From Phormidesmis priestleyi ULC007 (lineage in GTDB: Bacteria > Cyanobacteriota > Cyanobacteriia > Leptolyngbyales > Leptolyngbyaceae): a stretch of DNA of 64,000 nucleotides. This document shows, in pieces, positions 1 to 64,000 of this stretch; within the stretch, counting starts at the first letter, position 1, and every line of letters begins with the position of its first letter. The notes under the pieces were generated by a model, which was not told the DNA's origin, did not search any database, and was given only the letters and a program-made list of their open reading frames with translations. The stretch is taken from NCBI RefSeq assembly GCF_001895925.1, contig NZ_MPPI01000013.1, forward strand, positions 8,264 through 72,263, given 5' to 3'. The position numbers were made by a program, and so were the translations under genes.

Positions 1-291
1 CGCGACGTTTTTGCCATCTTTGTTGAGTTTCGCTTCAGCAAATCCTTTCTTTTCTTGGCTAAACGTGCGGGCATAGCCATTAGCAGCGCGCGGGAAAAAT
101 TTATTAAACTCGCTGCCTTGCGTCGCATCTTTGGCAACGGCGGTTACTCCTTTTTTGCTGCTGTCTTGCTGTGCCTGAGAAAATTGGGAGGGAGCTTTGG
201 GCTGACAGCCTGTGAGCAGCAAAGCGACAGACAGCATTAAGGCAAAGATGCTTCCACGCCAGTTTGAAAACAACATAGGTTTGATTCTCAT
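1..291 (-). CDS. Lipoprotein, 3' end cut off by window edge
   Basis: The reverse strand reads an open frame from ATG at 291 to the first base of the window (97 codons), so the C-terminus is missing. It begins MRIKPMLFSNWRG, followed by a hydrophobic stretch and the lipobox LLTGC (Cys at about residue 29), which marks export and lipid attachment. A second ATG in frame at 276 is a possible start. After the Cys comes a polar Ser/Gln/Lys-rich linker and then a part with NKFFPRAANGY and FAEAKLNKDG. This looks like a small conserved cyanobacterial lipoprotein of unknown role. It points away from the next gene, the Rieske oxygenase, only in the sense of being downstream of it on the same strand, with a 169-base gap. 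The lipoprotein call is firm; no function can be given. Confidence 0.75.
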   Translation of the reverse strand, partial: MRIKPMLFSNWRGSIFALMLSVALLLTGCQPKAPSQFSQAQQDSSKKGVTAVAKDATQGSEFNKFFPRAANGYARTFSQEKKGFAEAKLNKDGKNVA

Positions 292-460
292 AAGGTGGAT
301 GAGAGAGAAAATCGGGGCATGGAATTTATTGCTTGATGAAGCTTTAGACCTATTCCCGATGACTACTTCTGTAATGTAATGCGATCGTGCATCAAGCGCA
401 TGATCGTAAAGACTACATTCTGCAACAATTAGAGGGAATCAGATTTTTTTAATGCTGTCA

Positions 461-1576
461 TCAAGCCGATGCCTCTTGCGAAACCGATGATTCTAAGGGG
501 TTTTCAAGTGGGTGCGGACGTGTAAACTGCTCATATTGCTGCACCATAAGGCGCTGTGCGGCGACGATCGCGGGGTTAACCTCTACATAGCGACGCTGAG
601 GATTTTTCAAATAATTCTCCTGTTCGCTCTCGATCATTTCAATGTCTTGTCTCAGAAAGCGTAAAAACAGCAGATTAATAATCAGAAGCTGCAAGATCGG
701 ACGCAGAATAGTTAGCAACCACTGAGGCAATCCTAATTTGAGAAACAAGAGTGAGAAAGAGCGACTTTCTTGGGGCGCGATGGGCAACCGCATTAGATAG
801 AGCGATGAAATGCCCGGAAGATGGTTGATGTAATGGGGATAGCGATAATCGACAGAGATAACTTTTGTAGTGACTCGATCGGCTGATTGACTTAGCCCTA
901 ATAGTTGGCTCACAATGCCTGTGTAGGAGAGTTGATATTCGGCGTTGACTGAGTTTTCGGTTTCTCGAAGCTTTAGCAGCACCGGATCAAACCAGCCTTG
1001 CAGGTTTTTGTGGAGATGACCGTGAAACACATCCATCGTGTTTTCATTGCAGATCGAGAAGTGCGCCTTAAAGGTTGCACCGACGGGGAGCAGTAGCCAG
1101 TTAGGGTCGTTATATTCTGGAATTTCGATCAAAGGTTGCGCTTCTGCCAACGTCTGATCGCCGGGAAAGACCCAAATCAAGCCGTACTTTTCTTGCACGG
1201 GAAAGCTTCGTATCTGCACACAAGGAAGCTTTTGATCGGGCGGAAAGTAGGGAATATTCAGACATTCACCCTGCCCGTTAAATTCCCAGCCGTGATAGGG
1301 GCACGAAATTGCATCTCCTTCGACCTTGCCTTTATCGAGCGAAACGCCTTTATGTGGGCAAACATTTTCGACGGCTTGGATTTGGTTTTGGCGATCGCGA
1401 TAGAGGGCGATTGATTGCTGCCAGACCGTTGCAGTTAGAATTTTTGTGGGCTTGAGATCGGTTGCCCACGCGATCGCATACCAATAGTTGCCGTTGATGC
1501 CGACTTCTCGCACCTGACTGCGAGGGGTTTGACTTTTTAAGGTGGTCGCTAGTTCCACAAGCACACTCCTTTCCAT
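461..1576 (-). CDS. Rieske [2Fe-2S] oxygenase, PaO-like
   Basis: This 371-residue protein has a Rieske domain near the N-terminus with CPH (Cys73, His75) and CPYHGWEF (Cys92, His95), the four ligands of the 2Fe-2S cluster. It is followed by a mononuclear iron site with NxxDxxH spacing (Asn179, Asp182, His185, with further His at 187 and 189). This arrangement is that of the oxygenase alpha subunits related to pheophorbide a oxygenase, Tic55 and CAO in cyanobacteria and plants. A hydrophobic stretch near residues 280-310 may hold the protein at a membrane, as in PaO. No reductase or ferredoxin gene lies next to it, so electrons probably come from general photosynthetic ferredoxin. The substrate cannot be read from the sequence; chlorophyll breakdown or another ring-hydroxylation is possible. 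The start is ATG at 1576. Confidence 0.85.
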   Translation of the reverse strand: MERSVLVELATTLKSQTPRSQVREVGINGNYWYAIAWATDLKPTKILTATVWQQSIALYRDRQNQIQAVENVCPHKGVSLDKGKVEGDAISCPYHGWEFNGQGECLNIPYFPPDQKLPCVQIRSFPVQEKYGLIWVFPGDQTLAEAQPLIEIPEYNDPNWLLLPVGATFKAHFSICNENTMDVFHGHLHKNLQGWFDPVLLKLRETENSVNAEYQLSYTGIVSQLLGLSQSADRVTTKVISVDYRYPHYINHLPGISSLYLMRLPIAPQESRSFSLLFLKLGLPQWLLTILRPILQLLIINLLFLRFLRQDIEMIESEQENYLKNPQRRYVEVNPAIVAAQRLMVQQYEQFTRPHPLENPLESSVSQEASA

Positions 1577-1685
1577 GAGGTCATGAATATCATCACCAGG
1601 AATTTTCTATCCTGACATCTCTTCCTCGGCGATTCCGTTTATCTCAAGACAGTATTAAGACTTGCGTAGTTTGCAGGAATGAAAC

Positions 1686-2069
1686 TTACAGTTCTTTTTG
1701 CTCTCGCAGATGGGCTAACTCTGCTCGAATCGCGGCAAGTTGGGCAGTCAGTTCTTGCAGTTCGAGCACCTCTGTTGAAGGCGGCACAACCGGAGTCGCG
1801 ATCGTCGTTACGGTCGTCTCAGAAGCAGCCCGATCGCTTACATTGCGACGTTGATCAAGGAAGATCTCTACAAAACTGCGGGCTTCTTGCTCAGTGATTT
1901 CCCCTTTCTCAGCCCATTCTTGCGCCAACTGATCTAGCTCTAGCTTTAATTTTGATAGATTTTGCTCACGTCTTTGTGGGTCTTGCAACACTTCGATCAG
2001 CATTGCCGTTGCGCCGATCGTGACGTGGAATCCTTTCTGAAATAGCCGAAGGACGGTATCAGAGTTCAT
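1686..2069 (-). CDS. Small coiled-coil protein, phasin-like
   Basis: This 127-residue protein begins MNSDTVLRLFQKGFHVTIGATAMLIEVLQD, an amphipathic segment that could lie on a membrane or granule surface. A long charged helix follows (residues about 30-75, with QEWAEKGEITEQEARSF), then a Thr/Val/Pro linker and a C-terminal helix of the LTAQLAAIRAELAHLREQ type. The layout of an amphipathic N-terminus plus coiled coil resembles phasin-like or PhaF-type granule proteins, but no PHA synthesis gene is nearby, so that is only a structural likeness. It lies between two unrelated genes on the same strand and is probably its own unit. It is likely a real gene because of its protein-like composition and normal start. 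Confidence 0.6.
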   Translation of the reverse strand: MNSDTVLRLFQKGFHVTIGATAMLIEVLQDPQRREQNLSKLKLELDQLAQEWAEKGEITEQEARSFVEIFLDQRRNVSDRAASETTVTTIATPVVPPSTEVLELQELTAQLAAIRAELAHLREQKEL

Positions 2070-2121
2070 GGTTTAAAGAGATCAATAGAAGAGTGATTGC
2101 CTTGATTTTACTCCACGTTTC

Positions 2122-2469
2122 TCAGCTAACTTGCTCTAGATAATGACTGATATCGTCATTGACTCGGCTGAGTTCGGCTTCGGTGGTGATGCGAATGCGA
2201 TCGTCTCTCAGGGTGATTAGCACTTTGGCGGCAAAGGGCGTTGCCCAAATGTTGGGATTGCAAAAGATTTCTAAAAAAACATCGCCTGTGTAGCGATATT
2301 CCACTGGCTTCTGAGGCGTAACTTTACCGCCAGGAATCGGTTTGTTGGCAGTGATTTTTAGCCGCTCCATTAGTTCTGCAAGGGTCACTTTCAATTCTTT
2401 AGCAGCCTCTGGGCTAAAGCTAAAAGAGATAGAACCTTCAATTAGATTAAGAGTCAGTTGAGAAGACAT
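2122..2469 (-). CDS. Conserved hypothetical protein, 115 aa
   Basis: I do not recognise this 115-residue protein. It starts MSSQLTLNLIEGSISFSF and alternates beta-like segments with an amphipathic helix (EAAKELKVTLAELMERL). The later part has YRYTGDVFLEIFCNPN and ends with a charged segment NDDISHYLEQVS. There is no signal peptide and no membrane segment, so it is probably soluble. It is 52 bases upstream of the phasin-like gene on the same strand, so the two could share a transcript. The reading frame is continuous and codon use is like the neighbours. Confidence 0.5.
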   Translation of the reverse strand: MSSQLTLNLIEGSISFSFSPEAAKELKVTLAELMERLKITANKPIPGGKVTPQKPVEYRYTGDVFLEIFCNPNIWATPFAAKVLITLRDDRIRITTEAELSRVNDDISHYLEQVS

Positions 2470-2798
2470 AGAACTTATTTGAACGGGGCTGATATCTCAT
2501 CCTACCTGGAGAGTGGAGGCGGGAATTAGGAATTAGGCAGAAAAGTTAACTGACGATCGTGGATCTTCGTCGTGGTTCTTAAATTTCTAAATGACAAAAA
2601 TCCACAAAAAGAATCTCTCAAATATGTCGCCAGAAAGTGAATGTTATCGGTTTATCTAAGCTGCTAGTTGAGAGTATCATCAACAGCTTAAGCGAGTTGT
2701 AGAAATCCCAAAGCTTTAACGTACAAGACTTTAGGGTATTTTCAATCTGCGAGATCTACACTGAATGACAGAGCAGCTCAATAGCAAGGTGGGTAGTT
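2470..2798. other. Intergenic region, divergent promoters
   Basis: This 329-base gap separates the leftward 115-aa gene from the rightward cation efflux gene, so both promoters must lie here. It is AT-rich in the middle (2575-2660). I see no coding potential, no tRNA and no convincing palindrome or metal-regulator box. Confidence 0.5.
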
Positions 2799-3707
2799 GT
2801 GATAGTAGATAATCGACCAACGGTTCGTAGAGTGTTAATCATTACCCTGTTGCTGAATCTGTTTGTTTTAGGACTCAAGGCGTTTGTCGGAGTGGCCACG
2901 GGTTCGCTGAGTCTATTAGCCGATGCCTTGCACAGTTTAACCGACAGTGCAAATAACATTTTGGGACTCATTGCCAGTCGGTTTTCGTCACCGATGCCCG
3001 ATCGCGATCATCCTTACGGGCACCAAAAATTTGAAGCTGTGGGCGCTTTAGGAATCGCCGCATTTTTGGGAATCGCCTGTTTCGAGATTTTGCAAGGGGT
3101 GATCGAGCGATTGATGGGCACGGGTAAACCCATTCGCATCTCAGCCGGAGAGTTGTGGCTGCTGCTGCTTGTGTTGGGCGTTAATATCTTTGTCACCTAT
3201 TACGAACGCCATGAAGGGCAGCGAGTGGGCAGTCCGATTTTGATTGCAGATGCCCAGCACACCATGAGCGATGTTTGGGTGACAATCAGCGTTCTCGCAG
3301 GTTTAATCAGCGTTTGGGCGTTTAACTGGCAGTGGATGGATGTGGCACTGTCTTTTCCGGTAGCGCTGCTAGTGTTTTCGAGTGGTTGGTCAGTGCTCAA
3401 GCAAAACCTGCCCTCGCTTGTCGATGAGATGGCGATCGCGCCAGAAGCGATTTATGAAGTCGCGATGCAGGTGCCCGGCGTGTTGAACTGTCACGATATT
3501 GCATCGCGGGGTGTGGTGGGTCGGCAGGCTTTTATCGAGATGCATTTGATTGTCGAAGCGCGTGATGTTTTGACTGCCCACGAGATCACTGAGGAAGTAG
3601 AAGCTCGATTAGCCGAGAAATATAGCCCTGTGAGAGTGATGATTCACGTAGAGCCACCCACTTATAAATCTGACCAGATTAGCTACGGTTCACAGGTAGA
3701 AAATTGA
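2799..3707 (+). CDS. Cation diffusion facilitator (CDF) transporter
   Basis: This 302-residue inner-membrane protein is of the cation diffusion facilitator family, which exports divalent metals such as Zn, Co, Fe or Mn in exchange for protons. The two metal-site motifs are visible: ADALHSLTD (Asp42, His45, Asp49) in TM2 and ADAQHTMSD (Asp151, His154, Asp158) in TM5. This DxxHxxxD / DxxHxxxD pattern fits the broad Fe/Mn or Zn groups of the family. Six membrane segments are followed by a cytoplasmic tail of about 95 residues with CHDIASRGVVG and HLIVEA, matching the usual dimerising ferredoxin-like domain. The start is GTG at 2799. The next gene, guaA, converges on it. The metal cannot be decided by sequence inspection. 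Confidence 0.85.
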   Translation: MIVDNRPTVRRVLIITLLLNLFVLGLKAFVGVATGSLSLLADALHSLTDSANNILGLIASRFSSPMPDRDHPYGHQKFEAVGALGIAAFLGIACFEILQGVIERLMGTGKPIRISAGELWLLLLVLGVNIFVTYYERHEGQRVGSPILIADAQHTMSDVWVTISVLAGLISVWAFNWQWMDVALSFPVALLVFSSGWSVLKQNLPSLVDEMAIAPEAIYEVAMQVPGVLNCHDIASRGVVGRQAFIEMHLIVEARDVLTAHEITEEVEARLAEKYSPVRVMIHVEPPTYKSDQISYGSQVEN

Positions 3708-3708
3708 G

Positions 3709-3758
3709 TTTTCCACAAGTCGTCAGAGTTTTCCACAGAGTTTAGACCGTTTTCCACA
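3709..3758 (+). other. Three DnaA-box-like TTTTCCACA repeats
   Basis: The sequence TTTTCCACA occurs three times in the same orientation, at 3709-3717, 3729-3737 and 3750-3758, with start-to-start steps of 20 and 21 bases (two helical turns). This is the DnaA-box sequence reported for cyanobacteria. The cluster sits in the 190-base gap between two convergent genes. It may bind DnaA, as part of an origin or as a titration site. No clear AT-rich unwinding region is next to it. Confidence 0.5.
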
Positions 3759-3768
3759 AATAACCCTA

Positions 3769-3790
3769 GGGGCATGGCATGCCGTGCCCT
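3769..3790. repeat. Short palindrome, GGGCATGGCA/TGCCGTGCCC
   Basis: This is a near-perfect inverted repeat with one G-T pair, ending CCCTCTCGC. A closely related palindrome with the same CCCTCTCGC tail lies at 8371-8398 downstream of the M16 gene. Both follow gene ends, so they may be transcription-end hairpins or copies of a small dispersed repeat. Confidence 0.5.
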
Positions 3791-3897
3791 CTCGCAACCG
3801 ATCGAATGATCGCAATTATTTTTGAAATGGGTATGACAGAGCATTTGACCCCAAACATTCGTCCTCCATGTTTGCGATCAAATACTCATCGTTCAAG

Positions 3898-5529
3898 TTA
3901 TTCCCATTCGATCGTGCCAGGTGGTTTGGATGTAATGTCATAAACGACACGATTGACCCCACGCACTTCATTGACGATGCGGTTAGAAATCGTTTCTAAC
4001 AAATCATAGGGAACTCTTGCCCAATCAGCAGTCATGCCATCTTCACTGGCGACAAAGCGCAGCACGATCGGATAGGCATAAGTGCGTTGATCGCCCATTA
4101 CCCCGACGCTGCGAATCGGCAACAACACCGCAAACGCTTGCCAAAGATCATGGTATAGTCCCGCTCGATTAATTTCTTGACGAACGATTAAGTCGGCATC
4201 GCGGAGAATGTTGAGCCGTTCGCTCGTGACTTCGCCCAAAATGCGGATCGCCAAACCCGGCCCTGGAAACGGTTGACGATTGACAATTTCTTCGGGGAGA
4301 CCGATCGAGCGTCCCACTTTCCGCACTTCGTCTTTAAACAGTTTGCGGAGTGGCTCGACTAGTTTAAAGCGTAGATCTTTGGGCAACCCTCCCACGTTGT
4401 GGTGACTTTTGATTTTGACCGCGACTCGTTCACCCGTTTGGGGATCAACATTGGTGTCGGCAGACTCGATCACATCGGGATAGAGAGTCCCCTGGGCGAG
4501 ATAGTCAAACGGGCCAAGCCGCTTCGATTCGGACTCAAACACGCTGATAAACTCGTGCCCAATCCGCTTGCGTTTCTCTTCGGGATCGGTGATGCCTTTG
4601 ACTGAGTTGATAAAGCGATCGCGGGCGTTTACATATTCAACTGAGATATGAAACTGCTCGGCAAAGAGTTTCACTAACCGCTCTGGTTCGAGCTTTCGCA
4701 TAAAACCCTGATCGATAAACATGCAGGTTAGCTGATCTCCGATCGCGCGATGCAGCAAAAACGCCAGCGTTGAGGAATCGACTCCACCTGACAACGCCAG
4801 CAAAACGCGCTTATCGCCGACCCTTGCCCGAATTTCTCGAATCGCTTCTTCGACAAATGCCGCCGTTGTCCAAGTGGGTTCGCAGTTGCAGATGTGATAG
4901 ACAAAGTTGCGAATCAGCGCCTGTCCACCCTGTGAATGCACTACTTCGGGGTGAAACTGAACCCCGTAAAGTTTGCGATCGTGATCAGCGATCGCCGCAC
5001 AGGGCGTATTTGCTGTATGTGCCAGTAGCTCAAAGCCAGGCGGGAGGTCAGTCACCGAATCACCGTGACTCATCCACATCGTGGTGTGGTCTTCGACATT
5101 GGTCAGCAGATCGGTGGGGTCGTCGATTTCTAAACTTGCTTTGCCATATTCGCCCCGATCGGACTTTTCGACCCCGCCGCCGAGTTGCTGCACCATCAAC
5201 TGCATTCCATAGCAAACCCCCAAAACTGGGATGCCCAAATTCCAAATCTCAGGATCGCTATGAGGAGCGCCCTGATCATAGACAGAACTCGGCCCCCCGG
5301 AAAAAATGATGCCTTTGGGATTGAGTTGTTTAAGATGTTCAGCCGAGGTGCGATAGGAGAGCACCTCTGAATAAACTTGAGTTTCGCGGATGCGCCGGGC
5401 AATCAACTCAGAATATTGGGAGCCAAAGTCCAGAATCACAATCATCTGTCGATTGACCACATCCAAACCGGTGTCTGAGGTAGATGCAGAGGGCGATGTG
5501 AGAACAGCCTGTTCAGTCTGAGGAGTCAC
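3898..5529 (-). CDS. guaA: GMP synthase (glutamine-hydrolysing)
   Basis: GuaA makes GMP from XMP, glutamine and ATP in the cytosol, the last step of guanine nucleotide synthesis. The 543 residues show the whole enzyme. A class I glutamine amidotransferase domain comes first, with catalytic Cys106 in GVCYGMQ and the His/Glu pair in GVQFHPEV. The ATP pyrophosphatase domain follows with the PP-loop [10 protein letters not shown], and then the dimerisation domain ending KPPGTIEWE. The GTG start at 5529 gives a 28-residue N-terminal extension before [12 protein letters not shown]; such extensions are usual in cyanobacterial GuaA, so I kept it, though the second Met is a possible start. It is a stand-alone gene, convergent with the CDF gene and divergent from the STAS gene. 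Confidence 0.97.
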
Positions 5530-5796
5530 GGAGATAACCTGATGGAATCCTAAAAGTGGACAGATAAACGTCTGAAAAAAATAGTTTGCAAGGGAGTCAA
5601 TAAATTTGGACTTTTGGGTATTCTGGCTATTTTAATCACATTAACAAACTTGACTCAAGTAATGCGATGACAATTTTGCTCTTTATAAATATTTGTGATA
5701 CTCTGACAACCTTTATGGGCACTCATTCCATATCGACCAGAAATAAAGGCTCGTGGGCTGCAACAAATGCCCTGGCTATATTGTCAAAGGTAACTT

Positions 5797-6216
5797 ATGG
5801 AAATTTCTGCTAACATCGACAGAATTTTGACCCTTCAGGGTGGCAGACCTCTTAGTGAGATGCCTCCCAAAACGGTAGTTTTGCAGCCTCGTGGAGCGCT
5901 GTTGGGCGAGGTTAAAACCGCTTTTGAGATCAGCTTAGAGCAAGCGATCGTCGAAGCTGAGGCAGTCATTGTTGATTTGCTGTGGGTCACCCGCATAGAT
6001 GCTGAAGGAATTTCTGTCTTGCTGGCAGGCATGAAGCAAGCCCAAGCCATTGGCAAGTGCCTTTCTTTTTTGGCGATGGATGCGACGACTCGCACAGCTT
6101 TAGATGCAGTCTGGGCGCAGCAGCGAGAAACCGAAGCATCTCCACAAGCTGATTTATTTACGCCTAACTTTGAGCAGTTTCTAGACAACCACAAAAATAC
6201 ACAAGTTTCGCCTTGA
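5797..6216 (+). CDS. STAS-domain protein
   Basis: This 139-residue soluble protein has the features of a STAS domain: a beta strand (KTVVLQPRGAL), a helix (EISLEQAIVEAEAVIVDL) and the signature loop WVTRIDAEGISVLLAGM. In anti-sigma factor antagonists the loop carries a phosphorylated Ser in a D-S-x-G pattern; here it is D-A-E-G (about residues 68-71), so phosphorylation at that place is not possible. About 30 residues of extra tail follow the domain. No anti-sigma kinase or PP2C gene is adjacent, so its partner is unknown. It may take part in a partner-switching pathway or only bind another protein. A weak AAAGG lies upstream of the ATG. Confidence 0.7.
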   Translation: MEISANIDRILTLQGGRPLSEMPPKTVVLQPRGALLGEVKTAFEISLEQAIVEAEAVIVDLLWVTRIDAEGISVLLAGMKQAQAIGKCLSFLAMDATTRTALDAVWAQQRETEASPQADLFTPNFEQFLDNHKNTQVSP

Positions 6217-6221
6217 GCGAT

Positions 6222-6881
6222 CTATTTTTTGAGCGCTAACGTTAATCCATCGGCGATCGGCAGCAAACTCAAAATGATGCGATCGTCATTCGCTAGTTTC
6301 TGATTAAAGGCTCGAATCGTTTGGGTAATTTTGTCGTGATCGTTAGGATCAGCAACTCGCCCCAACCAGAGTACGTTGTCGATCGCGATCAATCCACCGG
6401 GACGAATCAGTTGAAAGGCACGATCGTAATAATTCTCATAGTTACCTTTGTCGGCATCAATAAACGCAAAATCAAAGGTTTCAGCTTGGGTTTCGAGAAG
6501 GTGATCTAACGTCTCTATTGCGGGCGCGATGTGCAAATCGATTTTGTCAGTCACGCCAGCCGCTTGCCAATAGCGACGAGCGATCGCGGTATAGTCTTCA
6601 CTGATATCACAGGCGACCAGCTTGCCGTTTGGGGGCAGTGCTAACGCGATCGCGAGAGAACTGTATCCCGTAAACACGCCCACTTCAAGAGTTTTTTTGG
6701 CTCCCATTAGGCGAACGAGCAACCCCATAAACTGCCCTTGCTCAGGCGAAATTTGCATTCTGGCTTGAGGATGATTGGCAGTTTCTTGGCGCAGTGTGGC
6801 GAGAATCTCAGGTTCGTTTGGCGAGTTTGCCGCAATATAGCGGTAGAGGTCATCACTGACTCCAAAAGATTTTTTGTCCAT
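6222..6881 (-). CDS. SAM-dependent O-methyltransferase, CCoAOMT-like
   Basis: This 219-residue enzyme is of the class I family of O-methyltransferases (methyltransf_3, related to caffeoyl-CoA O-methyltransferase). The SAM-binding motif I is LEVGVFTGYSSLAIALA, with VACDISEDY after it (Asp as ribose ligand). The DxxKxNY motif appears as FIDADKGNYENYYD, which contributes metal and SAM contacts. IAIDNVLWLGRV is the usual metal-site segment with Asp-Asn. Substrates are normally catechols bound through a divalent metal. The gene converges with the STAS gene with only 5 bases between the stops. It has no clear pathway neighbours, so the substrate is unknown. Confidence 0.88.
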   Translation of the reverse strand: MDKKSFGVSDDLYRYIAANSPNEPEILATLRQETANHPQARMQISPEQGQFMGLLVRLMGAKKTLEVGVFTGYSSLAIALALPPNGKLVACDISEDYTAIARRYWQAAGVTDKIDLHIAPAIETLDHLLETQAETFDFAFIDADKGNYENYYDRAFQLIRPGGLIAIDNVLWLGRVADPNDHDKITQTIRAFNQKLANDDRIILSLLPIADGLTLALKK

Positions 6882-6952
6882 CCTGTCTCCCTAAGTCGCT
6901 TTCAGGCTCATCCTATCCTGTTACTCTAAAAGTGGCGTTTGAGGAAAATAAA

Positions 6953-7363
6953 GTGCGGCGATCGATTCAAATCATTTTGGCTGTGATCTTAGTGAGTCTG
7001 ATAACAGCCTGTAGCGCGAATAATCTGACTCCTAGCAATCAAATTGTGCGACGAGCGATCGCGCTGCAAGCCACTCAAACCCAGCAAGAACTCAGCCAGC
7101 AGTTGCGGCTAAAATCACCCGATCTGAAGGTCGATCGAGTCAAGGTTACGAGTCAAGAACCTCTGGCGATCCAAAATTTGTCGGCTTATCGAGTGCAGGG
7201 CAACTATGATTACACGCTCAAGCTTTCTCAGCGATCGGTGACTCAAAAAGACAATCCATTTGAGGTTTATTTGCAGCGGCAAAGTGAAGGAAAAACTTGG
7301 CGACTTGCCCAAAAACAGCGCGAGGAGAATGGCTCAAGTTGGGTGACGCAGTTAGTAGAGTAA
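6953..7363 (+). CDS. Small lipoprotein of unknown function
   Basis: The N-terminus is a lipoprotein signal peptide: charged VRRSIQ, a hydrophobic core and lipobox LITAC. The best start is GTG at 6953, because GAGGA lies 7 bases before it. An in-frame GTG at 6932 would add seven residues but has no ribosome binding site. After the Cys the protein has a Gln-rich helix (TQTQQELSQQLRL) and beta-rich parts (VDRVKVTSQEPLAIQN, YRVQGNYDYTLKL) ending in WVTQLVE, giving about 136 residues. This looks like a small extracytoplasmic protein conserved in cyanobacteria; no function is known to me. It converges with map across a strong hairpin. Confidence 0.7.
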   Translation: MRRSIQIILAVILVSLITACSANNLTPSNQIVRRAIALQATQTQQELSQQLRLKSPDLKVDRVKVTSQEPLAIQNLSAYRVQGNYDYTLKLSQRSVTQKDNPFEVYLQRQSEGKTWRLAQKQREENGSSWVTQLVE

Positions 7364-7380
7364 CGGAAATTTTGAGTGAC

Positions 7381-7420
7381 GAGTTTTGAAACCTGGCTTC
7401 AAAACTCATCGCCTGTTTTT
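7381..7420. terminator. Hairpin between convergent genes
   Basis: GAGTTTTGAA (7381-7390) and TTCAAAACTC (7398-7407) form a perfect 10-bp stem with a 7-base loop. A T-run follows on the + strand (7414-7420). It can end transcription of the lipoprotein gene and perhaps of map from the other side. Confidence 0.75.
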
Positions 7421-8231
7421 AGACTTTTGTGCGATCGGTCAAAATCTCATAGCCATCTTCAGTGACGAGAACGGTGTGTTCAAACTGGGCAGAGAGGGAG
7501 TTGTCTAAAGTGACTGCCGTCCAACGATCGGGAAGAATGCGCGTGTTTTTGGTGCCTACGTTGATGATCGGCTCGATCGCCAGTGTCATGCCAGCCCGAA
7601 GTTTAACGTTTGGCATAGCGTGGGTGCGAAAGTTGAAGACGGAAGGTTCTTCGTGTAGATTGCGACCGACCCCATGCCCTGTGAAGTCTTCTACGACTTT
7701 AAAGCCGTTTGTCTCAACATAATCTTGAATCGCTCCAGCAAGATCGAGCAAAAATGCTCCAGCGCGAACTTGCTCAATGCCCTTGTAAAGTGCCTGTTCT
7801 GCAACGTGAATCAGTTTAGCCGCGTCGGGTGTGACTTGACCGACGGCGATCGTAATACACGAATCGCCATGAAAGCCTTCAAAAAATGCGCCCGTATCAA
7901 CTTTCAGCACATCGCCCGTCCTAATCACTTTTTTGCGGCTCGGAATCCCGTGAACAACTTCCTGATTGATGCTGGAGCAAATCGAGGCGGGAAAGCCGTG
8001 ATAGCCCTTAAAGCTGGGTGTAGCTCCCATTTCTCGAATGCGTTTTTCAGCATGGGCATCGAGGTCAGCCGTCGTCATTCCTGGCTCGACCATTTCTGAG
8101 ATTTCTTTGAGCACGATCGCTACAATTTTTGCCGCCTGCCTCATGATCTCGATTTCGCGCTGAGACTTAATTTCAATGCCTCGACGCTTTTTGGGAGAAG
8201 ACTGGGGAAGCAGATTACTGAGAATATTCAT
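7419..8231 (-). CDS. map: Methionine aminopeptidase, type I
   Basis: MAP removes the first methionine from new proteins in the cytosol. The five metal ligands of type I enzymes can be found in the usual contexts: [13 protein letters not shown] (two Asp), [12 protein letters not shown] (His), AIEPIIN (Glu) and the final [10 protein letters not shown] (Glu). The Met at 8231 starts [21 protein letters not shown], a common cyanobacterial form; the frame stays open to 8279 but the extra residues look random. The full length is then about 270 residues with no truncation. The gene lies alone, convergent with the small lipoprotein and about 180 bases from the end of the M16 gene. Confidence 0.95.
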
Positions 8232-8370
8232 AGAGATCGGCGGTAGTTCAGCAGTGGAGTTAGCGATCGCGCAACACACGCCCTCGCCATTTTCTAAGGT
8301 AGCTTAATTCTCGTACAAACGAGTCTTATCCAATTTGATTAACGCGATAGATCCGCATGGGAACACGGGT

Positions 8371-8398
8371 AGGGGCACGACATGTCGTGCCCTCTCGC
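8371..8398. repeat. Short palindrome related to 3769-3790
   Basis: The sequence AGGGGCACGACATGTCGTGCCCTCTCGC has a central palindrome (GGGGCACGACA / TGTCGTGCCC) and the same CCCTCTCGC tail as the repeat at 3769. It is 10 bases from the stop of the M16 gene. It may serve as its transcription-end hairpin. Confidence 0.5.
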
Positions 8399-8408
8399 GA
8401 TCGATTTC

Positions 8409-11213
8409 TCAACGAGCCGTTGCAGGCCCCGCAGTCACGACCACCAGACGATCGGGGTGCAGTAAATCTTGAGTCGCCTCATTGACTTGAGCCTGAGTCA
8501 CCGCGTCAATCTGTTTAGGAAACTGACGAATCTCGGCGGGATTTAACCCATAGACTTCGTTCATCAGAATGATCTCTGCCAGGTCATCGGGGTTTGCCAA
8601 ATCAACCGGATAGCTGCTGGTCAGTGATCGCTGCGCCGTCAACACTTCATTGGTGCTTACGCCTTGGGTGCGAAATTGCTCCAATAGTTTGAGGGTGCTG
8701 GAGATCGCTTTAGGCGCATCTTCGGGGGCAGTTTGCATCGAGATCAAAAACGGCCCTTGATGAATGCCTGCCTGGAAGCCGCTGTAGATGCCGTAGGTGA
8801 GTCCTTGACGATCGCGGATCTCAGTTCCTAAACGACTCGATAGCGTATCACCGCCCAAAATCTGGTTCATCACCGTCGCGGGATAATAGCGGGGATCGGT
8901 GCGGTTAATCCCCGCGTAGCCAATGTAGGTAATCGATTGAGTTTTGCCGGGGATGCCATCATAGAGACGCACCACATTTGTAGGCGGCGACACGGGAGGA
9001 AACGTTAGAGCGGGTGCTTTTCCGGTTGCCTTCCAGGTGCCCAATTCTTTCTCTAATAGACTCTTCACCTGAGCCGGGTCAAAGTCACCAACTAGCGCCA
9101 ACGTGGTTTTATCGGGGCGATAGTGGTTTTTGTAGAAGTTCAGTAAATCTTGCTGTTGAATGCCCTTTAAGCTGGCCTCAGTCGGGAAGTTATAAAAGGG
9201 GTGATTTGATGGATAGATCGCTTGCTGGAAGGTGCGTCTGCCTTTCGATGCGGGGTTATCTAACTGAACTTTGAGAGCGATCAGCGATCGTTGACGGCTC
9301 AGTTCTAACTCTTTATCAGGAAAGACCGCGTTTTGCATCACGTCTGCTACGGTTTGCACCAGCGTTGGCAGATTTTCGACGAGCGTGTTAGCTCTGATTG
9401 CTACGCCTTCCCGATTGGCATCAAATCCTAGATTAATGCCCCGATCGTCAAGTGTTGTCGCCAGGGTTAACGCATCTTTGGTTTTGGTGCCATTCATTAA
9501 GTTGTCAGCCGTCAGTTTAGCAAGCCCTGCTTTTTGACTCGTATCAAAGGCAGTCCCGGCATCTAAATGACCACTGAGCGAAACCGTCGGCGTGCTGGAA
9601 TCGCGCAGCAGCAAAACTCGCAGCCCGTTTGAGAGAACGATTTTTTCGGGCAGTGCTTGAGCCGGGCGATCACTCTGCGTCACGGGCGGCAGATATTTTG
9701 CCACCTCAGCCGGATCGACGGGTGGGCCTAAATTAAATTGCTCTGCGGTTTGACCTGCATTCACCGATCCGCCCGCTTTGGCATCTAGCTGAGTCGGCTC
9801 AAAGAATCCCAATGTTTGCTGATTGGGATCAAAATAGGTTTTTGCGACTCGTTGAATATCTGCCGCAGTGACTTGCTCGATCGCTGCCAAATAGCGATCG
9901 GTAAACTGATAATCTCCAGCCGTGGTTTGATCGTCGCCAAGCTGCATTGCCTGACTGGTAACGTCACGGTTTCGCAGCAGCACTGAGGATTTGAGTTGAG
10001 TTTTTGCTCGCTTCAGTTCGTCAGCCGTCACAGGTTGGGTACGAAGATCGGCCAAACTCGTCTGGATGGTTTGGTTAATTTTTGACAATTCCTGACCGGG
10101 TGCAGCCGTTGCACTTAATCCATACCATCCGCCAGAAATCATGTTTGCCGGATAGCCGCTATAGTCGCTGGCTAAACCCGATTCGATCAGTGACTGATAG
10201 AGCCGAGAACTGCGCCCTTGAGTCAGCACTAAATCAAACAGATGCAGGGCTGGTACATCGGGATGCGTGACGTTAGGGAGCGGATAGACTGCTTGCAAGA
10301 GAGACGCGCTTCCGGGCTGTTTGAGTACGATCGCAGCCTTCGCCGGACTTCCCTTCATCACGAGAGGGGCAGGAGGTTGGGCTGAAGCTTTTGGTTTTTC
10401 AGATCTCGGAACTTTGCCAAACGATTCTTGAACGGCTTTCAACGCCGAATCGGTTTGAAAGTCTCCCACAATTACTACGGTCGCATTGTCAGGGCTGTAG
10501 TAATTGCGATAGTAATCGCGCACCTGCTCGACAGTAAACTTCTGGACATCGGCTTTGGTGCCACCTACGGGCAACCCATAAGGAGAATCGGGGAACGCCG
10601 CCTGCATCACCGCCCGATCGAGCCGATAACTCGGACTATTCTCATAGCCTTGCAGTTCTGAAATAACGACACGCTTTTCGCTCGTCAGTTGAGAGGCACC
10701 GATTACAGCACTCTGCATCCGATCGGCTTCGAGGGCGAGGAGCGATCGCAGTTTATCGCGTTCAACAGTACCAAAATAAGCGGTCTGATCGTAGCTCGTA
10801 AAGGCGTTAGATTGGCTGCCCAAAGCACTAAACAATCGACCAAATTGAATCGGACGATCGCTCGTGCCTTTAAACATCAAGTGTTCGAGTTGGTGAGCAA
10901 TGCCGTTTACACCCGGTGCCTCGTCGCGTGACCCAATGCGATACCAGACTTGCACAGTGACCACAGGCGCAGTCGGCACTTCTTTGGTTAGCACCGTCAA
11001 ACCATTCTCTAAAACGGTTTTTCTGACCTGTTGAGTCGTAGAGGCAGGAGCAGATGGCACGCTCTGCGTGAGAGTTGGTTTTTTAGAAGGCGCTTGTTCA
11101 GCACTGGCTGACGGCAAAAGCGCAATTTCTCCTGATAAGAGAATGGTTGCTAAACAGAGAGCAAACAAAAAACTAGGAAGGCGATATCGTCGCAGAAAAG
11201 ATAAAAATGACAT
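8409..11213 (-). CDS. M16 family zinc protease, two-domain, exported
   Basis: This long protein (934 residues from the Met at 11213) is a two-half M16 peptidase of the pitrilysin/processing-peptidase group. The N-terminus MSFLSFLRRYRLPSFLF plus a hydrophobic core and PSASA is a signal peptide; the frame is open to 11282 but that would put 23 residues before the signal. The inverted zinc motif HQLEH lies at 107-111, followed by the distal Glu region. The second half (from about residue 520, LPEKIVLSNGLRVLLLRD) is built on the same fold but has no HxxEH: the matching place reads LDAGTAFDTSQKAGLAKL. So the first half is likely catalytic and the second structural, as in known M16B pairs. It probably degrades peptides in the periplasm. 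It lies 160 bases downstream of the ECF operon on the same strand. Confidence 0.9.
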   Translation of the reverse strand: MSFLSFLRRYRLPSFLFALCLATILLSGEIALLPSASAEQAPSKKPTLTQSVPSAPASTTQQVRKTVLENGLTVLTKEVPTAPVVTVQVWYRIGSRDEAPGVNGIAHQLEHLMFKGTSDRPIQFGRLFSALGSQSNAFTSYDQTAYFGTVERDKLRSLLALEADRMQSAVIGASQLTSEKRVVISELQGYENSPSYRLDRAVMQAAFPDSPYGLPVGGTKADVQKFTVEQVRDYYRNYYSPDNATVVIVGDFQTDSALKAVQESFGKVPRSEKPKASAQPPAPLVMKGSPAKAAIVLKQPGSASLLQAVYPLPNVTHPDVPALHLFDLVLTQGRSSRLYQSLIESGLASDYSGYPANMISGGWYGLSATAAPGQELSKINQTIQTSLADLRTQPVTADELKRAKTQLKSSVLLRNRDVTSQAMQLGDDQTTAGDYQFTDRYLAAIEQVTAADIQRVAKTYFDPNQQTLGFFEPTQLDAKAGGSVNAGQTAEQFNLGPPVDPAEVAKYLPPVTQSDRPAQALPEKIVLSNGLRVLLLRDSSTPTVSLSGHLDAGTAFDTSQKAGLAKLTADNLMNGTKTKDALTLATTLDDRGINLGFDANREGVAIRANTLVENLPTLVQTVADVMQNAVFPDKELELSRQRSLIALKVQLDNPASKGRRTFQQAIYPSNHPFYNFPTEASLKGIQQQDLLNFYKNHYRPDKTTLALVGDFDPAQVKSLLEKELGTWKATGKAPALTFPPVSPPTNVVRLYDGIPGKTQSITYIGYAGINRTDPRYYPATVMNQILGGDTLSSRLGTEIRDRQGLTYGIYSGFQAGIHQGPFLISMQTAPEDAPKAISSTLKLLEQFRTQGVSTNEVLTAQRSLTSSYPVDLANPDDLAEIILMNEVYGLNPAEIRQFPKQIDAVTQAQVNEATQDLLHPDRLVVVTAGPATAR

Positions 11214-11375
11214 GCTCAAAACCCTATGAAGTCGATAGTCAGGTGAATGAAATGGACTATAGACATTTATTTCGATCGACACTGAGCAAATAAAGTTTCA
11301 GCATTTGTGCGAATAGGACGATCCCTAGTCTAGCTTTCTTCATTTTCAAGTTTCGGGTTCTCATCTGAAACCTGC

Positions 11376-12164
11376 TCAATGCGAGTGCAAAAGGGCACTG
11401 AGAGGCGCATCTTCAACATGGCAATAGGGGCGGCTATAGCAGAGAGGCGACTCAAGGGCGTGTTTAGCCAAAAGTTCGGGGTCGCTCAAAACGCGCTCAG
11501 TTTCGCCATCATAGACAATCTGACCTTGACTTAACACGATCGTGCGATCGCACAGTTCCAGCGCTAAATCTAAATCGTGAGTTGCAATTAACTGAGTCAA
11601 CGGCAACGAATCTAATAATTCGATGAGCTGTCGGCGCGATCGCGGATCTAACTGCGCCGATGGCTCGTCCAACACCAACACTTGAGGCTGCATGGCGAGA
11701 ACCCCCGCGATCGCAACTCGTTTCTTCTCTCCGCCTGATAACCCATTGGCGCTACGAGAAGTATACAAGCTTGGATCAAGCCCAACCGCTTGCAATGCAT
11801 GAATGACGCGATGGTTGAGCGCTTCTCCTTTCACACCTTGATTGAGCGGGCCAAAGGTGACATCTTCCCAAACAGTTGGCATAAATAGCTGATCGTCTGG
11901 GTTTTGAAACACCAACCCTACAAAATTGCGGATTTGCTTGAGGTTTTGTGGCTCGATCGCTAACTCTCCAACCACGACTTCGCCCGTTTGCGGCGTTAAT
12001 AACCCGTTGAAATGCAAGAGTAATGTAGATTTTCCTGAACCGTTGGCTCCGACTAATGCAACTCGCTCACTTGCTCGAATCGACAAGCTAATTTCTTTAA
12101 GGGCTTGTGTTCCGTCTGAGTAGACATAGCTGAGACTCTGAATAGAGATCGGATTGTGGTGCAT
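11376..12164 (-). CDS. cbiO: ECF transporter ATPase, cobalt/nickel type
   Basis: CbiO is the ATP-hydrolysing subunit of an energy-coupling factor importer for Co2+ or Ni2+. The 262-residue protein has Walker A GANGSGKST, the Q-loop FQNPDDQLF (typical for ECF ATPases), signature LSGGEKKRV, Walker B VLVLDEPSA and the switch His in LIATHDLDL. It is the last gene of a cbiM-N-Q-O run on this strand, 37 bases after cbiQ. It acts on the inner face of the membrane and drives the T and S components. The metal must be judged from the S component; cobalt and nickel types cannot be separated from the ATPase. Confidence 0.93.
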   Translation of the reverse strand: MHHNPISIQSLSYVYSDGTQALKEISLSIRASERVALVGANGSGKSTLLLHFNGLLTPQTGEVVVGELAIEPQNLKQIRNFVGLVFQNPDDQLFMPTVWEDVTFGPLNQGVKGEALNHRVIHALQAVGLDPSLYTSRSANGLSGGEKKRVAIAGVLAMQPQVLVLDEPSAQLDPRSRRQLIELLDSLPLTQLIATHDLDLALELCDRTIVLSQGQIVYDGETERVLSDPELLAKHALESPLCYSRPYCHVEDAPLSALLHSH

Positions 12165-12201
12165 CGATCAAAACGAATTAGGGAACGAGCCAATAAAATA
12201 A

Positions 12202-12978
12202 TTAAAAAAGTAGGTAAATTGCTTGACCCGACAGCGCCAAAATTGCCGTTAGGGTAATGGCTACAATATCGCGTTGTTTTGTTTGAGGCACGTCTGCCAT
12301 CGGGGGGAACCCTTCATAGCCTCGCGCCAGCATTGCTTGATGAACTCGCTCTCCTCGCTCATAGGTACGAATAAATAACGAACCAAACATATTACCAATC
12401 ACCGTGCGCTGACGCTCTCCATTGCCTAACAAGTTGCGCGATCGCGCCGCTCGCTGCATCGAGTTAAACTCTTCAGCCAATACTGCAATGTAGCGATACA
12501 TCGAAGCCAAAATTGCGACTAGCAGCGGCGGAACTCGCAGGGCAGCCAAGGCGTGAAGCAAGGCTGGCACAGAGGTTGTGAGAATTAAAACATTCATGAC
12601 TAACAGCGAGAGCAATGCTTTGATTGACACGCTTCCTAAAATGGTTAGACCTTCAGTGGTGACTCTCAACCAACCCCACTGCCACAGCACCTGACCCCCA
12701 TCGCGAAACAGCGTTCCGAGAATGACCACACCCATAAAGACAAACTCAACGGCAACTCGCTTTAACAACACCTGCAATGAGACGCGACTCGCAAGAATGA
12801 TTGCAGTCACAGTCGTGCCATAAATCGCCCACGTCCACCAGCGCCCATTGGGAGTGAGCGCGATCGCAAACACAAACAGCACCGCGCATAAAACTCGCGT
12901 TTGAGGAATGAGATGATGCCAAATCGTTTCTCCCTGGCTGTCTATGTCTAATCGAAAGCCTCCAATATGTAACAGCAT
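12202..12978 (-). CDS. cbiQ: ECF transporter transmembrane (T) component
   Basis: This 258-residue membrane protein is the coupling subunit. It has several hydrophobic segments and the two cytoplasmic Ala-Arg-Gly type motifs that contact the ATPase grooves: AARSRNLLG (ARS form) and MLARGYEGFP (ARG form). Conserved ASMYRYIAVLAEEF between them also fits CbiQ. The start MLLHIGGFRLD keeps a short N-terminal tail usual for cobalt/nickel T components. It is placed between the PDGLE-type small subunit and cbiO in one operon with short gaps. Confidence 0.92.
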   Translation of the reverse strand: MLLHIGGFRLDIDSQGETIWHHLIPQTRVLCAVLFVFAIALTPNGRWWTWAIYGTTVTAIILASRVSLQVLLKRVAVEFVFMGVVILGTLFRDGGQVLWQWGWLRVTTEGLTILGSVSIKALLSLLVMNVLILTTSVPALLHALAALRVPPLLVAILASMYRYIAVLAEEFNSMQRAARSRNLLGNGERQRTVIGNMFGSLFIRTYERGERVHQAMLARGYEGFPPMADVPQTKQRDIVAITLTAILALSGQAIYLLF

Positions 12979-13025
12979 TCAGTGACCAAAAAATAGAACT
13001 CAGTGTAAACAAACAAAAGATTTGG

Positions 13026-13364
13026 TTAGCGATCGTCTCGAATCTGATCCTCTGGTCGAGAATTGCGGACAGCCAGCTTACCGACTCCCCAGGCTAAACC
13101 AAAAACTACCAGGGTTCCAACTAGCCCTGCGATCGGGGTTGCAATCTGTTCAGGAACGCCTCGCAGCGCATACTGATCAAACACCTGATAAAACGGCAGC
13201 TTGTGGGCGACGGGTTCTTCAACCGCTTTTTTATCAAAGCCATGGTCTTGTGAGGCTCGATCAAGTCCATCAGGACTTTGACTGGCAAAAGGAGACAGAA
13301 AAACGGCAATCAGGAGCGCAATTCCCAATCCAGAAATAACAAACGCGCGATTTCGTTGATTCAT
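13026..13364 (-). CDS. CbiN-like PDGLE-domain subunit of the metal importer
   Basis: The protein has an N-terminal membrane helix (FVISGLGIALLIAVFLSPFA), the motif SPDGLDRA that defines the PDGLE domain, a linker with HGFDKKA, and a second membrane helix before a charged C-terminus (KLAVRNSRPED). This two-helix layout is that of CbiN or NikL/NikN-type auxiliary subunits, which sit with CbiM and are needed for metal uptake. The Met at 13364 (MNQRNRAF) is the likely start; the frame is open to 13478 but that would overlap the end of cbiM by about 100 bases. It lies 16 bases after cbiM. Confidence 0.85.
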   Translation of the reverse strand: MNQRNRAFVISGLGIALLIAVFLSPFASQSPDGLDRASQDHGFDKKAVEEPVAHKLPFYQVFDQYALRGVPEQIATPIAGLVGTLVVFGLAWGVGKLAVRNSRPEDQIRDDR

Positions 13365-13380
13365 AATTTTGCAATCCTGA

Positions 13381-14061
13381 TTAGCGAGGCGAGAGGGGAC
13401 GAGACGCATTGATGGGTGCAGTGCGAGGTGCTTTATAAAGTAGGTCGGGTCGAGTTCGCCAGATATAGCTAACTGCAATCACGGTGATAATAGCTTCTCC
13501 GATGCCAATCATGACGTGCCAGAATACCATCGCAGATAGAGCAACCATGAGGGGCACTGTTCCTGAGATCGCTAATTGAAACGCGCAAACGATGGACGCA
13601 ACTACTACACTTGTCCAGGCGGCGATCGCGGTTCCAACGATGATGCCTCGAAAGCTATCTCGACCCAAGGCGTAGCGAATGGTGCGATAGAGATAATAGC
13701 CGCCAAAGGTGCCAATCAGCCCCATGTTAACGATATTAGCTCCCAGCACGGTTAGCCCCCCATCCTGAAATAGGGTTGCCTGAACGATAAACACCACTGC
13801 CATCACCAGCGATCCTGCCCAAGGGCCGAGCAAGACTCCGGCGAAGGTTCCACCGAGTAAGTGCCCCGATGTCCCGCCTGGGATGGGGAAGTTAATCATC
13901 TGAGCGGCAAAAATAAACGCGGCACACACGCCCATCAAAGGCACCGTACGCTCTTGATATTCTTCTTGAACTCGATTGAGCGAAACTGCAATCAGTGCGA
14001 TCGCCAGCACCCAGGTCAACAAAATCACCGGAAAACTCAAAAAGCCATCTGGAATGTGCAT
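13381..14061 (-). CDS. cbiM: Metal-binding S component CbiM/NikM
   Basis: This is the substrate subunit of the importer. The N-terminus MHIPDGFLS is the hallmark of CbiM/NikM: the Met-His amino end itself takes part in binding the metal. I therefore place the mature end at 14061. The frame is open for 22 more codons to 14127, with a hydrophobic stretch ending in PQLA, which could be a cleaved signal peptide as known in some CbiM proteins; both options give the same mature end. Further motifs are GGTSGHLLGGTFAGVLLGPW (metal-site His) and FQDGGLTVLGANIVNMG. It is the first gene of the cbiM-N-Q-O operon. Co or Ni cannot be told apart here; MetH elsewhere in the window would use cobalt through B12. 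Confidence 0.92.
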   Translation of the reverse strand: MHIPDGFLSFPVILLTWVLAIALIAVSLNRVQEEYQERTVPLMGVCAAFIFAAQMINFPIPGGTSGHLLGGTFAGVLLGPWAGSLVMAVVFIVQATLFQDGGLTVLGANIVNMGLIGTFGGYYLYRTIRYALGRDSFRGIIVGTAIAAWTSVVVASIVCAFQLAISGTVPLMVALSAMVFWHVMIGIGEAIITVIAVSYIWRTRPDLLYKAPRTAPINASRPLSPR

Positions 14062-14201
14062 GGCTAACTGAGGCATCAGCCAGTGAAGCGGAAAAAACGA
14101 CGAAATTGACAATAAAGCTGTATCCATTGGCCAGAAATATAAAGGGGGCTAGGCGGATTCCTAAAAACTCAGTAAACTTCCCTCCGCTAAAGAATTCAAT
14201 C

Positions 14202-14244
14202 CCGTGGGGGGGGATGAAAGAATAAACTTAAGCAGGACTTAAGT
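14202..14244. promoter_or_regulatory. Possible metal-regulator operator before cbiM
   Basis: Two elements lie upstream of cbiM. An inverted repeat ACTTAAG-N5-CTTAAGT is at 14226-14244. A run of eight G (14206-14213) lies within ATCCCGTGGGGGGGGAT, where the outer ATCCC/GGGAT are inverted. G/C tracts with flanking repeats are typical of CsoR/RcnR/InrS-type operators. The link to a regulator is inference; no regulator gene is near. Confidence 0.35.
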
Positions 14245-14408
14245 ATTGTTACAAAGTAAAAACAATCGATTTTGTAGGCGCGATCGTCTTGCTCTAAGAT
14301 TCCTGCACAGATATGCAGTCCGTCAGTTACTATAATGTTTGGGCTAGACTCTAGACGAGAAGCGAAACCCTAAGCTACGATAAGCAATTGTGAGTTTTTT
14401 GAAGCCCT

Positions 14409-14771
14409 ATGAAAGCGCAGGAACTGATCCGCTCGATTGAAGCGGAACAAATGAAATCAGACCTTCCCATTCTCCATGTGGGCGATACGGTTCGCGTGGG
14501 TGTCAAAATTAGAGAGGGCGACAAAGAGCGAACTCAGCCCTATGAAGGGGTGATCATCGCCAAAGGCAGCGCGGGAATTACTCAAAACATTACCGTCCGT
14601 CGGGTTTTTCAAAACGTAGGCGTAGAGCGTGTTTTTCTGATCCACTCTCCTCGCATTGAGAGCATTAAGGTGCTGCGTCGGGGTCGAGTTCGTCGGGCGA
14701 AACTTTACTACCTGCGCGATCGCGTCGGCAAGGCAACCCGTTTGAAGCAACGTTTCGATCGTCCGCTTTAA
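14409..14771 (+). CDS. rplS: Ribosomal protein L19
   Basis: L19 sits at the interface of the two ribosomal subunits. The 120 residues carry all family marks: [58 protein letters not shown] and [17 protein letters not shown]. The length is normal. It starts the rplS - tRNA-Trp - secE - nusG order common in cyanobacteria and is followed by a hairpin. It is divergent from the ECF operon across about 350 bases that must hold both promoters. Confidence 0.97.
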
Positions 14772-14777
14772 GAGATC

Positions 14778-14822
14778 AGCTTCTAGCGATTGGTCTTTCA
14801 CAATCACTGATCGCTAAAAGCT
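14778..14822 (+). terminator. Hairpin after rplS
   Basis: AGCTT-C-TAGCGAT (14778-14790) pairs with ATCGCTA-A-AAGCT (14810-14822), twelve pairs around one mismatch. There is no T-run, so it may be a processing or 3'-end stabilising structure rather than an intrinsic terminator. Confidence 0.5.
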
Positions 14823-14877
14823 AAACCGCCAATAGCTGCTAGACTGGATAAGTGGCAATCAGATCAGTTCGGCTTGT

Positions 14878-14950
14878 GCGCTCTTAGTTCAGTTGGTAGA
14901 ACGCAGGTCTCCAAAACCTGATGTCGGGGGTTCAAGTCCTCCAGGGCGCG
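14878..14950 (+). tRNA. trnW: tRNA-Trp (anticodon CCA)
   Basis: A 73-base cloverleaf can be folded. The acceptor stem is GCGCTCT with AGGGCGC, the D arm has AGTTCAGTTGGTAGAAC, the anticodon stem is CAGGT/ACCTG with loop CTCCAAA (anticodon CCA), and the T arm has GGGGGTTCAAGTCCTCC. CCA is not encoded. It lies between rplS and secE as in many cyanobacteria. Confidence 0.97.
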
Positions 14951-15065
14951 CTGGACTATTCTGGTTTAGTCCAAGTAAATTCATGGTTTCTTCCAGATTC
15001 AGATCATCAAACCTGTAGGGTTGTAAACCACTCATCCATTAACCTGACGGGAGCGCTTAGGAACT

Positions 15066-15290
15066 GTGGTAAAAAAAGACGAAGCAACCATTCCAGAGCA
15101 AAAAGCAAGTTTCAACCCCAGCACGTTTATTCAGGAAGCGCGAGAAGAACTGGACAAAGTGGTGTGGCCTAGCCGACAGCAACTCATTAGCGAGTCGATC
15201 GCGGTGATTTTGATGGTGACGCTCTCTGCAACCTTAATCTACCTGGTAGACCAACTCTTTCAATGGGCGCAGCTGAAGGTGTTTGGATGA
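15066..15290 (+). CDS. secE: Preprotein translocase subunit SecE
   Basis: SecE is the small essential subunit of the SecYEG channel in plasma and thylakoid membranes. The 74 residues have the family block FIQEAREELDKVVWPSRQQL before the single membrane helix (ESIAVILMVTLSATLIYLV). The one-helix form is the usual one in cyanobacteria. The start is GTG at 15066 with AGGA shortly before. Its stop overlaps the start of nusG (ATGA), so the two are translated together. Confidence 0.95.
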   Translation: MVKKDEATIPEQKASFNPSTFIQEAREELDKVVWPSRQQLISESIAVILMVTLSATLIYLVDQLFQWAQLKVFG

Positions 15291-15931
15291 CTTTTACATC
15301 AGACGAGTCGAGAGACTTAAATCAGCCCTATAGTGCGACAGGCGAAAATCCAGAGGAAAACGTCCAGCTAGAAAAAGCTCGCTGGTACGCAGTGCAGGTT
15401 GCTTCTGGATGCGAGAAGCGCGTCAAAGCTAACTTGGAGCAGCGCATCCAAACCTTGGATGTCGCAAACAGAATTTTGGATGTTCAGATCCCTGAAACGC
15501 CTATCTTGAGACCTCAAAAAGACGGTAAGCCTAAGGAAGGCGCTGAAAAAGTTTTCCCTGGCTATGTCTTAGTGAGAATGTTGATGGATGACGACACGTG
15601 GCAGGTGATCAAAAACACGCCAAACGTGATCAACTTTGTGGGAGCAGAGCAGAAGCGCCGCTATGGTCGTGGGCGGGGTCACGTCAAACCAATGCCCTTG
15701 GGTCATTCAGAAGTTGAGCGCATCTTCAAACAGACCCAAGAGCAGGAGCCAGTCAGAAAGATTGACATGGCAGCAGGCGATAAGATCGTCGTGCTTTCAG
15801 GCCCGTTTAAGGACTTTGAAGGCGAAGTGATCGAGGTGAGCGGTGAGCGTAACAAACTCAAAGCTCTGCTTTCAATCTTCGGGCGGGACACCCCTGTAGA
15901 ACTGGAAGTCAATCAAGTTCAGAAAGTTTAA
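15287..15931 (+). CDS. nusG: Transcription elongation/antitermination factor NusG
   Basis: NusG binds RNA polymerase and affects pausing, termination and coupling to ribosomes. From ATG at 15287 the protein has about 214 residues. The NGN domain has WYAVQVASGCEKRVKANLEQ and GYVLVRMLMDDDTWQVIKNT; the KOW domain has GDKIVVLSGPFKDFEGEVIE near the C-terminus. The frame is open to an ATG at 15263 inside secE, but the 4-base ATGA overlap with the secE stop makes 15287 the better start. A short insert rich in Lys/Glu lies between the first beta strands. It is followed 27 bases later by rplK. Confidence 0.96.
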   Translation: MTFTSDESRDLNQPYSATGENPEENVQLEKARWYAVQVASGCEKRVKANLEQRIQTLDVANRILDVQIPETPILRPQKDGKPKEGAEKVFPGYVLVRMLMDDDTWQVIKNTPNVINFVGAEQKRRYGRGRGHVKPMPLGHSEVERIFKQTQEQEPVRKIDMAAGDKIVVLSGPFKDFEGEVIEVSGERNKLKALLSIFGRDTPVELEVNQVQKV

Positions 15932-15958
15932 TTTGGATTCTCAAAGAGATCACGATCG

Positions 15959-16384
15959 ATGGCAAAAAAAATCGCGGCGGTTATTAAGTTAGCCATTAAT
16001 GCCGGAAAAGCAAATCCAGCACCTCCGATCGGCCCTGCTCTTGGTCAGCACGGGGTCAATATCATGATGTTCTGCAAGGAATATAACGCCAGAACTGCTG
16101 ATCAGGCAGGCATGGTGGTTCCGGTAGAAATCTCAGTCTATGAAGACCGCAGTTTCACATTCATTCTCAAAACGCCTCCTGCGTCTAAGCTAATTGCAAA
16201 AGCTGCGGGAATTGAGACTGGCTCAGGTGAACCCAACCGTAAGAAAGTTGGGTCGATTACCCGCGCCCAGTTAGAAGACATTGCCAAGACCAAAATGCCT
16301 GATCTCAATGCCAATGATATTGAAGCAGCGATGAAAATCATCGAAGGCACTGCCAAAAATATGGGCGTTACGGTTAGCGCTTAA
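15959..16384 (+). CDS. rplK: Ribosomal protein L11
   Basis: L11 forms the GTPase-associated centre with 23S rRNA. The 141 residues are full length, with [20 protein letters not shown] and [18 protein letters not shown] in the N-terminal domain and the RNA-binding domain with [27 protein letters not shown] and [12 protein letters not shown]. The N-terminus matches the family exactly. It follows nusG and precedes rplA in the usual operon. Confidence 0.97.
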
Positions 16385-16445
16385 GACATCGACCACCCTT
16401 ATCGGGGGAGAGGAAACTCCTCGTTAGCGACCCCAAAGAAGAGCC

Positions 16446-17159
16446 ATGAAAAAAGTATCTCGAAGACTCAAAGAATTGCAGGCAAAGGTTGAAGAACGTG
16501 CTTATGAACCAGTAGAAGCGCTCAACCTTTTAAAGGAAACCGCGACAGCGAAGTTCGCAGAGTCGGCTGAGGCGCATGTGCGTCTAGGCATTGACCCAAA
16601 GTATGCCGACCAACAGTTGAGAACGACCGTATCGCTCCCCAAAGGGACGGGTCAGACGATTCGCGTTGCTGTGATCGCACGAGGTGAGAAGGTCAACGAA
16701 GCAACTGTTGCAGGCGCAGATATCGCCGGGTCTGAAGAACTGATTGACGAAATCCAAAAGGGAATGATGGATTTTGACCTGCTGATCGCGACTCCTGACA
16801 TGATGCCCCAAGTGGCAAAGTTAGGTCGGGTCTTAGGCCCTCGTGGTCTGATGCCTTCTCCTAAAGGCGGCACCGTGACTTACGACTTGGGCCCGGCGAT
16901 CGCTGAGTTTAAAGCTGGGAAACTAGAGTTTCGGGCAGATAAAACGGGCATCGTTCACGTCTTGTTTGGCAAATCTGCTTTCCCGGTTGACGATTTGTTA
17001 GAGAACCTGAAAGCGCTGCAAGAAACAATCGATCGCAACCGTCCGGCGGGCGCAAAAGGTCGTTATTGGCGGAGCGTTTATGTTTCTTCTACGATGGGGC
17101 CGTCGATCGAGGTTGACATTAATGCCCTACGTGACTTTAAATTAGGAGACGCTGCATAA
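16446..17159 (+). CDS. rplA: Ribosomal protein L1
   Basis: L1 forms the mobile stalk at the E site. The 237 residues have the usual two domains: [68 protein letters not shown] and the C-terminal [19 protein letters not shown]. The 61-base gap before it holds a small GGAG/CTCC hairpin at about 16404-16422, close to the start; it could be part of control by ribosomal protein binding, but I cannot show that. Confidence 0.97.
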
Positions 17160-17185
17160 GTCAGATCTTCAATTAGGAGAAAGGC

Positions 17186-17276
17186 GCAAGAAAAATTTGC
17201 TCAAACTGAATAACCAAGCCGGAGACAGCAGGTGCGTTAAGCATAAAATTCCTGCCGAGGTTTGTTTTCTAACATT
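17186..17276 (+). ncRNA. Ribosomal protein L10 leader (autoregulatory RNA)
   Basis: The leader before rplJ has AACCAAGCCGGAGACAGCAGG, a gap, then CCTGCCGAGGTTTGTT. The CAGG/CCTG stem with the GGAGAC and CCGAGG sides matches the L10-leader RNA, in which L10(L12)4 binds a kink-turn region and represses its own operon. The ends given are approximate. Confidence 0.8.
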
Positions 17277-17316
17277 CTAGATGCACAAGGTTTGCACTGG
17301 GATTAGAACACATTTC

Positions 17317-17348
17317 ACCCCGGCATATCACAGTCGGGGTTTGTTTTT
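17317..17348 (+). terminator. Attenuator-like hairpin before rplJ
   Basis: ACCCCG (17317-17322) and CGGGGT (17335-17340) form a 6-bp stem with a 12-base loop, followed by TTGTTTTT. It is between the L10-binding leader and the rplJ start. Such a site could stop transcription when L10 is in excess. Confidence 0.7.
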
Positions 17349-17410
17349 GGCTTGGCAGTGAGAGCGAATCTAGTGAGTGATTACAACCCAGCATAAGGAG
17401 GTGATTTCGA

Positions 17411-17938
17411 GTGGGTAGAACGCCAGAAAACAAAAGGCAAATCGTTGCTGAACTCAAGCAATCGCTGAGTGAATCTCAGTTGATGTTTATCGTTAACTAC
17501 CGAGGCTTAAGCGTAGGCGAGATTGGCGATTTGCGAAATCGTCTTGGTTCTAAAGGCGGAAGCTGCAAGGTAACGAAAAACACGTTCATGGGCATCGCAG
17601 TCCAAGATGACGAACGTTGGCAAGCCGTGAGTGAAATTCTCAAGGGCGACTCTGCGTTTGTGATGGTCAAAGATGACCTGGGCGGCGCGATCAAGGCGTA
17701 TCAAGAGTTCCAAAAAGCTAGCAAAAAAACCGAAATTCGCGGCGGCGTGATGGACGGTAAATTGCTGACTGAGGCAGACTTAAAAGCGATCGCAGATCTG
17801 CCTTCTAAAGAGCAGCTTCTGGCGCAAATTGCTGGCGCAATCAACGGCGTGGCAACCAAGCTGGCAGTGGGTATCAACGAAGTGCCCTCTGGTTTAGCAC
17901 GCGCGATCAAGCAAATTTCCGAGAAGGAATCTGCTTAA
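17411..17938 (+). CDS. rplJ: Ribosomal protein L10
   Basis: L10 anchors L7/L12 dimers to the ribosome stalk. The 175 residues start at GTG 17411 with the near-perfect ribosome binding site AAGGAGGTGA at 17396-17405. Family parts are ENKRQIVAELKQSLSESQLM, NYRGLSVGEIGDLRNRL, CKVTKNTFMGIA and the C-terminal helix GLARAIKQISEKE that carries L7/L12. It is separated from rplA by a regulated leader, so rplJ-rplL can be set apart from the upstream genes. Confidence 0.97.
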   Translation: MGRTPENKRQIVAELKQSLSESQLMFIVNYRGLSVGEIGDLRNRLGSKGGSCKVTKNTFMGIAVQDDERWQAVSEILKGDSAFVMVKDDLGGAIKAYQEFQKASKKTEIRGGVMDGKLLTEADLKAIADLPSKEQLLAQIAGAINGVATKLAVGINEVPSGLARAIKQISEKESA

Positions 17939-18025
17939 AACAACGAATTTTGAGTTGCGAATTCTGCACCGAAAACTCGACTCAAAGTCCAAAGTTCAAA
18001 ATCTAGAATCTTAGGAGTTAATCTA

Positions 18026-18409
18026 ATGGCTGCTGTTGACGAAATTATTGACAAGTTAAAAGGCTTGACCTTGCTGGAAGCGGCTGATCTGGTCAAGCAA
18101 ATCGAAGAAACATTTGGCGTGAGCGCTGCGGCTCCAGTCGGTGGCATGATGATGGCTCCGGGGCCTGCGGCCCCCGCTGAAGAAGTCGAAGAGCAGACCG
18201 AGTTTAGCGCTGTCTTAGACGATGTGCCTGCTGATAAGAAGATTGCGATTCTGAAGGTCGTTCGGACGATCACTGGGTTGGGTCTGAAGGAAGCGAAAGA
18301 TCTCGTGGAAGCTGCACCGAAAGCGCTGAAAGAAGGCGTTGCCAAAGCTGAAGCTGAAGATATCAAGAAGCAAATCGAGGAAGTTGGCGGTAAGGTTTCG
18401 GTTAAATAA
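18026..18409 (+). CDS. rplL: Ribosomal protein L7/L12
   Basis: L7/L12 recruits translation factors. The 127 residues have the N-terminal dimer domain ([20 protein letters not shown]), an Ala/Pro/Met hinge ([15 protein letters not shown]) and the C-terminal domain with [20 protein letters not shown] and [16 protein letters not shown] good ribosome binding site (AGGAG) precedes the ATG. It follows rplJ by 87 bases and ends the operon before a clear terminator. Confidence 0.98.
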
Positions 18410-18440
18410 TCGATTTTGCCTAAATAACTTTTCTGATGAT

Positions 18441-18470
18441 GGGGGAGTCTCTTTGAGGCTCCTTTTTTTT
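18441..18470 (+). terminator. Intrinsic terminator after rplL
   Basis: A GGAGtCTC / GAGgCTCC stem with a TTT loop is followed by eight T (18463-18470). It ends the ribosomal operon. Confidence 0.92.
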
Positions 18471-18484
18471 GGGGCGATGATAAA

Positions 18485-19030
18485 CTATTTCAAATCTAAT
18501 AATCCTTCTTCTTTTAACTTTGGGTTAAAGCGAATTTCTTCTTGGATTCCTCGCGCTTTTAGCTGAGTTAAAATTTCTGCCTCAACTCGTCGTGCTACAT
18601 TTTTAAGAATTTTGATTTGGGTGATCTCTTCGATCGTCGTCTTCGTGTAATTTGCCTCTTCTTCAGGAGTCATCATTCCTTTGACTTGAATGGGCTGATT
18701 CCATTTAGCTTCGTCGATGCCGTTGCCTGATGGAGTCGAGCCATTTTCAGCGATCCAAGCGTCACGAATGTTTTCGAGCAGAGTGCGACTGGGACGATCG
18801 ACAGGACTAAACTTCACCCAATAACATCCTTCAGGTTGACGAACTAAATGTTGCTTTAAGCCTAAGAAAATATCGCGAGAAAATCCAACAAACTGTAGGA
18901 TTTTACTTTGATCAAAAACGGCATATGCCCCAACTTTTCCGCGAAGTTCTTCGGGCAATTGACCGCGATCGTTGATATAGGAAATATAGTCTAGACTCGC
19001 GAGAGTTGGAATGTTAATTTGAGAAGTCAT
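18485..19030 (-). CDS. GIY-YIG nuclease-like protein
   Basis: From the Met at 19030 the protein has about 181 residues. The segment VGAYAVFDQSKILQFVGFSRD has the spacing of the GIY and YIG motifs (GAYAV and QFVGF in place of GIY and YIG), followed by an Arg and a helix (DIFLGLKQHLVRQ). This fits the GIY-YIG-like proteins found in cyanobacteria and plastids. A later region (RTLLENIRDAWIAENG) may hold the catalytic Glu, but I cannot place it firmly. The C-terminus ends in an amphipathic helix (VARRVEAEILTQLKARGI). The frame is open to 19087 but lacks support there. It points toward rplL and may share a transcript with the small gene upstream. A function in DNA handling is only a guess. Confidence 0.65.
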   Translation of the reverse strand: MTSQINIPTLASLDYISYINDRGQLPEELRGKVGAYAVFDQSKILQFVGFSRDIFLGLKQHLVRQPEGCYWVKFSPVDRPSRTLLENIRDAWIAENGSTPSGNGIDEAKWNQPIQVKGMMTPEEEANYTKTTIEEITQIKILKNVARRVEAEILTQLKARGIQEEIRFNPKLKEEGLLDLK

Positions 19031-19059
19031 TTTAGAACTGTAAGAAAAGTTGGATAGAT

Positions 19060-19383
19060 TTAACTGGCTTTCCTGTAGATTGCACACAACCGACTGGGTT
19101 TAAATACTTTTGCTTTAAACATAAAGTTTGGAGGCACATTGACGATCGCATAATCCGCAGAGTTGTGAAACTTCTCAAACTCGGCAGGCATCCCTTTGGG
19201 GGTCGCGGTTGTGTAAGGAACGGGCTGAAACAGCAGTTCTGTGAATTCAACTTGATCGCACTTCAGGGCTTGAGCAACCTGCTGTAAAAACGCCTCACTT
19301 TTCAGCAACTCAAACAACGCAGTTTTGACTTCTGGATCGAGAGAAAAACTGCTGTCAAAGTTCTCAATGATTTTAATTCCCAT
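19060..19383 (-). CDS. Conserved hypothetical protein, 107 aa
   Basis: The Met at 19383 starts MGIKIIENFDSSFSLDPEVK. The protein has a helical N-terminal half (ALFELLKSEAFLQQVAQAL) and a beta-like C-terminal half (VEFTELLFQPVPYTT, YAIVNVPPNFMFKAKVFKP). It has no signal peptide. I do not recognise the family. It lies 29 bases upstream of the GIY-YIG-like gene on the same strand and probably shares a transcript with it. Confidence 0.5.
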   Translation of the reverse strand: MGIKIIENFDSSFSLDPEVKTALFELLKSEAFLQQVAQALKCDQVEFTELLFQPVPYTTATPKGMPAEFEKFHNSADYAIVNVPPNFMFKAKVFKPSRLCAIYRKAS

Positions 19384-19476
19384 TTTTTTCACCGTTGTGA
19401 ACCTCGATCGTATACCGACTAGGGATGTTTTTCGTAAGGTGATGGTTGAAGTCCCCATTTCCCCTAAAATCGGGAG

Positions 19477-21942
19477 ATGAAAAGACAGCAGCCGTCCGTT
19501 AACATTCCCGCATCTGCCTGGAGCCGTTCGATCGGTCGGGGTTGGGAAAAGCCTTACACCGTCCGCTATGCCAGCAATTTAGATGATGGCCCCTGGCACG
19601 GGATGCCGCTGGGCGGATTTGGGGCAGGGTGCATTGGGCGATCGTCGCGAGGCGATTTCAATCTCTGGCACATTGACGGCGGTGAACACGTTTTTCAGAC
19701 GATTCCGGGGTGTCAGTTTAGCGTGTTTGAGCAGCTTGGCACTCAAACTCAGGCTTATGCATTGAGCACCGAAGCCGCGAACGGCAGCTTAAGCACTTGG
19801 AATTGGTATCCTGCGAGTCAAGAAGGACAGTCAACCGGAACGTATTCGGCGCTCTACCCTCGGAGCTGGTTTGTCTACGAAAATGTTTTAAAAGCCAATC
19901 TGACCTGTGAACAGTTTTCGCCGATCGTTGCAGACAATTATCAAGAGACGAGCTACCCGATCGCTATCTTTGAATGGACGGCACACAATCCGACTGATCA
20001 GCCAATTACTCTGAGTGTGATGCTGACTTGGGAGAATATGACGGGCTGGTTTACGAATTCGCTCAAGTCGCCCAATGTGCAGATGCGAGATGACGGCAGC
20101 TCATTTTATGACTATCAGCCTCGGATGGGAGAAAGCACGGGAAACTTCAATACTCTAACAGGAGACGAACAGAGAATTGGCGTAGTCATGGGAAGTGATG
20201 CAGAAGAGCCTTTAGAAGGAGAGGGACAGTGGGCGATCGCGACCCTTCTCAACTCTTATCTCTGGGAAGTTTTTTATGACACTCGCTGGAATCCGAGCGG
20301 CGATGGATCTGAGGTGTGGCGGTCCTTCGCAAAAGATGGCTCACTCTGCGATCGCGACGATGAAACCCCCGCGAAAGCCGGAGAGCAGATCGGCAGTGCG
20401 ATCGCCGTTCGATTCACCCTCAAACCTGGACAAACCCTCAAAATTCCTTTCATCCTCAGTTGGGATTTTCCGGTCACAGAGTTTGCAGCCGGAGTCAACT
20501 ATTTTCGGCGCTACACCGACTTTTTTGGGCGCACCGGACGCAATGCCTGGACGATCGCTCGCACGGCTTTGAAACATTACCGAACTTGGCATGAAAAAAT
20601 TCTGACTTGGCAGCAGCCGATCGTCGATCGTGATGATTTGCCTGACTGGTTCAAAATGGCGTTGTTTAACGAGCTTTATATTCTCACCGACGGCGGATCG
20701 CTTTGGAGTGCAGCCGATGAGCGCGATCCGGTGGGTCAGTTTGCGGTGCTAGAGTGTCTCGATTATCGCTGGTATGAAAGTCTAGACGTGCGGCTCTATG
20801 GTTCTTTTGGATTGTTAATGCTCTGGTCTAAGTTAGAGAAATCGGTAATTCGGGCGTTTGCGCGATCGATTCCGACGAGCGATGAGAGAACGCGGGTGAT
20901 TGGCTATTACTACACGCTTAGCGCAGAGCGCAACTGCGAAGCAACCGGGGCAGAGAGTCAGATGGCGATTCGCAAAGTCGCGGGTGCCACTCCTCACGAT
21001 TTGGGCGCACCCAATGAGCATGTATGGGAAAAAACCAATTACACGAGTTATCAAGACTGTAATCTTTGGAAGGATTTAGGAGCAGATTTCGTATTGCAGG
21101 TTTATCGAGATTATGTGTTGACAGGTGCTAACGATATTGAGTTTTTAATCGAATGTTGGGATGCGATCGTGGAAACGCTCCATTATCTAAAAACGTTTGA
21201 TTTGGATAATGATGGCATTCCTGAAAACTCTGGTGCGCCAGATCAAACGTTTGATGATTGGCGATTGCAGGGAGTGAGCGCCTACTGTGGAGGATTGTGG
21301 ATTGCAGCATTAGAGGCAGCGATCGCGATCAGTCAGATTCTCATTACTAATCATGATTCCTCATCTATTCACGAATCGGTTGCAATGTTTCAAACTTGGC
21401 TTGATCAATCCCGTGCGATTTACCAAGAAACACTCTGGAATGGTCAATATTATCGTCTCGATAGTCAGAGCGGCTCTGATGTAGTGATGGTAGACCAACT
21501 TTGCGGACAGTTTTACGCCAGATTGCTAGGTCTGCCTGATGTGGTTCCTCAAGAATGCGCTGAGTCTGCGCTCAAAACGGTCTATGACGCTTGCTTTGTC
21601 AAATTCAATCAATTTGTTAGGAATCAGGGTTCTGAAATTCAAAATTGTTCGATCGGGGCTGCCAACGGCGTTCGCCCAGATGGATCTCCCGAAAACCCTA
21701 ACGCAACTCACCCACTCGAAGTCTGGACAGGCATCAATTTTGGATTAGCAGCGTTCTTAGTGCAAATGGGAATGACTGCCGAAGCCATGACCTTGACAGA
21801 AGCGGTGGTTCGGCAAATCTATGACAATGGCTTGCAGTTTCGCACCCCCGAAGCGATTACTGCAACTGCGACTTTTCGCGCGAGTCACTATCTGAGAGCG
21901 ATGGCAATTTGGGCAATTTATGGGACGTTGAGTGATCGTTGA
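19477..21942 (+). CDS. GH116 beta-glucosidase (GBA2-type glucosylceramidase)
   Basis: This 821-residue protein matches glycoside hydrolase family 116, the family of human GBA2 and bacterial and archaeal beta-glucosidases. The N-terminal beta domain has GMPLGGFGAGCIGRSSRGDF and the C-terminal (alpha/alpha)6 barrel has the two catalytic segments: MALFNELYILTDGG with the likely nucleophile Glu399, and SGAPDQTFDDW with the likely acid/base Asp589. GVSAYCGGLWIAALEAA and HPLEVWTGINFG are also family-like. There is no signal peptide, so it probably works in the cytosol or at the inner membrane face. Substrates could be glucosylated lipids or short glucosides; cyanobacteria have monoglucosyl-diacylglycerol, which makes a lipid substrate possible, but that is inference. 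It is full length. Confidence 0.92.
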   Translation: MKRQQPSVNIPASAWSRSIGRGWEKPYTVRYASNLDDGPWHGMPLGGFGAGCIGRSSRGDFNLWHIDGGEHVFQTIPGCQFSVFEQLGTQTQAYALSTEAANGSLSTWNWYPASQEGQSTGTYSALYPRSWFVYENVLKANLTCEQFSPIVADNYQETSYPIAIFEWTAHNPTDQPITLSVMLTWENMTGWFTNSLKSPNVQMRDDGSSFYDYQPRMGESTGNFNTLTGDEQRIGVVMGSDAEEPLEGEGQWAIATLLNSYLWEVFYDTRWNPSGDGSEVWRSFAKDGSLCDRDDETPAKAGEQIGSAIAVRFTLKPGQTLKIPFILSWDFPVTEFAAGVNYFRRYTDFFGRTGRNAWTIARTALKHYRTWHEKILTWQQPIVDRDDLPDWFKMALFNELYILTDGGSLWSAADERDPVGQFAVLECLDYRWYESLDVRLYGSFGLLMLWSKLEKSVIRAFARSIPTSDERTRVIGYYYTLSAERNCEATGAESQMAIRKVAGATPHDLGAPNEHVWEKTNYTSYQDCNLWKDLGADFVLQVYRDYVLTGANDIEFLIECWDAIVETLHYLKTFDLDNDGIPENSGAPDQTFDDWRLQGVSAYCGGLWIAALEAAIAISQILITNHDSSSIHESVAMFQTWLDQSRAIYQETLWNGQYYRLDSQSGSDVVMVDQLCGQFYARLLGLPDVVPQECAESALKTVYDACFVKFNQFVRNQGSEIQNCSIGAANGVRPDGSPENPNATHPLEVWTGINFGLAAFLVQMGMTAEAMTLTEAVVRQIYDNGLQFRTPEAITATATFRASHYLRAMAIWAIYGTLSDR

Positions 21943-22294
21943 AAGCGCGATCGAGACTGCTATTGGACATCGCCCATGGGCAGGGCTGATTAGTTGTCAC
22001 CAGAGGAAAGCTGGAAGTACTGAGCTGCCGTTTTGCTTCTAGATTGAGCTTGACGAGCGAATCCGGGTTACAGCTTTTCTACGACGACCTTCAATTAACG
22101 TGAATTCGATGAAGCTTTTCGCTACGGTTGCCAATCCGGGCTGCCCCCTAAATCCCCCAAAATTGGGAGACTTCAAGCCAAGATTCCCGGTTTCAAAGTC
22201 CCCCAGAATGAGGATTTAGAGGGGGCACAAGCCGACTCAAACGGAGCAATTAGCAAACTGATATCCACTCTAGTTGAGTCCGAGCAGTGGCACT
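21943..22294. repeat. Gap with a decayed MITE-like copy
   Basis: After the GH116 stop comes about 150 bases in which I see nothing. A copy of the MITE-like repeat follows from about 22095 (TTAACGTGAATTCGATGAAG) to about 22230, with the core arms GCCCCCTAAATCCCCC and GGATTTAGAGGGGGC. Its right end no longer matches the left end, so this copy is decayed. Confidence 0.6.
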
Positions 22295-22402
22295 TTAATA
22301 AATCCACGTTCCCAAGGCCGCCGTCAATTGTTTCAGAACGCCTCCGGTTCCGACTAAATCTTCCGGGCTTTGATAGCCTTTGAGCAATTCATCGAGCAGT
22401 TC
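22295..22402 (-). pseudogene. IS256-family transposase remnant
   Basis: The reverse strand from 22402 reads ELLDELLKGYQSPEDLVG then TGGVLKQLTAALG and stops at 22295. This is close to the N-terminal part of IS256/mutator transposases (LLDELLK...PEDLLG...LLKQLTKALLERAL). Only about 36 residues are left, with no catalytic region. It is a scar of an old insertion. Confidence 0.6.
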
Positions 22403-22409
22403 AGGTCAA

Positions 22410-22671
22410 AAGGTCATGATCGTTAGGTTGGGGGGTAGTGGTTCATTAGATCAAACTTTTGACCCTTTGACACAAACTACTTTAGAACTGCAATCGATCT
22501 TCGATCGTGACGTAGATCTGCTTGTCAAAGCCGCGATCGAACGCAGTCAAAACTGGCTGAGGCGTAAAAATATTTTAGAATCGGCACAAACCATTTATGC
22601 AACGCGATCGAGAATCTCTCATTGACATCGAAACTGCCATCAGGCGGCTTTGCGTTACACGAGTGGCATAA
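22410..22671 (+). pseudogene. Remnant of an MNT-HepT toxin-antitoxin pair
   Basis: The frame up to 22625 contains VDLLVKAAIERSQNWLRRKN and ILESAQTIYAT, which resembles the C-terminal part of minimal nucleotidyltransferase (MNT) proteins; the N-terminal GSxxxG/DxD part is missing. An overlapping ATG at 22597 begins MQRDRESLIDIETAIRRL, like the first residues of HepT, then stops at 22671. The order and overlap are those of MNT-HepT pairs. Both genes are broken, and the left break is next to the IS256 remnant. Confidence 0.55.
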
Positions 22672-22713
22672 GCCAAACTAAACTAGATAACGTGATCCCC
22701 AAACATCTATCTG

Positions 22714-24048
22714 TTAAACGCTCCTACTTAGCCGTTGATAAACCGTTGCCAGTGCTGTTTCATCGCCCACATTGCCAGGAAACAGCACGACAGGCAGGTC
22801 AGGAAACTGAGGATGATCAGCAGGTGTTTTCACCATCGAAACGCCTGCTAACACTTGCCCTAAAAGGTTTGCAGTTCTCAAAGCTAGACCATCGCTCAGA
22901 GTGTCATTTGAGGTGATGCCGCCTTTGCTGATTAAAAAGCCAATATCAGCCGGGAGATGCCGCAACACCGCCATCAAAAGCGCAGACACCGCTTCACCAA
23001 ACTCTAGCCGAGTCTGAACACTGTCAAACGTCAGTTCTTGCCGACTCGTAAAAATCACGGGCGTGTTGCCAGACTGATGAATCTCATCCACTTTACGTAC
23101 AGTTTCGTTAAGCAGATCTGAACGATCGCCATTTTCGAGCAGTCGCGTCACGTCAATCTCAACGCCAACCGCCCCAGTTTGCTGTAACAGCGTTTGTAAT
23201 TGTTCGGTCGTTTTTTTGACGTGAGAGCCAACGATTACCGCTCCTGGTTTGCCGCCTCGCACATATTGCGCCATTGCTTCAGGTGCGATCGGTTGAGGTG
23301 GCAAGTCTGCCAACGCGGTCAACAAACTGGCGGCACTGCGGAACAGAAATCGCTTACCCTGAGACGCAGCGGACAGCACATCAGTTGCAAATCGGTTTAA
23401 ATCATCTTGAGTTTCAGCATCGACTACGCAACATTGATTGTGATTCAAACGTATCAGACGATCGTAAAGCAAACTGCTTTCACTGCCCGATCGCAATTCT
23501 GCTAATAAGAACCGTTCTACCTGAGAGGCTTGAATTCTGCCGTGGGTTTTTTCTTCAACATAATCGGGCAAATAGCTATGCCGATAGCCAAACACCGAGT
23601 CTCGCGCAAACTCGGTCTGATCAACGGGCGTATCCACTCCATTCACCTTGAGATAATGCACACTCTCGCGAGTGGTGCGTCCTCCTTCAAAAAAGGCAGG
23701 AACCAGGAAGTGAGCGTCAAACGAGCCAAGTTCTTCGGCGATCGCGTCCGTCTCGATCGGGTAGTGACCGCGAAGGGTAGAGTCCGATCGGCTGACAACT
23801 AAAAAATCTTGAATGTTTTCTAAAGCCAGTGCTTGCTTGAGGTTGTGGCACACTTCCCGCGTGATGGCAGCAGCTTTGTCAGGGGTAAGTGCCCGCGTAT
23901 TAGTGAGAATAAAAAAGATTGGTGCCTCGTCCGCTAACCCCAAGCGGAGCGTTGCCACATCCCACTGCATCAACAGCAAACAACTGTGAACCGTCTGCGA
24001 ACCTGTGGGATCGTCGTCAAGAACGATAATTTTAGGTCGAGTCTCCAT
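22714..24048 (-). CDS. DUF1537 four-carbon acid sugar kinase family protein
   Basis: This 444-residue protein is of the DUF1537 kinase family (OtnK/DtnK group), ATP-dependent kinases of four-carbon sugar acids. The N-terminal domain has VLDDDPTGSQTVHSC, NTRALTPDKAA and SRSDSTLRGHYPIETDAI; the C-terminal nucleotide-binding domain has ISKGGITSNDTLSDGL and VLFPGNVGDETALATVY. The N-terminal DDDPTGSQ is of the variant form seen in stand-alone members. The usual partner genes (PdxA2-like dehydrogenase, aldolase) are not present, so the substrate is unclear. It starts at 24048 and runs toward the scar region. It is full length. Confidence 0.85.
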   Translation of the reverse strand: METRPKIIVLDDDPTGSQTVHSCLLLMQWDVATLRLGLADEAPIFFILTNTRALTPDKAAAITREVCHNLKQALALENIQDFLVVSRSDSTLRGHYPIETDAIAEELGSFDAHFLVPAFFEGGRTTRESVHYLKVNGVDTPVDQTEFARDSVFGYRHSYLPDYVEEKTHGRIQASQVERFLLAELRSGSESSLLYDRLIRLNHNQCCVVDAETQDDLNRFATDVLSAASQGKRFLFRSAASLLTALADLPPQPIAPEAMAQYVRGGKPGAVIVGSHVKKTTEQLQTLLQQTGAVGVEIDVTRLLENGDRSDLLNETVRKVDEIHQSGNTPVIFTSRQELTFDSVQTRLEFGEAVSALLMAVLRHLPADIGFLISKGGITSNDTLSDGLALRTANLLGQVLAGVSMVKTPADHPQFPDLPVVLFPGNVGDETALATVYQRLSRSV

Positions 24049-24148
24049 CCATCACCTGGCAGTCTTTCATCGCTCAATTTACCAGGAAAGCGATCAACAG
24101 ATTTGAGGTTTGCATGAGAGACACTCACTCAAACCTCAAATTTCAGAC

Positions 24149-24583
24149 CTATTTGCGAATGTCTTTGGCCATGTTGCGGAACATATCCATGCTGGTGTCA
24201 CTTTTGCGACGCTGTTGAGCTTCGTTGACTTGCGGTGCAGATTGTTGATTCGGTTGCGCCTCAGAACTAGGCGTGGAGCCATTAGACGACGTATTGCTCC
24301 CTGCCGAAATCTTGCCGTTCATCGCAGAGATTTCTTTAACTTGTTCCATGTGCTGGGGGCTGTCTACGGTTCTGGCGTAGGTGCGTTTTACCTTCTTAAC
24401 CGTCCGCATATACTCTACGTCGCCCATGCCGCTAGCAGAATCGGTATCTAGAAAGAAGGCATCTTTCGCCGTTGGCGCTGCGGCAGGTTGCTCTTTTCTC
24501 GCAGGTGCGGGGGCTTCTGCTTTGGTCTCGTTTCTATCCGCTTTGTCTTTAGAACTAAACAATCTGCCAATAAATCCAGTCAT
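24149..24583 (-). CDS. Conserved cyanobacterial hypothetical, low-complexity
   Basis: This 144-residue protein begins MTGFIGRLFSSKDKADRN and continues with an Ala/Pro/Glu-rich linker. A short conserved-looking core follows (DAFFLDTDSASGMGDVEYMRTVKKVKRTY), then a Ser/Asn/Gln-rich tail ending SMDMFRNMAKDIRK. The core with FFLDxDxA and EYMR resembles a small family I have seen only in cyanobacteria; its function is unknown. There is no membrane segment, and most of it is probably disordered. It is 100 bases upstream of the DUF1537 gene on the same strand. Confidence 0.65.
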   Translation of the reverse strand: MTGFIGRLFSSKDKADRNETKAEAPAPARKEQPAAAPTAKDAFFLDTDSASGMGDVEYMRTVKKVKRTYARTVDSPQHMEQVKEISAMNGKISAGSNTSSNGSTPSSEAQPNQQSAPQVNEAQQRRKSDTSMDMFRNMAKDIRK

Positions 24584-24894
24584 TGTCGCTTCTAACTCAA
24601 ATGGAATACATATGTTTATCTTATGTTAAGTTTTGTCAAAAAGCTAGATCGTCCACAGTTTCGTGATCTGGGACGATTTTTTGAAAAAAGATTGCACGAT
24701 CGACCCTCCAATAAACCCATCCAAACGCAAAAAATCTACCTACTGGGTTAGGTAAACTCTTCTGCTGGCATCACGACTTCCTCACAGTTTTTCGGTTGAA
24801 TAGATCTATATCCAACAATATTTATTTGATTCGTTCTATCAACACTCTATAAAAACTGTCCTGAGTCTTTCGGTTAATTTTTGAGGAGGAAGGT
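24584..24894. other. Intergenic region, divergent promoters
   Basis: This 311-base gap lies between the leftward hypothetical gene and the rightward pentapeptide gene. It is AT-rich. GAGGAGGAAGGT directly before 24895 is a strong ribosome binding site for the pentapeptide gene. I see nothing else. Confidence 0.5.
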
Positions 24895-25326
24895 ATGAAA
24901 AAGAGCATGATTGGTACGATCGGGCTTTTAGCAACGTTCTGTGTTGCTTTCCCAGCAAGCGCTGCAAACCCTGACCAGGTAAAACGACTTTTAGAAACAG
25001 GAGAATGTTCCGGCTGCGACTTGACCCAGGCGAACCTGAGCGGCACTCACCTACTAGGGGCAGATCTAAGAAGTGCCAACCTTGAAGGCGCAAATCTGAC
25101 CAATGCAAACTTGGAGGGAGCCGATTTTACAGGCGCAAACCTTAGAGAAACAAATTTCACGGGTGCATTTATGACGAATGCAAGTCTCACGTTAGCCGAC
25201 CTAAGTCAAGCAAATCTAGCAAGCGTAACGATGTACAACGCTGACACGGCTGGCGCAGTGCTAACGGGAATCAACACCCAAAACGCTCAAGTGTTTGGCA
25301 GTGGAATTAATGTCGGAGGCGATTGA
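24895..25326 (+). CDS. Exported pentapeptide-repeat protein
   Basis: This 143-residue protein has a signal peptide (MKKSMIGTIGLLATFCVAF, cleavage near PASAA). After that comes the segment QVKRLLETGECSGCDLTQAN with two Cys, and then tandem A(D/N)LXX repeats of the NLSGTHLLGADLRSANLEGA kind for about 15 turns, which fold as a right-handed beta helix. Such short CxxC-plus-pentapeptide proteins are frequent in cyanobacteria, in the periplasm or thylakoid lumen; their roles are mostly unknown. A strong GAGGAGG lies upstream of the ATG, so expression may be high. Confidence 0.85.
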   Translation: MKKSMIGTIGLLATFCVAFPASAANPDQVKRLLETGECSGCDLTQANLSGTHLLGADLRSANLEGANLTNANLEGADFTGANLRETNFTGAFMTNASLTLADLSQANLASVTMYNADTAGAVLTGINTQNAQVFGSGINVGGD

Positions 25327-25353
25327 GAAATGTCCTCTATCGGAATGATTTTG

Positions 25354-25413
25354 TAGAGGCAATCCCCCCGTGGTTGCCCTCCGTCAGGGGTAGGCACGGG
25401 GGCACTACCCCTA
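25354..25413. repeat. Palindromic repeat with CCCCCCGTG/CACGGGGG arms
   Basis: The gap between the pentapeptide gene and the convergent DUF3352 gene holds GTAGAGGCAATCCCCCCGTGG and, after a short spacer, GGCACGGGGGCACTACCCCTAC. The arms pair over CCCCCGTG/CACGGGGG and again as GTAG.GG/CC.CTAC. It has the look of a dispersed cyanobacterial palindrome and could act as a bidirectional terminator. Confidence 0.55.
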
Positions 25414-27183
25414 CAGCTTGATAAACGCGCCGCCTTGTTGCACACCGGGTTGACTGCCGTAGCTGCTAAACGTGAACGATCGCAAATGATCGAAAAAGGG
25501 CTGACCCGCCAACTTCAGAACTTTTAGAATCGGGAATCGGCTCTCTAAAAGGGGTTGGGCAGATTTCCAGTCGAGATAGAGATAGCCATTGTTGGGGGTT
25601 GCGAGGGGCGCGATCGCTTGCTTAAAGGTCTTGCTCTTTAAGATCGGATTTTGGGTCGCCTTCAGCACTTCACTCATCGCTTCGACTGAAGTTGTGAAAA
25701 TCTCATAGTTGCCCACAGACGTATGAACTCCAGCCACTTCGGCTTGCACATTCAGGACTTTTTGGTTGCGCTTTTTAACGTCATTAGTCGTTGACAGGCG
25801 AGTCCAGACGTTGACGGTCTGATCAGAGACTTGCAGAGATCCGACGCTGATCCCTTGTTCTTTAGCAAGTTCGTCGAGACGCTCGATCGCCTGCTGTGCT
25901 TCTTCAGCAGATTTGTCTGCCACAAAAACCCAGTCACCTAAACCTGGTAGGGCCGTTTCATTCTTTGCCAGATTTTCGTCTTGTTGCGGCACTAATCCCA
26001 GCGCATACTCTCCTTTGACCCAGCTAAAAATATCTTGCGGCAGATCTAACTTCCAGCGATCGTTGAGTGCGGTGATCGGTCGATTGATTAAATCGGCAAC
26101 GTTGCGATATCCAGATACGCCTTGAGAAAGACTGCTCCAAAGTTGGTCGAGGTTGACTCCAGATGCCGAAATCGGACTGGTTGCCGGAATGTATTTCAAT
26201 GCTTCAACGGGTTTAGAGGTTGACGGAGTTGAAGCGATTTCGCCTGTGGGTGTCAAGAGTGCTGTTTCTGCGGTCAAGCCTTGACGATCGAGTCCGAGCG
26301 CGATCGCTAAACTCTCATAGGTTGCTGAATTATCTTCAGGCTTGGTGGCAAGTTCAGCTAAAGCAGACTCTTTTCCAGTCAACGCGGCTAGCTGAGGAAA
26401 ATTCACAAACACTAAGCCGATGCGCCCTTGATTGAGGTGGGCGATCGCCGTCTGATAAGTCTCCGAACTGGCTAATCCTAATTCTGTCGCCTGAACTGTG
26501 TTAATCGCATCTCGCAAAACTTTGGGACTATTGGCGAACAAGACAAACTGATTGCCGACCACTGCGCTGGCAAACGAGATCGGGCTGGCAGCGTTTTGCG
26601 TCGATTGGCTAGAAGATTTTGAACGATCTTGAGGATCTTTTAAGTCACTTCCGTAGATCAGCTTGGTGCCTTTGTAGGATTCAAATATCAGATCTGCCCC
26701 AGCGATCGCCCGTTTTTGCCAAAACACTTGCAGAAATTCTCGCGATCGCTGCGAGTTTTGGGTGCTCATTGCCATTAAATAACCGGGTTGTTGACCGTTT
26801 TCGAGGTCGCGGTCAATATCCAGGGTCGTCACCGCTACCGTAATTTCGTCACCCAGCCAGGGTTGCAAATCGTGACGATAATCAAACCCCAGCGCACCGA
26901 CAATGCCTTGTTTGAACTGATCAAGCTCTGCCCGTGCCTGTCGGCGATCGCTAGGCTTGACGATAATTTGGCGTAAAGACGTTAACCGATCGGGGTTAAC
27001 CATCAACGATGCCATTACAGGAGCCTGCTTAGAGACAAACATGGCTGCTGACGGTTGTTCTCGGCTGCCGTTAAACAACCCCAGTGGACTTTGAGCAAAC
27101 AGCCAAAAAAACGCGATCGTGCCCGTTAACAAAAGTCCGGCGACGATGGTTGCCAAGAGATAGAAAAATGAGCGAAGCTTCAT
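25411..27183 (-). CDS. DUF3352 membrane-anchored protein
   Basis: This 590-residue protein begins with a charged end and one membrane helix (FFYLLATIVAGLLLTGTIAFFWLF), and the rest is outside the cytoplasm. The body has the marks of DUF3352 proteins of cyanobacteria: AMFVSKQAPVMASLMVNPDRL, LGFDYRHDLQPWLGDEITVAV, FVLFANSPKVLRDAINTVQA and YLYLDWKSAQPLLESRFPIL. The function of the family is not known. It is full length and single-gene, convergent with the pentapeptide gene. Its start lies close to the next rightward gene (172 bases), so their promoters share that gap. Confidence 0.82.
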   Translation of the reverse strand: MKLRSFFYLLATIVAGLLLTGTIAFFWLFAQSPLGLFNGSREQPSAAMFVSKQAPVMASLMVNPDRLTSLRQIIVKPSDRRQARAELDQFKQGIVGALGFDYRHDLQPWLGDEITVAVTTLDIDRDLENGQQPGYLMAMSTQNSQRSREFLQVFWQKRAIAGADLIFESYKGTKLIYGSDLKDPQDRSKSSSQSTQNAASPISFASAVVGNQFVLFANSPKVLRDAINTVQATELGLASSETYQTAIAHLNQGRIGLVFVNFPQLAALTGKESALAELATKPEDNSATYESLAIALGLDRQGLTAETALLTPTGEIASTPSTSKPVEALKYIPATSPISASGVNLDQLWSSLSQGVSGYRNVADLINRPITALNDRWKLDLPQDIFSWVKGEYALGLVPQQDENLAKNETALPGLGDWVFVADKSAEEAQQAIERLDELAKEQGISVGSLQVSDQTVNVWTRLSTTNDVKKRNQKVLNVQAEVAGVHTSVGNYEIFTTSVEAMSEVLKATQNPILKSKTFKQAIAPLATPNNGYLYLDWKSAQPLLESRFPILKVLKLAGQPFFDHLRSFTFSSYGSQPGVQQGGAFIKL

Positions 27184-27354
27184 GGATCAGCCCAGACGAA
27201 GGATTGATAGCGACGGGTCTAACCCGATGCCTTGTGGTAATTAAGGATATCGACAAACCTGTCTTTACCCAAAATCATTATTTCAGCACAATGCCACTGC
27301 TAGCTATTAAGATGTCCGCAGGCAAAGACAAAATTAGAAAGAATAAAAATTCCT

Positions 27355-27654
27355 ATGTCTGAGCCTAAACCATCTTCTGAATCTCCAGAGCAGAATTTAA
27401 TCGAGTCTCTTCCTGCCATGACGCTTGAACAATGGCTCGAAAAACTTCGTCGCTCCGATCGCGCGTTTTACAACATCATGGCTATCGAAGTCTGGTCGAT
27501 CGCCAAGACAATGGATGGCTTGATTCCGGGATTTTGGGGACGCTTTATGACCAATCGCCGCCTTGCGATGAAGCAGTTTGTCGAGCATCGGCGGTTAGAG
27601 CAGCCAACGTCTGAAACGCCTGCGCCTCCCTCCGAATCTTCACCCAACCCCTAA
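27355..27654 (+). CDS. Conserved hypothetical protein, 99 aa
   Basis: I do not recognise a family. The middle part is well ordered: LEQWLEKLRRSDRAFYNIMA, IEVWSIAKTMDGLIPGFW, GRFMTNRRLAMKQFVEHRR. Both ends are Ser/Pro/Glu-rich and probably disordered. It has no signal peptide. The Trp-rich helical core suggests a small binding protein. It starts with ATG at 27355 and is followed by a palindrome. Confidence 0.6.
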   Translation: MSEPKPSSESPEQNLIESLPAMTLEQWLEKLRRSDRAFYNIMAIEVWSIAKTMDGLIPGFWGRFMTNRRLAMKQFVEHRRLEQPTSETPAPPSESSPNP

Positions 27655-27758
27655 GTATTTAAAAAGAACGCAGGTGTAACTGAGACAGCTTGTAGTCAAG
27701 GTCTCGCTACAGTAGGATCGCTGGAGTGTTGGGAATCGCATCCACTCGCCGATCGCCT

Positions 27759-27823
27759 TCGGCTTAATTAACGTCAGTTCGATGAAGCTTTTCGCTTCAT
27801 CGAACTGACGTTAATTAAGCCGA
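27759..27823. repeat. Perfect 30-bp palindrome, solo ends of the MITE family
   Basis: Bases 27759-27788 and 27794-27823 are exact reverse complements around a 5-base loop (TTTTC). The arms contain TTAATTAACGTCAGTTCGATGAAG, the same terminal sequence as the MITE-like copies at 22095, 56661 and 61424, but the internal core is missing. As RNA it would be a very stable hairpin, and it may stop readthrough into the PilB-like gene. Confidence 0.85.
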
Positions 27824-27879
27824 CTTGCATCACTCTAGCCCTGACAGAGTAATAGTCTGCACTCACTTCTAGGTCAATC

Positions 27880-29574
27880 ATGAAAGCTCCTAACTCCAGT
27901 CTCTCTGTTTGGCAACAATTAAAAAATCGTGAGCTGACGTGCGAACAAGCGCTTCACCTACTCGTCGATCTCGATGGCAACGTCACGTTGGAATTGCTCG
28001 ATCGCGAAGTCAGCAACCGCTTTTTAAGAGAATTTCCCGATCGTAACTCGCTGCCGCCTCTGATTCCGCTGCTGCTGTGGCGAAACTGTTTTTATCTGGG
28101 TAGCCCCGTGGCGCTCTCGGAGGCGATGATTCAAAGCTTGAGCGATCGTACTTTCACCGATGTCAAAATCATTCCAGTTTCTGACAAAAGCTATCGTGCG
28201 TGGTATCACGTCTCAAATCTAGACCACACCCAAATCAGTGCCTCTCCACTGATCAATCCGCTCACAGGCGAACTAGAGCAAGAAAACATCGGGGAAGTCA
28301 CCGAACTCTATCTGACAAAAGCCGCAGACCAGATTGGGCGCATTAGAACGATTATCTCTGGGGCGCTGCGAAACCGCGCCAGCGATATTCACTTAGAGCC
28401 AACTCCCGATGGGCTGCGAGTCCGCTATCGCATTGACGGCATTTTGCGAGATATTACCACTCTGCCGATCGAGATCAGTCGTCGTGCGATCGTCGCCCTT
28501 AAAGTCATGTCTAACATGGATATTGCTGAAAGTCGTCGCCCTCAAGATGCCCGCATTGGCGAGAGCTATGCCTCTGGTCAAGAAACCGATTTAGGATTGG
28601 ATCTGCGCGTTAGCACCCTGCCTTGTGTCGGCGGTGAGAAAGCGGTGATTCGGCTTTTGCCGCGTCAAAACCCGTTTACTGATATGCACGAGCTAGGGTT
28701 TTCAGATGCCAGTCTGGAGATCTATCAAGGCTGGCTGGGTCAACCTCAAGGCATGGTCATTTTCACGGGTCCGACGGGTTCTGGCAAAACCAGCACGCTC
28801 TACACCAGTCTGCAAGCGATCGCCACCGAATATGTGAATGTGATCACCGTCGAAGATCCGGTTGAATATGTCTTGCCTCGCATCACCCAAACCCAGGTGC
28901 ATGAAGCGGCGGGAATGACATTTGCGGCGGGATTACGGGCCATTTTGCGTCAAGATCCCGACATTATTATGCTCGGAGAAATCAGAGACAGCGAAACCGC
29001 AGAAACCGCAGTTCGTGCCGCGTTGACTGGGCACCTCGTGCTGACAACGCTACACACTAACGATGCGGTCAGCGCGATTCCTCGCCTCAAAGATATCGGG
29101 CCTGATCCGGGTTTAATCAGCGATGCGTTATTGGGAGTCGTCGCTCAACGACTAGTGAGAAGAAACTGTCCGCACTGTTCTGAGCCTTATCAACCGACTG
29201 ACAAAGATCTCAAAGCTTTAGGCATCGATCGCGATCATGCCCACCTTGATCACTGGCGCAAAGGGAAAGGATGCAATCGCTGCTATGGCTCTGGCTATTT
29301 GGGGCGCGAAGCCATCATTGAGTTATTAAACGTCGACGATGCGGTGCGTCAAATCATTTATGAAGGCACGATGACGCAGCTCAACCGCTACTTGATGGAC
29401 GGCAATTTTGAGTCGTTTCGATCGGCGGCGATCGCCAAAGTAACTCAAGGCATCACCACGATTCAAGAGATCTTGCGCGTTTTGCCTCACAGTGCGCTCT
29501 ATCGACGAATGCCCGTCGGCGAAGTCAAACCCACTTATCCGATGAAGACTCTGATCAATACTACAGGCGGCTGA
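27880..29574 (+). CDS. GspE/PilB-type secretion ATPase
   Basis: This 564-residue protein is of the type II secretion / type IV pilus assembly ATPase family. It has Walker A GPTGSGKTSTLY (near residue 297), the Asp box (VITVEDPVEYVLPRITQTQV), Walker B (IIMLGEIRDSETAETAVRAA), the His box (TGHLVLTTLHTNDA) and a tetracysteine zinc site (CPHC ... CNRC). The N-terminal part is shorter than in PilB (about 670 residues), so this may be a second, GspE-like copy rather than the main pilus motor. No other pilus genes are in the window. The small coiled-coil gene 44 bases downstream may be in the same transcript. Confidence 0.92.
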   Translation: MKAPNSSLSVWQQLKNRELTCEQALHLLVDLDGNVTLELLDREVSNRFLREFPDRNSLPPLIPLLLWRNCFYLGSPVALSEAMIQSLSDRTFTDVKIIPVSDKSYRAWYHVSNLDHTQISASPLINPLTGELEQENIGEVTELYLTKAADQIGRIRTIISGALRNRASDIHLEPTPDGLRVRYRIDGILRDITTLPIEISRRAIVALKVMSNMDIAESRRPQDARIGESYASGQETDLGLDLRVSTLPCVGGEKAVIRLLPRQNPFTDMHELGFSDASLEIYQGWLGQPQGMVIFTGPTGSGKTSTLYTSLQAIATEYVNVITVEDPVEYVLPRITQTQVHEAAGMTFAAGLRAILRQDPDIIMLGEIRDSETAETAVRAALTGHLVLTTLHTNDAVSAIPRLKDIGPDPGLISDALLGVVAQRLVRRNCPHCSEPYQPTDKDLKALGIDRDHAHLDHWRKGKGCNRCYGSGYLGREAIIELLNVDDAVRQIIYEGTMTQLNRYLMDGNFESFRSAAIAKVTQGITTIQEILRVLPHSALYRRMPVGEVKPTYPMKTLINTTGG

Positions 29575-29618
29575 TGCCAGTACAATGATTTCACTCAATC
29601 AGTCTTTAAGCAGCGACG

Positions 29619-30020
29619 ATGACTTCAAATAGCGAACAATCTGATTTCCCCATTCAACGACAGTTAAGCCATCTGACTGATCAAATCGGTCGTCTTACCG
29701 AAGGCTTAACCGAACTCAGGTTTTTGATGCAGGAGCAAACAGAAAATGCTCGACAGCAAACCCAGTCAATTCGTGAAATTAACGAAGGATTTAAACAAAG
29801 CAGAGAAGAAATGAAAGAGGGATTTCGAGAAATGAGAGAAGAATTTAAAAATAGTAGAGAGGAGATGAGAGAAATTAGGGAGGAATTTCGAGACATCAAG
29901 GGGGAATTTCGGGAAATCAAAGAGACCACCAAGCAACAAGCAGCAGTCGCCCAGCAACAGGCAGAAAGCATTACTCAATTGATTGCGCTTTATGGGCAAA
30001 ATCGTCAAGCCGCTCAGTGA
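29619..30020 (+). CDS. Coiled-coil protein with repeated heptads
   Basis: The 133-residue protein is almost wholly helical. Residues about 50-105 repeat a pattern of the form REEMKEGFREMREEF / REEMREIREEFRDIKGEF, with hydrophobic residues at heptad positions. At the DNA level the repeats are visible as GAAATGA/GAGAGAAGAATTT-like blocks from 29806 to 29925. The start is MTSNSEQSDFPIQRQLSH. Such genes are common in cyanobacteria and vary in repeat number; no function is known. It may be expressed with the PilB-like gene. Confidence 0.65.
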   Translation: MTSNSEQSDFPIQRQLSHLTDQIGRLTEGLTELRFLMQEQTENARQQTQSIREINEGFKQSREEMKEGFREMREEFKNSREEMREIREEFRDIKGEFREIKETTKQQAAVAQQQAESITQLIALYGQNRQAAQ

Positions 30021-30201
30021 CTTGTAGATTGGGAGGAGGGATTGTAAATTCAGTCGTGCTTGTTGACCCGAAAGCCCACCCGGAAATTAATTTCTTGGCG
30101 GACTTGACCGCAGCGAGTCGCGACAACTGACACAGGATTTTGAACAGACTCCAGGAGGAATCGCTTAAGCTGTTCTCAATAAGCCGTACGATCGCCGCCC
30201 C

Positions 30202-30561
30202 ATGACTGACTCATTTTCTCGCCAACCCTTGCCCGAAGTCACCGTTAGAGAACTTGCTCAGATGTTGACAGACGCTTCAAACACTCTGCAACTCATAGAC
30301 GTGCGGGAATCGTGGGAGATCGAGACCGCTAGCTTATCCAATTTTGTGAATTTGCCGTTGAGCGAGTTTGCCCAGTGGTCTGAAGCGATCGAGACCCGGC
30401 TTGACCGTGATCAAGAAACGCTAGTCTTGTGTCATCACGGAGTGCGCTCTGCCCAGATGTGTCAGTGGTTGATCAATCAGGGCTTTACGCAAGTCAGAAA
30501 TATTGCAGGCGGCATTGATGCTTACTCGATCGTCGTTGATTCCAGTGTTCCACGCTACTAG
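30202..30561 (+). CDS. Rhodanese-domain protein
   Basis: A single rhodanese domain of 119 residues: TVRELAQMLTD, LIDVRESWEIETA (Asp and Arg of the family), NLPLSEFAQW and the active loop CHHGVRS with the catalytic Cys, followed by AQMCQWLINQGF and NIAGGIDAYS. It is of the GlpE/PspE size. It may move sulfane sulfur in the cytosol; the substrate is not known. It has no signal peptide. It lies 172 bases before hrcA and is not clearly linked to it. Confidence 0.9.
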   Translation: MTDSFSRQPLPEVTVRELAQMLTDASNTLQLIDVRESWEIETASLSNFVNLPLSEFAQWSEAIETRLDRDQETLVLCHHGVRSAQMCQWLINQGFTQVRNIAGGIDAYSIVVDSSVPRY

Positions 30562-30733
30562 AGCAGCGATTTGAATCGTTGATTTTTGATGTGTGTGTTA
30601 CGACAGTGATCCTAGATAAAAGACAAAATTAAGAATCTGCTATCTTGAATTCAATCCCAATGTGCATCTGTGTCTGAATCCTTTATTGTTCTTGAATTTT
30701 GAAAGACTGCGATCGTAATCTCGTTTAATAAAA

Positions 30734-31819
30734 ATGTCCCTACCCATCAATCTCACAAACCGTCAGCAGCAGGTTCTTTGGGCAACGGTGCGCCACTATA
30801 TCGCGACTGCTGAACCCGTTGGCTCAGAAGCGCTAGTTAAAGAATATAATCTTAGCGTCAGTTCTGCCACGATTCGCAATGCGATGGGGGTGTTAGAAAA
30901 ATCAGGTCTGCTTTATCAGCCTCACATTTCAGCCGGGCGAGTTCCTTCTGATTCTGGCTATCGAATTTATGTAGACAAGCTGATCAAACCCTCGACTGAG
31001 GCGACCAGTCAAATTGAGCAACTGCTGGCAGGTCGCCTTAATTGGGATGAGTGGAGCTTTGAGGCGCTATTGAGAGGGGCAGCCCAGATTCTGGCGACTC
31101 TCAGCGGTTATATCACTTTGATCACCATGCCCCTGACGCGCACAACCGAGCTACGCCACTTGCAGCTTGTGCAGATCGACCCTGAGCGAATCATGCTGAT
31201 TGTGGTTACAGACACCTATGAAACGCGATCGGTGCTGATGGAGTTGCCCAAGCTTGAAGACGATGCCGAAATTGATGCCGAAAAGGTCGATCGTGAACTC
31301 CAAATTCTCTCAAACTTTCTCAACGAGCAACTAAAAGGACGATCGCCCGCCGACATCGCTACCCTTGATTGGAGCGAGTTGGGACGCGAGTTTGAACGCT
31401 ATAGTCATTCGCTCACGTCGCTGCTTGCCGATTTGACTCGTCGCTTTTCACAATCGTCTGCGGTGCCGACGCAAATTTTAATTAGCGGAGTCTCAGAAGT
31501 GTTGAGACAGCCCGAATTTTCGGAGCTGCATCACATCAAAACCATCATGCATCTACTCGAAGAAGAACAGCACCAGCTAATGCCGCTGATCTTTGACCAA
31601 CCCGACTTAGATGGGTCGGGGCGACGAGTTACCGTTCGCATTGGCTCTGAGAATCCTTTAGAACCGATGCGAACCTGTACGCTGATTTCTTCAACCTATA
31701 ATCGTGGGTCTGCGGCGGTGGGAAGTGTGGGCGTTTTGGGCCCGACGCGGATGGTTTATGAAGATACGATCGCGCTCGTTGAAGCCACAGCAGATTATCT
31801 ATCAGATGCGCTGGGTTAG
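30734..31819 (+). CDS. hrcA: Heat-inducible transcription repressor HrcA
   Basis: HrcA represses groE/dnaK class genes by binding CIRCE elements. The 361 residues have the winged-helix part ([70 protein letters not shown]) and the C-terminal GAF-like domain ([38 protein letters not shown]). It is full length. No CIRCE sequence and no chaperone gene were seen near, so its targets are elsewhere. Its stop overlaps the stop of the convergent DUF1611 gene by 4 bases. Confidence 0.95.
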
Positions 31820-32865
31820 TTGATCGGCTTCAAGATTGCTTCTAGCAGCAGATCTGCCCCAAACCGAACGGGATCGGTGCAGGGAAGTCCGGTTTCTTGT
31901 TGGGCGTGGGCGATCGCATCTCTAGCGGCTTCATCATCTAAATGGGCGGTGTTGAGCGCAATGCCCACTACAGGGGCAGGTGCAAATGAGCCTCCAGCAG
32001 CGGCAACGGTTTCATAGACGTAAACCGCGTTTTGAAGTGACGGAATTGGCACATCGGGAAAGGTGCGAATGTGATTCTGTCCGGCTCGATGCACCAGAAT
32101 CAAATGAGTGGGCTGACTGCCTCGAATTAATGGCAATGTCGCTGTAGAAGCAGGATTCATCAAAGAACCCTGTCCTTCAATCAACAACATCTCATAGTCA
32201 TGTCCATAGCGCATGACGAGTTGCTCGACGGCACCTGCGGCAAAATCAACTCGAATTGCATCTAAAGGGATGCCATCACCCGCGATCATGATGCCTGCCT
32301 GACCCGTGCCGAGAAACTTCGAGTTTATGCCTCGTTTGTGAGCCGCTCGATCGAGTTCTAACGTCGTCGCCATTTTGCCCACGCCCATATCAGTGCCCAC
32401 GGTTAAAACTCGCAAACAGGGCAACGATCGCGCTTCACCGCTCCCAACTTTTAACCCCAATGGCTCTTGCCGAATATCCCAAATCCACTGCCCTGCTTTG
32501 AGCAGATCTTTGAGTTCGGGAATCGCAGACATTTGCGTGTGCAGTCCATTCATGATCGACAGTCCTGCGGCGGCAGCTTGCTTGAGTTCGGTCAGCCAAG
32601 CCTCAGGTAAGGCTCCGCCAGAGGGAGCAATGCCGATCGCTAACACCGTTGGCTGATAGGCAAGTGCTTCGGAGACAGACGAGACGATCGGAGCGTGACA
32701 AGAAATTCCGGTGAGGGCGGTTAGGGATTCTCCGGCACATTGACGATCGATGACAGCGGCGATCGTGTCAGGTCGATAACGCAGCAGGGCGAGTCCGGTT
32801 TTGCCTTGTGTGCCGCGAATTCCTTCTTGAAGAAGAACAGCAATTCGAGAATTTGACGTGAGCAT
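31816..32865 (-). CDS. DUF1611 family protein (DgcN-like)
   Basis: This 349-residue protein has the DUF1611 layout: an N-terminal Rossmann-like domain ([20 protein letters not shown]) and a C-terminal P-loop domain with [19 protein letters not shown] (Walker A form), [19 protein letters not shown] and [14 protein letters not shown]. Members include DgcN, described in D-glutamate metabolism and often next to a dipeptide epimerase; no such neighbour is seen here. A role in amino-acid or peptide recycling is thus possible but not shown. The start is ATG at 32865. Confidence 0.82.
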
Positions 32866-32956
32866 GGTTTAACTCTGATCGAGAAAGAACTTGAAGCGAG
32901 GAAAGCCTTCTATTGATTCGACTCTCCAACAAGTATTCAGACTCTTAACCCAAGCA

Positions 32957-32988
32957 TGTCGTTTTTGACAAGACAATGCAACTGCATT
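32957..32988. promoter_or_regulatory. Palindromes before the prlF-yhaV pair
   Basis: TGTC-N6-GACA (32957-32970) and AATGCA-AC-TGCATT (32975-32988) are inverted repeats about 25-55 bases upstream of prlF. A TAGAAT at 32992-32997 could be the -10 element. Toxin-antitoxin operons are normally repressed by their own products at such sites. Confidence 0.4.
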
Positions 32989-33011
32989 ACCATTAGAATA
33001 AAGTTTCATCA

Positions 33012-33362
33012 ATGGGTTTTGAGATTGCTATGGACGTAACCCAAGCTCCATGTCCAGAATCTACTTTGACCGATCGTTATCAAACTACAGTCCCTGAACC
33101 CGTTCGCAGAGCGCTTGGCTTGAATAAGCGTGACAAAATTTGTTACACCATTCAAGCTAACGGTCAGGTAGTGATTTCTCGCGCTGATCAGACGGAGAGC
33201 GATCCCATACTTGGGCAGTTTCTAAATTTCCTTGGGCGAGATATCGAAAAGAATCCTCGGCACCTACAAGCGATTAGCTCTGATTTAATAAGTCGTGTTC
33301 AGTCACTGGTTGCTGAAGTTGATCTTGATCTTGATGCACCCCTCTCTGAAGAGGATGAATAA
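33012..33362 (+). CDS. prlF: Antitoxin PrlF (AbrB-type)
   Basis: PrlF is the antitoxin of the PrlF-YhaV type II system. The 116-residue protein has the SpoVT/AbrB swapped-hairpin DNA-binding part: STLTDRYQTTVPEPVRRAL and GLNKRDKICYTIQANGQVV. A helical tail follows (DPILGQFLNFLGRDIEKNP ... DLISRVQSLVAEVDLDLD) that would bind the toxin and ends very acidic. ATG at 33012 is the first start; ATG at 33030 (MDVTQAP) is equally possible. The toxin gene starts 2 bases after its stop. Confidence 0.88.
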   Translation: MGFEIAMDVTQAPCPESTLTDRYQTTVPEPVRRALGLNKRDKICYTIQANGQVVISRADQTESDPILGQFLNFLGRDIEKNPRHLQAISSDLISRVQSLVAEVDLDLDAPLSEEDE

Positions 33363-33364
33363 GT

Positions 33365-33862
33365 TTGTCTGTCAATCCGTCACTAGTGATTAATGGGTGG
33401 AACATATTTGCTCATTCTCTCTTCCTCAACCAGGTTGAAGAACTTTTGACGCAGGTTGAACAGTTGCGTCAGAAGCATCCTAAAGACTACAAGAAAAAGA
33501 ACGCCACGAAGCGTTTGGCTGCTATGGCAAAGCTGGCATTTGATGTGATTCCTCAAGACCCAACCCGCAGCGATTATCGCCAAGGCACTACACTCGGCGA
33601 TGAGTATAAGCATTGGTTTAGAGCTAAATTTTTTCAGCAATACCGACTGTTTTTTCGATGCCATCAACAGAGCAAAATTATTGTTTTCGTTTGGGTTAAT
33701 GATGAAAACTCTAAACGAGCCTATAACAGTAACACGGACGCTTATCGAGTTTTCAGGAAAATGCTTGAAGGAGGTCACCCTCCAGACGATTGGAATGATT
33801 TACTCAAAGACGCGAAAGGTGAAACTAATCGTTTAGCGAAAGTGGTCAAAGTAGAAATTTAA
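33365..33862 (+). CDS. yhaV: Toxin YhaV (ribonuclease)
   Basis: YhaV is a ribosome-associated RNase toxin of the RelE superfamily. The 165 residues match: INGWNIFAHSLFLNQVEEL, HPKDYKKKNATKRLAAM, IPQDPTRSDYRQGTTLGD, YKHWFRAKFFQQYRLFFR and VFVWVNDENSKRAYNSNTDA. The basic RAKFFQQYRLFFRC segment and the C-terminal part are both complete, so it is probably active. The start is TTG at 33365, 2 bases after prlF, with GAGG 10 bases before it. A weak start and tight coupling would keep the toxin below the antitoxin. Confidence 0.9.
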   Translation: MSVNPSLVINGWNIFAHSLFLNQVEELLTQVEQLRQKHPKDYKKKNATKRLAAMAKLAFDVIPQDPTRSDYRQGTTLGDEYKHWFRAKFFQQYRLFFRCHQQSKIIVFVWVNDENSKRAYNSNTDAYRVFRKMLEGGHPPDDWNDLLKDAKGETNRLAKVVKVEI

Positions 33863-33978
33863 CTGACTCTGACGATGTGGAGAATTTAGCGTTGGCTTGT
33901 TAGCGTTGTAATAGAAGATCGCTACAACGATGACTACTTAAATGGAGTCTAGCAAGCTCACGCTCGATCGCTTCACGT

Positions 33979-35199
33979 CTACCGATCGATTAACTTTTGA
34001 AATGGAGCAGCAGACCAGCCCACGATCGCAGCAATCATCAACAATCCGCCGCTTAGACCTAATACTGTCTCGACGCTGCTGAGTTGGGTGACAGCGCCCG
34101 CCAACAACAAGCCGAGTGGGACTGCTGCAAAACTAATGGCGATGAGGGAGGTGAAAACTTGTCCCGCCAGCATTTGGGGTGTTTCTTCTTGCAGAATCGT
34201 TTGTTCCAAGGGGTTGCCTGCCCCCAACAATAAACCTGCGAATGCGGACAAAATAATGATGATGCTAGGTTGCGTTGTGAAGAACCCACAGAGCGCGATC
34301 GCGACTCCACTAACTAGCAGTCTGCCGTAAAAAATTAGAGAGCGAGAACAGAGACGACTCAGCCACGAAAACGACAGAGCGCCCAAGGTTGCGTTGATGC
34401 CAAAGGCTGACAGACAAGCGCCTAACAAGGTAGGGTTATTGAAGACTTGAGTGGTCAGCACAGGAAGCAGCAGCCCTAAAAAAGGCAGAATCACAAAGTT
34501 GGCAATCATGCCGATGAGTGCTAGCGATCGCAGTTGAGAATTACCAAAAATGAAGCGTATGCCCAGCAGAATATCGGTATGGAAACTTGCTGGTAATCGC
34601 TTCTGTGTCTTGGGAACTGCCAGGATGAAGATGATGGCGCAGAGCAAAAAACTGGCAGCATTGACGAAAAAGGCATTGATAGTTCCGACGGTTCCGATTA
34701 AACCAACCCCGACGATCTGGCCCACAAAATCAGCCCCATTCTCTAGTCCACCGCGCAGCGTATTCACTTTTTCTAACGGCTTTCTAGCAAACCTGGCAAG
34801 TCTGGGTACGAGTGTTTGTCGGGCAGCAATGCCGGATGGATCGAACAATGCGCCAACAAAGACTAGTAGAAAAACTAGGCTGGGTGAGACCTTGCCGAGG
34901 TAGATAAAAGCCAGTGGCAATGTTAATACAGAAATGCAGCTTAACAGATCAGCTATGATACTCACCGACCATGCACCCAATCGGTCGATCGCTCTACCGC
35001 CTACAAACGCAGCCATTAGGATGGGAATAATATTTGCTGCACTCGCAATGCCAGTCATCAGAGGCGACTGAGTTTGTTGCAATATTAGAATAGGAATGGC
35101 GATCGCCGCAATCTGATTGCCCAACAACGAGAGGAACTCAGCACTGATCAAGCCAAATAAGGGGATAGTTGATGTCCTGAGATTTATGAAATTGTTCAT
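33979..35199 (-). CDS. MFS transporter, MFS_3 type exporter
   Basis: This 406-residue protein has about 12 membrane helices and the layout of the MFS_3 group (enterobactin exporter-like and macrolide efflux proteins): ISAEFLSLLGNQIAAIAIPI, FVGGRAIDRLGAWSVSIIAD (the loop 2-3 motif), GALFDPSGIAARQTLVPRLA and GNPLEQTILQEETPQMLAGQ. It probably exports a small molecule with protons. No biosynthetic genes are around, so the substrate is unknown. It starts at 35199 and is divergent from a small hypothetical gene. Confidence 0.85.
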   Translation of the reverse strand: MNNFINLRTSTIPLFGLISAEFLSLLGNQIAAIAIPILILQQTQSPLMTGIASAANIIPILMAAFVGGRAIDRLGAWSVSIIADLLSCISVLTLPLAFIYLGKVSPSLVFLLVFVGALFDPSGIAARQTLVPRLARFARKPLEKVNTLRGGLENGADFVGQIVGVGLIGTVGTINAFFVNAASFLLCAIIFILAVPKTQKRLPASFHTDILLGIRFIFGNSQLRSLALIGMIANFVILPFLGLLLPVLTTQVFNNPTLLGACLSAFGINATLGALSFSWLSRLCSRSLIFYGRLLVSGVAIALCGFFTTQPSIIIILSAFAGLLLGAGNPLEQTILQEETPQMLAGQVFTSLIAISFAAVPLGLLLAGAVTQLSSVETVLGLSGGLLMIAAIVGWSAAPFQKLIDR

Positions 35200-35307
35200 A
35201 TAGCAATTCCTGGGTAGATAAAGTACATCTTGGCTTGTTAAACAAGAGACTTAAGCCCCTTGTTTGTATCTCACCGAATTGGGAAACGCTATAGAATATG
35301 AATCATT

Positions 35308-35583
35308 ATGTTTAAAGTTATTTCTCCTGGTTTTTCACAAGAGTGCGATCGCTGGCTGGATGCGTTAACAACCGCTAAGTCGCTGATGCCCCAATGCAAG
35401 TGGATGCAGGATGTCCGCATTTTTGAAGACGGACATTTGGTGTGGATTTATAGTCGATCGCATAAGTATCCGCAATTTGTAGGAGCAGGGACTTACGATC
35501 GATTGGCAAAGCGATTTTTGTTAGAGACGATCGTAGACGAAAATGCGGTAGAAATTAGAAACGATGAGGAACTCTCTAACTAG
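35308..35583 (+). CDS. Conserved hypothetical protein, 91 aa
   Basis: This short protein begins MFKVISPGFSQECDRWLDAL and has a helix followed by beta segments (DVRIFEDGHLVWIYSRSHKY). It has many Trp/Cys residues and no signal peptide. It is 8 bases before the aspartic protease-like gene, so the two form a pair that is likely co-transcribed. I have seen this kind of gene next to clan-AA protease-like genes in cyanobacteria, as part of small mobile-looking pairs, but cannot give a function. Confidence 0.6.
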   Translation: MFKVISPGFSQECDRWLDALTTAKSLMPQCKWMQDVRIFEDGHLVWIYSRSHKYPQFVGAGTYDRLAKRFLLETIVDENAVEIRNDEELSN

Positions 35584-35591
35584 GAAAAACA

Positions 35592-36023
35592 ATGGCTGAA
35601 CAAACAATAATGGGCGCGGTTCGCACAACTGTAAAACTAACCAATGCGGGTGACGAAAGTATGGTGAGCCGGGGAGTCCTTGCTCCTCGTCATCTCCGCG
35701 AATATGAGGGGCAGGCGCTTGTCGATACGGGCGCAGTTATGCTGGTGATTCCGCAAAGTGTGGCAGAGCAGCTTGGCTTGCGAATTCGAGGTCAGCAGGT
35801 GGCTAGATTTGCCAATGGTGCTGAAGAACTGGTAGGGATTACAGAACCGATCATCGTCGAGTGTGAAGGGCGGATCACGGCCGATGAAGCACTTGTTGTA
35901 GGGGATGAAATTCTGATTGGGCAGGTGATATTAGAAAAGTTGGATTTGCTGCCAGATTGCAAAAATCAGCGATTAATTCCTAATCCAGCTAATCCTGATT
36001 ACCCGGTTGCGATGATTAAATAA
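35592..36023 (+). CDS. Clan AA retropepsin-like aspartic protease
   Basis: This 143-residue protein has the single-lobe aspartic protease signature ALVDTGAVMLVIPQSVAEQL with the catalytic Asp-Thr-Gly, followed by GLRIRGQQVARFANGAEELV and DEILIGQVILEKLDLLPDC. It matches the clan AA family found in cyanobacteria and would act as a dimer. Its substrate is unknown. It is directly downstream of the 91-residue gene and ends at a palindrome shared with desB. Confidence 0.8.
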   Translation: MAEQTIMGAVRTTVKLTNAGDESMVSRGVLAPRHLREYEGQALVDTGAVMLVIPQSVAEQLGLRIRGQQVARFANGAEELVGITEPIIVECEGRITADEALVVGDEILIGQVILEKLDLLPDCKNQRLIPNPANPDYPVAMIK

Positions 36024-36025
36024 AA

Positions 36026-36055
36026 AACGATCGCTCCTCTCAAAGAACGATCGTT
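36026..36055. terminator. Bidirectional hairpin AACGATCG/CGATCGTT
   Basis: AACGATCG (36026-36033) and CGATCGTT (36048-36055) form an 8-bp stem between convergent genes. A-rich and T-rich flanks are weak. It probably ends both transcripts. Confidence 0.6.
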
Positions 36056-36077
36056 ACTCAACAAAACAATTCAACCG

Positions 36078-37154
36078 CTAGTTTCGTGAATTAGTCGGAG
36101 ATTGATAATAAATCTTTGAGCCGTCATCTGAGACGAAGTGACACGCTAGATAAGAGCGGAAGAACCCCTTCCAGATTGGTTCGCTCGACTTGCGATAATA
36201 ACCGCCCAAAACTGGCTTAATCGCTTCGGTCGCTGTCTTGAGATGATAGTGAGGCATATTTGAGAAAATGTGGTGCGCCACATGCGTGCCAATGTTGTGA
36301 TGAATTGAATTGAACACGCCATAGTCACGATCGATCGTAGACAGTGCCCCTTTCAAAAAATACCAATCAGTGCCGCGATACCACGGAATATCGTCTTCGG
36401 TGTGGTGGAGAAACGTCACTAAATCTAGCCACACGACAAAGCCGATGTAGCCCATCAGATAATATTTCACCAAAAACAGCAGCCCGTGCTGATAAGTCAA
36501 AACGCCCAAGAACCCGACCATCAAGATTAAACAAACCGTGCTGGTGATCACGCCGTTTCGTTCGGAGGGCTTAAAGAGGGAACTGCTCGGCATAAAGTGA
36601 GAACCCTGCTTGCCCGGAGAGCGACGAAACAGATAGAGCGGATATGCCAACAAGGGCAGATAAAAGCGCATTAGCTTTTCTGCATGGCCCATCTGCTTGT
36701 ATTGGGTCTCGGTGACTGGATACCAGCTTTCGTCAGTTTCAATGTTGCCCGTGTTGGCGTGGTGAGTGCGGTGGCTGATGCGCCAACCGTGATACGGCAC
36801 CAAGATCGGGGTGTGAGATAAATGACCGACGAGATTATTCAGCCATTTGTGTTTTGAGAATGAGCCGTGTCCGCAGTCGTGCCCAACCACAAAAAGCGCC
36901 CAAAACATGGTGCCTTGAGCAAACCAGAAGATTGGGTAAAACCACCAGGAATCGAGATAAGCGGCTAGGGCATACAGCCCTGCCAAGATTCCTAAATCGA
37001 GAAAGAAGTAGGAGAGCGATCGCCCAGTAGATGGCTCAAAACAAGAATCTGGAATCGCCGATCGCACATCTTTGAGAGTAAAAGGAATCTCACCTGATTG
37101 TAGAGAAGGGTCTACTACAGCAGACGAATCGAATGAAACGGAATGAACTTGCAC
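36078..37154 (-). CDS. desB: Acyl-lipid omega-3 fatty acid desaturase
   Basis: DesB puts a double bond at the omega-3 position of membrane-lipid acyl chains, mainly at low temperature. The three His boxes are present: HDCGHGSFSKHKWLN, HRTHHANTGNIETDESW and GTHVAHHIFSNMPHYH. The HDCGHGSF and NTGNIETDESWYPV parts point to the omega-3 type rather than the delta-12 type. Four membrane helices are visible. The 358 residues are normal in length and the start is ATG at 37154. It works at the membrane with ferredoxin. With the delta-9 type gene at 60499, the window holds two of the steps of lipid desaturation, but they are not linked as an operon. Confidence 0.92.
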   Translation of the reverse strand: MQVHSVSFDSSAVVDPSLQSGEIPFTLKDVRSAIPDSCFEPSTGRSLSYFFLDLGILAGLYALAAYLDSWWFYPIFWFAQGTMFWALFVVGHDCGHGSFSKHKWLNNLVGHLSHTPILVPYHGWRISHRTHHANTGNIETDESWYPVTETQYKQMGHAEKLMRFYLPLLAYPLYLFRRSPGKQGSHFMPSSSLFKPSERNGVITSTVCLILMVGFLGVLTYQHGLLFLVKYYLMGYIGFVVWLDLVTFLHHTEDDIPWYRGTDWYFLKGALSTIDRDYGVFNSIHHNIGTHVAHHIFSNMPHYHLKTATEAIKPVLGGYYRKSSEPIWKGFFRSYLACHFVSDDGSKIYYQSPTNSRN

Positions 37155-37352
37155 GTACTTTTGGGTCTGCCGAAAACTTAGTTAGCTCGGTCATTTTAAC
37201 GTTTAGAGGTGTCTATTATCACAACTAGAGCTTAACTTTGTAAAGAATTTTCAAGCGTCTGCCTAATTTAGTAAGGATATGGTAGAAAAATTTGCATCTT
37301 AGAGTAATCCCCTGCCATTAACTTTGTTCAGCAAGATCCCCAGATTAAGGAT

Positions 37353-38357
37353 CTAGGTGTTCTTTTGCTCTAGTTTGCGGCTTACTTGTGACATCGTGTA
37401 ACAAAACATCCAGTAGATTAAACCAATAAACAAATAGACTTCTGCATAACGTCCTAAAAACTGAGGTTGCGCCAATATAGAACGGGTAATGCCCGTTAGT
37501 TCAACCAAGGCAAACAATGAGAGTAATGACGTATCTTTGAATAGCGAGATGAATTGACCGACAATTGCAGGAATCACAGTTCTTAACGCTTGCGGCAACA
37601 CAATCAACAACAAAGATAAAGGCGTGTTTAATCCCAATGCTTTAGCGGCCTCGATCTGACCTCGTGGAATGGACTGCAATCCACCCCGCACATTTTCTGC
37701 AAGGTAGGCAGCGTTAAAGAGAACTAATCCAGCGATCGCTCTGACCAATCGATCGAGTTGCACCTGACCCGGCAGCACTAGAGGCAGCATCACCAGTGCC
37801 ATAAACAAAATTCCGATCAGTGGCAACCCGCGAATTAGTTCAATATAAATCGTACAAAAACCTCGCAAAACCGGGAGAGCGCTCTGTCTTCCTAATGCTA
37901 ATAAGATTCCTAGAGGAAACGCTAAAGCAATGCTAATGCTTGCCGCTAATAACGTGAGTAATAATCCATTCCATAAATTAGTTCCAACCGGAGTGAGAAT
38001 AAATCCGCCTCCGATCAGCCATAAGATAATTAAAAAAGAAACGGGAATGATAATCGCTAAAAATCGTCTTTGTTTAGGGTTGAGAATTCCATTCGCGATC
38101 GTGCCTACAACGATCGCCAACGCCAGCCACAATCGCCAAATCTGATCGGTTGGATACCGTCCCACAAAAAACAACGGCAAATTGGATGTGACAACCTCCC
38201 ATTGCGCTTTGTTGAATGCCCAGTTAATTACTCCATAGCCAACCCAGATCGAGAGAGCGAGACAGACGATCGACAGCAGACTGTTATACCAGGTGTTAAA
38301 AAGATTTTTGCGAAGCCAACCGATCGGGGAGTTTTGAGTTTTGGGTTTTGAGTTCAT
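37353..38357 (-). CDS. natH: Polar amino-acid ABC transporter permease NatH-like
   Basis: This 334-residue membrane protein is an ABC permease of the HisM/GltK family. The EAA loop reads GQIEAAKALGLNTPLSLLLI. Several N-terminal helices come before the permease domain (GLLLTLLAASISIALAFPLG; YIELIRGLPLIGILFM), as in the longer cyanobacterial NatH and the AapM type. Its start shares one base with the stop of the upstream permease gene (TGATG), so they are translated together. The likely system is the N-II type acidic/neutral amino-acid importer of cyanobacteria; the binding protein and ATPase genes are not in the window. Confidence 0.82.
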   Translation of the reverse strand: MNSKPKTQNSPIGWLRKNLFNTWYNSLLSIVCLALSIWVGYGVINWAFNKAQWEVVTSNLPLFFVGRYPTDQIWRLWLALAIVVGTIANGILNPKQRRFLAIIIPVSFLIILWLIGGGFILTPVGTNLWNGLLLTLLAASISIALAFPLGILLALGRQSALPVLRGFCTIYIELIRGLPLIGILFMALVMLPLVLPGQVQLDRLVRAIAGLVLFNAAYLAENVRGGLQSIPRGQIEAAKALGLNTPLSLLLIVLPQALRTVIPAIVGQFISLFKDTSLLSLFALVELTGITRSILAQPQFLGRYAEVYLFIGLIYWMFCYTMSQVSRKLEQKNT

Positions 38358-39268
38358 CAGCGTTCTATGATTTGGACTGAACGATTATAGAGATTCATTA
38401 GAGAAGAAATCACAAGGCTGATCGTGAGATAGGTTGCACAAATGAGAATCATGACTTCGACAGCCCGACCTGTTTGATTAAACGTTGTGGATGCGATCGC
38501 GTATAAGTCAGGATAACCAACGGCGATCGCTAAACTCGAATTTTTTGCCAAGTTCAAATACTGATTAGACAACGGCGGAATAATCGCTCGCAGCGCTTGC
38601 GGAAAAACCACCAATCGCATCAGCAATCCGGGTTTGAGTCCGAGCGATCGGGCCGCCTCCCACTGTCCTTTAGGCACCGATTGAATGCCCCCGCGCACAA
38701 TCTCGGCAATAAACGTCCCGGTGTAAATGGTTAGCCCAGCCAGCAGTGCCGAAAATTCTGGTGAAAGCTGTAGCCCAAACAACCCCACTCCGCGATTACT
38801 AAAGTTAATGAATCCTAAAGAGATGGCATCTTCGGGTTTGGGCAAACTCAGAAATACTGCAAAATACCAGAAAAAAAGCTGCAAGAGTAAAGGCGTATTT
38901 CGTAGCCCTTCTACATAAATCGTCGCCAGCTTTTGCACAAGCCAGTTATCAGACAGACGGGCAATTCCAGCCGTGACCCCGATCGCCGTTGCGATGACAA
39001 TTCCTGCAATAATCACCCGCAAAGAGTTGAGTAACCCAACTAACAAAGCCAGATTGTAGCTATCAGAGGGCTTGTAGGCGAAGGGAATATCTCCGATCGT
39101 AAACCCAGCTTGCGATCGCAAAAAATTAAACCCAAACTGAATGCCCAGTTGCCGCAGATTACGAGTGAGATTATTTCCTAAAAATGCGAGGGAGGACACG
39201 ATCAAGACGACGGCGATCGCTTGTCCTGCAAACCGCCAAAATCGAATATTTCGCCAAAAAGGAGTCAT
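38357..39268 (-). CDS. natG: Polar amino-acid ABC transporter permease NatG-like
   Basis: This is the first of two permease genes (303 residues). It has the EAA loop GQWEAARSLGLKPGLLMRLV, the entry segment LLVGLLNSLRVIIAGIVIAT and the family block VEGLRNTPLLLQLFFWYFAV. The N-terminal helix and the periplasmic loop before the permease core are like AapQ/NatG. A periplasmic binding protein gene (natF) would be expected upstream but is absent, since the next gene upstream is a divergent glycosyltransferase. So the binding protein is encoded elsewhere or shared. Confidence 0.82.
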   Translation of the reverse strand: MTPFWRNIRFWRFAGQAIAVVLIVSSLAFLGNNLTRNLRQLGIQFGFNFLRSQAGFTIGDIPFAYKPSDSYNLALLVGLLNSLRVIIAGIVIATAIGVTAGIARLSDNWLVQKLATIYVEGLRNTPLLLQLFFWYFAVFLSLPKPEDAISLGFINFSNRGVGLFGLQLSPEFSALLAGLTIYTGTFIAEIVRGGIQSVPKGQWEAARSLGLKPGLLMRLVVFPQALRAIIPPLSNQYLNLAKNSSLAIAVGYPDLYAIASTTFNQTGRAVEVMILICATYLTISLVISSLMNLYNRSVQIIER

Positions 39269-39462
39269 TCTTTAGCGTCAAGAGAAGTGATCAACTCAGC
39301 TTAATGCTTTATAGGTGCGATGGCGCAAAGCACTAACAGATTTCTGCTATGACATTAGAGAAGTCAATCAACTAGCTGCTACTTTGATTAAAGCTAGAAA
39401 AATCTAATGCCTAAAAAAGCATCGACCCTTAATTTCAACCATTCCAACGATCGGTTCTAATT

Positions 39463-40662
39463 ATGAATCTGAGTTTCTGCATCATTGTCAAAAATGAAGA
39501 GGCAGCGTTGCCCCAATGTCTCGCGAGTGTGCGTGATGTCGTTGACGAAATGGTTGTGTTAGACACTGGATCAACAGATAACACGATCGCGATCGCGCAA
39601 TCTTTCAACGCTCACGTCTATTCTTTTGAATGGTGTAATGATTTCTCAGCCGCCCGCAACGAATCTCTTAAATATGTGCAGGGCGACTGGGTTTTAGTGT
39701 TAGATGCTGACGAAGTGTTAGTGCCAGAGATCATTCCTGAACTTCGGCAAGCCATTTGCAGTCCGCATCATCTTCTGGTTAATCTCGTCCGTCAAGAAGT
39801 TGGAGCCGCTCAGTCACCTTACTCGCTGGTGTCTCGGTTGTTTCGTCGCCATCGAGATATTCATTTCACTCGCCCCTATCACGCAATGGTAGACGACAGC
39901 GTTGAAGCGATCGTGCGCCACGAACCCGGCTGGCAAATCGGCTACTTACCCGATGTCGCAATTTTGCACTATGGCTATCAGGCAAGCGCGATCGCTGCCC
40001 GTGACAAATTTGCTAAAGCCCGCACCATCATGGAAGGCTTTCTGGCAAATCATCCCACCGATCCTTATGTGTGCAGCAAGTTAGGCGCACTGTATGTTGA
40101 AATGGGAGCGAAAACGCGAGGGTTACGATTATTAGAATGGGGACTGCAATCGATTCAAAATCAGTCTCAGATCGAGGCTCCGATTCTGTATGAATTGCAT
40201 TATCATCTGGGTTGTGTTTATGGCGAACAAAATTCACTTCAAGCAGAGCAACACTATCAGTTAGCGGTTCAACAATCGATTTTGCCTAAACTAAAATTAG
40301 GTGCCATCAATAATTGGGGAAATTTGCTCAAAGAAAAAGGCGATTTAGTCGGTGCAAAAGCTTTATATGAGCAAGCGTTAGAAATCGATCCAGCGTTGGC
40401 GATCGCTCACAACAATCTCGGCATCACCTTAAAAGCTCTCGGACAGTTTGGAGACGCGATCGCTCATTACCAAACCGCGATCGACTTGCAGCCCAATTAC
40501 GCCGAAGCCCATCAAAACCTCGGTGTGGTTTTCTTAAAAGTGGGTCGTGTTAGCGAAAGCTTGGCGGCCTTTGGACAAGCGATCGCGCTGCACGAACAAA
40601 CGGGATCATCAGAAGGCGATCGACTCAGAAAAGGACTCCGAGAAATGGGATTTGAATTGTGA
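39463..40662 (+). CDS. Family 2 glycosyltransferase with TPR repeats
   Basis: The N-terminal half is a GT2 (GT-A) domain: SFCIIVKNEEAALPQCLASV, VVLDTGSTDNTIAIAQ and WVLVLDADEVLVPE with the DxD motif (DAD). This is the SunS/WaaE-like group. The C-terminal half has tetratricopeptide repeats, for example AIAHNNLGITLKALGQFGDA and YAEAHQNLGVVFLKVGRVSE. It is 399 residues and has no membrane segment. Proteins of this form are many in cyanobacteria and may modify polysaccharides or proteins. It is a single gene, divergent from the permease pair. Confidence 0.88.
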   Translation: MNLSFCIIVKNEEAALPQCLASVRDVVDEMVVLDTGSTDNTIAIAQSFNAHVYSFEWCNDFSAARNESLKYVQGDWVLVLDADEVLVPEIIPELRQAICSPHHLLVNLVRQEVGAAQSPYSLVSRLFRRHRDIHFTRPYHAMVDDSVEAIVRHEPGWQIGYLPDVAILHYGYQASAIAARDKFAKARTIMEGFLANHPTDPYVCSKLGALYVEMGAKTRGLRLLEWGLQSIQNQSQIEAPILYELHYHLGCVYGEQNSLQAEQHYQLAVQQSILPKLKLGAINNWGNLLKEKGDLVGAKALYEQALEIDPALAIAHNNLGITLKALGQFGDAIAHYQTAIDLQPNYAEAHQNLGVVFLKVGRVSESLAAFGQAIALHEQTGSSEGDRLRKGLREMGFEL

Positions 40663-40687
40663 TCAGAGATAAATTTGTAGTCTGCTT

Positions 40688-41290
40688 CTACCAAATCTTC
40701 GCCATTTGCAGAATAAATCCTGGTAATTCTGGATCACCACTCACCGATTCTGGATGCTGTAAAACTTTAGGCGATCGCAGGGGACGATAAAGATGAACGG
40801 TCTGATTTTTGCGATCGATTAAAAACCCCAGCATTGCCCCATTCTCAATATATTCCTGCATTTTGTTTTGCAAACTTTTTAGAGTGTCGCTAGACGATCG
40901 CAGTTCAATCACAAAATCAGGACAGATCGGCGCAAACGAGGCTTTTTGTTTGTCGGTGAGGGCATTCCAGCGATCGGACTTAATCCAGGAAGCATCGGGC
41001 GATCGAATGGCTCCGTTGGGTAGAGTGAAGCCTGCACTAGAGTCAAAGGCTTCTCCCGTGCCGTCTTGATCTGCCCAATTCGTCACTTGTTGGGTCAGCC
41101 TGGTATTACGATTGCCCGTATCTGAAAAGGCTGGCGGCATAATAATCACTTCCCCATTCACAGACAACTCAAGTCGCAGCTCAGAATTCAGTTGACACAA
41201 TTCATAGAATTGCTCGTGAGTCGTTTTTCCCATAGAAGGGAGATGAACTGTCAGAGGAATGGATTCAGATTGAATGAGCAGCGTGGTCAT
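40688..41290 (-). CDS. Uma2 family endonuclease-like protein
   Basis: Uma2 (DUF820) proteins have a PD-(D/E)XK nuclease fold and are strongly expanded in cyanobacteria. The Met at 41290 (MTTLLIQSESIPLTVHL) gives about 200 residues. The motifs are ELSVNGEVIIMPPAFSDTG, GAIRSPDASWIKSDRW (Asp) and CPDFVIELRSSSD (E-x-x type site), then MQEYIENGAMLGFLIDRKN. Function in most cases is unknown. The frame is open to 41395, overlapping the start of the next gene, so the shorter start is better. Confidence 0.87.
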   Translation of the reverse strand: MTTLLIQSESIPLTVHLPSMGKTTHEQFYELCQLNSELRLELSVNGEVIIMPPAFSDTGNRNTRLTQQVTNWADQDGTGEAFDSSAGFTLPNGAIRSPDASWIKSDRWNALTDKQKASFAPICPDFVIELRSSSDTLKSLQNKMQEYIENGAMLGFLIDRKNQTVHLYRPLRSPKVLQHPESVSGDPELPGFILQMAKIW

Positions 41291-41347
41291 TGTGCTCTTG
41301 GGTTGAGAAATTAGTAGCCTTAATTCTAGTATTACTTCAGTAAAACT

Positions 41348-42172
41348 GTGGAAAAGCTTGTTTTTTGGTATGACGGCCACCTGATCAGAGGGCAAAAGCT
41401 GGAACTGGCGATCGACGATCCCGCTTTAATTTATGGAGCCACCGTCTTTACGACTCTGCGTGTTTACCAATCGCTCGATCATCCGCTTACAAGTTGGACA
41501 GAACATCTCACTCGACTGCGATCGAGCTTAGAAGCCTTTCACTGGTCACAGCCCGACTGGGAGCGAACTCACCAAGGGGCAACATTGTTAGCCACCCAAT
41601 TTCCAGTCCTCAAAATTGTGATTTTTCCTGATGGGCGCGAGTGGATTACGGGGCGATTTTTGCCGCAAGACTTAGCCCAACGACAGCAAAACGGAATTGT
41701 TGCGTGGGTCGCAGATTCTCACTTGCAGCGATCGCTCCCCAACCACAAAACCGGAAATTATCTCGCGCCTTGGCTGGCACTCCAACAAGCCCAGAGAGCA
41801 GGCGCACAAGAAGCTATTCTCACTGACGACACAGGCAACTGGCTCGAAACCAGCACTGGAAATTTGTGGGGTTGGCGAAACGGATCTTGGTGGACACCTC
41901 CCCTAAAGGCAGGAATTCTCCCCGGAATTTTGAGAAATCACCTCATCCACAAACTGAGATGGCAGAATGAAGAAGTAATTGAGAAATCCTGGAATGCTGA
42001 GTTGATCGAGACATTTGAGGCGATCGCTTACACCAATTGCGTGATGGAAGTGATTCCAATTCACACAATTCTGAGAGATGCTGACTCACTGCTCTATGAC
42101 CCAGCCCACCTGAGTTTTCAGAGATTGCGAGGGCTTTTCTTCACCTCACCCCTCAGAAGATTCTCAGAGTGA
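41348..42172 (+). CDS. Class IV aminotransferase, aminodeoxychorismate lyase-like
   Basis: This 274-residue PLP enzyme is of fold type IV, like PabC, BCAT and D-amino-acid transaminase. FWYDGHLIRGQKLELAIDDP and IYGATVFTTLRVY lead to the Lys region (SLPNHKTGNYLAPWLALQQA, with the likely PLP Lys in NHKTGNY), and then EAILTDDTGNWLETSTGNLW with the Glu that contacts the PLP nitrogen. In a photosynthetic bacterium the most likely role is 4-amino-4-deoxychorismate lyase in folate synthesis; this is inference. GTG at 41348 is the start. It is 64 bases before ftsH. Confidence 0.82.
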   Translation: MEKLVFWYDGHLIRGQKLELAIDDPALIYGATVFTTLRVYQSLDHPLTSWTEHLTRLRSSLEAFHWSQPDWERTHQGATLLATQFPVLKIVIFPDGREWITGRFLPQDLAQRQQNGIVAWVADSHLQRSLPNHKTGNYLAPWLALQQAQRAGAQEAILTDDTGNWLETSTGNLWGWRNGSWWTPPLKAGILPGILRNHLIHKLRWQNEEVIEKSWNAELIETFEAIAYTNCVMEVIPIHTILRDADSLLYDPAHLSFQRLRGLFFTSPLRRFSE

Positions 42173-42236
42173 GTTAATATTAATTAACATTAAAAAACTG
42201 AGAATATCATCCCTAACGCTAGGAGGACTATCACTG

Positions 42237-44075
42237 GTGAATAAACGCTGGAGAAACGCAGGACTGTACGCGCTCCTGGCAATTGTTGTCATTGCATTGG
42301 CAACCGCATTTTTTGACAAACAGCCTGCCCCAGGCACCACTTGGCGCTATAGCCAATTTGTCCAAGAAGTTCAAAGTAATAAAGTTGAGAAAGTCAGCAT
42401 CAGTGCCGATCGCAGCATCGCACGGGCGCAGCTTCAAGATGGCACTTATGTTCGGGTCAATTTACCCAGCGACCCCGACCTAATCAATATCTTGATTAAG
42501 AATAATGTTGATATCTCAGTGCTGCCTCAACAAGATGAAAGCTTCTGGCTGAGAGCGTTGAGTAGTCTATTCTTTCCCGTTTTGCTGCTGGTGGGTCTAT
42601 TCTTCCTACTGCGTCGTGCCCAAAACGGGCCGGGCAACCAGGCAATGAACTTTGGCAAATCAAAAGCCAGAGTGCAGATGGAGCCACAAACCCAAGTTAC
42701 GTTTGGCGATGTCGCAGGCATTGACCAGGCAAAACTAGAACTCAATGAAGTTGTAGACTTCTTGAAAAACGCCGATCGCTTTACCGCAGTCGGTGCCAAG
42801 ATTCCTAAAGGCGTTCTGCTCGTCGGGCCTCCTGGAACGGGTAAAACCCTTCTAGCAAGAGCCGTTGCGGGTGAAGCGGGCGTTCCCTTTTTCTCAATCT
42901 CTGGTTCTGAGTTTGTTGAAATGTTTGTCGGCGTGGGTGCGTCCCGCGTCCGTGACTTATTTGAGCAAGCCAAAACCAACGCGCCTTGCATCGTCTTCAT
43001 TGATGAAATTGATGCCGTCGGTCGCCAACGGGGTGCTGGCTTAGGCGGCGGCAACGATGAGCGAGAGCAAACCCTCAACCAGTTGCTGACCGAGATGGAT
43101 GGTTTCGAGGGCAACACCGGAATCATTATCATCGCAGCCACCAACCGTCCTGATGTCTTGGATGCGGCGCTCCTTCGTCCCGGTCGTTTTGACCGTCAAG
43201 TCGTCGTCGATCGCCCCGATTATGCAGGTCGCCTCGAAATTCTCAACGTTCACTCTCGCGGCAAAACGCTGTCAAAAGACGTTGACCTTGAGAAAATTGC
43301 GCGTCGAACTCCTGGCTTCACAGGTGCTGATCTCGCTAACCTGCTCAACGAAGCCGCAATTCTAGCCGCTCGTCGCAATCTGACCGAAATTTCGATGGAT
43401 GAAGTTAACGATGCGATCGATCGCGTCTTGGCCGGCCCTGAGAAGAAAGATCGCGTCATGAGCGAAAAGCGCAAAGAGCTAGTCGCTTACCACGAAGCAG
43501 GTCACGCATTAGTCGGTGCTTTGATGCCCGATTACGATCCGGTGCAGAAAATCAGCATTATTCCTCGTGGTCGTGCGGGTGGTTTGACCTGGTTTACGCC
43601 TAGCGAAGACCGCATGGATTCTGGCTTATACTCCCGCTCTTATCTGCAAAACCAGATGGCAGTGGCTCTGGGCGGTCGGTTGGCCGAAGAACTCGTCTAT
43701 GGCGAAGAAGAAGTGACGACTGGCGCTTCTAATGACCTTCAGCAAGTGGCACGAGTTGCTCGTCAGATGGTGACTCGCTTTGGGATGAGCGATCGCCTCG
43801 GCCCTGTCGCGTTGGGTCGTCAGCAAGGCAACATGTTTATGGGGCGCGATATCGCTGCTGAACGTGACTTTTCTGATGAAACGGCTGCCACGATCGATGA
43901 CGAAGTGCGGAGCTTGGTCGAGCAAGCTTATCGTCGCTGTAAGCAAGTTTTAGTCGAAAACCGTCACATCTTAAATCAGCTAGCAGAACTGCTGGTTGAG
44001 AAAGAAACGGTAGACGCTGAAGAACTGCAAGAATTGTTGGCAAGCAACGATGTCAAGATGGCCTCGATCGCTTAA
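42237..44075 (+). CDS. ftsH: ATP-dependent zinc metalloprotease FtsH
   Basis: FtsH removes damaged or unassembled membrane proteins, in cyanobacteria also photodamaged D1 in the thylakoid. The 612 residues are complete: two N-terminal membrane helices (about 7-25 and 100-120) around a lumenal domain, the AAA domain with Walker A GPPGTGKT (near 197), Walker [12 protein letters not shown], the second region of homology with [19 protein letters not shown], and the zinc site HEAGH (419-423). The start is GTG at 42237 after GGAGGA. One of several FtsH copies would be expected per genome; which one this is cannot be told. It ends at a clear terminator. Confidence 0.96.
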
Positions 44076-44102
44076 CCGCATTCCTCTCTAATTATCGTGA
44101 AG

Positions 44103-44136
44103 GCAGTCCAGAACTTAATTCTGGGCTGCTTTTTTA
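44103..44136 (+). terminator. Intrinsic terminator after ftsH
   Basis: GCAGtCCAGAA pairs with TTCTGGgCTGC around CTTAA, followed by six T. It is 28 bases after the ftsH stop. Confidence 0.9.
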
Positions 44137-44163
44137 ATTCAGCCGATCGCATCTTTAAGGAAA

Positions 44164-44562
44164 TTACCCAATAAACTGACTGACGAAATTAAGATAACCT
44201 TGCCGTCCGCCCTTTTGTGTCCAGAGTTTGATCGAAGATTGAATTCGTTTTAGGCAAGCCACGATCGTATCAACTTCGACCGTCGGAGGTGCTTTAGCAA
44301 TGCCTTTAGGGTTAGCTATGGTTGCCCGACCTAAGCGCCATTCACACATCTGCTGTACCGACTCCATAACCTTTCTGCTAACGCCTCGAATAGGACGAGA
44401 ACTAATCGATTTTCCTTGTGCTTCTGCACCATAAATTCGGACTAGGGCTTCGAGTGCGGTCGCAACTTCTGCATCAATCAGATCAGGGTTTTCTTTATAG
44501 ATCTGGATGATGCCAGATTCGATGTTTTGTAGCACGTCTTCGTATTCTTCTTCGATCGCCAT
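44164..44562 (-). CDS. Conserved cyanobacterial hypothetical, 132 aa
   Basis: The best start is the Met at 44562 (MAIEEEYEDVLQNIESG), because GGGAGG lies 8 bases before it on the reverse strand. The frame remains open to 44742, but that extra 60 residues would be coded by a MITE-like element. The protein is helical: VLQNIESGIIQIYKENPDL, AEVATALEALVRIYGAEA, KVMESVQQMCEWRLG and CLKRIQSSIKLWTQKGGRQ, ending in YLNFVSQFIG. I recognise it only as a conserved protein of cyanobacteria. It converges with ftsH. Confidence 0.7.
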   Translation of the reverse strand: MAIEEEYEDVLQNIESGIIQIYKENPDLIDAEVATALEALVRIYGAEAQGKSISSRPIRGVSRKVMESVQQMCEWRLGRATIANPKGIAKAPPTVEVDTIVACLKRIQSSIKLWTQKGGRQGYLNFVSQFIG

Positions 44563-44597
44563 CAGATCTCCCTCCCAAATTGACTCTGCGAGAGTTT

Positions 44598-44747
44598 TGG
44601 CGTTGCTGAATGCAAACATGAATTGCCCCTCTAGCCCCCCAAGTTTGAGGGGAAGCAGAATTTTAAAGTCCCCCAAAATTGGGGAATTTAGGGGGCGAAA
44701 GGATTCAGCCTTGATAGACAGATTCATACTTGCATTCAGCAACGCCA
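44598..44747. mobile_element. MITE-like element with 26-bp ends
   Basis: TGGCGTTGCTGAATGCAA... at 44598-44623 and its reverse complement at 44722-44747 match in 24 of 26 bases. The inside has GCCCCCCAAGTTTGAGGGG and CCCCCAAAATTGGGG then GAATTTAGGGGGC, the same core as in the repeats at 22095, 56661 and 61424, but the ends differ. It lies 36 bases upstream of the gene start at 44562. Its ends resemble those of cyanobacterial insertion sequences with a GGCGTTGCTGA end. There is no transposase inside. Confidence 0.8.
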
Positions 44748-45072
44748 GAATTTTTAACTAAGAAACTTGTTTAAGACTACCAAGTATTTTTTGATTTACT
44801 GCCGTAAGTTCCTTTGATCGCTTTTAGCAACTTTTTGATCGTCACATTGCCCAATTTTAATAACCGATACGGCGGTTCCAACTCCTTTGATCCAGAATCC
44901 TTATCTTCTGGGCTGCCTCTGACAGAGGAGATGTGTCAAAGTGGAAATATATAGAAATCGTAAAATATGGCGATCGTCGCTTCCCCTGCTGGAAGTCCTT
45001 ATTCACAATACAAAAGAGTCAGGATTTTGTCAGCACGCTATTTGAGTTCTTTACTTCGTCTTTAGTTGCCTT
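44748..45072. other. Intergenic region before metH
   Basis: This 325-base gap should hold the metH promoter. I looked for cobalamin, SAM and SAH riboswitch marks and found none. A short GCCTCTGACAGAGG hairpin is at 44915-44928. No coding potential is seen. Confidence 0.5.
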
Positions 45073-48000
45073 ATGAACAGTGCTTTTCTCACTCGTCTTC
45101 ACAGCCCCGATCGTCCTGTGCTTGTTTTTGATGGCGCAATGGGCACCAATTTACAAGTGCAAGATCTCACCGCCGCCGACTTTGGCGGAGCCGACTATGA
45201 AGGCTGTAACGAATATCTGGTACACACCAAACCAGAGGCAGTTGAGAAAGTTCACCGAGATTTTCTGGCAGCCGGGGCGGATGTGATTGAGACCGATACT
45301 TTCGGCAGCAGTTCTTTTGTGTTGGCTGAATATGACTTGGCGGATCAAGCCTACTCTCTCAGCAAAACCGCCGCAGAATTAGCAAGACGAGTCGCCGATG
45401 AGTTTTCAACTCCAGAGAAACCTCGCTTTGTCGCTGGCTCGATCGGTCCTGGCACCAAACTTCCCACATTGGGCAACATCGACTATGACACGCTCAAAGC
45501 CGCCTTTGCAGAACAGGCAGAAGGCTTGTATGACGGGGGCGTAGACCTCTTTCTCGTCGAGACGTGTCAAGATGTGCTGCAAATCAAAGCGGCGTTAAAC
45601 GGCATCGAACAAGTGTTTAAGAAAAAGGGCGATCGTCGTCCTTTAATGGTGTCGGTGACGATGGAAATTCAGGGCACGATGTTGGTGGGATCTGATATTA
45701 GTGCGGTGTTGTCTATTCTGGAGCCATATCCGATCGACATTCTCGGATTGAATTGTGCAACGGGGCCCGATCGCATGGCAGAACACATTAAATATCTGTC
45801 GGCTCATTCGCCATTCATCGTCTCTTGTATTCCCAATGCGGGGCTTCCTGAAAACGTCGGTGGACACGCTCACTATAAACTAACGCCAATGGAATTGAGA
45901 ATGGCGCTAGGTCACTTTGTTGAAGATCTGGGAGTGCAAGTCATTGGAGGTTGCTGTGGCACTCGCCCCGATCATATTCAACAGTTGGCAGAGGTCGCGT
46001 TAACGCTGAAACCCAAAGAGCGCCAGGTTCGCAGCAATGGACAAGTGGCGGCGCGTCCGGTTCTACACTATGTGCCTTCGGCGGCTTCAATTTATAGCGC
46101 CCAGCCTTACGAGCAAGATAATTCGTTTTTGATTATTGGCGAACGGTTGAATGCTAGTGGCTCTAAAAAGTGTCGCGACTTACTGAATGCAGAAGATTGG
46201 GATGGCTTGGTAGCGTTGGCACGATCGCAGGTCAAAGAAGGAGCACACATCCTTGATGTCAACGTCGATTATGTCGGACGCGACGGCGTGAAAGATATGC
46301 ACGAGTTGGTGTCTCGACTCGTGACGAACGTCAATCTCCCACTGATGCTCGACTCGACCGAATGGGAAAAAATGGAAGCCGGACTGAAAGTTGCCGGGGG
46401 CAAATGTCTGCTCAACTCCACCAACTATGAAGACGGAGAAGAACGCTTTCTGAAAGTGCTAGAACTCGCCAAAGAATATGGGGCGGGTGTGGTGATTGGC
46501 ACGATCGACGAAGACGGCATGGCACGAACGGCTGAAAAGAAATTCGCGATCGCGCAACGTGCCTATCGTCAAGCCGTTGAGTTTGGCATTCCATCTTACG
46601 AGATTTTTTTTGATACGTTAGCGTTGCCGATTTCAACCGGGATTGAGGAAGATCGGGCGAATGGGAAGGCAACGATCGAGTCCATTCGGATGATTCGCGA
46701 ACATCTGCCGGGATGTCACATTACCCTCGGCGTTTCTAACATCTCGTTTGGCTTAAATGCGGCGGCGCGACAGGTGTTGAACTCGACGTTTTTGCACGAA
46801 GCCACTCAGGTGGGAATGGATAGCGCGATTATCAGTGCTGCCAAGATTTTGCCGATGGCGAAGATTGCCCCAGAGCATCAAGAAATCTGTCGCAAACTGA
46901 TTTACGATCAGCGGCAATTTGACGGTGATATTTGTGTCTACGATCCGCTTGGAGAATTGACGACGGTGTTTGAAGGCGCAACAACAAAGCGCGATCGTAG
47001 CGAAGATGCCAAACTTCCGATCGAAGAACGCCTCAAGCGCCACATCATTGATGGTGAGCGCATCGGACTCGAAGACGCGCTCAAAGTTGCGTTAGAAAAA
47101 TATCCGCCTTTGGAGATTATCAACGTCTACTTGCTAGACGGGATGAAAACAGTCGGTGAATTATTCGGGTCGGGTCAGATGCAACTGCCGTTTGTGCTGC
47201 AATCTGCTGAGACGATGAAGTCTGCGGTCGCTTTCTTAGAGCCGCTGATGGAGAAAAAAGAAGCCGGACAGTCGAAAGGTGTAATGCTAATTGCTACTGT
47301 CAAAGGTGACGTTCACGACATCGGCAAAAATCTGGTAGACATCATTCTTACCAACAATGGCTATAAAGTGATCAACCTGGGAATTAAACAGTCCGTAGAC
47401 AAGATTATTGATGCTTACATGGAACACAAAGCCGATTGCATTGCGATGAGCGGCTTACTCGTAAAGTCAACGGCTTTCATGAAAGATAACCTGGCAGTCT
47501 TCAACGAAAAAGGGATCACAGTTCCGGTGATTTTGGGAGGTGCAGCGCTAACGCCAAAATTTGTCTATGAGGATTGTCAAAAAACCTACAACGGTCGAGT
47601 GGTTTACGGTAAAGATGCCTTCTCTGATCTCCACTTCATGGATAAATTCATGCCCGCTAAGAACAACGGCGAGTGGAATGATCTAAAAGGTTTCTTAAAT
47701 GAAGCATTAGCAGCCGATTTAACAGAAACTGTAACAGACGAGCAAACGGTAGATGTAACGGATGCCGAAACTGTTTCTGAAGTGTTGCCGGAAGATTTAA
47801 CCCGATCGGAGTCGATCGATCCCAACATTCCCCGCCCCACACCTCCCTTTTGGGGCACCAAAATTCTGCAACCGTCTGACCTTCCCTGGCAAGAACTCTT
47901 CTGGCATCTAGACCTGCAGGCACTGATCGCCGGACAGTGGCAGTTCCGCAAACCACGAGAACAGACTCGCGAAGACTACGACCAATTTCTAGCAGAAAAA

Positions 48001-48642
48001 GTCTACCCGATTCTAGACATCTGGAAACACCGCATTGTTGAGGAAAACTTGCTGCATCCTCAAGCGATTTACGGCTACTTCCCCTGTCAGTCAGAAGGTA
48101 ACTCGCTGCACCTCTATGACCCGAACACACTCGATATATCGGCTCCTGTTGCGACGTTTAACTTTCCTCGGCAGCGATCGCTGCGTCGCTATTGCATTTC
48201 CGACTTCTTCGCCTCTAAAGAGTCGGGGCAAATCGATGTCTTTCCCATGCAAGCGGTGACAATGGGTGAAGTCGCAACCCAATTCGCAAAGACGCTGTTT
48301 GAGGCGGATAACTACACCGATTATCTCTACTTCCACGGCATGGCGGTTTCGATGGCAGAAGCCCTTGCTGAATGGGTTCACGCTCAAATTCGCCGCGAGT
48401 TGGGCTTTGGCGACGCAGACTCCGACAACATCCGCGATATCTTGGCACAACGCTATCAGGGTTCTCGCTATAGTTTCGGCTATCCGGCGTGTCCCAACAT
48501 TCACGACCAATATAAGCTGCTAGAACTGTTGGGCAGCGATCGCTTAAATCTGCACATGGATGAGAGTGAACAACTCTATCCAGAACAATCGACAACAGCG
48601 ATCATCGCCTACCATCCTGCGGCGAAATACTTCAGCGCATAG
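45073..48642 (+). CDS. metH: Cobalamin-dependent methionine synthase
   Basis: MetH moves a methyl group from methyltetrahydrofolate to homocysteine through methylcobalamin. The 1189 residues contain the whole set: the homocysteine domain with zinc Cys in GLNCATGP and [11 protein letters not shown]; the pterin domain with [16 protein letters not shown]; the cap and cobalamin domains with [14 protein letters not shown] (the axial His near residue 747); and the activation domain, where YFPCQSEG and [15 protein letters not shown] are seen. It is of normal length and uncut. The enzyme works in the cytosol and needs cobalamin, so it has a link with the cobalt/nickel importer at 11-14 kb only through the metal. 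A hairpin follows the stop. Confidence 0.97.
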
Positions 48643-48666
48643 GATTCAACTTATAAAACTGGTTAG

Positions 48667-48692
48667 GCGAGATGTGAGCAATTGCATCTCGC
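48667..48692 (+). terminator. Hairpin after metH
   Basis: GCGAGATGT and GCATCTCGC form a 9-bp stem (last pair T-G) with an 8-base loop, then TTATTATTT. This is a weak but plausible terminator. Confidence 0.6.
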
Positions 48693-48726
48693 TTATTATT
48701 TAAGTAGTCGATCGTGAGTGATTGCC

Positions 48727-49323
48727 ATGCAAGCCACAGAAGTCAAAAAACGCTACACCCCAGAAGAGTACCTTACTCTCGAAGAAAAAGCTGAATTCAA
48801 AAGTGAATACCACGATGGAGAAATTATCCCGATGACAGGCGGATCTTTGAATCACAACCGAATCATCTTGTCAGTTGCTGCATTCCTGAAATATGCTCTG
48901 CGGGGTAAAGGCTATGAGCCGTTTAGTAGCGATGTTCGTTTATGGATTCCTAAGCATCGCAGGTTCACGTATCCCGATGTGATGGTGATTCAGGGTGAGC
49001 CTGTGCTTTACGAAAATCGTACTGATACTGTTCTCAATCCTCGATCGATTGTCGAAGTATTATCTAAATCAACACAAGAGTATGATCAGAACGAGAAATT
49101 TAGGTACTATCGATCGATTCCTGAACTACAAGAATATGTATTAATCAATCAATACCAATTAGAGATTCAGCAATACACTAAAACAGAAGACAACCTCTGG
49201 ATTTATCGCGTGTACGAATCGACGGAAGACATCGTAAAGTTTGCCTCAATTGATGTTGAAATGAACGTCGCTGAAATTTATGAGGGTGTGTCTTTTGAAG
49301 AAGTCATTGCATCAGAGTCGTAA
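48727..49323 (+). CDS. Uma2 family endonuclease-like protein
   Basis: About 198 residues from ATG 48727 (MQATEVKKRYTPEEYLTLEE); a GTG three codons earlier is also possible. The family marks are all there: FKSEYHDGEIIPMTGGSLNH, PFSSDVRLWIPKHRRFTYPD (site Asp), VMVIQGEP and NPRSIVEVLSKSTQEYDQNE (Glu region), then FRYYRSIPELQEYVLINQ. It appears intact. Two broken Uma2 genes lie right after it, so this is a local cluster of the family, probably from duplication. Confidence 0.9.
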   Translation: MQATEVKKRYTPEEYLTLEEKAEFKSEYHDGEIIPMTGGSLNHNRIILSVAAFLKYALRGKGYEPFSSDVRLWIPKHRRFTYPDVMVIQGEPVLYENRTDTVLNPRSIVEVLSKSTQEYDQNEKFRYYRSIPELQEYVLINQYQLEIQQYTKTEDNLWIYRVYESTEDIVKFASIDVEMNVAEIYEGVSFEEVIASES

Positions 49324-49345
49324 CGCTTTTTGGGCATAAATCTTT

Positions 49346-49627
49346 ATGATTCCAGCAATTCTTAATCAGTCAGAGTTAAGTTTTGAAATGTTTGTTGATC
49401 GCTACCTAGAGAACGATCGCTATGAATTGATCGATGGAGAATTAATTGACTTGGAACCTACGGGACTTCATGAACAAGTAACAGGATTCGTGATCATGAT
49501 TCATCAATTAGTAAATGGGGAATATTAGAGTCAGCAGTTTCGAGGGAGCGATCGATTAGTTTCTCCAACATTCTCAGAATTGCAAATAGCAGCAGCGCAA
49601 ATTTTTGCGGCAGGAGATTTAGATTAG
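49346..49627 (+). pseudogene. Uma2 gene with internal deletion and stop
   Basis: The frame opens with a Uma2 N-terminus (SFEMFVDRYLENDRYELIDG then ELIDLEPTGLHEQVT) and stops at TAG 49526. In the same frame after the stop comes QQFRGSDRLVSPTFSELQIA, which is a typical Uma2 C-terminus, ending at TAG 49625. About 100 residues of the middle, including the catalytic part, are missing. So an internal deletion has made it a pseudogene. Confidence 0.8.
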
Positions 49628-49703
49628 CTCAAGCGATTTGGTATACTGCCTCGCAAAGCTTTCTATAGCTGTAGCCACACAGCTTAGGACGCGGTTCAGC
49701 ACC

Positions 49704-49901
49704 CTAAGTACCAAGAGATCTAAGCCCCTTAGTGATTTCTTGCCGCAGCATTTCTTCTAAATATCGACTAATTCTGCGGTGCCGATGAGTCGCTGGGGTC
49801 ATTTGAATCAGTTCCCCATCGATAAACTCATATCGATAATTACTTCCGTCGTCATAAGTTAGATAGTCGCCAAAGCTCAGTTTGACAGAAGCCTGGGGCA
49901 T
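49704..49901 (-). pseudogene. Uma2 N-terminal fragment
   Basis: The 65-residue frame reads a Uma2 start (SFGDYLTYDDGSNYRYEFID, GELIQMTPATHRHRRISRYL) and ends after GLRSLGT. No catalytic part follows. It is the left piece of another Uma2 gene in opposite orientation to the previous one. Confidence 0.75.
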
Positions 49902-49954
49902 GCTTATGGATCAGAGACGCGGGTGCTGCTCTTACATTAACGACTGTTGCTTTA

Positions 49955-50818
49955 TTACCTTCGGGTCAAATTCAGTTTTTGCTTGATGATCAGCCAGAAG
50001 AACGGGAGATCGTCTATGAGATAGCGTTTCCAGAGGCGAGTAGGTTCACACCACAAGCAATAGAGCCACTCTAAGCACAAGTTGCTCATCCAGTCGGGCG
50101 ATCGCGGCTTGTTTCCGGCTTCAAAGTCGATCGAGGCACCCACCGCCATAAAAATATCGATCTGGGGAAGCTGGTTTTTGTATTTAGAAATCCAGATCTC
50201 TTGTTTGGGTGCGCCGACCCCAATCACCAAAACAGTTGCGGGAGAATCGTTGATCATCCGCACGATCGCTTGACACTCGATCTCGTCTTTCTCAAACCCA
50301 AATGAGGGAGAATGCGCCTCGACGATAATTTCTCGGCCAGTTTTGCGGTTGATGCGTTCTTTTGCCCGATCGGCAATGCCCTCAGAGCCTCCTAGCAGAA
50401 AGATTTTGATTTTTTCGTTAGTTTTATGATGTTCACAAAAAATTGGGAAAAGTTCAGAGCCGGAGATTTTGGCTTGCAAAGGAGAGCCTAAAAACTTAGA
50501 GGCATAGAGAACAATTTGACTATCGCAAATCTTGTAATCGGCGACTTCATAAGCTTGTCGGAAGGTGGGATCATGTTGCAGCTTCATCAAATGATCGACG
50601 TTTGGTGTAAAGACAACCCCTTTTGTGAGTCGATCGAGCAGCTCCTTTCGCGACAAGTTGTCGATTTGAACGTTGAGAACTTCGACTTTCTCGCGAAGTG
50701 ACGTGCGATTTTCACGGATGATTTCGTTGGCAGTCGAAGCGAGGACGGCTTTTCTAAAATCTCGATAAAGCCGTTGAACCTGTTCTTTCCTGACAACTCT
50801 TGGAGTTTCTCGAGCCAT
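49955..50818 (-). CDS. WecG/TagA/CpsF family glycosyltransferase
   Basis: This 287-residue protein belongs to GT family 26. Marks are VVFTPNVDHLMKLQHDPTFR, YKICDSQIVLYASKFLGSPL, RISGSEL-like AKISGSELFPIFCEHH, FLLGGSEGIADRAKERI, VIGVGAPKQEIWI and FMAVGASIDFEAGNKPRSPD. Enzymes of this family add N-acetylmannosamine or similar sugars to lipid-linked intermediates of surface polymers. The N-terminal 40 residues are extra and basic. No other polysaccharide gene is next to it. It works on the inner face of the membrane. Confidence 0.9.
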   Translation of the reverse strand: MARETPRVVRKEQVQRLYRDFRKAVLASTANEIIRENRTSLREKVEVLNVQIDNLSRKELLDRLTKGVVFTPNVDHLMKLQHDPTFRQAYEVADYKICDSQIVLYASKFLGSPLQAKISGSELFPIFCEHHKTNEKIKIFLLGGSEGIADRAKERINRKTGREIIVEAHSPSFGFEKDEIECQAIVRMINDSPATVLVIGVGAPKQEIWISKYKNQLPQIDIFMAVGASIDFEAGNKPRSPDWMSNLCLEWLYCLWCEPTRLWKRYLIDDLPFFWLIIKQKLNLTRR

Positions 50819-51016
50819 AGTGATCTACTCGCAAAGGATCGGATGCGACCTATCTCGACTGAAATAATCGCATCCCTACCACTAAAGGCGTGTCAGCGAA
50901 TCATGTTCGCAGCATTTACCTCTAGCTATAGAGTGATTAATATGACTCAAATCGCAGTGTTTATATCGGCTCATCGAAAAGAATTCATCAAACCTAAATC
51001 ACTATGAGGCGTTTGC

Positions 51017-51949
51017 TCACAAAACTTTTGCTCTCAGCCAGGCGATCGGCAACGCCACCATCTTTTTCGGCTTTGACACATAAGCCCGTTGGCGAAAATT
51101 ATCGTAATCGTTGCGCTCAATCACATCCAAAATCTGGCTATAGAGCATCAAGGCCGACCAGACGGGCCATCGAGCATCCTCGCTCAGGGCACCGATTCCA
51201 CTTTCTGCTAAGGCATAAAACTTGCGCGCCCGTTGAATTTGAAACGCCATCAATGCCCGCCACCGATCGTCAACGACCCCTTTAAGCAGATCGTCTTCGG
51301 TGTAATTAAAAAGTGCCAAATCTTCGAGAGGCAGGTAGATGCGACCGCGACTGGCATCTTCGCCGACATCGCGGAGAATGTTAGTGAGTTGATTGGCGAT
51401 GCCGAGGGCGATCGCTTCGTCGATCGGATTATTGGTTTTGGGCTGATCCCACGGGGCGGTGGGCAGAGTCTCATCTCGACCCATCACCGTTGTAGACATC
51501 AACCCCACGGTTCCGGCGACGCGGTAGCAGTAAAGCTCTAGCTCATCAAAGGTCTGATAGCGACTGCGGTACAGATCCATCCGCTGCCCGGCAATCATGT
51601 CTCGGAATGGCTCGATATCGAGCGGAAACTGCTCTAGCGTATCGACGAGGGCAACATCATAGTGATCATGAGGGTAACCGACAAAAATCGCTTCGAGTCG
51701 TCGTTCCCACTGATCTAACGTCTCGTTGGTCGTTAAGCTGGCGTTAGGCCCATCGACAAGTTCATCGGTGCGACGGCACCAGACATAAATTGCCCAGATT
51801 GCTCGACGTTTCTCCGCCGACATCAGGAGCGTTCCTAGATAGAACGTTTTGGAATACTTTGCCGTGATTTTGCGGCAAAGCTCGTAGGCTTCTTCTACAG
51901 AAGCCAGGGTTCTTATGCAGGAGGTAGTTGGTTCGGGCAATTGCAGCAT
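51017..51949 (-). CDS. crtB: Phytoene synthase
   Basis: CrtB joins two geranylgeranyl diphosphates to phytoene, the first step of carotenoid synthesis. The 310 residues carry the two Asp-rich sites: RRTDELVDG and [38 protein letters not shown] and [15 protein letters not shown] are also typical. It is 37 bases downstream of crtP on the same strand, the normal cyanobacterial order crtP-crtB. The length is normal. Confidence 0.97.
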
Positions 51950-51986
51950 TCTGTTGCAGTCTGGAGGGTTGACAAAGCGCTACTTG

Positions 51987-54004
<2,018 letters not shown>

Positions 54005-56104
54005 GTGCTAGATTCCAATCTCGCCACCCAATCTTCTGCTGTGGGTGTAAGTTCTGATGCGCTTGCTCCGCAGACTTCTTCCGGGATCACTAGTTCTAGC
54101 AGTACCAGTTCAACCTTTCCAGAACTCACTTCAACATCGGCAGCAACTTTGATCCCCGTGGGGACGACAGGATTATCTGCTCAATATTTCAACAATCAAG
54201 ACTTTACAACTCCCGTTTTGACTCGCACAGATGCCACAGTAGACTTTGACTGGGGGCAGGATTCACCCGATGCGACGATCGCCGCCGACCATTTCTCAGG
54301 GCGCTGGATTGGGCAAATCTTGCCGACTCAATCAGAAGCCTACACGTTCTATACTCACTCAGATGATGGGGTGAGGCTGTGGGTGAACGGACAACTTTTG
54401 ATCGATCACTGGACTCCTCACGCGCTGGCCGAAGACAGTAGTGTAATCAATCTCATCGCCGGACAGAAGGTTGATATTCAGCTTGACTATTATGAGCAAG
54501 GCGGCGATGCCGTGTCTAAGCTGCTGTGGTCTAGCCTCAGTCAAGTTAAAGAAGTGGTTCCTCAAAGTCAGCTTTCTACGGGCGATCGTGTTGCCCGCAG
54601 TCAATCGGCTGATTTCACCAGCGCTCTAGACTGGGGTCCACTGGCAACCAATGAGGTTAGAGATAGCGTTAGTTCAACTAATCTCAGTGATTATTATCGC
54701 TTTAGTGTAGACACACCCAGTCACTTAAACTTGAATTTAAGTGAGCTAACTGCCAACGCTAATCTGAATATATTAGATAGCCAGGGCAACGTGCTCAACT
54801 CTTCAGCAAATGATGGAACAATGTTAGAGACGATCGACGCACTGCTCAACGCTGGCACCTATTATCTTCAGGTATATACGAGTGGAGATGTGCAGACTAA
54901 CTATCTACTATCGGCGATCGGGCGATCGTTAACTGAGCAAGCCCAGAGCGCTGACTCATTTGTAGACTCGATGGGAGTCGCGACGCACCTGCGCTATACC
55001 GATACGAGCTATGGGCGCTACAGCGATGTCGTAGAACCCAGACTGCGAGAGTTAGGCATTCGCCATATTCGAGATGGGGGTAACAATGCTGGTATGTTTG
55101 AGAAGCTCAATCGGCTGGCAACTTTTGGGATTCGATCAACCCTTGTAATGGATCCCCGCGATGGCATTACTCCTGACAATGCGGTTGACTTACTCAAAAA
55201 AGTGTTGCCATCAGTGACCGCGATCGAAGGTCCGAATGAGTGGGATGTCAATTCGACGCTGACTTACAAAGGCAAGTCTTTTCCAGAAGGGGTGGCTGAC
55301 TATCAGACAGACTTATACAATGCGGTGAAGGGCGATCCGGCTACGTCATTTGTGTCGGTCTTAGCTCCTTCGCTGGCGTTTTCTGAAAACGGCTCTCGCA
55401 TGGCTTCTCTGGAATCGGTGGTCGATCATGGCAATATGCACAGCTATGCCGGGGGCAACCAACCCGATCAGGATTTAGATACTAAGTGGATTCCTAACAC
55501 GAAGAAAGTTTCGGGAACTCGCGCGATCGTGGCAACTGAAACAGGCTGGCACAATGCTGTCAATGATCCAAATCCTAGTCAAAAAGCAGTCTCAGAGGGT
55601 GTTTCTGCGAAGTATCTTCCTCGAATGTTTTTAGAATATTTCAACCGAGGAGTGAAGCGCACCTTCTCGTATGAATTTATGGATGAGCGAGCAAAGTCCG
55701 ACATGGAGAACAACTTTGGGCTAATTAGAGCCGATGGCACTCCTAAGCCCGCGTTTTACTCAATCAAGAATTTAATTAGTTTGCTGCAAGATTCTCAAGG
55801 CGCGGCGGTTTCGGGTTCTCTAAGTTATTACCTGACTGGCAACACCAAAGACCTGCGGCATACGCTGCTGCAAAAGAGCAATGGCGATCGCTACCTAGTG
55901 ATGTGGTTAGATGTAACTAGTACAGATGCGCCCGTCAGCCAGAAAGTTACCTTAAATCTGATCACTCCGACTCAACAAGCGACGACTTATTTAACAAATA
56001 GCTCGATCGATCCGGTGAGTCAATATACCTCTCCAACCCAAATCGTGTTGGATGTTCCCGATTCGCCATTAGTGGTGAAGTTGACCCCACAAGCGACGGG
56101 TTAA
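54005..56104 (+). CDS. PA14 - PPC - glycosidase-like multidomain protein
   Basis: The 699-residue protein has three parts. After a Ser/Thr-rich start comes a PA14 domain (about 55-185: GLSAQYFNNQDFTTPVLTR, FYTHSDDGVRLWVNGQLLID, QLDYYEQGGDAVSKLLW), a carbohydrate-binding fold. Then a PPC-like domain (about 195-305: DYYRFSVDTPSHLNLNLSEL, GTYYLQVYTSG). Then a TIM-barrel-like hydrolase domain (about 320-600): a likely acid/base Glu in IEGPNEWDVN and a likely nucleophile Glu in ATETGWHNA. It ends in a small beta domain. It has no N-terminal signal peptide, so if it is secreted it would use a non-Sec route such as type I export. The target polymer is not known. The GTG start at 54005 has GAGGA 8 bases before it. 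Confidence 0.82.
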   Translation: MLDSNLATQSSAVGVSSDALAPQTSSGITSSSSTSSTFPELTSTSAATLIPVGTTGLSAQYFNNQDFTTPVLTRTDATVDFDWGQDSPDATIAADHFSGRWIGQILPTQSEAYTFYTHSDDGVRLWVNGQLLIDHWTPHALAEDSSVINLIAGQKVDIQLDYYEQGGDAVSKLLWSSLSQVKEVVPQSQLSTGDRVARSQSADFTSALDWGPLATNEVRDSVSSTNLSDYYRFSVDTPSHLNLNLSELTANANLNILDSQGNVLNSSANDGTMLETIDALLNAGTYYLQVYTSGDVQTNYLLSAIGRSLTEQAQSADSFVDSMGVATHLRYTDTSYGRYSDVVEPRLRELGIRHIRDGGNNAGMFEKLNRLATFGIRSTLVMDPRDGITPDNAVDLLKKVLPSVTAIEGPNEWDVNSTLTYKGKSFPEGVADYQTDLYNAVKGDPATSFVSVLAPSLAFSENGSRMASLESVVDHGNMHSYAGGNQPDQDLDTKWIPNTKKVSGTRAIVATETGWHNAVNDPNPSQKAVSEGVSAKYLPRMFLEYFNRGVKRTFSYEFMDERAKSDMENNFGLIRADGTPKPAFYSIKNLISLLQDSQGAAVSGSLSYYLTGNTKDLRHTLLQKSNGDRYLVMWLDVTSTDAPVSQKVTLNLITPTQQATTYLTNSSIDPVSQYTSPTQIVLDVPDSPLVVKLTPQATG

Positions 56105-56147
56105 GAAGAAACGCTAAAGTTTTTGTATTGAATCGGAGTCATAATCG

Positions 56148-56344
56148 GTGATTCTAGAAGTTGCGGTCTTAGATGTTAAACCCGGTCTAGCTCCTGAATT
56201 TGAGACTACTTTCAAAGCAGCTTCAGCGATCGTTGCTAGTATGCCGGGTTACATTTCTCATCAACTCCAACGTTGTATAAAAACGGCAAATCGCTACATT
56301 CTGCTGGTGTACTGGAACACTTTGGATGACTACATTGTTGGATT
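56148..56344 (+). pseudogene. Truncated ABM-domain monooxygenase-like gene
   Basis: From GTG 56148 the frame reads VAVLDVKPGLAPEFETTFKA and SMPGYISHQLQRCIKTANRY then ILLVYWNTLDDYIVGFRSSA, like an antibiotic biosynthesis monooxygenase (ABM) domain. The C-terminal third of the domain is missing: at about 56345 the sequence becomes that of a WD40 gene in another frame, and the ABM frame runs on without sense to 56465. A deletion has joined two unrelated genes. Confidence 0.7.
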
Positions 56345-56658
56345 TCGGTCATCAGCCCAGACGGAAAGCACATTATCACAGCTTCAGCAGATAAAACGGC
56401 TCGTGTGTGGGATTTACCGGGCACGCAAATTATCCAGATCAATGGGCATCAGGGAAATGTATTGAGCGCTCAGTTTAGCGCGGATAGTCGTTTTTGAAGA
56501 CAGGAAAAGTTCAGGCTTGGAACTCTGCTCCCCTGAGTCAACTAATTACACAGGGATGTAGTTGGCTGTCTGACTCCCTGAAGAATGCGCCCGATTTATT
56601 AGAGAGCGATCGTCACCTCTGCGACAACGAATCGGCAACCGCACAGAAACCGAAATAA
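56345..56658 (+). pseudogene. C-terminal remnant of a WD40-repeat protein
   Basis: A WD40 blade is read from 56345: SVISPDGKHIITASADKTAR then VWDLPGTQIIQINGHQGNVL, up to TGA at 56495. After a frame change the C-terminus continues with TGKVQAWNSAPLSQLITQGC and SWLSDSLKNAP, ending at TAA 56656. This tail is that of the large WD40 (often NB-ARC or kinase linked) proteins of cyanobacteria. It is broken by a frameshift/small deletion and has lost its front part. A MITE copy begins right at its stop codon. Confidence 0.75.
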
Positions 56659-56660
56659 AC

Positions 56661-56837
56661 TAACGTCAGTTCGACAGAAGTGGTTCGCTCCGGTTGTGAA
56701 TTCGGGAAGCCCCCTAAATCCCCCACAAGTGAGGGACTTTGAAACCGAAAGTATTGACTCAAAGTCCCCCAGAATGGGGGATTTAGGGGGCAGAAGCTGC
56801 TGAGAACGAAGCGAAAAAACTCGTCGAACTGACGTTA
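56661..56837. mobile_element. MITE-like element, intact copy with direct repeats
   Basis: Ends TAACGTCAGTTCGAC (56661-56675) and GTCGAACTGACGTTA (56823-56837) are perfect inverted repeats. Inside lies the core GCCCCCTAAATCCCCCA ... GGGGGATTTAGGGGGC. TAAACTA is found on both sides (56656-56662 and 56836-56842), fitting a target duplication. It lies between the WD40 remnant and the mliC-like gene. Confidence 0.8.
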
Positions 56838-56868
56838 AACTAGCGTTCTGAAAGCTTGAATTTTCTGC

Positions 56869-57105
56869 TTGCATCTATGCCACGAGAATACATGCAGTCA
56901 AGGCAAAGCTTTTGTGGCAACGTTCACCCAGGATAAAGCAAAGGTGACACTGCTGGACACCAGACAAGTTTTAAGGATGCGTCAGGTTCGATCAGGCTCT
57001 GGTATCCAGTATGTCAATGCTGGTTATCACTTGTTCAGTAAGGGAAAGGAAGCCAGAATCGAGATCAACAACAAACCTGCTTATGAAAATTGTGTCACCC
57101 CATAG
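56869..57105 (+). pseudogene. MliC lysozyme-inhibitor domain, lost its signal peptide
   Basis: The frame reads HENTCSQGKAFVATFTQDKA then KVTLLDTRQVLRMRQV, GSGIQYVNAGYHLFSKGKEA and NNKPAYENC. This is the MliC/PliC domain, which inhibits C-type lysozyme. The paired Cys (in NTCSQGK and YENC) are there. Such proteins are always exported, but no signal peptide or lipobox precedes this one, and 31 bases upstream is the end of a MITE. So it probably lost its 5' part. It could still be read from the ATG at 56869, without export. Confidence 0.65.
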
Positions 57106-57279
57106 CCTGAATCCCTGGCCTGAGAAATGCAACAGGGCGATCGCTGTATCAACCTCTTCTCGACACACAGGTGAAACTGACTACTCACCTCCCTAATCAA
57201 GAGCCGATGCGAAGGAGCATTGTAGAACCCGTTGTAACCGGGAGCATCTCACCTTTGTGATGAGTATTCATCCTCAGTG

Positions 57280-57462
57280 TCAATCTTGCTGAAGTCCAGC
57301 GACGGTTTCTAGTTGGTCGATGAGTTGGCGGAGTTTAGCCGGGTCAATGGAATTGCTATCTAGGAAGGTGACGAGAACTTGAACACGATCGCCCGCATTT
57401 TGGGGTTGTTCGGCAAGTTCAACCTTGCCATCTTGGTAAATTCCTTCAATAGCTCTAAGCAC
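57280..57462 (-). CDS. Small antitoxin-like protein
   Basis: The core reads RAIEGIYQDGKVELAEQP, a beta hairpin typical of small AbrB/DUF104-like antitoxin proteins (IEGIYxxGxVxL), then VQVLVTFLDSNSIDPAKLRQ and a short helix. GTG at 57462 gives 60 residues; the frame is open to a TTG at 57525, which would overlap the stop of the DUF1622 gene by 3 bases. No toxin gene (PIN domain) follows, so it is an orphan or belongs to the preceding gene. Its calling is uncertain because the start is unclear. Confidence 0.5.
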   Translation of the reverse strand: MLRAIEGIYQDGKVELAEQPQNAGDRVQVLVTFLDSNSIDPAKLRQLIDQLETVAGLQQD

Positions 57463-57521
57463 AGGGTGTTGAGTAGAGACTCTTTGATAATAAGAGAAAT
57501 CCGCGAAATAAAAGCCGATTG

Positions 57522-58010
57522 TCAATTGACTCTTTCACCATCAGAAGAGCGACTTTGCTCGACTTGCCGAATCTCTCGTTCGAGAAAATAGTTGAGTAGC
57601 GTTCTGAGCAACACGATCGCGCCTAAGTTAAGAATGTCTTGACGGTTTGGAGCGACAGCAGTTCGCAAGATATCACTGGCCACACTAAATTCTAGCCCCA
57701 ACGCCAAAGCTCGCCCTAACTGGAGGCGAATCAATTCTGTTGAATCAAAATGAACGCGCGATCGAGACAGCACTTGTTTCAAGTAAGTCAAAAATCCTTG
57801 AATGACCGCTAACCCGATGACAATTGCTGCCGAGATCTCTGCCACCGCTGCTAAATATCCGATCGTGACCTTTAACCATGACTCTAAAAGATCGTTAGAA
57901 GTGACGACTCGATCGGCTTGCTCAACATTAAGACTGAGAAGCAGCACTAATCCTAAAATCAGCGCAAAGGGCAATAAAAGCGTGACCAGCGAATCGCGAT
58001 TCTGTTTCAT
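57522..58010 (-). CDS. DUF1622 membrane protein
   Basis: This 162-residue protein has a first membrane helix (LLLPFALILGLVLLLSLNV), a second (VTIGYLAAVAEISAAIVIG), then the family core FDSTELIRLQLGRALALGLE and FSVASDILRTAVAPNRQDIL, and a helix IVLLRTLLNYFLEREI. These fit DUF1622, a family of unknown function in many bacteria. The extra N-terminal helix is longer than usual. It is in line with the small antitoxin-like gene downstream. Confidence 0.85.
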   Translation of the reverse strand: MKQNRDSLVTLLLPFALILGLVLLLSLNVEQADRVVTSNDLLESWLKVTIGYLAAVAEISAAIVIGLAVIQGFLTYLKQVLSRSRVHFDSTELIRLQLGRALALGLEFSVASDILRTAVAPNRQDILNLGAIVLLRTLLNYFLEREIRQVEQSRSSDGERVN

Positions 58011-58335
58011 TGAATAAATCTCTGTGTTGCTCTACACATTCAAATAGTTTGGTAGGTGCGTTATTAAATTAACGATCGTCACTATTAAAGACCCTATGCC
58101 TGTTAGAGTCGCAGATTGAGACTCATCGTAAATAATTAATAGCGCTCCACAGTAAATTAATTAGCCCGATCTAAGCTCTGCCTTCAGATAGACAAATAAT
58201 CTAAATAACACCCTTTAGGATTGAACTTAAGAGGTAGTATTGATTTTACTGGGATAGCCTTTGAGTTTGAACAAACTCCAGCAACCTTGAACTGATGCTT
58301 CGCTGTATAATTGCAAGACTAATGGAGAGTGAGCG
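58011..58335. other. Intergenic region, divergent promoters
   Basis: This 325-base gap lies between the DUF1622 gene (leftward) and the response regulator (rightward). It is AT-rich in 58110-58210. I see no RNA or clear operator. GGAGAGTGAGCG before 58336 has GGAG at the right distance for the regulator start. Confidence 0.5.
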
Positions 58336-59058
58336 ATGAACGCGATTCGTGTAGCTTTAATTGAAGACCACGATCTGACACGATTTGGCATTCGTGCGAT
58401 TTTGCAGCAGCAACCAGAGATTGAAATTGTGGGTGAAGCAAGAGATGCAAAGTCAGGGCTAAAGCTGCTAGAAACCACCCGACCTGACGTGGCGATCGTC
58501 GATGTAGGCTTGCCCGATATGACCGGAATTGAGCTAACCCAGCGCTTTAAAAAGTCTCAGGAAGCTGGAGAGTCTGCATCTAAAACTGGCGTGTTGATCA
58601 TGACGATGCAAGATGACGAAGCTGTGGTGCTGGCTGCATTTGCGGCTGGGGCAGATTCTTATTGCATGAAAGACACGAGCTTTAATCGGTTATCTGAAGC
58701 CGTCAAAACCACCGCAGAAGGCAACGCTTGGATCGATCCGGCGATCGCACGCATTGTGCTTCATCAGGTGCAAACGTCTCCCGATCAAGCGGCTGCATCT
58801 CCGGCTTCTAGCACGATCAACATCAATCGGCTATCTGACGAAGATAACGAAATGATGCTGACTTACCCGTTAACTGAACGTGAGCTAGAGGTGTTGAGGC
58901 TAATCGTCGATGGATGCAGCAATGCCCAAATCGCCGAGAAGCTTTACATCACGGTGGGAACAGTCAAAACCCACGTTCGGAACATTCTCAACAAGCTGTG
59001 TGCGGACGATCGAACTCAAGTGGCCGTGCGCGCCCTCAGAGCCGGGCTGGTTCAGTAG
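58336..59058 (+). CDS. NarL/FixJ-type response regulator
   Basis: This 240-residue protein has a receiver domain with the acidic pair (EDHD at 10-13), the phospho-acceptor Asp56 in VAIVDVGLPD and the Lys in CMKDTSF. A C-terminal LuxR-type HTH follows (LTERELEVLRLIVDGCSNAQ, IAEKLYITVGTVKTHVRNIL, about 178-220). It would bind DNA after phosphorylation by a histidine kinase, but none is encoded nearby. An insert of about 30 residues rich in Ser/Ala lies between the domains. Its stop is only 6 bases from the stop of the convergent TetR gene. Confidence 0.93.
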   Translation: MNAIRVALIEDHDLTRFGIRAILQQQPEIEIVGEARDAKSGLKLLETTRPDVAIVDVGLPDMTGIELTQRFKKSQEAGESASKTGVLIMTMQDDEAVVLAAFAAGADSYCMKDTSFNRLSEAVKTTAEGNAWIDPAIARIVLHQVQTSPDQAAASPASSTININRLSDEDNEMMLTYPLTERELEVLRLIVDGCSNAQIAEKLYITVGTVKTHVRNILNKLCADDRTQVAVRALRAGLVQ

Positions 59059-59064
59059 CAGGTT

Positions 59065-60300
59065 TCAAGCTTTTTGATCGAGACGAATTGCCTGTTCTAA
59101 GGCTGCTTTTTCTCTGGCTCGATCAACGTAAGGTTGGAGTTTTTCGGCGCTCCAACCCGTCAAAATCTTCAAGTCGTCTACCCTAATTCCTCTCATCAGC
59201 ATGTCGATGCACCAGGTTTGTTGAGGCTGCTCGATCGTCGGAGGCCGCCCGTCTGGCGTGAGAAACTCTTGCGTTAATTCTCGCCATTGCTGCCGCAGTT
59301 CGCTTTCAGAGAGGGAGCTTCCGACCTCATTGATGAATAAGGCTGGCTGGGGGTCTTTGCGACTTTTGAGCCACTGAGTTAACGGATTTTTTGTGTAAGA
59401 GCCATAGCGTTTGCCCAGAATCCACTGATTGATCGGCACTTGGCGCACCGTTCCTTGGCTAACTTGCACAAGCTGCTGGTGAGCGTCATGAATATAGTGC
59501 GATCGCTCTAATCTCACGACCTCTGTAGGACTCAGCCCTGCCCCAAACAGCACATAAACCCAGGCGTAGGATTGTAATCCCTGCTGTTTGGCCCGCTGCA
59601 AAATTGAGTGAACCACTTGAGTCGGGAGATCCGCGATTCGCTCGATCGCCGTGTTCTCGACTCGCACTAAACTGCTGGAATCTAGCGAAGATAGCTCTGC
59701 TGGTGAGACTGCGCCATGTAGAAACAGCGTCACCAAGTTTTCTAAAAAATCCTGTCGGTCTTGCCAGAGGTTATGAAATTCGCTCGTAAACTCAATCACG
59801 GCGTAGCCTAAAAGCATTCCATTCAGCAAGCTGGCGAGTCGCTCGGCTGACAAATAGCTGTGTAACTGTCCACGATCGATAACGGTCTGAAAATATTCAG
59901 CCACATAGCGATTCGCTTGCGTAAAGCCTTGCCCTAACGCCTGTCGGTTTTCAGAAGGATATTGCCCCGCTTCGCCGACGACCGATCGCACGACTTCGGG
60001 CACTCGCTCCAAAGCTTGCAGACAGGCGATCGCATATTCGTTAAGCGCTTGATGCAGACTGCTGGTCTGATTGGCTTGCTCAACGAGCGCTTGACCCAAA
60101 GTGGTAAAAACGGCTGCCTCTTCGATCACAGCTAACAGCAGCCCGTGTTTATTGCCAAACTGACGAAAGAGCGTCACTTCGTTGACATCGGCTCGTTCTG
60201 AGATTTGCCGGGTGGTCGTTTCGGTGACTCCCTGTGAGGCAAATAGCTCTAGTGCAGCCGTGATTAACCGTTGCCGGGTGGGGTTTCGCTGAGACGACAT
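59065..60300 (-). CDS. TetR regulator fused to a degenerate tyrosine-recombinase domain
   Basis: This 411-residue protein (Met at 60300) has two parts. Residues 1-200 are a full TetR protein: HTH with RQRLITAALELFASQGVTET and ISERADVNEVTLFRQFGNKH, then a helical ligand domain. Residues about 220-400 look like the catalytic domain of a tyrosine recombinase (phage integrase): YVLFGAGLSPTEVVRLERSH matches the first box, VRQVPINQWI the strand after it, CIDMLMRGIRVDDLKILTGW and LQPYVDRA the last boxes. But the catalytic Arg of box I is Ser257, the His-x-x-Arg of box II is absent, and only the Tyr (391) is kept. So it cannot cut DNA, but might bind DNA or dimerise. It is divergent from the delta-9 desaturase gene. 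The frame is open to 60339 but that would cover an operator. Confidence 0.85.
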   Translation of the reverse strand: MSSQRNPTRQRLITAALELFASQGVTETTTRQISERADVNEVTLFRQFGNKHGLLLAVIEEAAVFTTLGQALVEQANQTSSLHQALNEYAIACLQALERVPEVVRSVVGEAGQYPSENRQALGQGFTQANRYVAEYFQTVIDRGQLHSYLSAERLASLLNGMLLGYAVIEFTSEFHNLWQDRQDFLENLVTLFLHGAVSPAELSSLDSSSLVRVENTAIERIADLPTQVVHSILQRAKQQGLQSYAWVYVLFGAGLSPTEVVRLERSHYIHDAHQQLVQVSQGTVRQVPINQWILGKRYGSYTKNPLTQWLKSRKDPQPALFINEVGSSLSESELRQQWRELTQEFLTPDGRPPTIEQPQQTWCIDMLMRGIRVDDLKILTGWSAEKLQPYVDRAREKAALEQAIRLDQKA

Positions 60301-60308
60301 AGGCAAAA

Positions 60309-60374
60309 TGCAAGTAACACTTGCAGAAATAACGAACACTTGTTAAGCTGATCAATGTAAGTAGCACTTGCATT
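60309..60374. promoter_or_regulatory. Two TGCAAGT-N3-ACTTGCA operators
   Basis: A perfect palindrome TGCAAGT-AAC-ACTTGCA is at 60309-60325, 9 bases before the TetR gene start. A second, AATGTAAGT-AGC-ACTTGCATT with one mismatch, is at 60354-60374. The centres are 47 bases apart. A half site (CACTTG) lies between, near 60337. Size and place fit TetR-family operators controlling both the regulator and the divergent desaturase. Confidence 0.7.
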
Positions 60375-60498
60375 TATTCCTCTACTGTAACGGTCTTCTA
60401 GCGGAAGCGTGGATGTTTACTCGTGCGTCGAGGAAGTTTGTTGATCGGGCAACCCGATCGAGCACAGATTGATCTCGTCATCTAAACAAAGGATTTTT

Positions 60499-61356
60499 AT
60501 GACCTCTACTTCGATTAAACCTAAAGCTGCGAGTGAACCGCCATCGCTGCAAGAAGAACCCAAACTAGATTGGGTGACTGTAGGATTTTTTGGAGCGTTT
60601 CACGCGATCGCGCTGTCGGCTCCCTGGTTTTTTTCGTGGTCAGCGCTAGGAGTGGCGGTGGTGCTGCACTGGCTGTTTGGCAGCATTGGCATCTGTTTGG
60701 GATATCACCGTTTGCTGACGCACCGCAGCTTTCAGGTGCCCAAGCCGTTAGAACGATTGATCACGCTGATTGGTGCTTTGGCGTTGCAGGGTGGGCCGAT
60801 TTTTTGGGTAGCAGGGCACCGTCAGCACCATTTGCACACTGAAGATGTGGATCTTGATCCCTATTCGGCAAAGCGCGGGTTTTGGTGGAGCCATATGCTT
60901 TGGTTGTTCTATCCGCACCGTCAATTTTTTGACTATGACTCCTGTAAGAAGTTTGCACCTGACCTCGATCGTGACCCGTTCTATCGCTGGTTGAATAAGA
61001 ACTTTTTGATGCTTCAGATCCCAGTTGGGGTAGCGCTCTATTTAGCGGGTGGTTGGTCGTTTGTGATTTATGGGGTGTTTGTGAGAGCCGTTTTGCTATG
61101 GCACAGCACTTGGTTGATTAACTCGGCAAGTCACATCACAGGCTACCGCACGTTTGAGATAGACGACAATTCACGAAACCTATGGTGGGCAGCGATTCTT
61201 ACTTATGGCGAAGGCTGGCACAATAACCACCACGCTTACCCTAACGTGGCAAAAGCGGGCTGGAAATGGTGGGAAATTGATATGACGTGGTGGGCGATTC
61301 AAGGTCTAAATCGGTTGGGTTTGGTGAAGAAACTTGTTCTGCCGCCAAACGACTGA
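60499..61356 (+). CDS. desC: Delta-9 type acyl-lipid desaturase
   Basis: DesC-type enzymes add the first double bond (delta-9) to acyl chains of membrane lipids. The His boxes are HRLLTHRSF, HRQHHLHTED and HNNHHAYPN, with the wide spacing and the EGWHNNHHAYP block of the delta-9 group. Four membrane helices are visible. ATG at 60499 (MTSTSIKPKAA) has AAAGGA 8 bases before it, so I use it and not the upstream open part. About 285 residues, normal. It is divergent from the TetR-fusion gene and follows two palindromes, so it is likely the target of that regulator, as in DesT/FabR systems; this is inference. Confidence 0.9.
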   Translation: MTSTSIKPKAASEPPSLQEEPKLDWVTVGFFGAFHAIALSAPWFFSWSALGVAVVLHWLFGSIGICLGYHRLLTHRSFQVPKPLERLITLIGALALQGGPIFWVAGHRQHHLHTEDVDLDPYSAKRGFWWSHMLWLFYPHRQFFDYDSCKKFAPDLDRDPFYRWLNKNFLMLQIPVGVALYLAGGWSFVIYGVFVRAVLLWHSTWLINSASHITGYRTFEIDDNSRNLWWAAILTYGEGWHNNHHAYPNVAKAGWKWWEIDMTWWAIQGLNRLGLVKKLVLPPND

Positions 61357-61374
61357 TAAACGACACAAAATTTG

Positions 61375-61412
61375 AAAAGGTCAGGGCAAACGAGGTTTGT
61401 TCTGACCTTTTT
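61375..61412 (+). terminator. Intrinsic terminator after desC
   Basis: AAAAGGTCAG (61375-61384) pairs with CTGACCTTTT (61402-61411), with an inner CAAAC/GTTTG stem. T-rich end. It is 18 bases after the desaturase stop. Confidence 0.9.
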
Positions 61413-61423
61413 AGCTTTAAAGA

Positions 61424-61597
61424 TTACGTCAGTTCGACGAGTTTGTCCGCTCCGATTGTGAATTCGGGAAGCCCCCTAAATCCCCCAATTTGGGGGACTT
61501 CAAGCCAGAATTTCGGTTCAAAGTCCCCCAGAATGGGGGATTTAGGGGGCAGAAACCGCTGACAATGAAGTGAACAAACCCGTCGCACTAACGTTAA
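61424..61597. mobile_element. MITE-like element, second copy with direct repeats
   Basis: Left end TTACGTCAGTTCGACGAGTTTGT and right end ACAAACCCGTCGCACTAACGTTA are imperfect inverted repeats. The core is GCCCCCTAAATCCCCCAA ... GGGGGATTTAGGGGGC. TTAAAGAT flanks both sides (61417-61424 and 61594-61601). It is the same family as the copy at 56661. The remaining 130 bases to the next gene hold only its promoter. Confidence 0.78.
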
Positions 61598-61731
61598 AGA
61601 TCAAAGAACTGAACAACAGCTAATCCATAAAATAGAGATAGTTCCGTAACAGCTTCATCAACGTTGTAGCTAAGTTTGCTGAACTGACTGAGTATTGTTA
61701 AACTTAATTCGTCTCGTGAGAGGTTAAGCAT

Positions 61732-63315
61732 ATGTCAAATCCTGGATGGTCTGCTCCGACTCGTCGCCCTCTGCCGATCGTTCTGGTGCGAGGGTTTGGG
61801 GGCACCGATACCGCCGATGAACGCAAGATGACCTATCAAGGATTCAACGATGGCAGTGTCTACCCACAAAAGCGGGGCGAAAATTATATCTATGAAGGGC
61901 TGATTCTGCGGTTCATGAAATCGCACTGGAGATATCAAGACACCACCAATGTGATTGGCTACTATGCCCATAATCTGTCTGCTCTTCCCTTGATTCCGGC
62001 AGAGCTTGAGGCGTTTGATCCGAGTTTCTTTCAAGGAAAAATCATTATCGATCCAGCAATGGCACTGCGATTATTGCAATCGGACGATGACCCGTGTCAT
62101 AGCTTGTGGGTGTTTCGCTATTATGATTTGTGCGATCGAGAGTTCTCAAAATATGGCGAAGCGTTGGTGCGGCTGATCGATTTCATTCGGGCTTTGGCTG
62201 AAGTCAAACACGGCATTAAACCCAAGGTAAACATCATTGCTCACTCAATGGGTGGGCTGGTGGTTAGAGAAGCGATTCAGCGCGCTTACCCAAAACGAAG
62301 CGTCACGGCTGCCGATGAAGCCATCAACAAAGTCGTCACGTTAGGAACGCCGCACAAGGGCATCGCGTTTCAGGTGCTTCGCGATCTACACTGGTTGGGC
62401 ATCGAGTCTGCCGACGAGTTTGAACACTTCAATCCTGACAATCAGGGCCCTGCTAACAGTGCAGGCTATCAGAATTTTGCTCAGTGCTTTCCGCTCGATC
62501 GCTTGCTTACCGTCGTGGGCACCAACTATAAGGCTTATAACAATCTTGCTGCGTCTGCCCTGAATCGGGTGTTTTCAGTTGCAGGAGAATTTGGCATGAA
62601 CTACAACCGCAGCGATGGTCTAGTCAAGCAAGATTTTGCTCAAATTCCAGGGGCACCTCGGACGTTTGTGCACAAGCCTCATGGCGGGTTTGATTCGTTA
62701 ATTAGCGCTCGTGAGTCGTTTGAAGTGGCAACCCGATTCTTTTTTGGCGATGTGCGGGTGCGGCTGCGTCAAGTTCGGGCACGAGTTAAGCGCGGCTTTG
62801 ACTTATTTGGCAAAAGCGAGTTTTTCTTTGGCGTATCGATTAAACCGCGTGGCGTAGATTTTGAGTTGTTCCACCAAAGCAAAGAAGCCGAAAATTGTTA
62901 CGGGCCGTTTCGCACCGGGGACTTTAGCGATAGTCAGCTTTCTTTTGGGTGGGCAGACGATCGCAAGCTGATTTGGGAAGGGTTTCTCAACAGTGCTGCC
63001 AGTTTGACCCAAACCGATCTCGTAATGCGAATGGAGTTTTATGTCGGTGAACGTGATTTGTTTGGCGTGGGCTTCTCCGATAACATTGTGTTTGCCAAGC
63101 AATATTATGTGCGGGCGATTTTGAAGCCAACCCTTCAGCTTTATCTGTATACGGGTGAAGAGTTTGCTGATGGGGATGACTCGCTAAAAAGTGCAACTCC
63201 GATGCGAAGAGTCAGCGATGGCTGGGAATTTGATATCGTTGGAACTGGCTTTGTCGGAACGTATCACATTGAACTCGATCGGATGCCCGAAGAAGGAGCC
63301 GCGATCGGATTCTGA
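61732..63315 (+). CDS. Alpha/beta-hydrolase lipase-like protein
   Basis: The N-terminal 330 residues form an alpha/beta-hydrolase of the lipase/PGAP1-like type: LPIVLVRGFGGTDTADERK (oxyanion region), VNIIAHSMGGLVVREAIQRA with the nucleophile Ser in HSMGG, and VVTLGTPHKGIAFQVL. The catalytic His may be in VHKPHGGFDSLI. The C-terminal 190 residues (from RARVKRGFDLFGKSEFFFG) are beta-rich and unknown to me, perhaps a lipid- or sugar-binding domain. No signal peptide is seen. It is 527 residues and follows the MITE; nothing near tells its substrate. Confidence 0.82.
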   Translation: MSNPGWSAPTRRPLPIVLVRGFGGTDTADERKMTYQGFNDGSVYPQKRGENYIYEGLILRFMKSHWRYQDTTNVIGYYAHNLSALPLIPAELEAFDPSFFQGKIIIDPAMALRLLQSDDDPCHSLWVFRYYDLCDREFSKYGEALVRLIDFIRALAEVKHGIKPKVNIIAHSMGGLVVREAIQRAYPKRSVTAADEAINKVVTLGTPHKGIAFQVLRDLHWLGIESADEFEHFNPDNQGPANSAGYQNFAQCFPLDRLLTVVGTNYKAYNNLAASALNRVFSVAGEFGMNYNRSDGLVKQDFAQIPGAPRTFVHKPHGGFDSLISARESFEVATRFFFGDVRVRLRQVRARVKRGFDLFGKSEFFFGVSIKPRGVDFELFHQSKEAENCYGPFRTGDFSDSQLSFGWADDRKLIWEGFLNSAASLTQTDLVMRMEFYVGERDLFGVGFSDNIVFAKQYYVRAILKPTLQLYLYTGEEFADGDDSLKSATPMRRVSDGWEFDIVGTGFVGTYHIELDRMPEEGAAIGF

Positions 63316-63320
63316 AGGCA

Positions 63321-63355
63321 AAGACCTCTAACTTTTTGAAAAAGTCGGAGGTCTT
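63321..63355 (+). promoter_or_regulatory. Hairpin that holds the ribosome binding site of the next ORF
   Basis: AAGACCTC (63321-63328) and GAGGTCTT (63348-63355) form an 8-bp stem, with a second inner stem CTTTT/AAAAG. It follows the lipase stop and may end that transcript, although no T-run follows. The right arm contains GGAGG (63347-63351), the ribosome binding site of the ORF at 63356, so when folded the site is closed. Confidence 0.6.
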
Positions 63356-63526
63356 ATGGTGTCTAGCTACTCAACCGAACGAATTAACCCGTCGAGAAAA
63401 CAAATCGACCTGTTGAGAGAGCGCATTAATCGGTTGAGAGAAGGCATCAACCTGTCGAAAAAACGTATTGACTCGTCAAGCGAATGTATTGACCCGTCGA
63501 GAGAACGAATTGACCTATCAAGATAA
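63356..63526 (+). CDS. 56-residue heptad-repeat peptide
   Basis: ATG 63356 (or GTG 63359, 7 bases after GGAGG) opens a frame of 56 codons that spans a 21-bp tandem repeat. The peptide is a series of heptads such as RKQIDLL, RERINRL, REGINLS, KKRIDSS and RERIDLS, with Ile at a fixed place and Leu/Ser three residues later. It is basic and probably helical. No family is known to me. The coding nature is supported by the unit being 7 codons, the absence of stops in 168 bases and the ribosome binding site, but the repeat alone could keep the frame open. Confidence 0.45.
   Translation: MVSSYSTERINPSRKQIDLLRERINRLREGINLSKKRIDSSSECIDPSRERIDLSR
63376..63522 (+). repeat. Seven 21-bp tandem repeats
   Basis: Seven units of 21 bases follow each other without gaps from 63376 to 63522. 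The consensus is about AGAACGAATTGACCCGTCGAG. Units differ at 3-8 positions, with ATT/ATC-(G/A)A(C/T) and GTCGAG best kept. There are no spacers, so it is not a CRISPR array. Confidence 0.9.
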
Positions 63527-63666
63527 AGAAATGGTAAACCTTGCGTCTCTACGTTCCCCTATTTTCCGTTCCTTTTTGAAGAGTCTTTAAAGACGATCGT
63601 TGGTTTGTTCTGGCTTGGCTGCGATCGGGCACCTTCGCATTACCAAGATCAATTCTCAGGGAACGC

Positions 63667-64000
63667 ATGATGACGACTCAAAACACGAACAACCGCTTAA
63701 CTCCCAGCATTTTGGGTGCAGACGAAGAGGTGTTCCAAGGATTGCAAACCATTGCTGAATACGCGCCCCAACGCCAAGAAGCTTCAGTCTCCAGGCTCGA
63801 AGCGACTCAGGCTGAGATGGTGAGATTGCAAAAGCTCGAAGTTCAGCTTAAAGCCCAATATCGCGCTGCTTTGGATGCCGCCCGTTTAGCTGAATGGAAT
63901 TTTCACAATGGCATTCTTGAAGCCAAGACTGCTGTAATTGCTCAATTTGGGTCTGACAGCAGCCAAGCTCAAACGATCGGACGTAAGAAAAAGTCGGCTT
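63667..64000 (+). CDS. Hypothetical protein, 3' end cut off by window edge
   Basis: An open frame runs from ATG 63667 (a second ATG at 63670) to the window end (111 codons). AGGGA is 5 bases before the first ATG. The sequence is mostly helical: GADEEVFQGLQTIAEYAPQR, EASVSRLEATQAEMVRLQKL, EVQLKAQYRAALDAARLAEW, then FHNGILEAKTAVIAQFGSDS and a basic end IGRKKKSA. I do not recognise the family; similar small helical proteins are found in cyanobacteria. A 12-base perfect palindrome GTCTTTAAAGAC lies at 63583-63594 upstream. Confidence 0.65.
   Translation, partial: MMTTQNTNNRLTPSILGADEEVFQGLQTIAEYAPQRQEASVSRLEATQAEMVRLQKLEVQLKAQYRAALDAARLAEWNFHNGILEAKTAVIAQFGSDSSQAQTIGRKKKSA

Follow-up and report, generated by a model that had tools for sequence, protein, structure and literature searches.

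The gene at positions 59,065 to 60,300 of the window, the whole stretch of 64,000 nucleotides that was analysed, raises the question why a TetR-type repressor should carry a second domain with the boxes of a tyrosine recombinase, and which genes such a protein may control. The sequence-only reading had proposed that an intact TetR domain is joined there to a catalytically dead recombinase domain, reused as a second DNA-binding or assembly module, and had taken the neighbouring desaturase as a hint of lipid control. The coding features of the locus are as follows.

59065..60300, minus strand: TetR/dead tyrosine-recombinase fusion gene, 411 aa (open reading frame and translation)
59701..60300, minus strand: TetR half, residues 1-200, helix-turn-helix at about 12-58, ligand/dimer domain to about 200 (PF00440, E 2.4e-13)
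59644..59709, minus strand: disordered linker, residues 198-219 (pLDDT <50 in the full-length model)
59068..59649, minus strand: dead tyrosine-recombinase catalytic domain, residues 218-411 (PF00589, model, XerA fold)
60499..61356, plus strand: divergent fatty-acid desaturase of delta-9 type, presumed target (PF00487, E 9.5e-21)

The reading frame starts with the ATG at 60300 and its translation has no internal stop. The Pfam scan places TetR_N (PF00440) on residues 12-58 with an E value of 2.4e-13 and a score of 50.1 bits (cut-off 24), in agreement with the intact TetR domain claimed earlier for residues 1-200. This half is predicted as an all-helical ligand-binding and dimerisation fold, residues 3-200 of which align with FadR 5gp9 (Z 17.7, rmsd 3.4, 187 aligned residues). 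The structures closest to it are FadR acyl-CoA repressors, some of them solved with acyl-CoA; its best structural matches, the acyl-CoA-responsive TetR repressors FadR and FasR (5gp9, 3whc, 3ang, 6o6o), have lipid genes as targets and, unlike the fusion, are about 200 aa long and lack a recombinase domain. DesT of Pseudomonas, a TetR protein that represses a fatty-acid desaturase operon, is also without a second domain. With 411 aa and a second folded domain, the protein exceeds the usual TetR size of about 200 aa, a length which is typical and not strictly defining, and the linker between its halves varies widely in length among the homologues. In the one annotated record that was checked, the protein is named only 'TetR/AcrR family transcriptional regulator'.

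The match of the C-terminal half to the phage integrase family is weak in the single sequence. PF00589 falls on residues 226-385 of the whole protein with an E value of 2.4e-5, slightly below the curated cut-off, and the half scanned alone (residues 218-411) gives E 4e-6 and 27.2 bits, slightly above the cut-off of 27.1. Chance is nevertheless not the explanation, since PF00589 also matches, with a best E of 2.2e-12, 35 of 39 C-terminal halves taken from homologues, a profile built from these halves finds XerA 4a8e (E 2.1e-7), and the predicted fold itself matches XerA. The AlphaFold2 model of the C-terminal half alone (pLDDT 94.3, pTM 0.90) retrieves in Foldseek XerA 5hxy at E 8.7e-9, followed by XerH, the Tn1549 integrase and Cre, and VIA-align superposes it on 5hxy with a Z of 20.9 over 175 residues; profile and structure comparison thus both uphold the recombinase assignment made from the sequence. 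XerA, an archaeal Xer recombinase (5hxy, 4a8e) and the nearest solved fold, keeps its catalytic residues and its core-binding domain, whereas the fusion family has neither. No Pfam match to the N-terminal core-binding domain was found up to E 10, and the TetR half with the disordered linker stands in its place. Relative to XerA the family also has 9 additional residues, KRYGSYTKN, inserted after beta 3; this insert adjoins the invariant N291-x-W293 and lies in the best-conserved stretch of the domain (entropy 0.60 for residues 290-305 and 0.36 for 306-316).

The set of residues required for cutting is incomplete throughout the family. The alignment places Ser257 at the box I Arg and E357/Q360 at the His-x-x-Arg positions, with Tyr391 and the acidic partner E260 present, exactly as had been read for Ser257, the lost His-x-x-Arg and Tyr391; at the catalytic Lys (about 281), the alignment with XerD reads Ser/Thr. 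Of 117 homologues, 84 have Ser and 2 have Arg at position 257, and most read E-x-x-Q in place of His-x-x-Arg. Tyr391 is kept in 87 of them and replaced in the other 30 (by Leu in 15, Phe in 14 and His in 1), and it cannot therefore be required. The loss of Arg and His, the conservation of which the sequence-only reading had proposed to check in other cyanobacteria, is conserved over the homologues. A recombinase activity persisting in active or cryptic form could be argued from the retained fold, from E260 and from Tyr391 in 87 of the 117 sequences; its probability is close to nil, as the full catalytic set R-K-H-R-H/W-Y occurs in 0 of the 117, the box I Arg is nearly always gone and the Tyr is itself replaceable. 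The two loci which do have the box I Arg, L054 and L153, both lack the rest of the set. Despite the loss of catalytic residues, 22 columns are invariant across 39 aligned C-terminal halves, among them D224, Y249, N291-x-W293, R298, G300, N305-P-L307, R314, W339, T362-W363, G371 and D408, which indicates that the domain has been retained for something other than cutting. As judged from the alignments and the predicted model, the C-terminal half is a recombinase fold reused without catalysis; on this point the sequence-only reading holds, with the catalytic set incomplete in all 117 homologues while the fold and the invariant columns are kept.

The fusion is not a peculiarity of this strain. Of 390 cyanobacterial genomes taken from across the class, 178 have a relative, nearly always as a full-length fusion, and the lack of homologous fusions that would have refuted the earlier proposal is thus not observed. 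Among the genomes of near relatives the count is 62 of 97. A scan of genome contigs, by a method that detects close relatives only, yielded 70 loci, every one of them with a cyanobacterial title. Judging from this distribution, the fusion is ancient. A phage origin or phage relative of the domain was considered and rejected, with 0 matches in 50,697 phage records and none confirmed in viral contigs; a search of PHROGs returned weak integrase families only. The profile search found no standalone relative of the domain in the strain's own genome at E 1. A role in a defence system was likewise discarded, with no PADLOC match.

The neighbouring gene identifies the probable target. Its histidine boxes, HRLLTH, HRQHH and HNNHH, fit the standard of cyanobacterial delta-9 desaturases, HR-X3-H, HR-X-HH and HN-X-HH (PMC2593844), and it is assigned to the delta-9 type on this basis. 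Nearly all loci with sufficient flanking sequence have a PF00487 desaturase beside the fusion gene. Comparison of the sequences further revealed conserved palindromes, putative operators of the TetR type, at the gene's own promoter and at that of the target: the palindrome TGCAAGT-N3-ACTTGCA, which is new in the present analysis, occurs at the desaturase promoter as a pair, O1 and O2. The elements of the intergenic region are listed below.

60309..60325: operator O1, TGCAAGTAACACTTGCA, a perfect palindrome, 8 bp from the ATG of the fusion gene
60321..60326, plus strand: -35-like TTGCAG of the putative desaturase promoter (fixed geometry in relatives)
60341..60349, plus strand: putative extended -10, TGTTAAGCT (TGnTAnnnT), 17 bp after the -35-like box (conservation)
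60356..60372: operator O2, TGTAAGTAGCACTTGCA, 47 bp from O1, over the presumed start of the desaturase transcript
60384..60389, minus strand: TACAGT, putative -10 of the promoter of the fusion gene itself, immediately beyond O2 (conservation)

When 121 loci were oriented toward the desaturase and searched at separations of 38-60 bp, the operator pair was found 42-58 bp apart, mostly 46-48, in 118, as compared to 0 of 6050 base-shuffled control regions; a few loci have the operators at 84-85 bp. The right arm of O1 holds TTGCA, from which TAnnnT is spaced by 17 bp in 103 loci and by 18 bp in 15, and the extended form TGnTAnnnT stands at a spacing of 16-19 in 109 of the 118. In this arrangement a -35-like box is covered by O1, the -10 falls within the spacer, and the expected start of transcription coincides with O2. 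On the other side of O2, ACTNTA (a -10-like TANAGT when read on the other strand) follows within 5-14 bp in 70 of 83 loci; the stretch beyond that has it in 1 of 83. It is likely to be the promoter element of the repressor gene. Conservation between O1 and O2 is confined to the extended -10. A scan with the generic sigma-70 consensus gave no match, the -35 being too weak for the rule of the scan. Two further candidates were examined and dropped: a third operator at 60330-60345 is accounted for by the extended -10, and the reading of the O1 palindrome as a terminator on the minus strand is considered a by-product of the palindrome.

The operators follow the desaturase rather than the position of the repressor gene. 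Where the latter lies about 600 bp off (L057, L059), the pair still precedes the desaturase, and in L145 and L146 (genomes G054 and G086 of family f14), where repressor and desaturase stand in tandem, the pair is found between them. In the strain's own genome of 5.68 Mb, the strict pattern TGYAAGYNNNRCTTRCA has three sites, namely O1, O2 and one on another contig (L112:5330-5346, C102:13329-13345 of the genome) before an unlinked second desaturase, a delta-9-type paralogue. This third site resembles O1, with the same -35/-10 geometry and without O2, and it recurs in the sister genome G001 (L178); two further desaturase paralogues of the strain's genome have no operator site. Across 20 genomes with the fusion, the sites lie at the locus; the exceptions are the site before the second desaturase in G001 and a single extra one in G190. 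The 8 genomes without the fusion gene that were searched contain 0 operator sites. These comparisons suggest that the neighbouring desaturase is very probably the target of the regulator, and the earlier hint of lipid control gains weight from the conserved neighbour and from the operator pair at its promoter. A likely regulator, its operators and its targets can thereby be named for delta-9 desaturation, the first step of membrane unsaturation in cyanobacteria.

Which half of the protein reads the operator can be approached through orthologues that consist of the TetR half alone and adjoin the desaturase. They fall in three places on the TetR-domain tree, namely genus g23 of family f5 (6 genomes), G235, and G064 with the MAG J069, in which the contig ends at the locus (L097) and the short form is unsure. 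All of them have the same palindrome, which indicates that the TetR half is sufficient to read the operator. O2 is absent from f5 and G235, where even the best candidate for a second site, 38-60 bp downstream, differs at 5-8 of 14 positions; in G064 and J069 (L106 and L097) O2 is present at 47 bp with one mismatch, and O2 does not, therefore, need the recombinase domain. The domain and O2 are likely to be linked, by a link that is not obligatory, and the f5 clade may reflect either gain or loss of the domain. Because these natural orthologues share the operator and lack the extra domain, the contribution of that domain can be tested directly. In all six f5 loci (L184, L186, L191, L193, L194, L195), an extra copy of the operator lies at 1501-1517, some 47 bp upstream of the start of a conserved gene for a membrane protein (MVSQWKQHLKNYFVAGLLVVIPLATT...), possibly a second target in that family.

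Taken together, the evidence leans slightly towards an autoregulated repressor of the delta-9 desaturase, in which the dead recombinase domain would act as a module of assembly or control, perhaps by joining the dimers on O1 and O2. Dimers of the TetR half bound to both operators would block RNA polymerase at the desaturase promoter and, from the same positions, the promoter of the repressor itself. An acyl chain, as acyl-ACP or acyl-CoA, may enter the FadR-like pocket and release the repressor, presumably when the membranes need more unsaturation. The tethered domain would neither cut DNA nor read sequence; more tentatively, it may be a protein-protein module that joins or stabilises repressor dimers via the surface 290-316, the helix 358-371 and the C-terminal helix. 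An assembly role is suggested by the strong constraint on precisely these three elements and by the partial coupling of the domain to O2, and the C-terminal helix of a recombinase is the carrier of its subunit contacts. That the dead domains join the two TetR dimers in a synapse-like complex, with O2 recruited along with the domain or kept by it, is a doubtful proposition; if true, the assembly function of the synapse would have outlived its chemistry and would now serve repression. The variable distance between O1 and O2 counts against a rigid bridge, as does, against assembly, the possibility that O2 does no more than serve the promoter of the repressor gene. The strict spacing of the operators was rejected as proof of bridging, as promoter elements fix the spacing too.

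The principal rival to assembly is that the operators serve only two face-to-face promoters, O1 that of the desaturase and O2 that of the repressor, and that the domain has an unrelated job, such as the sensing of a ligand or contact with RNA polymerase or a partner protein. The -10-like element on the repressor strand just past O2 speaks for it, the two promoters fully account for the geometry of O1, -35, -10 and O2, the second desaturase target has O1 only, and L106 and L097 retain O2 without the domain. On the other hand, the absence or loss of the domain accompanies that of O2 in two of the three TetR-only lineages, and the gene neighbourhood suggests neither a partner protein nor a ligand; this explanation is regarded as possible and, on the whole, rather unlikely. 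The earlier idea of a regulator holding two sites stands only in part: it fits the conserved pair O1/O2, which facing promoters can explain as well. Its stronger form is improbable; here the domain would be a second module that binds DNA at a specific sequence and so holds or bends the promoter between O1 and O2. The recombinase fold is retained, the basic residues R286, R298, R314 and K315 are invariant or nearly so, and the repressor MrpR binds DNA with such a fold in the absence of catalysis (PMC10516654). Against this, the mean net charge of the domain is +1.7 (range -5 to +7) as compared to +10 and +11 for two integrases of the same genome, in segments that are comparable and slightly different in extent; the O1-O2 spacer is not conserved outside the extended -10, and the core-binding domain is absent. 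Helix 332-342, taken here to correspond to helix J of Cre, which enters the major groove, is moreover the most variable helix, with a mean entropy of 2.16 as compared to 1.35 for the domain. With a near-neutral domain and a variable counterpart of the major-groove helix, the proposal of a second sequence-specific module is not sustained; bridging or bending of the DNA between the operators is possible as such. An assembly role is ranked as most likely, with an unrelated sensing or contact role as its main rival.

The closest precedent is MrpR (YopR), the master repressor of the Bacillus subtilis prophage SPbeta (8a0a), in which a recombinase fold without recombinase activity likewise serves repression. 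Ser/Val replaces the box I Arg in MrpR and Asn the His, with the Tyr kept, and VIA-align relates the domain model to MrpR/YopR with Z values of 11.8 (8a0a) and 11.9 (8bj6). MrpR is, however, a whole recombinase of core-binding and catalytic domain, encoded by a prophage gene, and binds DNA with that fold, whereas the cyanobacterial family has the catalytic domain only, near-neutral and joined to a TetR half that reads the DNA, with further contacts perhaps added by the domain, and is chromosomal. What it shares with MrpR is the recombinase fold without catalysis within a repressor, as judged from sequence and fold; with no match in phage records or viral contigs, it is not a phage or prophage gene. 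MrpR has lost its recombinase function and most catalytic residues, and wider recruitment of this kind was suspected by its authors (PMC10516654), a suggestion to which the present family adds an example, cellular and not from phage, of a tyrosine-recombinase fold retained in regulation without catalysis. SroF, the repressor of phage phi3T, was compared by its PDB entries alone (9rgl, 9rd5), the titles of which describe a repressor, DNA-bound; the fold matches with a Z of 13.0 (9rgl), and this phage protein has no TetR part apparent from the entry. No open paper on SroF was found. A limited search of the open-access literature, which is not proof of absence, found no report of the fusion or of its role, and the reuse of a recombinase within an ordinary gene switch is apparently unreported so far.

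In L126/L099, L127 and L129, a one-base indel in the same short A-run (codons 237-239) leaves the TetR and C-terminal parts in separate frames; these indels could be assembly errors or real switches. A programmed frameshift at this run between the domains was considered in view of the three broken genomes and set aside, as the run is not conserved. Elsewhere in the window, positions 54005-56104 on the plus strand encode a protein of 699 aa that has PA14 and PPC domains and, towards its C-terminus, a part with no Pfam match at 1e-5.

A copy of the fusion with 67% identity is carried by plasmid pP742403 of Gloeothece citriformis PCC 7424 (L197), where it also adjoins a desaturase. The plasmid is mobilizable, and a gene for an orange-carotenoid-protein N-terminal domain and a light-harvesting-like gene adjoin the fusion and desaturase genes, perhaps forming with them a mobile stress set.
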